Below, in pieces: positions 1-38,404 of a DNA stretch of 38,404 bases. Source of the DNA: Armatimonadota bacterium. GTDB lineage: Bacteria > Armatimonadota > JAAZEB01. Each line of letters begins with the position of its first letter. The stretch's first letter is position 1. Below the pieces are notes generated by a model. That model was not told where the DNA came from and searched no databases. It worked only from the letters and a program-made list of their open reading frames with translations. The stretch spans positions 1-38,404 of the forward strand of contig JAAZEB010000073.1 of NCBI GenBank assembly GCA_012512505.1, read 5' to 3'. The position numbers were made by a program, and so were the translations under genes.

Positions 1-605
1 AAGCTGCTGCCCCCGAAGCCGCCGTAGCTGCCGCCGCCCATTCCCATGCTACCGCCGCTCATCGACTGGCCCTGAAGCAGGGCAGCGGCATACCAAGGAT
101 CGAGGTGGCGCAACGGAATGGAGATCAGTTCGCCCGCCACCGCGTTGGTCGAGCTCGCGGCAGTACCCGGCCCGACCCCCGCACGCGGCGCTCCGGCACC
201 CGGACCAGGCCCCGGCTGCGCACCCGCACCCGCACCCGGGCCGACGACCTGCGCCGCCTCCTTGGGCTTGATCATGTAGACGCCGTCAACGACGTTGTAC
301 TCCAGGCCGCGGCTCTCCAGCAGAATCCGCAGCGCCTGCTCGCGCTCGATGTTGTCCAGCCGCAGCGTGACGCCGGTCCCGTAGACGCCCTGGGCGACCA
401 CGTGGTTCAGCGACGTGTCCTTGAAGATCAAGTCGATCGCGTCGCGCAGGTTCGCGTCGCGTAGGTCGATCGAGATCTTCTCTTTGGCGGGATCCTCTTG
501 TGCGATCACCGGTGCGGCCAGCATGCTCACTCCCAGGCAGGCGCCGAGGAGCAGGCTGCCCACGCGCCAACCGCGAGCCTTGCCTGGCCTTTGACCGTTA
601 CACAT
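1..605 (-). CDS. pilQ: PilQ-type secretin, N-terminal part (cut by window edge)
   Basis: Outer-membrane secretin of a type IV pilus or type II secretion machine; only about the first 201 residues are present because the gene runs off the left edge. It is absent from the ORF track as a full entry, but the frame is open from an ATG at 605 preceded by a GGAGG-type ribosome site. The product starts with a signal peptide (hydrophobic run ending near AAPVIAQE). It continues with a secretin short N-terminal domain at about residues 44-105 (ISIDLRDANLRDAIDLIF, then ALRILLESRGLEYNVVDGVY), a Gly/Pro/Ala linker, and the start of the next N domain (ISIPLRHLDPWYAAALL). A Gly/Met/Ser-rich stretch follows at the edge. 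It is the last visible gene of a pilM-N-O-P-Q series, so the PilQ call rests on both domain and gene order. A GspD-like name is the main alternative. Confidence 0.85.
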   Translation of the reverse strand, partial: MCNGQRPGKARGWRVGSLLLGACLGVSMLAAPVIAQEDPAKEKISIDLRDANLRDAIDLIFKDTSLNHVVAQGVYGTGVTLRLDNIEREQALRILLESRGLEYNVVDGVYMIKPKEAAQVVGPGAGAGAQPGPGPGAGAPRAGVGPGTAASSTNAVAGELISIPLRHLDPWYAAALLQGQSMSGGSMGMGGGSYGGFGGSS

Positions 606-876
606 CGTTCCCACCTCCTCCTCTCTCAAGCTGGCCGGCCCGCCGCACGAAACGGGCCTAAAAGCCAGCCATCTTCCCGGAATCACTCTTCGACATCCCC
701 GGCGCGACCATCCACCCCACAAAGATGATGGTGTTGGGCGCCACCCACCGGCCGGCTGCCGACACCCGGCACGCCTGCCGTGGCCTGCTCGGTCGCCCTC
801 TCACAGAGTGGGACGACAGCACGCCCGATTAGTTCTCCTGCCGAGTGCACTACTGGCGCCGTTCCCGGATCGGCGG

Positions 877-1911
877 TTAGCCGCCCTTGGGCATCATCCC
901 CGGCATCATCCCCGGCCCGGGCATACCGGCCTTGGGGCCGCCCATGCCTGGCCCCATCATCCCGGGGCCGGGTCCTGGCATCCCCTGCATCCCGGGGCCC
1001 ATGCCGGGCATCATCCCCGGCCCGGGCATACCGGCCTTGGGGCCGCCCATGCCTGGGCCCAGCCCGGCGGGCCGCGCGGTATCGCTCTCCTTCAGGCTCA
1101 CCGCGATCTCCTCGCGCTTGGTGCCATCCAGGCGAACCAGCACCATCTCATCGCGCGAGATCGAGCGCACCCAGAGGTTCTCGTCGATCTGGTCGCCCGG
1201 CCGGACGATCTCTTGCTTCTCCTTGCCGGCGGTTTCCAGAATGGCGTAGACGCGCCCATTCCACAGCACGCCGGACATCCGCCGCTTGATATCGGCGGCA
1301 ATCTCATCCGATCCCTTGGCGACCACGCTGGTCGGGATCACGTTCACGGTGGGAGGCACCAACAGCGGCTGCGGCGCGTCGTTCACCACCACGATCGGGG
1401 GCAGCACCGGCCGCGGCAGCGCCGCCACCTGCGGGCGACGGGTTGGCACGAACGGATCCGCCCGGTAAGGCTCCACCGGCGCTCCCTTGGGGATGCTGGT
1501 GCCGTCTCCCTCACCGGAGGCGGGTGCCAGCGCCGCGCCCTCACCCGGCTCGGACGCCGCCGGAGCGGCCGCGCCAGCCCCAGGGCCCCCCATCATGCCA
1601 GGAGCGCCGCCCATCATCCCGGGCGCGCCACCCATACCGGGTCCACCCATGCCGGGTCCGCCCATTCCCGGGCCGCCCTTGCCCATCATCCCCGGAGGGC
1701 CGCTCATGCCGGGTCCGCCCATCATCCCAGGGCCCATCCCGGGGCCCATCCCCGGAGCGCCACCCTTCCCCATCATGCCGGGCGCCTGCGCGGTTTCGGA
1801 GGATCCCTTACCCTTGACGAGGAAGACCACGGTGATGATCAGGAGGACCGCTACCGCTCCTATCACAATGCAGAGGTTCTTCTTGTTCTGCGTCAGTTCG
1901 TCGAGCTTCAC
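877..1911 (-). CDS. pilP: PilP-like pilus assembly protein with two Met-Gly-Pro blocks
   Basis: Periplasmic/inner-membrane partner that links the PilNO complex to the secretin. The start is GTG at 1911 with a GAGGGAG site upstream. Residues about 13-33 are one membrane segment, so it seems to be membrane-anchored and not a lipoprotein like classical PilP. Residues 43-112 are a GPGM/GGPGM/APGMM low-complexity block. Residues about 150-275 hold the PilP-like beta domain (YRADPFVPTRRPQ, then VLWNGRVYAILE, VRPGDQI, VRSISRDEMVLVR). Residues about 283-344 form a second Met-Gly-Pro block ending MMPKGG. The family call rests on position between pilO and pilQ, the 'DPF' entry and the small beta domain; sequence identity to known PilP is not judged here. 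The C-terminal block contains an exact 50-bp DNA repeat. Confidence 0.75.
   Translation of the reverse strand: MKLDELTQNKKNLCIVIGAVAVLLIITVVFLVKGKGSSETAQAPGMMGKGGAPGMGPGMGPGMMGGPGMSGPPGMMGKGGPGMGGPGMGGPGMGGAPGMMGGAPGMMGGPGAGAAAPAASEPGEGAALAPASGEGDGTSIPKGAPVEPYRADPFVPTRRPQVAALPRPVLPPIVVVNDAPQPLLVPPTVNVIPTSVVAKGSDEIAADIKRRMSGVLWNGRVYAILETAGKEKQEIVRPGDQIDENLWVRSISRDEMVLVRLDGTKREEIAVSLKESDTARPAGLGPGMGGPKAGMPGPGMMPGMGPGMQGMPGPGPGMMGPGMGGPKAGMPGPGMMPGMMPKGG
902..1056. repeat. Two identical 50-bp direct repeats inside pilP
   Basis: A 50-bp stretch at 902-951 recurs without mismatch at 1007-1056, exactly 105 bp (35 codons) away. It encodes the C-terminal GGPKAGMPGPGMMPGM-type segment of PilP. The in-frame spacing means gain or loss of a unit would leave the protein readable. 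Confidence 0.9.
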
Positions 1912-2033
1912 GCCGCTGCTCCCTCACAAGGCCGGCCGGCACCGGGTTCGACCGTGGGCGAACCCGGCCCGCATCCACACCGCGCGGCCGCGGGCATTGC
2001 CGGATGGGCGGATGCCAGTGTCAGCAAGGCTGC

Positions 2034-2963
2034 TTAACCTCCGGCGCCCCCTTTGCCCATCATCCCGGGCGCGCCACCCATGCCAGGTCCACCCATGCCA
2101 GGGCCGCCCATTCCCGGGCCACCCATTCCGGGGCCCATGCCCGGGCCACCCATTCCTGGTCCGCCCATGCCAGGTCCACCCATGCCGGGTCCGCCCATCC
2201 CGGGGCCCATGCCCATCCCCGGCCCGCCCATCATGCCGCCGCCAGCGGCCGGCGCGCCTCCACCGCTATCGCCACCCTTCACCAGGTAGTAGACGGTCAG
2301 GGGCACAGTGACGGTCAGGTTCGGGCTTTCGCCACTAATGGAGGGGGCGCCCACCGCCACCAGGCGCGGGGCGCGGGTGAAGGAGCGGAGGAAACTGATC
2401 ACGTGCGGCAGGCCGCGGGTGGTGCGCACGGTCACGCTGCCGAGGTTGATGGTATACCATCCCGGCGAGATCCCGGCGGGGGTCTCCGGCGGCTTGGGCA
2501 CGGAGATGATCCCGGCGCCGGTTCCGGAGCGGAAGCGCTGGCCAGTCAACAGGTTGGCGAAGGCATCGCCGGCGGCACCTTCCATGATCACCCCGGTGCT
2601 GGCGATGTGGCGTTCCATCAGCGGGCCGAGCACCTCGGCCTGCTCCCGCCACAAGCGCACCATGGTGTGGTACTTCTCTACCTCACTGGTGAGGGAGAGC
2701 GGGATCATCTTGGTGTTCTGGTAGAAGTTGAGGCGCCGCTCGGCCGCCCGCAGATTGGCCCGGGCCTGCTTGCGCGCGGCAATCGCCGCCGGGAGCTGGC
2801 CGGCCGCCGACTTCGTTTGGGTGAGCGTGGCGTTCAGTTGCGCGATCTCCTCCTGCTGCTTCTTAATCATCAGGAAGTACAGCGACCCGCCGATGATCGC
2901 ACACACCACGGCCCCGATGATGAGGACCTGAACCCAGGTTATCTTAGCCAGAGCGCCACGCAC
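2034..2963 (-). CDS. pilO: PilO-like pilus assembly protein with Met-Gly-Pro tail
   Basis: Inner-membrane pilus alignment protein that would pair with PilN. The start is GTG at 2963, with GGAG about nine bases upstream. One membrane segment lies at residues about 11-33 (VLIIGAVVCAIIGGSLYFL), followed by a coiled coil (KKQQEEIAQLNATLTQTK to RAAERRLNFYQNTK). A ferredoxin-like periplasmic domain runs to about residue 228 (YTINLGSVTVRTTRGLPHVISFLRSF, spread over two elements; LTVTVPLTVYYLV). The last 80 residues (230-309) are almost only Gly, Pro and Met in GGPGM repeats, ending MMGKGGAGG. Typical PilO proteins are about 200 residues and lack such a tail. It lies 129 bp after pilN and 122 bp before pilP on the same strand. 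Confidence 0.8.
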   Translation of the reverse strand: MRGALAKITWVQVLIIGAVVCAIIGGSLYFLMIKKQQEEIAQLNATLTQTKSAAGQLPAAIAARKQARANLRAAERRLNFYQNTKMIPLSLTSEVEKYHTMVRLWREQAEVLGPLMERHIASTGVIMEGAAGDAFANLLTGQRFRSGTGAGIISVPKPPETPAGISPGWYTINLGSVTVRTTRGLPHVISFLRSFTRAPRLVAVGAPSISGESPNLTVTVPLTVYYLVKGGDSGGGAPAAGGGMMGGPGMGMGPGMGGPGMGGPGMGGPGMGGPGMGPGMGGPGMGGPGMGGPGMGGAPGMMGKGGAGG

Positions 2964-3092
2964 TTGCGTTCACTCCAATCCTCGGGCACTGCCCGGGCAC
3001 CAGCATCGTTGTCTCCGACGCCTGCCCGGGAAGGTCACCCCGCGCGCCACCCGCCGGCTGCCAGGCCGGCGTCGGCGCTACCACCCAGCCGG

Positions 3093-3899
3093 CTAACCGC
3101 CTTTGGGCCCCATCCCCGGTCCCATGCCGCCAGCAGGGGCTCCCGGACCCATGCCGGGCCCCATACCGCCAGGTGCCCCCGGTCCCATGCCAGGCCCCAT
3201 GCCGCCAGGTGCCCCCGGTCCCATACCGGGGCCCATCCCCGGACCCATGCCGGGGCCCATGCCCGGCCCGCCCATCATGCCGCCACCGCCGGCCGGCGCG
3301 CCCCCACCGCCACCGGGCGAGGGCATCGTCACCGTGTTGGCGAGAGTAGCGGTAATCTGCAGATCATAGCCCACCGGCCCAAAGCGGGGGTGGATCCCCT
3401 CGCCCGGCGAGGTGCCGGGGTAACCGGCCGGGCCATTGATCTGAACATTGGTCCACTCGCTGTTGCGCAGCGCGTTGAGCAGGTAGCGCGCGGCGGTGCG
3501 CATATCCGGGGTGTAGCCCTGCATCGAGAGCGTGTTGCCGGAGATGCTCAACGAGCGCAGCGGCACGCTGGCGTGGGTGTACTCGGTGGCGTTCCGGATA
3601 ATCGCCACCCACTTCTCCGGGAGGGCCACCACCTGGTCGCAGAAGCTGGTCAGCGCCTGGGTGGGGGCAATCATCGCGGTGATCGCGTCGGCCTCTCCCT
3701 GGATGCGCTGCGCCTTCTCCATGTCCGGCTTGTACTGGTCGATCTCCGCCTGGACTGCCGCGATCTCCTTCTGCAACTGGGCGTTCCAGTAGAGGAAGCC
3801 GCCGGTAGTGGCAATGATAGCAAGCACCACCGCCACGAGGGCGCGCTTGACGAGACGGCGCTGGCGGAAATAGGACGGCAGCAGGTTGATCTTCAGCAT
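3093..3899 (-). CDS. pilN: PilN pilus assembly protein with Met-Gly-Pro tail
   Basis: Inner-membrane protein whose cytoplasmic N-terminus binds PilM. The ATG at 3899 is chosen over the longer track start because it places the family motif INLLP at residues 4-8 and lies one base after the pilM stop, implying translational coupling. A membrane segment follows at about 20-40 (LVAVVLAIIATTGGFLYW), then a coiled coil (QLQKEIAAVQAEIDQYKPDM) and a periplasmic domain to about residue 185 (LRSLSISGNTLSMQGYTPD). Residues 196-268 are a GPGM/GAPGG low-complexity tail ending GMGPKGG. Without the tail the length matches normal PilN. The track's extra 11 N-terminal residues overlap pilM and are rejected. 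Confidence 0.85.
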   Translation of the reverse strand: MLKINLLPSYFRQRRLVKRALVAVVLAIIATTGGFLYWNAQLQKEIAAVQAEIDQYKPDMEKAQRIQGEADAITAMIAPTQALTSFCDQVVALPEKWVAIIRNATEYTHASVPLRSLSISGNTLSMQGYTPDMRTAARYLLNALRNSEWTNVQINGPAGYPGTSPGEGIHPRFGPVGYDLQITATLANTVTMPSPGGGGGAPAGGGGMMGGPGMGPGMGPGMGPGMGPGAPGGMGPGMGPGAPGGMGPGMGPGAPAGGMGPGMGPKGG

Positions 3900-3900
3900 C

Positions 3901-5451
3901 TCAGAATACCGTCTCTCGCAGCCCCAGACCAACGCTCACCGTGAACAACGGAGCGATCTGCTGCAAGTAGTCCGGGGGATACTGGGTTGACTGCACCGGC
4001 ACCGCCTGGAAGGGATTGGCGATTACCACCGGCACGGACAGTTCGCTGGAGAGGAGCTCGTCCAGGTTCTTCAGACGAGCGGTGCCGCCACTCAGCATGA
4101 CCACGTCGACGTTGGCGTCACTGGAGCGTCCACGGTAGTAGTCGAGCGACCGCTTGATCTCGGTCACCAGGTCACTCACCGGTTCCCTGATTATAGCAAA
4201 CACCTGCCCGGGTGTCAATTCCTGGGAGGACGCCCCCGTGGGCTCCGCGCCGGTGTCGGTGGCCTCGACGCCGAAGGCGCTCAGGTCGAAGGCATCCTCG
4301 CCGCCAGCGGCGAAGGGAGAGGCCTCTGTCTCCGCGGCGGGAGCGTCAAACGGCGAGGCGGCGGGCGCGGGCTCTTCGGCGGCCGCGAAGGGGCTGGCGG
4401 TCGGGGCAGCCGCCTCTTCCTCCTCGTTGAGCTGGAAGGGCGACCACTGGGGCGCGGCGGCCTCTTCCTCCGCCGCGGCAGCGAACGGCGACACCACCGC
4501 CTCGGGGGCAGCCTCTGCCTCGGGGGCAGCCTCCGCCTCGGGGGCAGCCTCCGCCTCGGTCGCAAACGGGTTGAACAGGGTGGTCTCCGCGCCGCCTTCC
4601 GCTTCCTCGGCGGGGGCGCCAAACGGCGAGGCGCCAAACCCGAACGCATCGGCGCCGCCGCCAAACACGTCGGCGGCGCTGGGCACCTGGGTGAAGCCCT
4701 CGAGGTCCACCTCGGCGTACTGCTTCTTGATGCGCTCCGCCTCTTGCTTGTCGATGTTCAGCGAGCTGGCAATCGCCTGGGTGATCGCGTCGCCGGCATG
4801 GGCGATACTGCGCTGGAAGAGGATCTGCCCGTCGCGGATCACGCTCACATCGGTGATCTGGGCGCCAACGTCCACCAGGGCCACGGTGCGCGGTGTGCTG
4901 CCGCCGGTGCTGTTTGGCGCATCCACCAGCGCCCGCCCGGCCGCCAGCGGCTCCACGTCGATGGCGAGCGGTTGGAGGCCGGCGCCGGTGATCGCGTCGA
5001 GATGGGTGCTGATCATCTCCTGCTGGGCCACTACCAGCAGCACCTCCATCGTCTGCGCCTCGGGCGGCGCATCCGGACGGTGGATCACCTGGTAGTCCAT
5101 CTCCAGCGCCGAGGAGGCGAACGGCACGTGCCGCTCCACCTCCCACTTCATCGTCTCCGCCAGCTCCTTCTCGGTCATCTTCGGCACCTCAATGATGCGG
5201 ATGACCAAGGCCGACTGGCCGCCCACCGAACTGACCACGTGCCGCTCGCGGGCGCCGCAGCTTCCCAGCAACTCGCGGATCGCCGCCGTGAGCGCTTCCA
5301 CGTCGACGACCACGCTCTGGTTGACGCTGTCCGGCGGGGTAGGCGCGATGCCCAGGGCCGAGACGTGCGGGCGCCCGCCACTGACGCGGATCTCCGCCGC
5401 CTTGATGGTGGTGTTGCCGATATCTAAGCCGATGACTGCTTTCACGCCCAT
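3901..5451 (-). CDS. pilM: PilM actin-like pilus assembly ATPase with long Ala/Glu-rich insert
   Basis: Cytoplasmic actin-fold protein that recruits PilN to the pilus base. Nucleotide-site motifs are visible: GLDIGNTTIKAAEI (residues about 8-21), DVGAQITDVSVI (phosphate 2) and MLSGGTARLKNLDELL (adenosine). MKWEVERHVPF is also typical of PilM. The protein is 516 residues against about 350-380 for the family. The excess is one insert at about residues 252-405, between QEAERIKKQYAEV and FAIIREPVSDLVTEIKRSLDYY. It is rich in Ala, Glu and Pro and contains seven [S/N]PF motifs and three identical EAEAAP hexads. The start is ATG at 5451; a small upstream ORF overlaps it by ten bases. It is first in the pilMNOPQ series. 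Confidence 0.9.
   Translation of the reverse strand: MGVKAVIGLDIGNTTIKAAEIRVSGGRPHVSALGIAPTPPDSVNQSVVVDVEALTAAIRELLGSCGARERHVVSSVGGQSALVIRIIEVPKMTEKELAETMKWEVERHVPFASSALEMDYQVIHRPDAPPEAQTMEVLLVVAQQEMISTHLDAITGAGLQPLAIDVEPLAAGRALVDAPNSTGGSTPRTVALVDVGAQITDVSVIRDGQILFQRSIAHAGDAITQAIASSLNIDKQEAERIKKQYAEVDLEGFTQVPSAADVFGGGADAFGFGASPFGAPAEEAEGGAETTLFNPFATEAEAAPEAEAAPEAEAAPEAVVSPFAAAAEEEAAAPQWSPFQLNEEEEAAAPTASPFAAAEEPAPAASPFDAPAAETEASPFAAGGEDAFDLSAFGVEATDTGAEPTGASSQELTPGQVFAIIREPVSDLVTEIKRSLDYYRGRSSDANVDVVMLSGGTARLKNLDELLSSELSVPVVIANPFQAVPVQSTQYPPDYLQQIAPLFTVSVGLGLRETVF
4499..4558. repeat. 18-bp tandem repeats coding EAEAAP in pilM
   Basis: About three head-to-tail copies of an 18-bp unit (plus strand GCCTCGGGGGCAGCCTCC with one substitution) encode the EAEAAP hexads of the PilM insert. 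The repeat is in frame, so copy-number change would alter insert length only. Confidence 0.85.
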
Positions 5452-5552
5452 AGAAGGATGCTCTTCTGCGCAGATGCGGCCTGCGGGACCGGTGGGCGTC
5501 CCTTGTGATCCGCGGAAATGACGAGAGAGAACCCGCTAGCGTTGTTCGCCAT
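5442..5552 (-). CDS. Possible 36-residue leader ORF overlapping pilM
   Basis: An ATG at 5552 preceded by GGAGGG five bases upstream opens a 36-residue frame beginning MANNASGFSLVISADHKG and ending SILLWA. Its stop at 5442 lies inside the first codons of pilM. I recognise no family. The good ribosome site and overlap suggest translational coupling to pilM, which itself has only a weak ribosome site. It could equally be chance. The track shows it as the tail of a longer frame (5442..5786). Confidence 0.3.
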   Translation of the reverse strand: MANNASGFSLVISADHKGRPPVPQAASAQKSILLWA

Positions 5553-5833
5553 CGACCCTCCGCCGCTAGTGCCCTTCCTCTGAGGCGGGATGGACGCGGC
5601 GGGCACATCCGGGTCTGCGAGGACTAGCCCGGGGGCGCAGGCGGTCGCTGCCCACTCTCCCCGTCTGCCGGTGCCCAAGATGCGGCAGGATAGGTTCTTC
5701 CGGTTGTGTTCCCTCGCTCTGATGTCGAGGCTCCCGGTGTGATGCCGGCCGGCGCAGCGCGGCGGTCTTGTTCGTCGCGCTCCCAAAGCGCCGCGGCGGC
5801 GCCTCCGGCCGGAGGCACCGACCCTGACTGATC
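5453..5833 (-). other. Long untranslated leader of the pil operon
   Basis: If the promoter at 5840-5869 is used, the pilM transcript has a leader of about 380 bases. Near its 5' end is a perfect 16-bp palindrome GCCTCCGGCCGGAGGC (5801-5816). Apart from the small ORF at 5442-5552 I see no gene, and I could not match a c-di-GMP or other riboswitch consensus. Confidence 0.35.
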
Positions 5834-5839
5834 CTTGCT

Positions 5840-5869
5840 AGATTAGCACGAAAGCCGACTGCTTGTCAA
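5840..5869 (-). promoter_or_regulatory. Sigma-70-like promoter upstream of pilM
   Basis: On the minus strand a perfect -35 TTGACA (5869-5864) is followed after 18 bases by TAATCT (5845-5840). It lies between the HAD gene stop and pilM and points toward pilM. The -10 match is only moderate. Confidence 0.45.
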
Positions 5870-5937
5870 GGCCCTCCTCGCCTCGGAACCGCTTGCGGTT
5901 CCACTCACCGATTCGCCTTCCCACCCCCAGATCCCCT

Positions 5938-6552
5938 TCAACGGGTCTCTGGGGCCAGCAGGCCCCTGCGGACGAGTTCGCCGTGCAGGTGGTCGCTGCC
6001 GGTGAAGCACACGGCGTCCATGCCCACCGCCCGGGCGGCGGCGACGTACTCGGGCAGGTCGTCCACGTACAGATGGGCTGCCGGCGGCAGTCCACTGGCG
6101 GCCAGCACGCGGCGGTAGATCGCCGGGTCTGGCTTCTCCAGGCCGCACTCGTGGGAGGCGAACAGCGCGTCGAAAGGCTCCAGCACGCGCGGATGGCGCT
6201 GGCGGATCCACTCCCAGTGAATCGGATCGGTGTTCGAGAGCAGGTAGCGGCGCTCCACCCGCGCCTGCCGCACCAGCGCCACCGTCGCCGCGTCCTCACG
6301 GAAGATATCGGACCAGACGCGGCAAAACGTGGCAAAGTCCAACTGCAGGCCCAGCGCCGCCGCCAGCCGCTGGTAGAACGCTTCCGGCGACGCGCCGCCG
6401 CGCCCGATTCCTGTCTCTACCGCCACCTGCCGGACGCGCTCCGCGATCCCTTCCGGATGCCGGCTAGCGGCGGCAAGGGCCCGGTAGGCGCGCTCCGGCT
6501 CCAGCGGCAGAAGCACATTCCCCAGGTCTGAGACAAGAACGCGGATCTCCAT
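5938..6552 (-). CDS. HAD-superfamily phosphatase (YihX-like, subfamily IA)
   Basis: Soluble haloacid dehalogenase-type phosphatase of 204 residues, probably acting on a small phosphorylated metabolite such as a sugar phosphate. Motif I is SDLGNVL (residues about 8-14), with the nucleophile Asp and a Gly at the usual +2 Asp position, as in the YihX/DxG group. Motif II is LLSNTDP, motif III is [14 protein letters not shown], and motif IV is [13 protein letters not shown]. The cap helices lie between I and II. The start is ATG at 6552, because [12 protein letters not shown] is the normal N-terminus; the 52 residues added in the track look non-coding. The ribosome site GGAAAGG ends two bases before the ATG and can pair with CCTTTCC directly upstream. 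Confidence 0.85.
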
Positions 6553-6554
6553 GG

Positions 6555-6570
6555 CCTTTCCCTGGAAAGG
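6555..6570 (-). promoter_or_regulatory. Hairpin that covers the HAD gene ribosome site
   Basis: On the minus strand CCTTTCC-AG-GGAAAGG forms a short stem whose 3' arm is the ribosome site of the HAD gene, two bases before its ATG. The loop is so short that a 6-bp stem with a CAGG loop is more realistic. Confidence 0.4.
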
Positions 6571-6648
6571 TTCGACCGGGAGTGGAACACTCCTTCTGCC
6601 GTTCGATCCGCGTGGTGGCAGCGTAGCGCCCTCCCGCGCCCCGGGCGC

Positions 6649-6682
6649 CTGCGGGCCGGTCCCATCGCCGTCCGGCCCGCAG
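6649..6682. other. Strong hairpin in the HAD/KGG divergent gap
   Basis: CTGCGGGCCGG at 6649-6659 and CCGGCCCGCAG at 6672-6682 form an 11-bp perfect stem with a 12-base loop. It sits between two divergent genes, where no terminator is expected. The rest of the 309-bp gap (6553-6861) shows no gene. Confidence 0.5.
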
Positions 6683-6861
6683 CGGCGCGGCATGGCCCAC
6701 TCCCCCACCGCCGCGGCCGGCGCGTCCGTTGCCGCTCACCGCCCACTCCGGTGCCTGCCCCGCGCGCCTACGTTTGGTGCCAGACAACCAGGGGTAAAGC
6801 GGCGTTGACCAGGCCATCCCTGCACCCAGATGCCCTGGCGCACAGCAAAGGAGGCATTCCA

Positions 6862-7080
6862 ATGGCAGAAGGTGACCTGACGGTACGTGAGGCAGGGAAG
6901 AAAGGCGGCGAGATCCGCAAGCAGCAACTCGGTCACGAGGGCTACGAGGAGATCGGCCGCCTCGGTGGCCAGGCCCGCAAAGAGGAACTCGGCCACGAGG
7001 GTTACGAGGAGCTCGGCCAGAAAGGGGGTCAGCGCGTCCGCGAGCTGATCCAGAAGGGCAAGGAAGCCGAGTCGCGGTAG
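6862..7080 (+). CDS. KGG-repeat general stress protein
   Basis: A 72-residue hydrophilic protein of the stress-induced KGG / LEA-like family (related to YciG/GsiB-type proteins), thought to protect cells during desiccation or general stress. Repeats are visible as [38 protein letters not shown] and [12 protein letters not shown]. The start is the ATG at 6862, with an excellent AAAGGAGG site seven bases upstream (6847-6854). The track's upstream methionine at 6751 is not supported. The gene stands alone. Similar proteins are usually under general-stress control, but no specific site is seen here. Confidence 0.9.
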
Positions 7081-7176
7081 CCACCTCACGTGCATCGGGG
7101 CCGGCGCGAGCCCCGGCGGGCGGAACGCCCCTCGTGCCGGCCCGCTCCCACGCCGTAGGCGGCACCTCCGCCGATT

Positions 7177-7202
7177 GGTCGGATCGCCGGCGTCCCGCCG
7201 GC
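7177..7202 (+). repeat. GGTCGGA-hairpin dispersed repeat, copy 1
   Basis: GGTCGGATC followed by the palindrome GCCGGCGTCCCGCCGGC, a 7-bp stem with a TCC loop. The 26-bp unit is identical to the copy at 7277. A second small hairpin (GGCGG-CACCT-CCGCC) lies just upstream. Confidence 0.9.
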
Positions 7203-7273
7203 CGCCATGGGAGGCACCCCAAATCGCTGCCGGTGGCCGCTATCAGGGCCGGAGACCCCTCTGACACCCGGTA

Positions 7274-7370
7274 CGTGGTCGGATCGCCGGCGTCCCGCCG
7301 GCAAGCCCTGTCCGTTGGCGGCCTTCTCGCCTCAAGCGGGAGTCGGCCAGAGGCCGGCGATCCGACCACG
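7274..7370. repeat. 97-bp element with 18-bp inverted ends (includes repeat copy 2 at 7277-7302)
   Basis: CGTGGTCGGATCGCCGGC at 7274-7291 is repeated exactly, inverted, at 7353-7370. The left end is a full copy of the GGTCGGA-hairpin unit; the right end is a partial inverted copy. The layout resembles a miniature inverted-repeat element, but no target-site duplication or transposase is visible. Confidence 0.7.
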
Positions 7371-7708
7371 GTCGCTAGAACGTACGGTGACCGGCCCCCC
7401 TCCAACACGGAAGGTGCCTCGGCGCCGGGGGCACCGCCCACCCTCTTGCCCATATTGTGCGTGCGCAAAGTAGCAGGAAGGGATCCCTCGGACCGCCAAC
7501 ACCGCGCCACACTCGCTCGTTCTGGAACCGCCGGCGCTACCGTGGCCGCGCCGGCCGATCGCTAACGGGATCGCTTGCCTGCGTTGCACCCGGTCAACCG
7601 GGCGTGATATCGGCTTGAGGGGGCCGGTTGGCCACCCTTCCGGCACGCGCGCAGGGAGCCCCCGCGCACCGGGAGAGGGAGCCTCCGGCATCTGCTCTGG
7701 AGGGACCG

Positions 7709-9007
7709 ATGCGCTCGCACTCGCTGCTTGCAGTCGGCCTTCTGGTCACCGCGACGCCGTTCGCCGTCGGCACGGCCCGCCGCCTGGCGCAGTGCCGACC
7801 CCACAACGGCCTTGCCTCGACACGCGTGGCCTGCACCGTGCTTGAGGAAGACGGGGATCGCGCCCTCCTCATCGACCTGGCGAGCGGCCGCTCAACTCCG
7901 CTGCTCCCCACCGTCAGCGCGATCAACGACCTGCAGTGGGCGCCGGATGGCAGCCGGATGGCCGTCCTCCTCTCTATCGGCGACGAGCCAAACCGCATCG
8001 CCATCTTCTCCGGCGATGGCCGCTCGCTGCTGGCCCACACCGAGCCGGCCGTGACCGACCACTCGCCGCGCTGGTCGCCCGATGGCACCCGCCTCGCCTT
8101 CTCCGCCGCCCTGGGCGACAGCGTCGAGGTCTGGGTGGTGAACGCCGCCGGCGGAGGCGAGCGCCCGTTGACGCGCACCCCGGGGATGGACGCCTACCCG
8201 GCCTGGTCGCCGGATGGCAAGCGCATCGCCTTTGCCGGCGCCGCTCCGCGCGGCCGGGCCATCTACACCATCGCCACCGACGGTAGCGGCCGGCGCCGCC
8301 TCGCCACCGGCCTTGGGGGAATGCCGGCGCCCGCCTGGTCGCCCGATGGGAGCCGGCTGGCTTTCTACGGCGGCACCGCGCCCGACCGGGAGGTGTGGGT
8401 GGTGCACGCCAACGGCGCCGGTCGGAAACGCCTCCCCACCGGAACGGTTACCCCGATGGGAATCGCCGCGCCCTGGTGGCTTCCGGATGGCCGGTACCTC
8501 CTCTTCGCCGGGCGAGAGGTCACCGGCCCCACCGCGCTCTATACCCTCGATACCGAGACGGGCCACCTCACCCGGGTGACCGCGCCACTCACGATCAGCA
8601 CCAACCCCTGCCTACTCCCCGCTCCCCCCAACATTCCGACTCCATCCGGCGCGCGGCTGGGCACCTCCCTCACGATACCCCCGAACCAGCTTCCGCAAGC
8701 CACCGGCACTTTGCCCCGTGACCTCCAGAGGAGAAGAGATGCGACACTACTACCTGCTCGCGGTCGGACTCCTCACCCTGGCTGCCACCCCGTGGCTCTG
8801 GTATCCCGGGCGGCCACGCCGGCAGCCGGCACCTGGCACAAGCCGAGTGATCTACACCACCGCCGAGAGCGACAGCGGCGCCAGCGCCCTGCTGCTAGAT
8901 ACCGAGACCGGCCGACAAAAGCTGCTCTTCCGCTTCCCCTGCGCCCTGCACGATCTGCGGCCATCCCCCGACGGATCCCGCTTCGCCGGGGTGCTGTGGA
9001 CCGATGA
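7709..9007 (+). CDS. Exported TolB-like beta-propeller protein 1 (reading frame runs into the next gene)
   Basis: Periplasmic or extracellular six-bladed beta-propeller of the TolB/PD40 type, likely a binding or scaffolding protein. The start is ATG at 7709 with GGAGGG upstream and an N-terminal export signal (SLLAVGLLVTATPFAVG). Blade signatures recur every ~45 residues: WAPDGSRMAV, WSPDGTRLAF, WSPDGKRIAF, WSPDGSRLAF, WLPDGRYLLF. The homologous part ends at LLPAP (about residue 309). After that the frame continues about 380 bases, the last 269 overlapping the next gene in another frame; this tail resembles no protein. One extra base in the C6 run at 8624-8629 would end the gene at 8721. The natural end is probably there. 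It is a tandem paralogue of the next gene. Confidence 0.75.
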   Translation: MRSHSLLAVGLLVTATPFAVGTARRLAQCRPHNGLASTRVACTVLEEDGDRALLIDLASGRSTPLLPTVSAINDLQWAPDGSRMAVLLSIGDEPNRIAIFSGDGRSLLAHTEPAVTDHSPRWSPDGTRLAFSAALGDSVEVWVVNAAGGGERPLTRTPGMDAYPAWSPDGKRIAFAGAAPRGRAIYTIATDGSGRRRLATGLGGMPAPAWSPDGSRLAFYGGTAPDREVWVVHANGAGRKRLPTGTVTPMGIAAPWWLPDGRYLLFAGREVTGPTALYTLDTETGHLTRVTAPLTISTNPCLLPAPPNIPTPSGARLGTSLTIPPNQLPQATGTLPRDLQRRRDATLLPARGRTPHPGCHPVALVSRAATPAAGTWHKPSDLHHRRERQRRQRPAARYRDRPTKAALPLPLRPARSAAIPRRIPLRRGAVDR

Positions 9008-9848
9008 GCTGCTCAGTCGGGTGTGTCTGCTGACCGCCGATGGCCAGGTAATCGCCCACACGGAGGCCTCCCGGGTTCATACCAGCCCCCGGTGGTCTCC
9101 CGACTCCTCCCGCCTGCTGTTCGTCGACAGCAGCGGGGAGATGATGGGGCTTTACCTGATGGACGCCGACGGCCGGTACCTGAAGCGCCTCACCCGACGC
9201 TTCCGCCGCTGCGAAGCCCCCTCCTGGTCTCCCGACGGCTCGCAGATCCTCTTCCACGCCCTCTGCGGCAGCAGCGTGGAGGTCTGTCTCGTCCGCGCCG
9301 ATGGCACTGGCGAGCGGGCGTTGACTCACACGCGCGGGTCCGACCACCAGCCGGCCTGGTCGCCAGACGGCACGCGCATCGCTTTCGTCAGCGCCCGGGC
9401 CGGCAGGCCGTGGCTGCACGAGATGCGTGCCGATGGCTCTCGCCCGCGGCGGCTGCAGCGCAAAGCGGCCGGTGCCTGGTGGCCATCCTGGTCGCCGGAT
9501 GGGCGGCAGATCGCCTTCCTGGGCGGGGCCTGCCACGAACTGAGCGTCTGGCTGATTCGCACCGATGGCACGGCGGAGCGGCGCCTGGCAACCGGGGCGG
9601 TTACGCCGATGCCGGCCGGCCCGCCCCTGTGGCTGGCCGACGGCCGGCGCCTGCTTTTCGTCGGCCGGCGTCCTGGCGACGACCATGCGGCGCTCTACGT
9701 ACTCGACACAGACAGCGGCGCCTATCGCATCCTGGTCCGCGGCGTGAACCTCGACGCGATGCCCTCCCTCCTGCCAGCGCCGCGCGTCACAACCGCTCGA
9801 TCAACGTCGGCGTCCCGCTCGCCAGCGACTGCTCGATCGCGCCGATGA
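8739..9848 (+). CDS. Exported TolB-like beta-propeller protein 2
   Basis: Paralogue of the preceding gene with a near-identical export signal pattern (YYLLAVGLLTLAATPW). The start is ATG at 8739 with a GAGGAG site; the track's earlier start lacks one. Propeller signatures are PSPDGSRFAG, WSPDSSRLLF, WSPDGSQILF, WSPDGTRIAF, WSPDGRQIAF and WLADGRRLLF, giving about seven blades, one more than its neighbour. The paralogous region ends at SLLPAP (about residue 347). The last 22 residues (RVTTARSTSASRS...) are low-quality sequence that overlaps the 3' end of the convergent dehydrogenase gene by 62 bp. The function is unknown; the pair may bind a shared ligand or surface partner. Confidence 0.8.
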   Translation: MRHYYLLAVGLLTLAATPWLWYPGRPRRQPAPGTSRVIYTTAESDSGASALLLDTETGRQKLLFRFPCALHDLRPSPDGSRFAGVLWTDELLSRVCLLTADGQVIAHTEASRVHTSPRWSPDSSRLLFVDSSGEMMGLYLMDADGRYLKRLTRRFRRCEAPSWSPDGSQILFHALCGSSVEVCLVRADGTGERALTHTRGSDHQPAWSPDGTRIAFVSARAGRPWLHEMRADGSRPRRLQRKAAGAWWPSWSPDGRQIAFLGGACHELSVWLIRTDGTAERRLATGAVTPMPAGPPLWLADGRRLLFVGRRPGDDHAALYVLDTDSGAYRILVRGVNLDAMPSLLPAPRVTTARSTSASRSPATARSRR

Positions 9849-10806
9849 GGGCGGTGTTGTGGAAGCCCTCCGCCGCCGTGCACTGGGGGGTCTCACCGGC
9901 CAGCAGGCAATCCACGAAGTGGAGGATCGGCAGAAGCTGCCAGCCGTAGGTGACGCCATGGATCTCCTGCAGCGCCCCCACCGCGGGCCATTCGTGACGG
10001 CTGCCGGAGACCTCAATCAGCGGCTCCGTCGGCGACAGCGCGATCCGCTCGCGGGTGCCCAGCAGGAGGGCACTGAAATCCACCACCCGCGGGAAGCTGT
10101 CCGGGAGGATCCAGGCGGTTTCGAGGGTGGCCGAGCAATCGTCGAACTCCACCAGCGCCTGGATGGCATCGTAGGCGTCTCCCCCCATCGCGGCGAGCAC
10201 GCCCTTGCGGCCGGCGGCGGTACCACGCACGGCGCGACGGTCGAAGAGCCAGCAGACCAGGTCGGCGAGGTGCGGGAGGAGAAACCACTGCGGCCCGCTG
10301 CGGCCGGCCCAGGCCAGCATCTCGCGCGGCACGAAGAGGGTGTTCGCCAGGCGGGCGCTGGCCATCACCGGCGTCCCGAATGCCCCGGACTCGATGCGCT
10401 GCTTCGCCGCCACCAACGGCGGGTTCCAGCGGTTCTGGAAGTCGACCATCAGGTGGCGGCCACTGGCCTGCGCCGCCGCCACCATCGCCCGGGCCTCCGC
10501 CACGTCGGTCGCTAGCGGCTTCTCGACCAGGACGTGCTTGCCCGCCTCCAGCATTGCCGTGACGATTTCCGCGTGGGCAAAGTCGGGCGTGGTGACGCTC
10601 ACGGCATCCACCTGCGGGTCGGCGGCAATCTCCGCGTAGCGCGCGGTGGCCCGCGCGCCGACCGCCGCGGCAGCCTGCCGGGCGCGTTCCTCATCCAGAT
10701 CGCAGACGTACAGCACTCGCACGCGCGGGTGCTGACGGTAAGCGCTCAGGTGTACCCGGCCGTACAGCCCGGCACCCACCACGGCAACGTTCAGGGTTGC
10801 TTTCAT
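9787..10806 (-). CDS. Gfo/Idh/MocA family oxidoreductase
   Basis: NAD(P)-dependent dehydrogenase of about 339 residues, family acting on sugars, inositols or related cyclic substrates. The Rossmann motif is VAVVGAGLYGRVH at the N-terminus. The catalytic Lys motif is LVEKPLATDVAEAR, and an active-site helix follows (LLPHLADLVCWLF). The start is ATG at 10806 (MKATLNVAVVGAG); the 40 residues added in the track are not protein-like. It is 94 bp downstream of the flavoprotein gene on the same strand, and its stop lies inside the end of the convergent propeller gene. The substrate cannot be read from sequence; glycan genes nearby make a sugar plausible. Confidence 0.9.
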   Translation of the reverse strand: MKATLNVAVVGAGLYGRVHLSAYRQHPRVRVLYVCDLDEERARQAAAAVGARATARYAEIAADPQVDAVSVTTPDFAHAEIVTAMLEAGKHVLVEKPLATDVAEARAMVAAAQASGRHLMVDFQNRWNPPLVAAKQRIESGAFGTPVMASARLANTLFVPREMLAWAGRSGPQWFLLPHLADLVCWLFDRRAVRGTAAGRKGVLAAMGGDAYDAIQALVEFDDCSATLETAWILPDSFPRVVDFSALLLGTRERIALSPTEPLIEVSGSRHEWPAVGALQEIHGVTYGWQLLPILHFVDCLLAGETPQCTAAEGFHNTALIGAIEQSLASGTPTLIERL

Positions 10807-10900
10807 CGTCCTGGAGCCCCCCTCTCGGCGGCATCGCCCGGCCGCCGGTTGGAGCAGTTGGTTCGGCGGGGGGCGAGCCACTCCTGCGAGGGCTGGCTCC

Positions 10901-12142
10901 TCAGGCGGCAGCGTGCCGCCCGGCAACGTGGCCGGATGACCAGGCCCACTGCAGATTGAAGCCGCCGCTGTCTCCGTCGATGTCGATCACTTCGCCGGCG
11001 AAGAAAAGGCCCGGCACCCGCCGCGACTCCAGGGTGTGGGGATCCAGCTCGCGGGTGGAGACGCCACCGGCCGTCACCTGTGACTGCATCCACGACTGCA
11101 CGCCCGCGCAGGGGATGCGCCAGTCGCGCAGCCGGGCGGCAATCCGGCGCACCTCCGCCTCGCCCAGGGTGGCGCACGGGCGCTCCAGGTCGGTAATCCC
11201 GGCCTCCTTCAGGAGCACCGGAATCAGGCGCTTGTGCAACCAGCCGATGAAACTGACCGCCACCGACTTCCACGGTCCGGCGGCGATGCGCTGGGCAATC
11301 TGCTCGGCCAACTCCGCCTCGCTCACCTCCGGGAAGAGGTCCAGGCGCAGCGACAGCGGCCGGCCTGACTCCGCCTCCTGAGAGATAGCACGGCTGATCT
11401 GCAGCACCGGCAGGCCGGAGACGCCATACTCAGTGAAGAGCACCTCGCCTTGCTCCCGACGCTGCGGCCGGCCGTCGCGATAGACCTGCACCGCCCCGTC
11501 AAAGCGGGCGCCCTGAAGCTGCTTCAAGAACGGCGCCGCCAGCCGCACCGGCACCAGCGCGGGGAAAGGCGGCTCGATGCGGTGCCCCAGCGCCTGTGCG
11601 ATCCGGAAGCCCCCTCCGTTGGAACCAAGGTTCGGGCTCGACTTCCCCCCGGCCGCCAGGATCACCCGGTCGCAGGAGAACACCTGACCGCCGGTGCCGT
11701 GGCAGCGGAAGCCCGTGCCCTCCCGCTCCACCCGGTCGATGTTCGCCTCGCAGACCACCTCCACTCCCAGGTGCTCCACCTCAAAGCGGAGTAGGTCCAG
11801 CACGCTGGAGGCCTGGCCGGAGGCGGGGAAGACCTTGCCCCCGGCCTCCACCCGGGCAACCACGCCCAGCTCGGCAAAGAACGCCAGCGTCTGCTCGACA
11901 TCAAACGCCTGTAGGGCACCCTGGGCGAACGCGGGATCGGCGCCGTGGTAGCGCCCCGGTTCCAGGTGGAGGTTGGTGAGGTTGCAGCGGCCGTTGCCCG
12001 TCGCCAGGATCTTCTTGCCCACCCGCTGCATCCGCTCGACCACGCGCACCACGGCACCGGCCCGCGCCGCGGTGATCGCCGCCATCAACCCCGCCGCCCC
12101 GCCGCCGATCACCAGCACCCGTCTCGGCTTGCGACTCGCCAT
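10901..12142 (-). CDS. BaiN/HI0933 family FAD-dependent oxidoreductase
   Basis: Flavoprotein of about 413 residues (older name YhiN/HI0933). An N-terminal FAD-binding motif is VLVIGGGAAGLMAA. The family fingerprint is GKKILATGNGRCNLTN, and the C-terminal FAD fingerprint is GLFFAGEVIDIDGDSGGFNLQWAWSSG in two parts. The family reduces or handles NAD(P)H-linked substrates; some members act on bile acid intermediates, but the general role is unclear. The start is ATG at 12142, sharing its A with the TGA of grpB (TGATG), so translation is coupled. A GTG three bases earlier is the alternative used by the track. Confidence 0.9.
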   Translation of the reverse strand: MASRKPRRVLVIGGGAAGLMAAITAARAGAVVRVVERMQRVGKKILATGNGRCNLTNLHLEPGRYHGADPAFAQGALQAFDVEQTLAFFAELGVVARVEAGGKVFPASGQASSVLDLLRFEVEHLGVEVVCEANIDRVEREGTGFRCHGTGGQVFSCDRVILAAGGKSSPNLGSNGGGFRIAQALGHRIEPPFPALVPVRLAAPFLKQLQGARFDGAVQVYRDGRPQRREQGEVLFTEYGVSGLPVLQISRAISQEAESGRPLSLRLDLFPEVSEAELAEQIAQRIAAGPWKSVAVSFIGWLHKRLIPVLLKEAGITDLERPCATLGEAEVRRIAARLRDWRIPCAGVQSWMQSQVTAGGVSTRELDPHTLESRRVPGLFFAGEVIDIDGDSGGFNLQWAWSSGHVAGRHAAA

Positions 12143-12711
12143 CACTCAGGCCCATCCCCGGAAAGGGGCGCGCCCCCGCCGGCGTCCGGCGGGGGGCGGC
12201 GACCCGCCAGAACCTCGCGAATGAAAGCGTGCTTGCCGCGGGTGTAACGCTTGCGATCGTCTGGAAAGCGGGCAGCGAGGTCGCGCTTCAGCCGGGCATA
12301 GCGGCAGCGCACCTCCGCGTCGCGGCGGAGGGTATCGCGAAACTGGAGGTAGTGCTGCCATTGCGGGTCTTCCGAGAGCACGAGGTGCAGGTGGGCTGTC
12401 CGCACCTCTGGCAGCGCTTCTTTCACCAGGAGGTAGCCGCCGTCGCTGCCGGCATCGCCCCGGTCGAGGTAGCCCGCGGCAACCAGCCGCCGCACCAGCT
12501 CCGGGAGGGCCTCGCGGTCGCGCACGGCGATGGCGAGGTCGAGGATCGGCTTCGCCGGCAGGTCGGGCACCGCCGTACTCCCAACGTGCTCCACCTGGAG
12601 GACCAGGTCGCCGGCGGCGCTTTGGATCGCGCGCGCCTCCGCGGCGAAGAGCGCCGCCCACGCCGGGTCGTGCGCCACCAGGGCCACCGTGTGTCTTCGC
12701 AGACCGATCAC
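12142..12711 (-). CDS. GrpB / UPF0157 family protein
   Basis: GrpB-like protein of 189 residues with a nucleotidyltransferase-like fold. The family signature is QVEHVGSTAVPDLPAKPILDLAI (quoted in part: HVGSTAVPDLPAKPILDL). HLHLVLSEDPQWQHYLQFRD-type helices and a KRYTRGKHAFIREVL end are also typical. The start is GTG at 12711, preceded by GGGGGAG; it begins 13 bp after the yjbQ stop. The last ~20 residues (RRPPPDAGGGAPL) are encoded by a 10-bp-stem palindrome at 12173-12195, which looks like an intergenic repeat captured as coding sequence. The biochemical role is unknown. Confidence 0.85.
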   Translation of the reverse strand: MIGLRRHTVALVAHDPAWAALFAAEARAIQSAAGDLVLQVEHVGSTAVPDLPAKPILDLAIAVRDREALPELVRRLVAAGYLDRGDAGSDGGYLLVKEALPEVRTAHLHLVLSEDPQWQHYLQFRDTLRRDAEVRCRYARLKRDLAARFPDDRKRYTRGKHAFIREVLAGRRPPPDAGGGAPLSGDGPE

Positions 12712-12724
12712 GGCTGCTCCCCCG

Positions 12725-13144
12725 CTACTCGCCGATGATCTTCACCAGCACGCGCTTGCGGCGCCCGCCGTCGAACTCGCCGTAGAAGATCTGCTCCCAG
12801 GGGCCGAAGTCCAGCTTGCCCTTGGTCACCGCCACCACCACCTCGCGGCCCATCACCTGGCGCTTCAGGTGGGCGTCGCCGGTGTCCTCGCCGGTGCGGT
12901 TGTGCTGATAGCGGCCGAGCGGCGCGTGCGGGGCGAGCCCTTCCAGCCACTCCTCGTAGTCGTGCAGCAGGCCCGGCTCGTCGTCGTTGATGTAGACGGA
13001 GGCGGTGATGTGCATGGCGTTGCAGAGCAGCAGCCCCTCCTGGATGCCGCTCTTGCGCAGGCATTCCTCCACCTGGGGGGTGATGTTGATGAACGCCCGC
13101 CGATGCGGAACGTTGAACCACAGCTCCTCGCGATAGCTCTTCAT
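12725..13144 (-). CDS. YjbQ/UPF0047 family protein
   Basis: A 139-residue protein of the YjbQ family, linked in the literature to a thiamin-phosphate-synthase-like side activity. Typical motifs are [59 protein letters not shown] and the C-terminal VLVKIIGE. The start is ATG at 13144 ([10 protein letters not shown]), the usual N-terminus; the track start at 13180 lies inside the promoter. There is no ribosome site. A -10 box ends seven bases before the ATG, so the message is probably leaderless. It is first in a likely yjbQ-grpB-BaiN-dehydrogenase transcript. Confidence 0.9.
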
Positions 13145-13151
13145 GGGGGCT

Positions 13152-13180
13152 ATGATAGCACGCCGCGCCCCGGGACGCAA
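13152..13180 (-). promoter_or_regulatory. Promoter of yjbQ, predicting a leaderless mRNA
   Basis: On the minus strand TTGCGT (13180-13175), 17 bases, then TATCAT (13157-13152). Seven bases separate the -10 from the ATG at 13144, which puts the expected transcription start at or next to the start codon. Confidence 0.6.
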
Positions 13181-13401
13181 CCGCCCGGTAACAGCGCCCT
13201 CCCCCCTCCGACGGGCGCGACGTTAAGCGCCAGCCGATATCCGCCGAAGACAAGGATACAGCGTGACGGCATCCACCCCCGGCGCCGGACAGGCGGGCCA
13301 CCGGCCGCGCCACTTGCCCGGCCCCGGGAGGATGTTCGAGCAGGAGGGGGGAGGCGGAGAGCGAACGACTGATCAACACAGGGTAGATTGGCTCCTTAGC
13401 G

Positions 13402-14082
13402 ATGAAGGTGCTGGTCGTTGATGATGACCCAGTGGTAACGGAGGCGATCCAGTCTGTGCTACGCATGGAGGGGTACGAGGTCGCCGTCCGCAACAACGGT
13501 GCAGGTTGCATCGCCGAAGCGCGTGCCTGGCGCCCGGATCTGGTCCTGCTCGATATCATGATGCCCGGGCGGATGTCTGGCCTCGACGTGCTGCGGGTGC
13601 TTCGTCGTGACTCCGATCTGCCGGTGATCCTCATCAGCGCCCGCGCCGAGGATTCCTATAAAGTACTCGGGCTGGAGTACGCGGACGACTACCTGGTAAA
13701 GCCGTTCAGCATGCCGGAGATGCTGGGGCGCATCCGCGCCGTGATGCGTCGGGCCGCGCCGCGAGCCCCGGCGGAGCCCACCAACCTCATTCAGGCGGGC
13801 GACCTGCGGATCAACACCGAGACGCGCGAGGTCACCCACGGCAAGCGTCAGCTCACCCTGACCCCCCTCGAGTTCGCCCTGCTGCGGGTGCTGGCCGCCC
13901 GCCCCGGGCGCGTCTTCCCGCGCGACGAACTGATCGCCCAGGTGTGGGGCGCGGATGTTTACGTGGACCCACGCACGCTGGCGGTCCACATCCGCGCGCT
14001 GCGCCGCAAGCTGGAGGACGACCCCGCACGCCCGGAGCACCTGCTCACCGTGCGCGGCGTCGGTTTCCGCTACGTGGTCTAG
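13402..14082 (+). CDS. OmpR/PhoB-family response regulator
   Basis: DNA-binding response regulator of 226 residues. The receiver domain (about 1-118) has the acidic pocket VVDDDPVV, phospho-acceptor Asp in LVLLDIMMPG (about residue 52), the Ser of LISARAE and the Lys of YLVKPF. The loop before it reads GLEYADDYL, one residue shorter than the usual GLExGADDY. The winged helix (about 130-226) shows LTPLEFALLRVLAARPGRVF, DPRTLAVHIRALRRKLE and VRGVGFRYVV. The start is ATG at 13402; no clear ribosome site precedes it. A histidine kinase follows on the same strand after 419 bp, so they likely form a pair. The signal and targets are unknown. Confidence 0.92.
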   Translation: MKVLVVDDDPVVTEAIQSVLRMEGYEVAVRNNGAGCIAEARAWRPDLVLLDIMMPGRMSGLDVLRVLRRDSDLPVILISARAEDSYKVLGLEYADDYLVKPFSMPEMLGRIRAVMRRAAPRAPAEPTNLIQAGDLRINTETREVTHGKRQLTLTPLEFALLRVLAARPGRVFPRDELIAQVWGADVYVDPRTLAVHIRALRRKLEDDPARPEHLLTVRGVGFRYVV

Positions 14083-14501
14083 GAACCAGTCAACGAACAC
14101 CCGGGGCGATCCTGCCCGACCCTCTTCACAAAATCCTTATAGGTTGTTTCCGTTTTCTTTATCTGACCTTCGACCTCTCTTAGAGTGCGTCTGCTATACT
14201 GGTGCCGTGCGGGACGGCGAGGCCACAGGCACCAGGCGGCACCCTCTTCATCAGTGTCCACTGCGCGGGCCTAACCGTTATCTACCCTGACGCTACCTGC
14301 CAGCGGCGACACCCCTGCCGGGGGCCGCGGTCAAGCAGGTTGGTGGGATCAGCAGTCACTTCCGCGAGCCACGTTCGGCCGCGCGAGGCCCACTACTTTA
14401 CCATCGTTATCGCGCGGCCAGGCACGCAGCAGGCACCGTCTGGTCACCACAACCCGCTCGGATGCAGACGCGTTCACCTTCCATGGGCCAGGTGGGAGCT
14501 G
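14083..14501. other. AT-rich gap and leader before the histidine kinase
   Basis: A 419-bp gap. Bases about 14128-14172 are strikingly AT-rich for this genome (ACAAAATCCTTATAGG, then a T-rich stretch). They are followed by an extended -10, TGCTATACT, ending at 14200. If used, this leaves a leader of about 295 bases. A 27-codon frame from GTG 14207 could be read from such a message, but nothing else supports it. Confidence 0.4.
14192..14200 (+). promoter_or_regulatory. Extended -10 promoter for the histidine kinase
   Basis: TGC followed by TATACT. No good -35 is visible, which fits an extended -10 or an activator-dependent promoter next to the AT-rich block. Confidence 0.4.
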
Positions 14502-16382
14502 ATGAGCGTTACCAAGATCCGAAGCACTGGGAATGAGGCGGATGCGGCCAAGCGCCACAAGCCCGCGATCATCGGCCGTCTGGGGGGTGCCACTCCCGCC
14601 CAATGCCCCACCGGCTCGCGCCGCCGCGCTCTAACCCTCGCCGCCGCCTGGGGGGTGCTCACCGCCGTGACTCTTCACGCGATCTCGCTGCCCCACTACG
14701 CGCCGGCCGACAAGGGCTTCGTCGGCATCGCCACCACCGCCTGGCTCACGACGGCGGGGCCGTTCCCCTTGCTGCTGATGGCCGCCGCCGGGTTGTCGCT
14801 TTCCATCCTCCTGGTCACCGCTCGCCCCCGCGTCGCCCGGGGGAAACCCCTCGGCGCCCGGACGATCGCCGAGGTGGTGCGTAGCCTCGACGCCATCGTG
14901 TGGGTGGCCGACGCCACCACCCTGCAGGCCCTCTTTGTCAGCGAGGGCACCGAAGCGCTGCTTGGCTACGCCTACCAGCCGTGGCTGGCTGACCAGGACT
15001 TCCTGCGGGGCCACATCCATCCCGACGACCGCCGCGACGTGATCGCCCGCATCCGCACCTGCGCCGAGCGGGGCCGCGGCCTCCGGATCGAGTACCGCGC
15101 CCTCAGCGCCGACGGCAACCTGCTCTGCCTGCGCAACACGATCCAGGTGATCCCCGATGCCCAGGGCCGGCCCTGGCGGCTGTGCGGCGTCATCGTCGAT
15201 GTCACCGAGGCCCGGCGCCGCGAGGAATCGCTGCAGCAGCGGGTGAACCTGCAGGCCGCCGTGCTGGAGCAGACCCCCGCCGCTCTCGCTTTCCTCGATC
15301 ACGATCTGGTCTTCCGCCGCGTCAACACGGCCTTCGCCGAGATCCTGCGCCGGCCGGTTGAGAGCCTGGAAGGATGCCGCGCCCTCGACGTGGTGACCGA
15401 CCCCGAGGGCCGCGCCGCCCTGCAAGGGGTGCGCGATACCGGCGTGCCCTACATCGCCCGTGCCCGGCCCCTCCCCTCTCCCGAGAACCCGGCCGAGATT
15501 ACCTACTGGGACTGGCACGTGCGCCCCGTGCGCGACGCGCAGGGGAACATCGAGGGCCTGGCGCTGTCGCTGATGGACGTCACCGCCGCTGAGCGCCAGC
15601 GCCGGGGGGCCGCCGCCGAGATCGCCGCGCTCCGCGAGACCGGGGCAGCCAAGGACCGCTTCCTGGCGATGGTGGCCCATGAGTTGCGCAATCCGATCGC
15701 CGCCGTTCACAGCGGTCTGGAGGCGCTGCACTCCCTCCTCCCGGACGCGCCGCGCGTTCAGCACACCCTGGAGACGATGGAGCGCAGCGTGCGCCTCCAG
15801 GCCCGACTGGTGAACGACCTGGCCCAGTTCGCGGCGATGCGCACCGAGGCGTTCGCCATCGAAAAGGAGCCGGTGGCCCTCGATGCGGTGGTGGCCGCCG
15901 CCGTCGATACCCTCCGCCCGGAAGCCGAGCGCGGCGCGCTGACCCTCCACGCCGAGATCACTCCCAACCTCTGGATCCGTGGCGATGCCGACCGCATTCA
16001 GCAGGTGATCACCAACCTGCTGGTCAACGCGATCAAGTTCACCCCACCCGAGGGGGAAGTCCACGTGGCCGTGTGGCAGTGCGGTGCTTCCCAGCCGCCG
16101 GAGGGCGCCGCGTCCGCCGACGAGACCGCGCCCGCCGGGTGGGCCTGCCTGCAAGTGGAGGATACCGGCATGGGGATCTCCCCGGAGCTGCTTCCCCGCC
16201 TGTTCCAGTTGTTCACCCAGGGCCCACCACCCCAGCAAGGACGCCGCGGCCTGGGGATCGGCCTGGCCCTGGTACAATCAATCGTCGAGCGGCACGGCGG
16301 TCGGGTTCACGCCTACAGCGACGGCCTTGGCAAGGGCAGCCGCTTCCTGGTGGAGTTGCCGCTCATCCCGCCACCCCCATAG
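14502..16382 (+). CDS. Membrane PAS-PAS sensor histidine kinase
   Basis: Sensor kinase of 626 residues, presumed partner of the upstream regulator. Two membrane segments lie at about 43-63 and 85-106 with a very short outside loop. A first PAS domain runs about 122-245 (FVSEGTEALLGYA, GHIHPDDR, GVIVDVTEARRREE) and a second about 250-375 (VLEQTPAALAFLDHDL, LSLMDVTAAERQRR). The HisKA domain holds the phospho-acceptor His about 393 in MVAHELRNPIAAVHSG. The ATPase domain (about 495-615) has NLLVNAIKFTPPEG (N box), VEDTGMGIS (G1) and GLGIGLALVQSIVERHGG (G2). The start is ATG at 14502 with GGTGGGAG upstream. The extra 100 residues in the track look non-coding. The short loop and PAS domains suggest internal redox or ligand sensing. 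Confidence 0.9.
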   Translation: MSVTKIRSTGNEADAAKRHKPAIIGRLGGATPAQCPTGSRRRALTLAAAWGVLTAVTLHAISLPHYAPADKGFVGIATTAWLTTAGPFPLLLMAAAGLSLSILLVTARPRVARGKPLGARTIAEVVRSLDAIVWVADATTLQALFVSEGTEALLGYAYQPWLADQDFLRGHIHPDDRRDVIARIRTCAERGRGLRIEYRALSADGNLLCLRNTIQVIPDAQGRPWRLCGVIVDVTEARRREESLQQRVNLQAAVLEQTPAALAFLDHDLVFRRVNTAFAEILRRPVESLEGCRALDVVTDPEGRAALQGVRDTGVPYIARARPLPSPENPAEITYWDWHVRPVRDAQGNIEGLALSLMDVTAAERQRRGAAAEIAALRETGAAKDRFLAMVAHELRNPIAAVHSGLEALHSLLPDAPRVQHTLETMERSVRLQARLVNDLAQFAAMRTEAFAIEKEPVALDAVVAAAVDTLRPEAERGALTLHAEITPNLWIRGDADRIQQVITNLLVNAIKFTPPEGEVHVAVWQCGASQPPEGAASADETAPAGWACLQVEDTGMGISPELLPRLFQLFTQGPPPQQGRRGLGIGLALVQSIVERHGGRVHAYSDGLGKGSRFLVELPLIPPPP

Positions 16383-16406
16383 CCCGGCACCGCGGTGAAG
16401 GAAGCC

Positions 16407-16432
16407 GGTCGGAGCGCCGGCGTCCCGCCGGC
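16407..16432 (+). repeat. GGTCGGA-hairpin dispersed repeat, copy 3
   Basis: GGTCGGAGC followed by the same GCCGGCGTCCCGCCGGC palindrome; it differs from copies 1 and 2 by one base. It lies 24 bp after the kinase stop, so it may act as a transcript end. It is followed by CCGGTAGGAGGCG and a GGCGT-TTCCTG-ACGCC hairpin. Confidence 0.9.
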
Positions 16433-16483
16433 CCCCGGTAGGAGGCGCGCCCCCGCCGTAGGAGGCGTTTCCTGACGCCGACC

Positions 16484-16509
16484 GGTCGGAGTGCCGGCGT
16501 CCCGCCGGC
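16484..16509 (+). repeat. GGTCGGA-hairpin dispersed repeat, copy 4
   Basis: GGTCGGAGT followed by GCCGGCGTCCCGCCGGC, 77 bp after copy 3 in the same orientation. Its end is only nine bases from the -35 of the next promoter. Confidence 0.9.
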
Positions 16510-16517
16510 CCACCGGC

Positions 16518-16547
16518 TTGACAGCGCCTACCGGGGGCAGGTACAAT
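16518..16547 (+). promoter_or_regulatory. Sigma-70-like promoter for the cyclophilin-like/dut pair
   Basis: TTGACA (16518-16523), 18 bases, TACAAT (16542-16547). The expected transcription start is near 16554, about 60 bases before the ATG at 16615. The track's methionine at 16546 lies inside the -10 and is excluded. Confidence 0.7.
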
Positions 16548-16614
16548 GGACCCATCCACCCGGCAGGGGCGGAGCTCATCGCCCCGCCTCACCCGCCGGC
16601 TCCGGGGAGAACAG

Positions 16615-16986
16615 ATGGCACGCGAGATCATGATCACCGCTGGCCCGGTCACCGCCCGGGCCGAACTCCGCGACAACGCCACCGCCGACGCAATCTGGGA
16701 GGCCTTGCCGCTGGAGGCGACGGCGAGCACCTGGGGCGACGAGATCTACTTCTCGATCCCGGTGGCGCTGGAGCCCGAGGATGGCCAGGAAGTCGTGGCG
16801 CTGGGTGACCTTGGGTACTGGCCTCCCGGCAACGCCTTCTGCATCTTCTTTGGGCCCACGCCGATGAGCCGCGGCAGTGAGATTCGGCCGGCCAGCGCCG
16901 TCAGCGTCTTCGGCAAGGTGCAGGGCGACCCAAAGGTGTTTCGCCAGGTGCGCAGCGGGGCTGTCGTAAAGATCGAACGGGCATGA
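16615..16986 (+). CDS. Cyclophilin-like fold protein (TM1367 family)
   Basis: A 123-residue protein of the Cyclophil_like family, a beta-barrel with a cyclophilin fold but without proven prolyl isomerase activity. Typical stretches are [48 protein letters not shown] and [12 protein letters not shown]. The start is ATG at 16615 with GGGGAGA six bases upstream. It is co-transcribed with dut, overlapping its start by four bases (ATGA). The partner role is unknown; coupling to dut may only reflect housekeeping co-expression. Confidence 0.88.
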
Positions 16987-17456
16987 CACGCGTCGCGGTG
17001 CGGGTGCTCTCCCATGGCGAGGGCCTTCCCCTGCCAGCCTACGCCACCGAGTGCGCTGCCGGCGCCGACCTGCTGGCCGCCGTGGCCGACGCCCTGACGC
17101 TTGCCCCCGGCGAGCGGGCCCTGGTGCCAACCGGTATCGCCGTGGCCATCCCACCCGGCTACGAGATCCAGGTGCGCCCGCGCAGCGGCCTGGCGATCCG
17201 GCACGGCATCACCTGCCTCAACACGCCCGGCACCATCGACGCCGACTACCGGGGCGAGATCCAGGTGATCCTCATCAACCTCGGCCAGGAGCCGTTCACC
17301 CTCCGCCGCGGCGACCGCATCGCCCAGATCATCCTGGCGCCCGTGGCCCGCATCGCGTGGGAGCCGGCGTCGGAGCTGCCGGCTACCCCCCGCGGCGCCG
17401 GCGGCTTCGGCCACACCGGTCTCTCCGGGAGGAAGCAAGCCCCCGAACGGGAATAG
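16983..17456 (+). CDS. dut: dUTP diphosphatase
   Basis: Hydrolyses dUTP to dUMP and diphosphate, supplying dTMP synthesis and keeping uracil out of DNA; a homotrimer in the cytoplasm. All five family motifs are visible in order: [49 protein letters not shown] and [11 protein letters not shown]. The length of 157 residues is normal, with a short basic tail ([11 protein letters not shown]). The ATG at 16983 overlaps the preceding stop by four bases, so translation is coupled. Confidence 0.96.
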
Positions 17457-17512
17457 TACCAACGATTATCGGGTGTAGCCGCGGCGACGGCCCGCGCCGA
17501 CCCGCACCGGAT

Positions 17513-17540
17513 CATCGCCCATCGGCAATCGGAAACCGGA
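17513..17540 (+). repeat. Degenerate heptamer array before the GH106-like gene
   Basis: Four head-to-tail seven-base units, CATCGCC, CATCGGC, AATCGGA and AACCGGA, end two bases before the ATG at 17543. They occupy the place of a ribosome site. Confidence 0.5.
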
Positions 17541-17542
17541 CC

Positions 17543-20500
17543 ATGCGCATCAACCTGAGACCGCCCGCAATCCGATCCCTGCCGGAGGAGCTGCCGGCGC
17601 CCACCGAGTTCCGCAATCCGCCCCCGGGGCACGGACCGGTGCCGTTCTGGCTCTGGAACGCCCGCCTCGAAGAGGCGGAGGTGCGGCGGCAAGTGCGCGA
17701 GCTGGCGGAAAAGGGGTGCTCCGGCGCGGTGATCCTTCCGCACCGGGGGCTGCCAATCCCCTTCCTCTCCGCGGAGTGGCTAGAGCAGGTGCGCGCCGCT
17801 CTGGACGAAGCGGCGGCGTGCGGCCTCCGCGTCTGGCTCGGCGCCCCCGACACCGAGGTCACTGCCCAACACCTGGAGCTGCGGGCGCAACACCTGCATC
17901 TCCAGGAGGTGCCGGCGGATCGCGAGCCGGTGCAGGTGCACCCCGAGGGCCAGCTCCTCGGGGCGTGGGCCGTTCCGCGCTCCGCCGACGCGGCGGTCAG
18001 CCCGGCTCCGCTGTACCCCGATGGCCGCGGCCAGATCCGCTTCGATCCCGCCGGCGAGCGTTGGCGCGTCCTTCTTTTCACCGCCCGCCCCGGAACCGCT
18101 CTCGATGCCACCCACCCCGAGGCGGCAGCCCGCCTCCTGCAGCTCACCGCCGAGCGCTATGCCGACGCGCTAGGCGATCACTTTGGCACCGTCATCGCCG
18201 GCCTCTTTCTCCTCGATACCCCCGCAATCTCCCATCCGCTCCCCTGGTCGCTGCACCTGCGCGAGGCATTCCGCCAGCGCCACGGCGACGACCTGTGCGC
18301 ATGCCTGCCGGCGCTGGCGCTCCCGCTGCCCAACGCGGCTCAGGTACGCTGCGACTACCACGCCGCGCTGACGGCGCTCTACACCAACAACTTCCTGGCG
18401 CCGATCCGGCAGTGGTGCGCCGGGCACGACCTCGAGTTCGCCGGGGTCATCTCCGCCGGCATTCCTCCTCTTGATGGCAGCGAGGCACTCCCAGCGTTGT
18501 CCGATCTGCCCGCCCTTTGCCGGACGTTCGACATCGCCGGGGTTGGCGGGGAGGCCGCGCGCCTGGATGGGCAGCCCCAGCGGCTGGCGGCGTCGGCGGC
18601 GCACCAGGAGGGGCGCACCGGCGTTCTCGCGCCGCTGGTCGCCTCCGGTTGGGGCGCCACCCTAGCGGAGCGCAAGGCGTGCGTCGATGCGCTGCTGGCC
18701 CGCGGCATCAACCGCTTCCTGCCGTTTGGGCTTTACTACACTGTTTGCGGCGAGCGCAAACGCGAGTCGACACCCTCTGAGTTCGAGCAAGAGGCGTTCT
18801 GGCCGCACTACCAGCACTTTGCCACCTACCTGGCCCGTCTGTGCGACCTGCTTGCCCGGGGCCGGCACGGCGCCCGCATCGCCCTCTTCTACCCGCTGCG
18901 CAGCCTCTGGGCCCACCACGACCTGGGGAGTTACCCCCCCGACGCCCAGGTGGCCTTCGCCGGCGCTGGCTCGCCCGATCCACTCCTGCGGGCACGGGTA
19001 GAGCACGACCTGGCAGCCCTGTGTGACCTCCTCACCACGCTGCACTTCGACTTCGACTTCATTGACGAGGAGGGGCTGGCGCGCGCCCGCATCGAGAAAA
19101 GCCGGCTCTGCCTGGGGCACGAGCGGTACGAGCTGCTCATCCTGCCCTCGGTGACCACCTGCACGCGCGCCACCTGGGCCCGTGTCGCCGCCTTCTTCGC
19201 GGCCGGCGGCAACGTGCTCTCCTGTGGGCTGCTTCCCTTCCAGAGTGGCGAGGGCCCCGCGGCAGACGCCGAGCTGCGAGCCGCCGTGCAGGAGCTGACC
19301 ACCCTCGACCCGACGGCGCCCGACCGGCCCAGCGGCACGACGGCCCGCGCCATGGGCCGCGACGCGATGCGCCCTCTGAACGTGAATCGCGCCCACGGCA
19401 GCCGCGTGGCCCGCTACCTCCCCTCCCATGTACCGCTGCCTGCCCAGCGTGCCCTCCTCATGAACACCCTGATGCGCACCCTCGTCACCCTGGACGCCGA
19501 CCTCGATTGCCCCGATCTGGTGTGCCACCAGCGCGTCACCGCCGATGGCAAGCTCTTCTTCCTCGCCAACACCACCGACGAGCCCCGGAAGGTGCGCGCT
19601 ATCTTCTACGCCCTGGGCCACCCCGAGGAGTGGGATCCCGAGACCGGCGCGGTGCGCCGCCTCTGGCACTACGCCCGCGCCGGCGAGAAGGTGACCATGC
19701 CCCTCCACTTCGCCCCTCGCCAAACCCGCGTGGTCACCTTCACCGGCACCGACACCCTGCGCGTGGAGCGCGCCAGCTTCGTCGTCACCAACGTCACCGA
19801 GGGGGAAGACCACACCCTCGTTCAGGGCCACGCCCGCGACTACGACCAGCCGCTTGATACGCCCCCCAACTGCTCCCTCGCCTGGGAGGGTGGTGGACGC
19901 TGGGCCGAGGGGATCGACAAGGGCCTGCTGGAACCACTCTCCTTCGGCGAGGTGTGGGACCTGCGCGTTTTGGGCGACAACACCCTGGTGCTGCCCGAGT
20001 GGCGCTGCCACCAGCCCCGGCCGGGCCAAGACCCCACCACGCTCGGCAGCTTTCAGGAGCACTGGGAGACCCTTACCGCGCGCCGCTCAGACTGGTGCTC
20101 GTCGCCGCCGGCCGAGGCGTGGTTCCAGACCCGCTTCCATCTGGACTCGGTGCCGCGCAACCTGTCGCTGCTGCTTGAACCGCTGGACGTGCCCTACACG
20201 GTGCTGGTCAACGGCCAGGAGGTCACTCCGCTCCAGACCGGGGTGCTCGATCCGCGCTTCCTCACCGCGGATATCGCCGAGGTGGTGGTCGAGGGCCAGA
20301 ACGTGGTGGCGCTGCGCGTCGCCTACGCCGATGCCCCGGCGAACGCCGATCGGATACCCGAGCCAGCCCGCCTGCTGGGTGACTTCACCGCGCTCCCCGA
20401 GGAGGAAGGCGAGTTCCTGCTCTACGCCGGGGTGCCGGAACGGATCCGCACCGGCTCCTGGACCGACCAGGGCTTTCCCCACTTCACCGGCGTGCTGGAG

Positions 20501-20800
20501 TATACCCAGCCGCTGTTCGTCGCGCCCGACTACTTCGAGTTCCGGCTGATGCTGGTCTGCGAGCAGCCGGCGGCAATCGTGGAGGTGCTGGTGAACGGCA
20601 AGCCGGCCGGGGTGCGCTGCTGGCCGCCCTACGCGGTGGATGTCTCCGAGCTCCTCTTCGCCGGGGAGAACCAGGTCACCCTGCGCGTCACCAACACCGC
20701 GGTCAACGCCCTGCTGGGCCGGCCGCGCCCCTCCGGCATCCTCGGCCCCGTGCGCATCGAACCGTACGCCCGCATTGAGGTGAAGGTTCCCCGGCAGTAG
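17543..20800 (+). CDS. GH106-like glycoside hydrolase (putative alpha-L-rhamnosidase)
   Basis: A 1085-residue protein resembling glycoside hydrolase family 106 and related large hydrolases. The N-terminus FRNPPPGHGPVPFWLWNARL followed by EAEVRRQVRELAEKG is the usual entry to the catalytic barrel. Domain order is: barrel (about 25-620), middle domain (RIALFYPLRSLWAHHDL, ELLILPSVTTC, KLFFLANTTDEPR), then jelly-roll modules. The last (about 1010-1080) carries VEVLVNGKPAGVRCWPPYAV and SGILGPVRI, typical of the sugar-binding domain of these enzymes. No signal peptide is seen, so it may act in the cytoplasm on imported oligosaccharides. The start is ATG at 17543; the track's 164 extra residues overlap dut. 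The substrate is inferred, and rhamnose-containing glycan is the family expectation. A URO-D-like gene follows after 110 bp. Confidence 0.75.
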   Translation: MRINLRPPAIRSLPEELPAPTEFRNPPPGHGPVPFWLWNARLEEAEVRRQVRELAEKGCSGAVILPHRGLPIPFLSAEWLEQVRAALDEAAACGLRVWLGAPDTEVTAQHLELRAQHLHLQEVPADREPVQVHPEGQLLGAWAVPRSADAAVSPAPLYPDGRGQIRFDPAGERWRVLLFTARPGTALDATHPEAAARLLQLTAERYADALGDHFGTVIAGLFLLDTPAISHPLPWSLHLREAFRQRHGDDLCACLPALALPLPNAAQVRCDYHAALTALYTNNFLAPIRQWCAGHDLEFAGVISAGIPPLDGSEALPALSDLPALCRTFDIAGVGGEAARLDGQPQRLAASAAHQEGRTGVLAPLVASGWGATLAERKACVDALLARGINRFLPFGLYYTVCGERKRESTPSEFEQEAFWPHYQHFATYLARLCDLLARGRHGARIALFYPLRSLWAHHDLGSYPPDAQVAFAGAGSPDPLLRARVEHDLAALCDLLTTLHFDFDFIDEEGLARARIEKSRLCLGHERYELLILPSVTTCTRATWARVAAFFAAGGNVLSCGLLPFQSGEGPAADAELRAAVQELTTLDPTAPDRPSGTTARAMGRDAMRPLNVNRAHGSRVARYLPSHVPLPAQRALLMNTLMRTLVTLDADLDCPDLVCHQRVTADGKLFFLANTTDEPRKVRAIFYALGHPEEWDPETGAVRRLWHYARAGEKVTMPLHFAPRQTRVVTFTGTDTLRVERASFVVTNVTEGEDHTLVQGHARDYDQPLDTPPNCSLAWEGGGRWAEGIDKGLLEPLSFGEVWDLRVLGDNTLVLPEWRCHQPRPGQDPTTLGSFQEHWETLTARRSDWCSSPPAEAWFQTRFHLDSVPRNLSLLLEPLDVPYTVLVNGQEVTPLQTGVLDPRFLTADIAEVVVEGQNVVALRVAYADAPANADRIPEPARLLGDFTALPEEEGEFLLYAGVPERIRTGSWTDQGFPHFTGVLEYTQPLFVAPDYFEFRLMLVCEQPAAIVEVLVNGKPAGVRCWPPYAVDVSELLFAGENQVTLRVTNTAVNALLGRPRPSGILGPVRIEPYARIEVKVPRQ

Positions 20801-20910
20801 CGGCCGCCAGCGAGGTGCCCGGCTGCCCAGCGTGGAATCGGGGGGAACGGAAGCCCGACAATCGGCCGGCGCCGCCGCCGGCCACCCTGAGGCCCGGGAG
20901 GAGAGTGGCG

Positions 20911-22179
20911 ATGGCGGAAGCATCGCGGTGGAAAGTGACACCCGAAGACCGGCGGATCCTGCGCGAGCTGGCCAAGCAGCAGCTTGAGGCGGCGCACGAT
21001 CCGATCATGGAGGAGCGCCGGCGGCTCTGGTACTGCCATAACGCGCTGCAGGGCGAGCGCCCGATGGTGCTCATCGAGCTGGGGGGCGTGTGGGAGGAGA
21101 TCTTCTCCCCCGCCGATTTGCGCTGCCAGGAGGAGTGGGCGCGCAGCCTTGAACTGGGCATGCGGCTAGCGCTCTACCAGTACGCCCACGTGCCGGACGA
21201 CAGCGTGGTGGACCCCTTCGTGCGCTGCAACTGGTTTGTCCACCAGGGCGACTACGGCGTCGCGGCCCAGTTCGTCCGGGGCGAGGACATCCAGGGCCGG
21301 CAACTGGGCTACCGCTGGGACCATCCGATCAAAGACCTGGAGCGCGACTTCGAGAAGCTGCGCCCGCGCACCTTCAGCGTCGACCGCGAGGGCACCCTCG
21401 CCTGGAAGGCGCACCTGGAAGAGGTCTTCGACGGCATCCTGCCGGTGGTGATCCGCGGCGGCTTCTGGTGGACCGTCGGCATGACCTGGCCGGCGGTGAA
21501 CCTGATCGGCCTGGAAAACCTGATGCTCTACATGCATGACCAGCCGGCCGCCCTCCACCGGCTGATGGCTTTCCTGCGCGACGACCACCTCGCTTTCGCC
21601 GAGTGGCTGGAGCGCGAGGGGCTCCTCACCCTGAACAACGAGAACGACTATATCGGCTCCGGCTCGCGCGGCTTCACGCACGAGCTGCCTCAGCCCGACC
21701 GACGCGAGGGTGACCCCGTTCGCCTGAAAGACCTGTGGGTGCTCTCCGAGTCGCAGGAGACGGTGGGCATCTCTCCCGCCATGTTTGCCGAGTTCATCTT
21801 CCCCTATCAGCAGGCGGTGGCCGAGCGCTTCGGGCTTTGCTACTACGGCTGCTGTGAGCCGGTACACAGCCGCTGGGAGAGCCTGCGAAAGCTCCGCAAC
21901 CTGCGCAGCGTCTCCATCTCGCCCTGGTGCGACCAGGAGTTGATGGCCGAGATGCTAGGCGGGCGCTACGTCTTCTCGCGCAAGCCGGCGCCATCGCTCA
22001 TCAGCACCGGCCACTGGGATGAAGACGCCATCCGCGCCGATCTACGCCGCACCCTGCGCGCCGCCCGCGGGTGCAGCGTCGAGCTGGTGATGAAAGATGT
22101 CCACACCGTGAACCGCGAGCCGTGGCGCCTCGGCCGCTGGGGTGAGCTCGCCCACGAGGTGATCGCTGAGGGCAAGTGA
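20911..22179 (+). CDS. URO-D superfamily protein 1 (uroporphyrinogen decarboxylase-like)
   Basis: A 422-residue barrel protein of the URO-D/methyltransferase superfamily. It lacks the RQAGRYLPEY-type N-terminal motif of true HemE, so haem synthesis is unlikely. A cysteine motif CYYGCCEPVHSRWE followed by SVSISPWCD stands where MtaA-type relatives bind zinc. RGGFWWTVGMTW and LNNENDYIGSGSRGFTHEL are further landmarks. The start is ATG at 20911 with GGGAGGAGAG upstream. The position behind a glycosidase gene suggests work on a sugar-derived or methylated compound, by analogy with corrinoid methyltransferases; no corrinoid protein is in the window. The function is unassigned. Its stop codon is the first unit of a heptamer array. 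Confidence 0.8.
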   Translation: MAEASRWKVTPEDRRILRELAKQQLEAAHDPIMEERRRLWYCHNALQGERPMVLIELGGVWEEIFSPADLRCQEEWARSLELGMRLALYQYAHVPDDSVVDPFVRCNWFVHQGDYGVAAQFVRGEDIQGRQLGYRWDHPIKDLERDFEKLRPRTFSVDREGTLAWKAHLEEVFDGILPVVIRGGFWWTVGMTWPAVNLIGLENLMLYMHDQPAALHRLMAFLRDDHLAFAEWLEREGLLTLNNENDYIGSGSRGFTHELPQPDRREGDPVRLKDLWVLSESQETVGISPAMFAEFIFPYQQAVAERFGLCYYGCCEPVHSRWESLRKLRNLRSVSISPWCDQELMAEMLGGRYVFSRKPAPSLISTGHWDEDAIRADLRRTLRAARGCSVELVMKDVHTVNREPWRLGRWGELAHEVIAEGK

Positions 22180-22225
22180 TAGGTGATAGGTGATGGGTGA
22201 TAGGTGATAGGTGTCAGGTGTCAGG
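22177..22225 (+). repeat. Heptamer tandem repeat at the end of the URO-D-like gene
   Basis: Seven head-to-tail units: TGATAGG twice, TGATGGG, TGATAGG twice, TGTCAGG twice. The first TGA is the stop codon of the upstream gene. Such heptamer arrays are known as short tandemly repeated sequences in several bacterial phyla. Confidence 0.9.
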
Positions 22226-22335
22226 GGCCGGGAGCCATAAACAACTACTCTGCCGAGCTGCCCCATTGGGCTGCCCCCCGGCGCGCGGGTTCATGCGCGC
22301 ACCCGCTTCCTTCCCACGCGCTGCCTTAACGGCGC

Positions 22336-22349
22336 ATGATATATGTCAT
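22336..22349 (+). promoter_or_regulatory. Crp/Fnr-type operator upstream of hcp
   Basis: ATGATATATGTCAT is an inverted repeat ATGA-N6-TCAT with the TGA-N6-TCA core expected for Crp/Fnr-family regulators. Its centre (22342.5) lies 42-43 bases before the transcription start predicted from the -10 at 22373-22378, the class II activator position. The Crp/Fnr gene at 24180 is the obvious candidate to bind it. Confidence 0.6.
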
Positions 22350-22372
22350 AGCCGCGGCGGCCTTCCATCTGC

Positions 22373-22378
22373 TACCAT
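22373..22378 (+). promoter_or_regulatory. -10 element of the hcp promoter
   Basis: TACCAT preceded by TGC (extended -10). No TTGACA-like -35 exists at the right distance; the operator covers that side, which fits an activated promoter. Confidence 0.5.
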
Positions 22379-22421
22379 GCAGCCGTTGAAATCGTGATAC
22401 CGATCCGAAGGAGACGGCAAC

Positions 22422-24080
22422 ATGGGAATGTTTTGTTACCAGTGCGAGCAGACCTGGCGCGGCACGGGGTGTACCCGCTTCGGCGTGTGTGGCAAAGACC
22501 CGGAGACCGCCGCGCTTCAGGACCTACTAGTTTACGGCGCCCAGGGCCTGGCGCTCTACGCCCACCGCGCCCGGCAGCTCGGCATCGCCGACCGCGAGAT
22601 TGACATCTTCACCCTTGAGGCGCTGTTCACTACCGTTACCAACGTCAACTTCGACGCCGAGCGGCTGGCCGGCATGGTAGGCAAGCTGGCGCGGCTGCGC
22701 GACCGGGCGCGCTCGCTTTACGAGGAGGCCTACCGGAAACAGCACGGGGAGGTGCCCGCGCCGCTCGGCGGCCCTGCCGCCTGGACGCCAGCCACGACGC
22801 TGGAGGAGCTGGTTGCCCAGGGGGAGGCGGTCGGCATCACTCAGGGGGCGCAACGGCACGGCGCGGACGTGAACGCGTTGGTGCAACTGGTTCTCTATGG
22901 GCTGAAGGGGATGGCCGCCTACGCCGACCACGCCCACATCCTCGGCTACGATGACGATTCGGTGTTCGCCTTCGTCCACGAGGCGCTGGCAACCCTGGCC
23001 GGCGACAAACTGACCGTGCCCGACCTGCTGGCACTGGCGCTGAAGGTGGGCGAGATGAACCTCAAGGTGATGGCGCTGCTCGACGCCGCCAATACTGACA
23101 CCTACGGCCACCCCGTGCCGACGCGCGTGCGTGTCACCCCGGTGAAGGGAAAGGCGATCCTCGTCTCCGGGCACGATCTGAAGGATCTGGCGCTGCTGCT
23201 GGAGCAGACGCAGGGCAAAGGCATCAACGTCTACACCCACGGCGAGATGCTGCCGGCGCACGGCTACCCAAAGCTGAAGCAATATCCGCATCTGGTGGGC
23301 AACTACGGCAGTGCCTGGCAAAACCAGGAAGAGGAGTTCGCCGCTTTCCCGGGCGCGATCCTGATGACCACCAACTGCATCCAGGCGCCCGCCGAGAGCT
23401 ATCAGGACCGCCTCTTCACCACCGGTCTGGTGGCCTGGCCGGGGGTGCGGCACGTGGCCGATAAGGACTTCACCCCGGTGATCGAGGCGGCGCTGGCCGC
23501 GGAAGGCTTCGCCGAGGACGCCCCGGCGCAAGAGATCACCGTCGGCTTCGGACACCACACCGTGCTGGGAGTGGCCGATACGGTGATCGAGGCGGTGAAG
23601 TCTGGCGCCATCCGGCACTTCTTCCTGATCGGCGGCTGCGACGGCGCCCGCGACGAGCGCGGCTACTACACCGAGCTGGCGGAGAAGGTGCCGCAAGACT
23701 GCGTGATCCTGACGCTGGCGTGTGGCAAGTACCGCTTCAACAAGCTGCCGTTCGGCGAGATCGGCGGTCTGCCGCGCCTGCTAGACCTCGGCCAGTGCAA
23801 CGATGCCTATTCGGCAATCAAGATCGCCCAGGCGCTGGCCGACGCCTTCGGTGTTGGCGTGAACGACCTCCCGCTGTCGCTGGTGCTCTCCTGGTACGAG
23901 CAGAAGGCGGTCGCCATCCTGCTGACGCTGCTGCACCTGGGCATCCGGGGAATCCGGCTGGGCCCCAGCCTGCCGGCGTTCCTCACCCCGTCGATCCTCC
24001 AGGCGCTGGTAGAGAACTTCGGCATCACCCCGACCACCACTGCCGACGAGGATCTGAGCGCCCTCCTCGGCGCGGCCTGA
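22422..24080 (+). CDS. hcp: Hybrid cluster protein (hydroxylamine reductase)
   Basis: Cytoplasmic iron-sulfur protein with a [4Fe-4S] or similar proximal cluster and the 4Fe-2S-2O hybrid cluster; it reduces hydroxylamine and nitric oxide in nitrosative stress. N-terminal cysteines at 5, 8, 17 and 23 (CX2C-X8-C-X5-C) match the short-spaced class of anaerobes. Hybrid-cluster ligands are all visible: His in SGHDLKDL, Glu in YTHGEMLP, Cys in TTNCIQ, the persulfide Cys in GGCDGA, Cys in LACGKYRFN and [11 protein letters not shown], and Glu/Lys in WYEQKA. The length of 552 is normal. The start is ATG at 22422 with GAAGGAG. A Crp/Fnr gene follows 99 bp downstream. Confidence 0.96.
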
Positions 24081-24087
24081 GGCAACC

Positions 24088-24113
24088 GGGGGGCGCACGG
24101 CGGGGCGCCCCCC
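24088..24113 (+). terminator. Hairpin after hcp
   Basis: GGGGGGCGC and GCGCCCCCC form a 9-bp stem with an 8-base loop, seven bases after the hcp stop. There is no T-run, so it would be a weak or factor-assisted terminator. Confidence 0.5.
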
Positions 24114-24145
24114 GTACCGACAAGCCGCACCCCAGCACGACTCTT

Positions 24146-24176
24146 GACGCCGCCGCGCCCGCGCCGCTATACTGGG
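24146..24176 (+). promoter_or_regulatory. Promoter of the Crp/Fnr gene, predicting a leaderless mRNA
   Basis: TTGACG, an 18-base GC-only spacer, then TATACT, with the -10 ending about six bases before the ATG at 24180. Transcription should start at or beside the start codon. Boundaries are accurate to a few bases. Confidence 0.6.
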
Positions 24177-24179
24177 AGC

Positions 24180-24854
24180 ATGGCGAGCGAGCGAAGGAAC
24201 CCGTGCGAGCTAGCGCGCGACTTCCCGATCTTCGCGGATCTGGACGAGGTGAGCGCCAGCGCCCTGCTGTCGCGCGGCACCATTCAGCACTACCACAAGG
24301 GCCAACCCCTCTTTGACGAAGGGGATGCCTGCCGCGGACTGTTCCTCATTCAGTCCGGGGCGGTGAAGATCTACAAGCTCTCGGAAAGCGGTCGCGAGCA
24401 GATCCTGGCAATCCTGCGCGCCGGCGACTCGGTAGCGGAGCTGCCGCTGTTCGACCGCGCCCCCTACCCGGCTTCCGCCGCCGCCCTGGAACCGACCACG
24501 ATCCTGTTCATCCCCCTGCACCGCTTCGACGCGGAGATGGAGCGCAACCCGCGCCTTGCGCTGGCGATCATCCGCACCCTCGCCCGACGCATGCGCACCC
24601 TGGTGGATCTGATCGCCGACCTCTCCCTCCGCCAGGTGCGCCAGCGCCTAGCCCGCCTGCTGCTGGAAGAGTCTGGCGGCCGCGCCGAGTTCCGCCTGGA
24701 GTTCACCAACGAGGAGCTGGCCGCCCGCCTGGGAAGCGTTCGCGACGTTATCTCCCGCACCTTGAGCGGCCTGCAGAACGACGGTTTGATCCGCGTGCAG
24801 GGCCGCCGCATCTCCCTCCTGGACCCCGACGCCCTCCGCGAAGAGGCCGGCTGA
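24180..24854 (+). CDS. Crp/Fnr-family transcription regulator (possible HcpR)
   Basis: A 224-residue regulator. The N-terminal cyclic-nucleotide-type barrel covers about 20-120 (GQPLFDEGDACRGLFLIQSG, VAELPLFDRAPYPASAAAL), followed by a dimer helix and a winged helix about 165-215. The recognition helix SVRDVISRTLSGL keeps the S-R pair that reads TGA half-sites. The Fnr four-cysteine N-terminal motif is absent (one Cys only, NPCELARDF), so it is not an oxygen-sensing [4Fe-4S] Fnr. The ATG at 24180 is chosen because an overlapping -10 would fall inside the longer track ORF. Position next to hcp and the TGA-N6-TCA site before hcp suggest an HcpR-like nitrosative-stress role; this is inference. 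Confidence 0.85.
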   Translation: MASERRNPCELARDFPIFADLDEVSASALLSRGTIQHYHKGQPLFDEGDACRGLFLIQSGAVKIYKLSESGREQILAILRAGDSVAELPLFDRAPYPASAAALEPTTILFIPLHRFDAEMERNPRLALAIIRTLARRMRTLVDLIADLSLRQVRQRLARLLLEESGGRAEFRLEFTNEELAARLGSVRDVISRTLSGLQNDGLIRVQGRRISLLDPDALREEAG

Positions 24855-24955
24855 GCCTCGCGCGACCCGGCGGCACGCCGGTGGCCCGGCAGGGAGGCGC
24901 TCTGTGGGCGCCGAACCTGGGCGCCAGTACGGGCGTGGAGACAGGGGGAGATTCA

Positions 24956-27637
24956 ATGCGGAGCGTGCTGCCCATACTGGTGGCGCTGCTGGCTGTTCTG
25001 GCACTGCCGCCGGCCGCGCTGGCCGCACCGACGATCGTCGTGAACCTGGGGAAGTACCCCTCGGCGCAGCGGGCCGGCACGGACGAGGCGAACGTCCGGT
25101 GGGGCGACGCCGACCCGACCGACGACACCCTCTGCACCGAGGCGTTCGCGGCGCTGGAGGCGCAGCGCGCCCTGCGCAAGATGACGGGAGCCCGCAACGC
25201 CTTCGCGATCGTGGACGACCGCGCCGCGCCGGCCGGCGACCTGATCCTCGTCGGCGGCCTGAAGAGCAACGCCCTCTCCGCCCGCTTTGCCGGCGCCTTG
25301 GGGGTGAGCCAGGCGGAGCTGGAGAAGCTGGGGCCGGAGGGCTACCGCATCCGCTCGCGAGACGTGGGGGGCCGTCGGAGCACCCTGGTGGCCGGGGGCG
25401 GGCGCGTCGGCACGCTGTATGGAGTCTACGACTTCCTGCACCGCCTGGGAGTGCGCTGGTACGCCCCGGGGGAGCTACACGAGGAGATCCCGCCGCGATC
25501 GCTGGCCTACCTGCCTCGGTTCGACGTGACGGAATCGCCCCGGTTCCTGACGCGCGGCTTCCACGCCTGGGAGAACCGCGGCGACCCGGAGTTCCTCCTC
25601 TGGATGGCGCGCAACCGCCTCAACTACTGGTGCGTGGAGCAGGAGCCGAAGCCGTTGCTGCACAAGCTCGGCATCATGCTGGTGGGGGGCGGCCACATCC
25701 TGACCCAGTACTACCTGGGGCCCAACAACCCTTACCCGTACGACCACCCAGCCTTCACGGGTGATGAAGGGAAGCCGAGGGATCCCTATCCGACGAGTGC
25801 CGAGTTCCGGGGAGACGCGAATGGAGACGGCACGCTGAGCTACTTCGAGGCGCACCCGGAGTGGTATGCCCTCATCCAGGGGCAGCGCAGCAGCCACATC
25901 GTGGGGGACGGCGGCGACAACTTCTGCACCTCCAACCGCGACGCGATGGCGGAGTGGATGAAGAACGCCGTGGCGGACCTGGTGGAGGGCCGCTACAAGG
26001 ACGCCGGGCTGATGAACGCCTGGATGCTGGACGCCGGGCGCTGGTGCGAGTGCGCCGAGTGCCGTGCCCTCGGCACGCCGACCGACCGCAACCTCCTCTT
26101 CGTGCATGAGTATGCGAAGGCGATCAAGCAGGCGCAGGCCGAGGGCCGCCTTCACCGTCCGGTGCGGCTCCTCTTCCTGGCCTACGCCGACGTGCTGGAA
26201 CCCCCAACGCGCCCCCTGCCGCCCGACTTCGACCCCGAGACGTGCATCGCCACCTATTTCCCGATCACCCGCTGCTACGTGCACCGCTTCGACGACCCCC
26301 ACTGCTCGCGGAACGCCGCCTACGTCCGGCACCTCTACGGGTGGGCTCGCGACCCCGAGAGGCACTACCAGGGGCAGATCTGCATCGGGGAGTACTACAA
26401 CGTCTCCGGCTACCGCTGCCTGCCCGCCTGCTTCATGAGCACGATGGCGACCGACATCCCCTACTACTACGCGCGCGGCGCCCGGCACTTCCACTACATG
26501 CACTGCACCACGAAGAACTGGGGGAACAAGGCGCTCACCAACTGGCAGATGGCCCGCCAGCTCTGGGATCCCGGCGTGAACTGCGAGGCGCTGTGGCAGG
26601 ACTACTTCTCCGGCCGCTACGGCCCGGCCGCGCACCCGATGCGCCGCTTCTACGAGTCGCTGGAGCAGATGCTGGGCAACGTCACGGAGCTGAAATACGG
26701 GCTGGCCGGCCGCCTGCAGTCGGGCGCGAAGGAGCTCTTCCCGACGACGCACCTGCGCTACGAGCGCACGACCTACCCGAAGGACGACGGCCCCGATCTG
26801 CTGGAGATCCTGGAGGCCTCGCGTCGCTGCCGTCAGATCCTGGACGACGTGCTGCGGAGGCGCCTCCCGGAGCGGGTGCGGCAGCGGGTGGCCGAAGATG
26901 AGCGCGGCTTCACCTATGGCGAGCGCACCCTCGCCTTCTACGACGCGTTGGCCCGCGCCTACCTCCGCCAACGGGAAGGGAAGGAAGCCGAGGCGCGGCA
27001 GGCGTTCCGCGAGGCGTCGAAGCTGGCCGGCCTGCTGAAGGCGGACACCACCTCGGCGCTGCACTCCTCCAGCCACGCCAGCGCGCCGGATGCGCTTGCC
27101 GCCAGCTATGCCTCGGGCGCGCTCACGGTCCTCTCGTCACTGCTGGGGCCGCTGGAGCCGGAGCAGGTGAAGGCCTGGGACCCGGCGCGCGGCCCGCTGA
27201 CCCTCACGGGCAAGGAGTTCGAGGGCGGCGGCGCCACGCGTTTCGGCTACGTCCTGCACCGCTACCCGGAGCGGGAGAAGATCTCGGACCAGGGGAACTA
27301 TGTCTATGGGCAAGGCTCCGGCCTCGACCGCATCCACGCCTGGTTCCGCCTGGAGAAGCGGCCAGAGGGCGAGATGGCGCTGGTCCTGGTCGGCATCAAA
27401 TGCCCCCAGCCGGCCGGCGGCGAGGTGCTGGGCGAGGTGCGCGTGAACGACACCCTCGTCTTCTCCGGCAGTGTGCCCTTTGCCGAGCGCGACCTGACCC
27501 GGCACGAGGTAGCCGTGCCCGCCCAGGCGCTGAAGGAGGGCGTGAACCGCATTGAGGTCCGCAACACGCAGCCCGGCGGGCAGGTCGGCAACCGCCCCTG
27601 GTTCGGCATCGACCGGGTGGAGCTATCGGCACGGTAA
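24956..27637 (+). CDS. Secreted DUF4838-family putative glycosidase
   Basis: An 893-residue exported protein. The signal peptide is MRSVLPILVALLAVLALPPAALAA, starting at ATG 24956 with GGGGGAG upstream. An alpha-glucuronidase-like N-terminal domain covers about 25-180 (YRIRSRDVGGRRSTLVAGGG, YGVYDFLHRLGVRWYAPGE). The DUF4838 barrel follows (LLWMARNRLNYWCVEQ, WMLDAGRWCECAECRALGT, CIGEYYNVSGY, DIPYYYARGARHFHYMH). A beta-sandwich at the C-terminus (about 745-893) may bind carbohydrate. Residues 287-298, DANGDGTLSYFE, match a calcium-binding EF-hand loop. The catalytic activity of the family is not established; uronic-acid-containing glycans are a reasonable guess. The next gene starts 20 bp downstream, likely the same transcript. 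Confidence 0.8.
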   Translation: MRSVLPILVALLAVLALPPAALAAPTIVVNLGKYPSAQRAGTDEANVRWGDADPTDDTLCTEAFAALEAQRALRKMTGARNAFAIVDDRAAPAGDLILVGGLKSNALSARFAGALGVSQAELEKLGPEGYRIRSRDVGGRRSTLVAGGGRVGTLYGVYDFLHRLGVRWYAPGELHEEIPPRSLAYLPRFDVTESPRFLTRGFHAWENRGDPEFLLWMARNRLNYWCVEQEPKPLLHKLGIMLVGGGHILTQYYLGPNNPYPYDHPAFTGDEGKPRDPYPTSAEFRGDANGDGTLSYFEAHPEWYALIQGQRSSHIVGDGGDNFCTSNRDAMAEWMKNAVADLVEGRYKDAGLMNAWMLDAGRWCECAECRALGTPTDRNLLFVHEYAKAIKQAQAEGRLHRPVRLLFLAYADVLEPPTRPLPPDFDPETCIATYFPITRCYVHRFDDPHCSRNAAYVRHLYGWARDPERHYQGQICIGEYYNVSGYRCLPACFMSTMATDIPYYYARGARHFHYMHCTTKNWGNKALTNWQMARQLWDPGVNCEALWQDYFSGRYGPAAHPMRRFYESLEQMLGNVTELKYGLAGRLQSGAKELFPTTHLRYERTTYPKDDGPDLLEILEASRRCRQILDDVLRRRLPERVRQRVAEDERGFTYGERTLAFYDALARAYLRQREGKEAEARQAFREASKLAGLLKADTTSALHSSSHASAPDALAASYASGALTVLSSLLGPLEPEQVKAWDPARGPLTLTGKEFEGGGATRFGYVLHRYPEREKISDQGNYVYGQGSGLDRIHAWFRLEKRPEGEMALVLVGIKCPQPAGGEVLGEVRVNDTLVFSGSVPFAERDLTRHEVAVPAQALKEGVNRIEVRNTQPGGQVGNRPWFGIDRVELSAR

Positions 27638-27657
27638 TAGGCTTTGGGCACGAAGGC

Positions 27658-30435
27658 ATGAATGGGAGGCGAGGGTTTGGGCAGACGATGAAACAGGCAC
27701 TCCTCACGACAGCGGTGCTTGCATTGGGGGTACAGGCGGCGATGGCAGAACGCATTGAGGTGCCGGTGGCACGCTTCTCCTTCACGGGCAAAGGAAACTA
27801 CGTCTCCAAGCCCGACCGGCGGGACCTTTTCCAGATCATCCATCCGTGGACCCCCTCCCGGGCCGGCGACTTCGGCCAGATGGAGGCGGAGGTGGCGATC
27901 CCCAAAGACGCCCGGGGGCCCTTTACCCTCGTCTTCTACGTGATGGACAACAACTACACCGGACCCGAGGAGACCGGCGCCGACTGGATCAACCGGGATG
28001 TGCGCGTCGGCCACCGCTTCCGGCAGGCGCTGGTGAATGGTGAGGTGGTGTGGCAGCAAGATACCTGCCTGGATGACGTTTCCGAGCACACCCTCGTGGA
28101 CATCACCGAGAAGGTGAAGCCTGGCGAGACGTTCCGCCTGGCCTTCCGTCTCTGGGAGGCCGCCGACAGCGATGTCACGCTCCCGGGCGATGTCTACATT
28201 ACCGAACACTACGCCACGAAGGTCGCCTCGGCGGTGAAGCAGGTGGTGAAGGACCGCTACGAAACGCGCAGCTACTGGGGTGACGTGGCGGTCTACACCG
28301 GTGCCCGCCCCAAGCCAGAGGAGATCCCCTGGGGCTGGCCGACGGTCCTGAAGGCCCCCGCGCCCAAGCCCCACCAGGTGAAGCCGGCGGTCCGCGAGCG
28401 GGTCGCCCTGAAGCTGGAGCACGCGGAGCTGCTGGAGGGTCCCTGGCCGTGGCCGGTGCAGCAGGGGATCCCCTTCCCGATGGGCGCGCTGAAGGACGCC
28501 TCGAACCTCACTCTGCGGCAGGCAGGCCAGCCGGTTCCCGCCGCGATGCGCCGCCTCAACACCTGGCCGGACGGCAGCGTTCAGTGGGCGGTGGCGGCCT
28601 TCACCCACTCCTCTGGGGCCGCTGAGGCCGATCGGACCTATGAGGTGGGATACGGCACAGAGGTGCGGGCTTCCCGGCGTCGGCCGGAGCACCCGGTAGT
28701 GGCCTCGGGGGAACGGGGCGCCGGCAACGGCCTGGTGCGCCTGCGCGTTGCGGGCAGCCCGGAGGCTCCCACGGGGCTCTCGGTGCTGGCGGGCCGGGGG
28801 CGCGTCGTCGTGCCGGAGCTCGCCCCCTACCTGCGCGCCGGCGGGAAGAACTACGGGGCGCGCTGGTCGGGTGCCGAGTGGCTCTCGCGCTCTGCCCAGG
28901 TGGCGGAGCTGGCGCTCACGGGAGAACTGGTGGCACCGGATGGGGATCGCTACGGCGCCTGCCGGCTGCGGGCCGCCCTCTTCGCCGGGTGTCCTTACGT
29001 GCGCGTGCTCTTCACCATCACCAACCAGCGGCCGGAGAAGACATTCTCGGCTGAGGCCTACGGCCTGAAGCTGGGGGTGCCGGGCAGCAAGCCGGGGCCG
29101 GCTGGCGAGGGCTGGACGGCAGTCGACGCGGGCGGCATCGCCCTGACGGCCGTGGTACGCTGGTTCGCGCACCTCTGGCCCAACGGTATCGAGGTGGCGC
29201 CCGAGGGGATCGACCTGCAGTGCTTCAAGCCGGGCGACACCCGCCTGGCCACCTACGACACGCACCCGGGCGAGGCGAAGACGCAGGAGATCTGGCTGGC
29301 CCTAACGCCCGAGGTCCCGAGCGCCGTGGACTGCCGCAAGCTGGCGGCCCTGGTCGAGACGCCCCCGCGCCTCGACGTGAGCGCCCTCATCCGGCAGAGC
29401 CGCGCCTGGGGCGAGCTTCCCGCGATCACGAAGGAGCACCACCCGGAGGTCTACGAGAAGGTAGAGGCAGTCCTCGCCCCCTACTTCGAGAAGTGCAAGG
29501 AGGGCATCCGCCTCTTCGGCGAGTACGGCAACTGGGACAACTACTACTGGAACACCCTCCACACGATGCACTCGCTCTACGCCATGACGGGCGAGCGGAA
29601 GTGGGTCGACTGGGCGGAGCGCGCCATCCGGCACCACTTCGACGTGGACATCTGCCACTGGCAGCCCGCCGAGGGTGCGGTGGGCACCGTGGGGGCGATC
29701 CACGGCTACTGGGGCGACCACTCGGATACACCCTGCTACAGCCTGATCCAGAACTGCGACGGCGCCTTCGACCACTGGAACCTGACCGGCGACCCGGACG
29801 CCTACGGCTACGGCGTGGGGATTGCCGAGTACGTGCGCACCAGCGAGAACATCGGGCGGGGCGGCTCGACGCGCGAGCAGGGCTGGCCGATCCTCTGCAT
29901 GCTGGCGGCGTGGCGCCAGACCGGCGACGCGAAGTACGGCGACCACGCGAAGCTGCTGGTGGAAACGGCCCTCGGCTTCGAGGAACGCCGTCGCGGCACC
30001 TACATCGAGAACCACGGCAGTGTCTCCTACCTGGGGCCGACGCCCTTCATGTATGGCATCCTCTGCACGGCGCTGCGCCAGTATCACCTGCGCTCCGGCG
30101 ACGAGCGCGCGGCCATCCTGATCGCGCGCCTGGCCAACGCCGTTTACGAGGAGACGCACGACCCCTTCCACTCGAAGACGCTGCCGAACATCGACTACTA
30201 CTACTCGCCCAACCCCTACCTGCGCGGCGGCGACGGCTTCACGCCGATCACGACGCTGAACCTGAACATCGCGGCGGCGCAGGCCTACGGTGCCTACGTC
30301 ACCCAGGATCCCGGCCTGGCCGACATCGCCCGCCGCTCCTGGCTGGCCGGTCTGGAGGGCGGCACCGTCTACCCCGAGATGGCCTACGACCTCGCCGGCA
30401 TCATCTGGTGGCTGGATCAGTTGCAGGAGAGGTGA
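27658..30435 (+). CDS. Secreted PcRGLX/YetA-like putative polysaccharide lyase
   Basis: An exported protein of 925 residues. Residues about 265-300 (QQGIPFPMGALKDASNLTLR, then RLNTWPDGSVQWAVAAF) match the first domain of the PcRGLX/YetA family, which includes exo-rhamnogalacturonan lyase. The central beta domains and an alpha/alpha-type C-terminal region follow (GEYGNWDNYYWNTLHTMHSL, HWNLTGDPDAYGYG, YYYSPNPYLRGGDGF). The N-terminal ~200 residues add a separate beta-sandwich. The signal peptide includes QALLTTAVLALGVQAAMA. Two starts compete: ATG 27658, which gives a GRRGFGQ twin-arginine-like stretch, and ATG 27688. Together with the DUF4838 gene it suggests pectin-like or rhamnose/uronate polymer breakdown, though activity is unproven. 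Confidence 0.78.
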   Translation: MNGRRGFGQTMKQALLTTAVLALGVQAAMAERIEVPVARFSFTGKGNYVSKPDRRDLFQIIHPWTPSRAGDFGQMEAEVAIPKDARGPFTLVFYVMDNNYTGPEETGADWINRDVRVGHRFRQALVNGEVVWQQDTCLDDVSEHTLVDITEKVKPGETFRLAFRLWEAADSDVTLPGDVYITEHYATKVASAVKQVVKDRYETRSYWGDVAVYTGARPKPEEIPWGWPTVLKAPAPKPHQVKPAVRERVALKLEHAELLEGPWPWPVQQGIPFPMGALKDASNLTLRQAGQPVPAAMRRLNTWPDGSVQWAVAAFTHSSGAAEADRTYEVGYGTEVRASRRRPEHPVVASGERGAGNGLVRLRVAGSPEAPTGLSVLAGRGRVVVPELAPYLRAGGKNYGARWSGAEWLSRSAQVAELALTGELVAPDGDRYGACRLRAALFAGCPYVRVLFTITNQRPEKTFSAEAYGLKLGVPGSKPGPAGEGWTAVDAGGIALTAVVRWFAHLWPNGIEVAPEGIDLQCFKPGDTRLATYDTHPGEAKTQEIWLALTPEVPSAVDCRKLAALVETPPRLDVSALIRQSRAWGELPAITKEHHPEVYEKVEAVLAPYFEKCKEGIRLFGEYGNWDNYYWNTLHTMHSLYAMTGERKWVDWAERAIRHHFDVDICHWQPAEGAVGTVGAIHGYWGDHSDTPCYSLIQNCDGAFDHWNLTGDPDAYGYGVGIAEYVRTSENIGRGGSTREQGWPILCMLAAWRQTGDAKYGDHAKLLVETALGFEERRRGTYIENHGSVSYLGPTPFMYGILCTALRQYHLRSGDERAAILIARLANAVYEETHDPFHSKTLPNIDYYYSPNPYLRGGDGFTPITTLNLNIAAAQAYGAYVTQDPGLADIARRSWLAGLEGGTVYPEMAYDLAGIIWWLDQLQER

Positions 30436-30893
30436 GGGGCTCAACGGTGAGTTGGGATTCCGAGATAAGGAAGGTCCGAACGGTTGCCTGCGTTCTCCCG
30501 CCCGCGCCCTGTCTTCGATACCACGGATGAAGAGGCGCGGGCATCCGGGGCTGTGCGATCCATCCGGGATCGGGGCATGGCCCGAGTGAGACGCTCTCGG
30601 AGGACCGCGAAGCGGTCCCACAGCATAGCCCAGGGTCTCCTGACCCTGGGTCTTGCGTCCAGAAAATGCCTAGCACCCTGAAAGGGTGCGACAACACTGG
30701 ATAGCGGTTTGTGCGACCTCTTCGAGGTCGTGGTATTTTGCCAGCAGATAACCCAGGGTGCGAACACCCTGGGCTAAGTTGTGCGGCCCCTTTGGGGTCG
30801 AGGGCAGAGGGCGATTGCGGACATCTGGCCCTGCCCCTACGTCGGGCGACGCAGGGATGCGTCCCTACCCATGGATAGCCAGGGGCGTGTGAG
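30436..30893. other. Palindrome-rich intergenic region
   Basis: A 458-bp gap without a gene. About 200 bp of it (30602-30800) is packed with six hairpins; the first 160 bp shows nothing I can assign. Small frames in the track here are repeat-derived. Confidence 0.65.
30602..30800. repeat. Cluster of six short palindromes
   Basis: Hairpins in order: 30602-30618 (GGACCGC-GAA-GCGGTCC), 30629-30650 (9-bp stem CCCAGGGTC, loop TCCT), 30673-30689 (GCACCCT-GAA-AGGGTGC), 30714-30730 (CGACCTC-TTC-GAGGTCG), 30752-30773 (9-bp stem CCCAGGGTG, loop CGAA) and 30784-30800 (CGGCCCC-TTT-GGGGTCG, one G-T pair). Two types alternate: 7-bp stems with three-base loops and 9-bp CCCAGGGT stems with four-base loops. 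Confidence 0.9.
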
Positions 30894-31160
30894 GTGGTCC
30901 CTGAGGACAAAGGGAAGCGAGCGGAGGGCACATTCGACCGGGTGCGGGCCGTCATGGCGCGGCAAACCAGCCGGCGTGAAGAGGACCTGACGCCCGAGAC
31001 CGCCCTGCTGCGGATCGCGCAGGAGGACTCGCTGGCGCTTGAGGAATACTACGCGTTGCTGGAAGACGAGTTCGGAATCACGTTCGTCGACACCGAGCGG
31101 ATCGTGACCCTTCGAGATGTGGCGAGGTATATCGAGGCGCGCCGGCTGCAGGGCGCGTGA
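30894..31160 (+). CDS. Stand-alone acyl carrier protein-like protein
   Basis: An 88-residue acidic helical protein resembling acyl carrier proteins. The attachment motif is EDSLALEEYYALLEDEFGI (Ser of DSL as the phosphopantetheine site), followed by VTLRDVARYIEAR as in ACP helix IV. The usual D/E-x-G before DSL is replaced by QE. Helix I (DRVRAVMARQ) lies before the ATG at 30954, so the true start should be upstream. GTG at 30894 is used, though no strong ribosome site marks it. No fatty acid or polyketide gene is near. Instead it precedes a URO-D-like gene by 20 bp and a glycosidase gene, an unusual setting. The cargo is unknown. Confidence 0.65.
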   Translation: MVPEDKGKRAEGTFDRVRAVMARQTSRREEDLTPETALLRIAQEDSLALEEYYALLEDEFGITFVDTERIVTLRDVARYIEARRLQGA

Positions 31161-31180
31161 GGTGTGAGGAGTACAGGCAT

Positions 31181-32308
31181 ATGACACCGCGTGAGAGATA
31201 CCGTGAGACGCTGCTGTTCGGCAACCCGGACAAGGTGCCGTTTGTGCCAGGCGGACCCCGAGAGTCGACGCTGGCGGCCTGGCACCAGCAGGGCCTGCCG
31301 GAAGGGGTAAACTGGCACACGCACCTGCTGGAGGTGCTGGGCATCGAGCCGGAGCCGGTGAGGGACTGCCCCCAGCCAGGCGTCTCCTTCCAGATGATCC
31401 CTACCTTCGAGGAGAAGGTGCTGGAGCATAAGAACGGGCACTACATCGTCCAGGACTGGATGGGCGCCATCACCGAGATCTCGGACCAGTACGACTACAC
31501 CTACATCCGCTCCGCGCGCGACTTCGTTACCCGCAAGTGGCACCGCTTCCCGGTCCAGAACCGGGAGGATTGGGAGCAGATGAAGTGGCGCTACGACCCG
31601 AAGGCGCCCGGCCGCTTCCCGGACGACTTCGAGGAGCGCTGCGCCCAGATGCAGGAGCGCGACGTGGTGGTCACCATCCACTTCAACGGCCCCTTCTGGC
31701 AGATGCGCGAGTGGTGCGGCATGGAGGGCCTCTGCATCCTGATGGCGGAAGACCCGGAGCTGGTCGACGAGATGGCGCAGTTCTGGACCGAGTTCGTCTC
31801 GCAGACGATGGCGCCGATCCTGGAGCGGGTGACGCTGGACCGGGTGGGCATCTCGGAGGATATGGCCTACAAGGAGCACAGCATGATCTCGCCGGCGATG
31901 GTGCGCCGCTTCCTGATGCCCTCCTACGAGCGCTGGGTGCCCGAGATCAAGAAGAGCGGCTGCCCGATCATCGACATGGACTCCGACGGCTACATCGGCG
32001 AGTTGCTCCCGCTGTGGATTGAGGCGGGCATCAACGTGTGCGACCCGATCGAGGTGGCGGCCGGCAACGACATCGTGGCGTTCCGCGAGCGCTTCGGCAA
32101 GCAGATGGCCTACACCGGCGGCATCGATAAGCGCGCGCTGGCCAAGGGCGGCGCGGTGATGGAGGCGGAGCTGAAGCGGGTGATCCCGCCGCTCTTTAAG
32201 GAGGGGGGCTACATCCCCGGGTGCGACCACGGCGTGCCGCCGGACATCTCCTGGCCCAACTTCGTCGAGTACGCCCGCCTCCTGGCGCAGTACACCGGCT
32301 GGCTGTAG
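31181..32308 (+). CDS. URO-D superfamily protein 2
   Basis: A 375-residue URO-D superfamily member, distant from the first one at 20911. Landmarks are TPRERYRETLLFGNPDKVPF at the N-terminus, PIIDMDSDGYIGELLPLW, AGINVCDPIEVAAGNDI, YTGGIDKRALAKGG and GCDHGVPPDISWPNFVEY. True HemE motifs are missing; Asp, Cys and His residues in the last motifs could bind metal as in methyltransferase relatives. The start is ATG at 31181 with GAGGAG about ten bases upstream; a GTG at 31157 overlapping the ACP stop is the alternative. It sits between the ACP-like gene and the DUF4091 gene (29 bp), probably one operon. The reaction is unknown. Confidence 0.82.
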   Translation: MTPRERYRETLLFGNPDKVPFVPGGPRESTLAAWHQQGLPEGVNWHTHLLEVLGIEPEPVRDCPQPGVSFQMIPTFEEKVLEHKNGHYIVQDWMGAITEISDQYDYTYIRSARDFVTRKWHRFPVQNREDWEQMKWRYDPKAPGRFPDDFEERCAQMQERDVVVTIHFNGPFWQMREWCGMEGLCILMAEDPELVDEMAQFWTEFVSQTMAPILERVTLDRVGISEDMAYKEHSMISPAMVRRFLMPSYERWVPEIKKSGCPIIDMDSDGYIGELLPLWIEAGINVCDPIEVAAGNDIVAFRERFGKQMAYTGGIDKRALAKGGAVMEAELKRVIPPLFKEGGYIPGCDHGVPPDISWPNFVEYARLLAQYTGWL

Positions 32309-32337
32309 ACCCGCCGCCTGGCGAGGAGGGGCACTCC

Positions 32338-34785
32338 ATGAGCACATCCAGACCGATCCTGGCTCTGATCTGCGGCGTGTTGAGCCTATCCCTGGCGAGG
32401 GCCCAGGAGAACCTGCTGGTCAACCCCGGCTTCGAGCAAGTGGGCAAGGACGGCTTCTGCGCCGGGTGGGGCGGGGGCGAGTTCGGCAGCGTGGGCAAGA
32501 CGCTCTTCTTCGATACCGAAGGGGCCCGCGAGGGCCGGCACTGCCTGCGTATGGTGGGCACCCCCAACACCTGGACTACCTGTGCCGGCACGCCGATCCC
32601 GGTCAAGCCCAACACCGCCTACTGGATCACCTGGTGGTTTCGCGCGGAGCAGCCCCTCTCCAGCCGTACCTACCTCTTCCTGCAAACCAACACCGGTCAG
32701 CGCGTCTTCCCCCAGACCGACCGCCGCGGCCGCTTCGGCTGGACCCGGAACATCGTCCGCTACGTCACCCGCGCCGACGAGACGTCGCTGCAGCCGGTCT
32801 TGACGATGCACTCTTACGAGGACCCGCCGGGCACGGCCTGGTGGGATGAGGTGGGCGTTTGGGAGAAGCTGCCGCCGGATCTACAAGTGCACTACCGGGC
32901 CCAGCATCCCTGGGATGACGTCCGCGTGTCCACTGCCCGCAGCTACGCGCGCACCCCGCAGTGCGTCGTGTGGGGCGACCGCGCCGAGGCGCGCCTCTAT
33001 CCCCACACCCCGGTGCCGGCAAAGGCGCCGCGCGCGCCGGCGATCCCCCTGGCCGCTCCCGGGCGCGGCCATGACCTCTACCAGCTCGTCGTCACCCCCT
33101 CGGCGGCGATGGCGCCGGTGTCGCTGCGCTTCACCCGGCCGACAGGACCGGGGGCGATGCCGGCCGGCACCCTCCGCTACCGCGTGGCGCGGTGCGTGCC
33201 GGTGCAGGAGGTCCGCAACCCCGCCGTGCCGCTGGGCCCCACGCCAGACCCGCTGGTGGAGCCGACGGAACCGGAGCCGGTGGGGCCAAAGCAGAGCGCG
33301 CTCTTCTGGATCGAGTGGGCGCCACCGCCCGGGGGCAAGCCCGGCACCTACCGGGCAAACGTGGAGGTGCTCTCCGGGGGGAAGGTGATCGCCACCGTGC
33401 CCCTCCGGCTGCGCCGCTGGGGCTTCGACCTGCCGGCGGTACCCCACTACCGCTCGATGGTCCTCTTCGGCCTCGGCCACGCGATGCGCTTCTATCCCGG
33501 TCAGTCCGAGGAAGCGGTGTGGCGCCTGGGCTGGGAGGCGCTCTCCCGCCACCGCCTCAGCGGCTTCAACATCGCCCTCTACCCCAACGCCACCCTCCAG
33601 GATGGGAAGCTGCAGATCGACTGGACGCGCTTCGACCGGATGGTGGCCGCCGCCAAGGAGTTCGGTGCCTCGGCGATCACCCTCGGCCCGATGCTCGGCG
33701 GCGGGGCCAGCGAGGGCTGGAAGCCCTGGCGCTTCCTCGGCTTCATGCCCCTGGAAGACCCGGGCTTTGACGCAGTCTACGTGGAGCTCAACCGCCAGAT
33801 GGCCGCCCGCCTCCGCCAGGCCGGCCTCCTCGACCGCTGCTATGTCTACCCCTACGACGAGCCCGAGCCGGACTACATGGACAAGATCGCCCGCCTCTGC
33901 GACCTAGTCCACCAGGGCGACCCGGAGCTGAAGTGCCTGATGACGGTGGACCCTGCCAGCGCCGAGCCGCTGTGGGGCAAGGTGAAGGCTTGGATCGTGC
34001 CGAGCTGGAGCTTTAGCGGCGATGTCGTCGCCCAGCGCCGTGCCGCCGGCGACGAGGTGTGGGTCTACAACATGGTGGCCTCCATCGAGGATCCGGCCCT
34101 GGCCCACCGCCTCTACGCCTGGCACGCCCTGCAGGTGGATGCCCGCGGCGGCCTGCTGTGGAACTCCACCTGGTGGAACCAGATCAACCCCTGGGAGAAC
34201 CCCACCGCGGTGGCGGTGCCGGTTGGGCGCCAGCATGAAAGCCTGTACCGCTACCGCGCCGGCGAGGCCTCGCTCTTCTACCCCGATCCGGCCGGCAAGG
34301 GCCCGCTGGTTCCCGCCTTGCGCCTGCCGATGATCCGCCAGGGCGTGGAGGACTTCGACCTCCTGGTGGAGCTAGAACGGGCGTGGCGCGAGGCGGCGGC
34401 ACGGCTGCCCGCCGCCACCCGGCGGCAGGAGGTGGCCCGGCGCGCCCGCGCCGCGCTGATGGCCCCGGTGGTGCTCGATGGGGCAACGATGACCACCTGC
34501 TGGGCGCGAACAGAGGCCGTGCGGCATATCGCCGCGGCGGAACTGGAGGTGGCCCGGCAGCGCCCGGCGGTGATCGCCCACCCCACGCGTCTCGGCGCCC
34601 ACCTCGGCGTGGCCGGCTGGGCCGAGCCTGGCACCCGCCTGACGCTGAACGGGAAGTCCGTGCCCGTTGGGCGCGATGGCCGCTTCCAGCGCCGAGTCAC
34701 CGCCGCCGAGCTGGCGGCTGGCCTCCAGTGGGCAGCCGCCAAGAGCACGGCCCGCAAGAGCTGGCAGTGGGCCGGGCTGCGGTAG
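32338..34785 (+). CDS. Secreted DUF4091-family putative glycoside hydrolase
   Basis: An 815-residue exported protein. The start is ATG at 32338 with GAGGAGGGG; the signal peptide is ILALICGVLSLSLARAQ. A CBM-like jelly roll covers about 22-185 (ENLLVNPGFEQ, GAREGRHCLRMVG, TAYWITWWFR, TAWWDEVGVWE). A beta domain follows to about 375, then the DUF4091-type barrel about 375-690 (RLSGFNIALYP, CYVYPYDEPEPDYM, WIVPSWSFSG, LLWNSTWWNQINPWENP, ALRLPMIRQGVEDFDLLVELE). The acidic residues of YDEPEP are candidate catalytic groups. A small C-terminal beta module closes the protein. Last gene of the ACP/URO-D operon; a strong palindrome follows. Confidence 0.83.
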   Translation: MSTSRPILALICGVLSLSLARAQENLLVNPGFEQVGKDGFCAGWGGGEFGSVGKTLFFDTEGAREGRHCLRMVGTPNTWTTCAGTPIPVKPNTAYWITWWFRAEQPLSSRTYLFLQTNTGQRVFPQTDRRGRFGWTRNIVRYVTRADETSLQPVLTMHSYEDPPGTAWWDEVGVWEKLPPDLQVHYRAQHPWDDVRVSTARSYARTPQCVVWGDRAEARLYPHTPVPAKAPRAPAIPLAAPGRGHDLYQLVVTPSAAMAPVSLRFTRPTGPGAMPAGTLRYRVARCVPVQEVRNPAVPLGPTPDPLVEPTEPEPVGPKQSALFWIEWAPPPGGKPGTYRANVEVLSGGKVIATVPLRLRRWGFDLPAVPHYRSMVLFGLGHAMRFYPGQSEEAVWRLGWEALSRHRLSGFNIALYPNATLQDGKLQIDWTRFDRMVAAAKEFGASAITLGPMLGGGASEGWKPWRFLGFMPLEDPGFDAVYVELNRQMAARLRQAGLLDRCYVYPYDEPEPDYMDKIARLCDLVHQGDPELKCLMTVDPASAEPLWGKVKAWIVPSWSFSGDVVAQRRAAGDEVWVYNMVASIEDPALAHRLYAWHALQVDARGGLLWNSTWWNQINPWENPTAVAVPVGRQHESLYRYRAGEASLFYPDPAGKGPLVPALRLPMIRQGVEDFDLLVELERAWREAAARLPAATRRQEVARRARAALMAPVVLDGATMTTCWARTEAVRHIAAAELEVARQRPAVIAHPTRLGAHLGVAGWAEPGTRLTLNGKSVPVGRDGRFQRRVTAAELAAGLQWAAAKSTARKSWQWAGLR

Positions 34786-34821
34786 GCGTTCCGTCCGCGG
34801 CGATACCCTGGAGAAAAAGAG

Positions 34822-34865
34822 CGTGGGGCCGGCCCCACGAGAGTGAGAGGGAGGCCGGCCCCACG
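34822..34865. terminator. Terminator palindrome between convergent genes
   Basis: CGTGGGGCCGGCCCCACG (34822-34839) is a perfect 18-bp palindrome. Its right half GGCCGGCCCCACG recurs at 34853-34865. It lies between the stops of the DUF4091 gene and the convergent minus-strand gene and may end both transcripts. An A-run (GAGAAAAAGAG) on its left would be a U-run for the minus-strand message. Confidence 0.65.
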
Positions 34866-34898
34866 CACGTCGGCCGCGTTCGGGGCGCGGTGGAAACG

Positions 34899-36596
34899 CT
34901 ACTGGCCCCACACCTCCACCGAGCCTTTGTCGGTTCGGAGGATCAGGCGGCGGCCGCCGCCGGCGCCTTGCACCTGGTAATGGTACTCCTCGCCGCTGTC
35001 GTCGCTCCAGAGGAGCACCAGGCGGCCGTCACCGGCGTACCAGCGCCCTTCCTTGACGGTGGTCTGCGGGCCGCTGTCCAAGTGGAGGCTCCCGGTGTTC
35101 TGCCCGCCGGAGTTGTTGAAGGTGGAGCTGGCCATGAAGTGGTAGGTCTCGGTGCGCCGTGCGGCCCCGCCGGGCTCCAGCGTCAGGCTGGCACGGTTCT
35201 CACTGACAGTCTGCGTTTTCTGCAGCGAGTGAGATGCCCCACCGGAGCGCGTTTCCAGCCACCGCCAGGCGCCAACCACGTTGGGATCCAGCGCCTCCTG
35301 GCTGGCCCCCAGGGTGGCGAAGATCGCGCGCACCTCCTGATCGCGCGCGGTGAGGCGCTCCTTGTAGCCCAACTCGAAGAGGCAAACGGCGAACCCTTTG
35401 ATAAGCACCACGTACATGCGGGCGCGAATCGCCTTCCCCGCCTGGTTGGTGCCCTCCCAGGAGAGCGCGGCCCCCGGCTCGCTTCCCGCCTTCACCGATT
35501 CTACGTCGCCGCTGCGCTGCAGGAAGGGGGCAAGCTGCATCACCTGCCCCTCCAGGAGCTGCACCAGCCGCGGATCGTCCGGCTGGCTGAGGCCGCCGGC
35601 GGCCGCCCCGAGGATGAAGTACGCCTCGGTGGGCTGGCCGTTCTCCATGCCCGGCTTGGGGGGAATGAGCTGGTAGGCGGCATCTGGGAGAGGCTTCGCC
35701 GTCCAGGTGGCTGGGTAGCGGATGGCGATACCAACGGGGTGGCGCAGCACCTTCCAGTTGGCCTGTCGCGGGCGTGCCGCCGGCGTTCCACTCGCCGGAC
35801 GCGAGGCGCCCGCCAGGGGGTTGGCCGGCTTGCGCGCGGCCAGCGGGTTGGCCCGCTGCGCGCGGGCCGAAGCGCCCTGCTTCGCCAGCGTGTGCGTCAC
35901 GCCGCCGGTAGAGAGCTTCAGCGTCGTTCCCGCCAGGACGGCGCTGAAGGCGAACTGGTCGCCCGCGCTCTTGAAGGTGCCTACGAGCTTGCTGCCCACT
36001 TTGCGCGCGGTGAAGGGAAAGACCTGCTTGCCCAGCGTGATCGTGCCCTGATACCGGCCGCTGGCGCTTTTGACCACCACCGTCATTTCCGCGTTCTTGA
36101 ACGTGCCGATGAAGGGATCGCTGGTCCGGGCCAAGGGGTTGGACCCGGCCGCGGGCTTTGCGGGGGCGGCGGGTTTGGCCGGCGCCCCCGCTGCCGGTGC
36201 CTTGGGGTCGGGCGCGCCCCCAACGCGCGTCAGGATGAACTGCTGCCGGGCCTCTGGCTCGGGCTCCCCCGCCGCATCCAGCTCGCTCACCTCCAGCGTG
36301 ACCTTCTCTGCCTGGCGGAGGGCATGGATGGCGAAGCGGATTGGGGTGCCCGTCAGCATGGCGGTACCGGCCAGCCGGTTCCCCTCGGCGCGGGCCGTGA
36401 TCTGCAGCGTGGTTCCGTGGAAAGAGAAGGTGCCGGTAACGCTGCCCTGGGCACTCTCATCCAGCTCCAGGGTGATCGCGCCCTCTTCGCCCTCTCCGCG
36501 GTAGGTGCCGGTGAAGGTGGGGGCGGCAGCGGCAAGGCCCAGGGCCGCCAGCAGCGGCAGCACTGTTCCCAGGACAGCGGCGGTGATCGAGCGCAT
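34899..36596 (-). CDS. Secreted multi-domain protein with beta-barrel repeats and PsbP-like domain
   Basis: A 565-residue exported protein of no family I can name with certainty. The start is ATG at 36596 with TGAGGAA seven bases upstream, and a signal peptide (ITAAVLGTVLPLLAALGLAAAA). Two related small beta domains follow: about 28-130 (PTFTGTYRGEGEEGAITLEL) and about 160-235 (DPFIGTFKNAEMTVVVKS, KLVGTFKSAGDQFAF). They are separated by an Ala/Pro/Lys linker. NPLA occurs three times near the linkers. About 280-430 looks PsbP-like (WKVLRHPVGIAIRYPATWTA). About 435-565 is a lipocalin-like domain (NVVGAWRWLETRS, KEGRWYAGDGRLVLLWSDD). It has its own promoter. The role is unknown; ligand binding outside the cytoplasm is likely. 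Confidence 0.7.
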   Translation of the reverse strand: MRSITAAVLGTVLPLLAALGLAAAAPTFTGTYRGEGEEGAITLELDESAQGSVTGTFSFHGTTLQITARAEGNRLAGTAMLTGTPIRFAIHALRQAEKVTLEVSELDAAGEPEPEARQQFILTRVGGAPDPKAPAAGAPAKPAAPAKPAAGSNPLARTSDPFIGTFKNAEMTVVVKSASGRYQGTITLGKQVFPFTARKVGSKLVGTFKSAGDQFAFSAVLAGTTLKLSTGGVTHTLAKQGASARAQRANPLAARKPANPLAGASRPASGTPAARPRQANWKVLRHPVGIAIRYPATWTAKPLPDAAYQLIPPKPGMENGQPTEAYFILGAAAGGLSQPDDPRLVQLLEGQVMQLAPFLQRSGDVESVKAGSEPGAALSWEGTNQAGKAIRARMYVVLIKGFAVCLFELGYKERLTARDQEVRAIFATLGASQEALDPNVVGAWRWLETRSGGASHSLQKTQTVSENRASLTLEPGGAARRTETYHFMASSTFNNSGGQNTGSLHLDSGPQTTVKEGRWYAGDGRLVLLWSDDSGEEYHYQVQGAGGGRRLILRTDKGSVEVWGQ

Positions 36597-36672
36597 CGGT
36601 GTGTTCCTCACAATCCGGTAGGTCCGGCAGGGATCCCGGCAGCCAGGAGGGCTGGCCCTCGCCAATCGACCC

Positions 36673-36701
36673 ATCTTACTGCCTGCCCCCCGGGTTGTCA
36701 A
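36673..36701 (-). promoter_or_regulatory. Sigma-70-like promoter of the secreted multi-domain gene
   Basis: On the minus strand TTGACA (36701-36696), 17 bases, TAAGAT (36678-36673). The predicted transcription start is about 70 bases before the ATG at 36596. Confidence 0.7.
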
Positions 36702-36772
36702 GGCCCGAACAACGCCGCCACGCGTTCAGGATCGAGGCACGGTCGCCAGACGCGCACCCCCCGCCACCGACA

Positions 36773-36797
36773 GGTCGGATCGCCGGCGTCCCGCCGG
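36773..36797 (+). repeat. GGTCGGA-hairpin dispersed repeat, copy 5
   Basis: GGTCGGATC followed by GCCGGCGTCCCGCCGG; the last base differs from the other copies. It is followed by CCGTAGGAG, a motif that also flanks copies 1, 3 and 4. Confidence 0.88.
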
Positions 36798-36886
36798 TCT
36801 CCGTAGGAGTCCCCCACGCCCGGCGAGCACCCAGGAGGATGAAAATGGGGCGCCACTACTGTTAGGCGAGCAGCAAGAAACCATCT

Positions 36887-37060
36887 CCTGGGAGAGTAGC
36901 GGGGTGCCCTGGCGACGTAGCCGCCCGGCCGAAGCCCGATTGCTCGGGCACTCCGGTCCGTTGCCTGGGAGAGTAACGGAGCGCCGCAGCGATGCGGCTT
37001 CCTAACCGCCGAAGCCCGATTGCTCGGGCACTCCGGCCATCCCTCCTGGAGGAATAACAT
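36887..37060. repeat. Tandem ~80-bp repeat with tetraloop hairpins
   Basis: Two full units and a partial third. CCTGGGAGAGTA occurs at 36887 and 36964; GCCCGATTGCTCGGGC occurs at 36934-36949 and 37014-37029, exactly 80 bp apart. On the minus strand this hairpin has a GCAA loop, and on the plus strand GCCGCAGCGATGCGGC (36983-36998) has a GCGA loop; both are GNRA tetraloops. Confidence 0.85.
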
Positions 37061-37135
37061 CTCTCCGGCGGCGGACGCCTCCCACGCCGGCCGGCGTCCC
37101 GCCGGCCACTGCCCTGGACCGCGGCCACCCGCTGC

Positions 37136-37164
37136 TTGCGGGAAGATCCCGTCACTGCTATAAT
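37136..37164 (+). promoter_or_regulatory. Promoter of the MetRS gene
   Basis: TTGCGG (37136-37141), 17 bases, TATAAT (37159-37164), with an extended TGC before the -10. It is the best -10 match in the window. The transcription start is expected near 37171. Confidence 0.8.
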
Positions 37165-37170
37165 GGGACC

Positions 37171-37192
37171 GTTGGGGTCTCCCAACGTTGGG
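37171..37192 (+). promoter_or_regulatory. Alternative hairpins at the start of the MetRS leader
   Basis: GTTGGG-GTCT-CCCAAC is followed directly by GTTGGG, so the middle CCCAAC can pair with either copy. It sits at the predicted 5' end of a ~60-base leader that ends in an AAGGAGAGG ribosome site. Confidence 0.45.
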
Positions 37193-37231
37193 TGGCGGCG
37201 GTGCGGGCATTGGATCAAGGAGAGGCGACGG

Positions 37232-38404
37232 ATGTCGGATAGTTACACGCCGGTCACTGCGCGCGACCGGGAACGGCCCACGTTCCCGAAGCGGGCGGTG
37301 GTCACCGGCGGCATGCCATATGGAAATAAGGACCTGCACTTTGGGCACGTCGGCGGCGTCTTTGTGTTCGCCGACGCGTTCGCGCGCTTCCTGCGCGACC
37401 GCATCGGCCCGGAGAACGTTATCTTCGTCTCCGGCACCGATTGCTACGGCTCGCCGATTGTGGAGGACCACCGCAAGCAAACGGAGGCGGGTCAGTTCCA
37501 CGGCAGCCTGGAGGAGTTCGTTCGCCGCAACCACGAACGTCAGCGCGCCACCCTGGCGGCCTACCGGATCAGCCTGGACACGTTCGCGGCCTCCGGCCTG
37601 GAGCCCTACCAGCCGATCCACCGCGAGTTCGGCGCCTGGATCTTGCAGACGCTTTACGCCCATGGGTACCTGCAGAAGCGCACCACGCCACAGTGGTACG
37701 ACGCCGAGCGGGGCACCTTTCTCAACGGCCGACAGGTAGTGGGCCGCTGCCCGGTGCTCGGCTGCAAATCGGAAAACGCCTACGCCGACGAGTGTTCCCT
37801 GGGCCACCAGTACGATCCGCAAGACCTGATTGACCCAAAGAGCACGCTGACCGGCAAGCGCCCTGAAATGCGCGACGTTACCAACTGGTATCTGAAGGTG
37901 GATGCGTTTCGCGAGGTGCTGCGCCCCTGGTACGAGTGGCTGCGCGAGACCGGCCAGTGGCGCCCCTTCGTCGTCAGCAGCGTGCTGGAGTGGTTCGAGC
38001 CCCCCACGATCCACGTCACCCGCAACCAGGCCGAAGCCCTGGAGGCGGTGCGGCCGCAGTTGCCGCCACACGAACTGCGCGAGGGGCAAGCGCAGTCGCT
38101 GCAGCTCGTCTTCGGGCGGCTGGAGGAGATGGAGCGCGCGCGCGCCATCCTGGGCGCCGCGGCGATCCGCTATCGGGTGGGCAAAACGCTGGTGCCGTTC
38201 CGGCTCACCGGCAACCTGGAGTGGGGCCTGCCGGCGCCGGCGATTGAGGGGCTGGAGGGGCTCACTTTCTGGGTGTGGCCGGAATCGCTGTGGGCACCGA
38301 TCTCCTTTACCGCCGCCTGCCTGGAGCAGCACGGCAGAGCGCGCGAGGAATGGCGCGAGTGGTGGTGCGCAAAGGCTGCCACGGTCTACCAGTTCATCGG
38401 CGAG
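37232..38404 (+). CDS. metG: Methionyl-tRNA synthetase-like class I tRNA ligase (3' end beyond window)
   Basis: Class I aminoacyl-tRNA synthetase resembling methionine-tRNA ligase; 391 residues are present and the frame is open at the edge. The ATP-site signature is GGMPYGNKDLHFGHVGG, with HFGH for HIGH, followed by FVSGTDCYGSP. A zinc-knuckle-like segment contains CPVLGCKSENAYADECSLGH. DPKSTLTGKRPEMRDVTNWYL is characteristic of the divergent MetRS-like branch I recall from Clostridia and some other phyla. The KMSKS loop, if present, lies outside the window. The start is ATG at 37232, with AAGGAGAGG seven bases upstream. Whether it is the only MetRS of the organism cannot be told. Confidence 0.85.
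   Translation, partial: MSDSYTPVTARDRERPTFPKRAVVTGGMPYGNKDLHFGHVGGVFVFADAFARFLRDRIGPENVIFVSGTDCYGSPIVEDHRKQTEAGQFHGSLEEFVRRNHERQRATLAAYRISLDTFAASGLEPYQPIHREFGAWILQTLYAHGYLQKRTTPQWYDAERGTFLNGRQVVGRCPVLGCKSENAYADECSLGHQYDPQDLIDPKSTLTGKRPEMRDVTNWYLKVDAFREVLRPWYEWLRETGQWRPFVVSSVLEWFEPPTIHVTRNQAEALEAVRPQLPPHELREGQAQSLQLVFGRLEEMERARAILGAAAIRYRVGKTLVPFRLTGNLEWGLPAPAIEGLEGLTFWVWPESLWAPISFTAACLEQHGRAREEWREWWCAKAATVYQFIGE

Follow-up and report, generated by a model that had tools for sequence, protein, structure and literature searches.

Introduction

The described system closest to the locus reported here is the type IVa pilus alignment complex, which consists of PilM, PilN, PilO, and PilP together with the secretin PilQ. 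The present operon is like this complex in gene order, in PilM homology, and in the modelled folds of PilO and PilP, but differs from it in having a helix-anchored PilP, an STN domain placed on a separate protein, and long, matched tails that are predicted to be disordered. No description of such pilus-protein tails was found in a literature search; in a paper on a Fimbriimonas genome, pilus genes and 79 pseudopilins of the PulG type are mentioned, but tails are not.

Results

The pil operon and its tails

The window, that is, the whole stretch of 38,404 nucleotides that was analysed, comes from a 5.66 Mb MAG of Armatimonadota. The closest named relative locus is that of Armatimonadetes bacterium AS09scLD_344 (PilM 58% identical), the named relatives in the public collection being Armatimonadota. 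The following features were assigned.

3–605, minus strand: STN-domain protein ("SecN"; STN, E = 4.3e-9), truncated by the window edge, with its own Gly-rich tail
877–1911, minus strand: PilP, membrane-anchored, with a beta domain at residues 208–273 (AlphaFold model)
880–1056, minus strand: C-terminal G/P/M tail of PilP, about 60 residues, ending in PKGG, with a 50-bp internal direct repeat
1576–1785, minus strand: first G/P/M block of PilP, past the membrane helix (residues 44–111, 91% G/P/M, 16 Met)
2034–2963, minus strand: PilO (AlphaFold model matching Pseudomonas aeruginosa PilO, 2rjz and 5uvr, probability 1.00)
2037–2243, minus strand: PilO tail of GGPGM repeats, ending in GKGGAGG (residues 241–309, 96% G/P/M, 15 Met)
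3093–3899, minus strand: PilN, with an LKINLLP start, membrane helix, PilN-like core, and tail (PilM-N-O-P order, phylum-wide conserved profile)
3096–3326, minus strand: PilN tail of GPGM/GAPGGM tandem repeats, ending in GPKGG (residues 192–268, 90% G/P/M, 13 Met)
3901–5451, minus strand: PilM (PilM_2, E = 2.9e-58), encoded first in the PilM-N-O-P order

Pfam gave no match for PilO or PilP of the window, and both identities were confirmed at the level of structure models, the best PDB matches being PilO (3jc8, 2rjz, and 5uvr; probability about 1.00, E = 1e-3 to 2e-2) for the PilO model and PilP (3jc8 and 2y4y) together with GspC (3oss) for the PilP model (probability 1.00). The remaining tailed protein is probably PilN, as judged from its N-terminal INLLP, a Pfam PilN match of 16.5 bits, under the cut-off of 22.8, and synteny. 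By genes and models, PilMNOP of the window would constitute a type IV pilus complex with a predicted pilus function.

The Gly-Pro-Met tails of PilN, PilO, and PilP, which had first been described from the sequence alone, proved to be real in their coordinates, sequences, repeats, and GPKGG, GKGGAGG, and PKGG ends, as did the additional PilP block C-terminal of the membrane segment. The G/P/M segments scored 53–61.5 in the three proteins, whereas 500 shuffled versions of these sequences did not exceed 18, and they are underlain by tandem repeats with periods of 12, 15, 36, and 57–72 bp. The tails are predicted to be disordered, with pLDDT below about 50. A PKGG-stop ending occurs in a tail only in PilN and PilP genome-wide; a third stop-compatible match falls in no tail ORF. 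In contrast, the "PilQ" with Gly/Pro and Gly/Met linkers that had been placed at 3–605 turned out to be the small, separate, edge-truncated STN-domain protein and not a full secretin; its Gly-rich tail served as a control in the comparisons of tail wording below.

Two side observations were made in the window. An Ala/Pro/Glu-rich low-complexity insert (SPFAAA/EAAPEA repeats) of variable length among relatives separates the conserved halves of PilM (3901–5451), and a small protein encoded at 6751–7080 on the plus strand carries repeats that, judged by eye, resemble stress proteins of the Con-10/GsiB type.

Distribution of the tails

Profile searches of the fetched loci for PilN, PilO, and PilP yielded 72 distinct genomes in which two or all three of these proteins were recovered. 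The last 40 residues contained at least 35% Gly plus Pro in 63 of 72 PilN, 65 of 72 PilO, and 49 of 67 PilP proteins. The same scan revealed no tails in 12 loci outside the phylum (Methylomirabilota, Nitrospirota, and Proteobacteria), and the additional, paralogous PilMNOP operons present in 13 of the Armatimonadota genomes likewise had none, the nearest feature there being a short Ala/Pro stretch in one genome (G003). Thus, the tail is tied to one machine, rather than to the PilN, PilO, and PilP families or to a high-GC composition. The original statement that nothing of this kind is standard in the families therefore holds outside the phylum, where the 12 loci are tail-free, but not inside Armatimonadota, where G/P-rich tails are usual on this operon. 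Relatives retain the tails and the variation among them is linked; neither the general loss nor the random variation that had been named as contrary outcomes was seen.

The SecN genes of loci L051–L153 were also found to encode Gly-rich tails phylum-wide, most of which close with an aromatic residue or with Arg (GGF, RRW, RRY, or GFGR); the SecN tails downstream of pilP form a second, different tail class.

Matching of tail wording within genomes

The wording of the tails varies by genome (GPGM, GGPPMPGG, GGGRGxE-stop, or MRGGG) and agrees among PilN, PilO, and PilP of each. Thus, GGPPMPGG is found in all three proteins of G003, GGGRGxE closes each of the three in G009, GAPMMGGPMM is common to PilN and PilO of G053, and GGGMRGGG occurs in G047; elsewhere, the shared terminal residues are GKGxD (L152), RYGMxGT, or EEY. 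In a set of 47 divergent genomes, three measures of similarity between tails of one genome (4-mer content, the longest run in common, and identity of the last five residues) all exceeded both permuted pairings (z 5–14) and composition shuffles. Permutation z values such as these overstate the certainty because the genomes are not fully independent. The neighbouring STN protein, with its Gly/aromatic tail, gave no match beyond composition shuffles in the same genomes. For the last five residues, the same-genome value was 1.2–1.3 as compared with 0.6–0.7 across genomes (z 5–6).

A stricter comparison, with the nearest relative of less than 75% identity, weakened the PilN–PilO effect yet kept it (p = 1.6e-4; p = 0.0055 at 50–75% identity), and the PilP effects were weak. 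Among close relatives (>75% identity), most of the agreement between tails is inherited and has not been established anew, indicating that turnover is slow. Collectively, wording that agrees within genomes and differs between them, despite controls for composition, phylogeny, and neighbouring genes, supports the proposal that the three tails share a common job.

Methionine-based metal binding, which had been suggested as such a job, was not supported. The Met content ranges from abundant to none among genomes; Met is missing from the last 40 residues in 12–16 genomes per gene, so metal binding is not the general role. Moreover, the Met spacing, considered with Met-motif copper-binding proteins in mind, is not conserved across relatives. 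It is extremely improbable that the Met-rich tails bind copper or scavenge oxidants, despite the 13–16 Met per block in the window genome, since the Met-free tails of many relatives match one another equally (e.g., G010 and L121).

Two unlinked families carrying the same wording

A scan of the 5.66 Mb window genome for GPGM-G-x-GM gave 16 matches, compared with none in the reversed control. Outside PilN, PilO, and PilP, the matched proteins were two encoded in tandem on contig C46 and a single one each on C221 and C292. In G009, the pattern GGGRGxE-stop was matched four times, in PilN, PilO, PilP, and one protein homologous to the C46 pair (E = 1e-11 outside the repeats). This family, hereafter designated GIR (named after GIRLG), has a signal peptide and gave no credible match in profile searches against Pfam, NCBIfam, and PDB; members occur in 55 of 61 genomes. 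GIR was not found in the fetched pil loci; its distance from the operon is about 16 kb in G048, where the two share a contig. The C292 protein belongs to a family with an Ig-like domain and signal peptide (BIG; 49 of 61 genomes), a homologue of which (E = 9e-26) was matched in the scan of G053 along with PilN, PilO, and GIR. In G056, only PilN and the GIR pair were matched, and of the 16 matches in G003, the pil operon accounted for 9 and GIR for 3 (all reversed controls, 0). Overall, the scans of G003, G053, G004, and G056 identified the pil operon plus GIR and little else, and that of G031 the pil operon only.

In 32 divergent genomes, all ten pairs among PilN, PilO, PilP, GIR, and BIG showed 4-mer matching above permuted genomes (z 4.8–12.1) and above composition shuffles. 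By comparison, z was 1.8–3.5 for pairings that involved SecN or PilQ, and SecN pairs were mostly at or below the shuffles. Against the nearest relative of less than 75% identity, the match was significant for PilN–GIR (p = 3e-5), PilO–GIR (2e-5), GIR–BIG (4e-4), PilP–GIR (<0.001), and PilN–BIG and PilO–BIG (p < 0.01), and not significant for PilP–BIG (p = 0.30) or the STN pairs. It was motif matches in G000, G009, and G053 that first drew attention to GIR and BIG, so these three genomes are not independent tests; the remaining genomes are independent. Many members of the two families carry the wording in an internal linker rather than at the C-terminus. Since these two unlinked families join, the set is wider than PilNOP, and the common wording suggests that PilN, PilO, PilP, GIR, and BIG work together.

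The GIR pair of G009 (L194:8221–9856) is flanked by a polyprenyl synthase on one side and by an S41-type C-terminal protease on the other. This protease neighbour was considered and rejected as a lead, the GIR neighbours in the window genome being DnaG primase and an SGNH-like hydrolase instead.

The set is not closed, because some other secreted proteins also carry the wording of their own genomes, namely the C221 protein of the window genome and, in G003, those on C13 and C17. In G046, the wording SSPYSGM is found in GIR (and, by alignment, in BIG), not in the pil operon.

Of the two G003 proteins (L248 and L251 on C13 and C17), one is membrane-anchored and contains a DPYTGKPLGY segment, the other is secreted and PKD-like, and both have GGPPMPGG. 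A signal-peptide protein with a GPGM tail was also observed at L049:3688–4380 (minus strand), sharing PGMMGPGMGGPKAGMPG with PilP (17 residues, 12 identical codons compared with 9.2 expected).

Codon identity in the shared runs

Codon identity was scored at synonymous-capable positions in shared runs of at least 8 residues. Relative to expectation, it was 1.39-fold for Pil–Pil pairs and 1.42-fold within the GIR pair, but 1.13-fold for both Pil–GIR and Pil–BIG and 1.04-fold for GIR–BIG. Gene conversion, which had been raised as a means of spreading the tails, is real in places: some pilN/pilO stretches are clearly recent copies, with 20 of 20 codons shared in L067 (9.5 expected) and 15 of 15 in L113, and the pilO tail and first pilP block of the window have a 23-residue run in common with 18 identical codons (11.6 expected) and 27 bp of exact DNA. 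It is not supported for the rest, where codons are at chance, as in the protein-identical runs of L140 (22 residues, 10 codons compared with 11.0 expected), L137 (22 residues, 11 compared with 11.1), and L152. The matching between unlinked genes is thus independent of recent DNA identity, and the near-chance codon identity indicates that it is carried at the protein level, copying being a local source of repeat material. Slippage driven convergently by a common bias may still play some part.

Discussion

The shared wording is well supported, and the mechanism that we infer from it is as follows. Like tails would co-assemble with like in the periplasm, forming a single scaffold or condensate that surrounds the base of the pilus, and the wording would serve as a species-specific address that keeps the correct partners together. 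New repeats may arise through slippage and occasional copying between neighbouring genes, after which selection for compatibility would hold the partners matched. We favour, tentatively and at slightly less than an even chance, the reading that the tails are disordered, species-specific segments, located on the periplasmic portions of PilN, PilO, and PilP, for co-assembly or addressing that link PilNOP to GIR and BIG. A broader form is more doubtful: an "address code" by which separately encoded, non-homologous envelope proteins recognise each other via matching disordered tails that drift in concert under protein-level selection, with GIR and BIG being undescribed pilus components of Armatimonadota.

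The main rival is a species-wide dialect of low complexity, in which extracytoplasmic disordered Gly/Pro segments drift alike through shared biases in slippage and composition, with no partner-specific function. It keeps this place because of the wording shared by the C221, C13, and C17 proteins and that confined to GIR and BIG in G046, and it also accounts for the weak residual signal with SecN and PilQ. The adjacent control argues the other way, since the likewise Gly-rich SecN tail does no better than composition shuffles; the genome scans, moreover, match few loci and repeatedly the same families, the C-terminal residues are shared, and the differing codons speak against mere repetition of one DNA sequence. 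We regard such a dialect as unlikely, though a serious contender. The sharing of the last five residues within genomes (z 5–6; e.g., GGGRGxE, EEY, and RYGMxGT) would equally follow if a common third party, such as peptidoglycan, a surface layer, a periplasmic receptor, or a protease reading C-termini, bound all tails, the wording tracking a species-specific ligand or receptor. That arrangement is improbable, because the wording is internal in many GIR and BIG proteins and the receptor is hypothetical. Homogenisation of the tails by gene conversion or copying at the DNA level, with little selection, fits the pilN/pilO codons of L067 and L113, the window pilO/pilP run (18/23), and the elevated Pil–Pil identity; as the sole cause, however, it is refuted by saturated codons, and the chance-level runs of L140 and L137 and the values of about 1.0–1.1-fold for unlinked families leave it very unlikely.

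If the matching reflects co-assembly, proteins that cooperate in a machine could be sought by their shared disordered wording, with neither homology nor gene neighbourhood as a guide. Tail wording already points to GIR and BIG, two secreted families that are nearly universal yet unstudied in a phylum for which genetics is scarce, and species-swappable tails offer natural material for asking whether disordered segments recognise their own kind.

Comparison with known systems

Elastin-like and flagelliform-silk-like proteins are built of Gly/Pro pentads, XPGXG and GPGXX. The present tails are alike in that GGPGM repeats can be read as GPGMG, and in their high Gly/Pro content and predicted disorder, but they are bacterial and periplasmic, and the motif itself varies between species; regular XPGXG pentads are seen in the PilO tail of the window genome and are not kept in relatives.

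In the type II secretion system, the GspB/OutB scaffold ties together the secretin, inner membrane, and cell wall (PMC9239104). As an accessory tying protein, it is a possible analogue for GIR or BIG, the likeness being one of role. Non-homologous, self-assembling insect cuticle proteins share low-complexity motifs (e.g., PMC2932725). The two cases are alike in that different families of one structure share short low-complexity motifs; they differ in that the wording described here is genome-specific, turns over between species, and is carried on a pilus machine.
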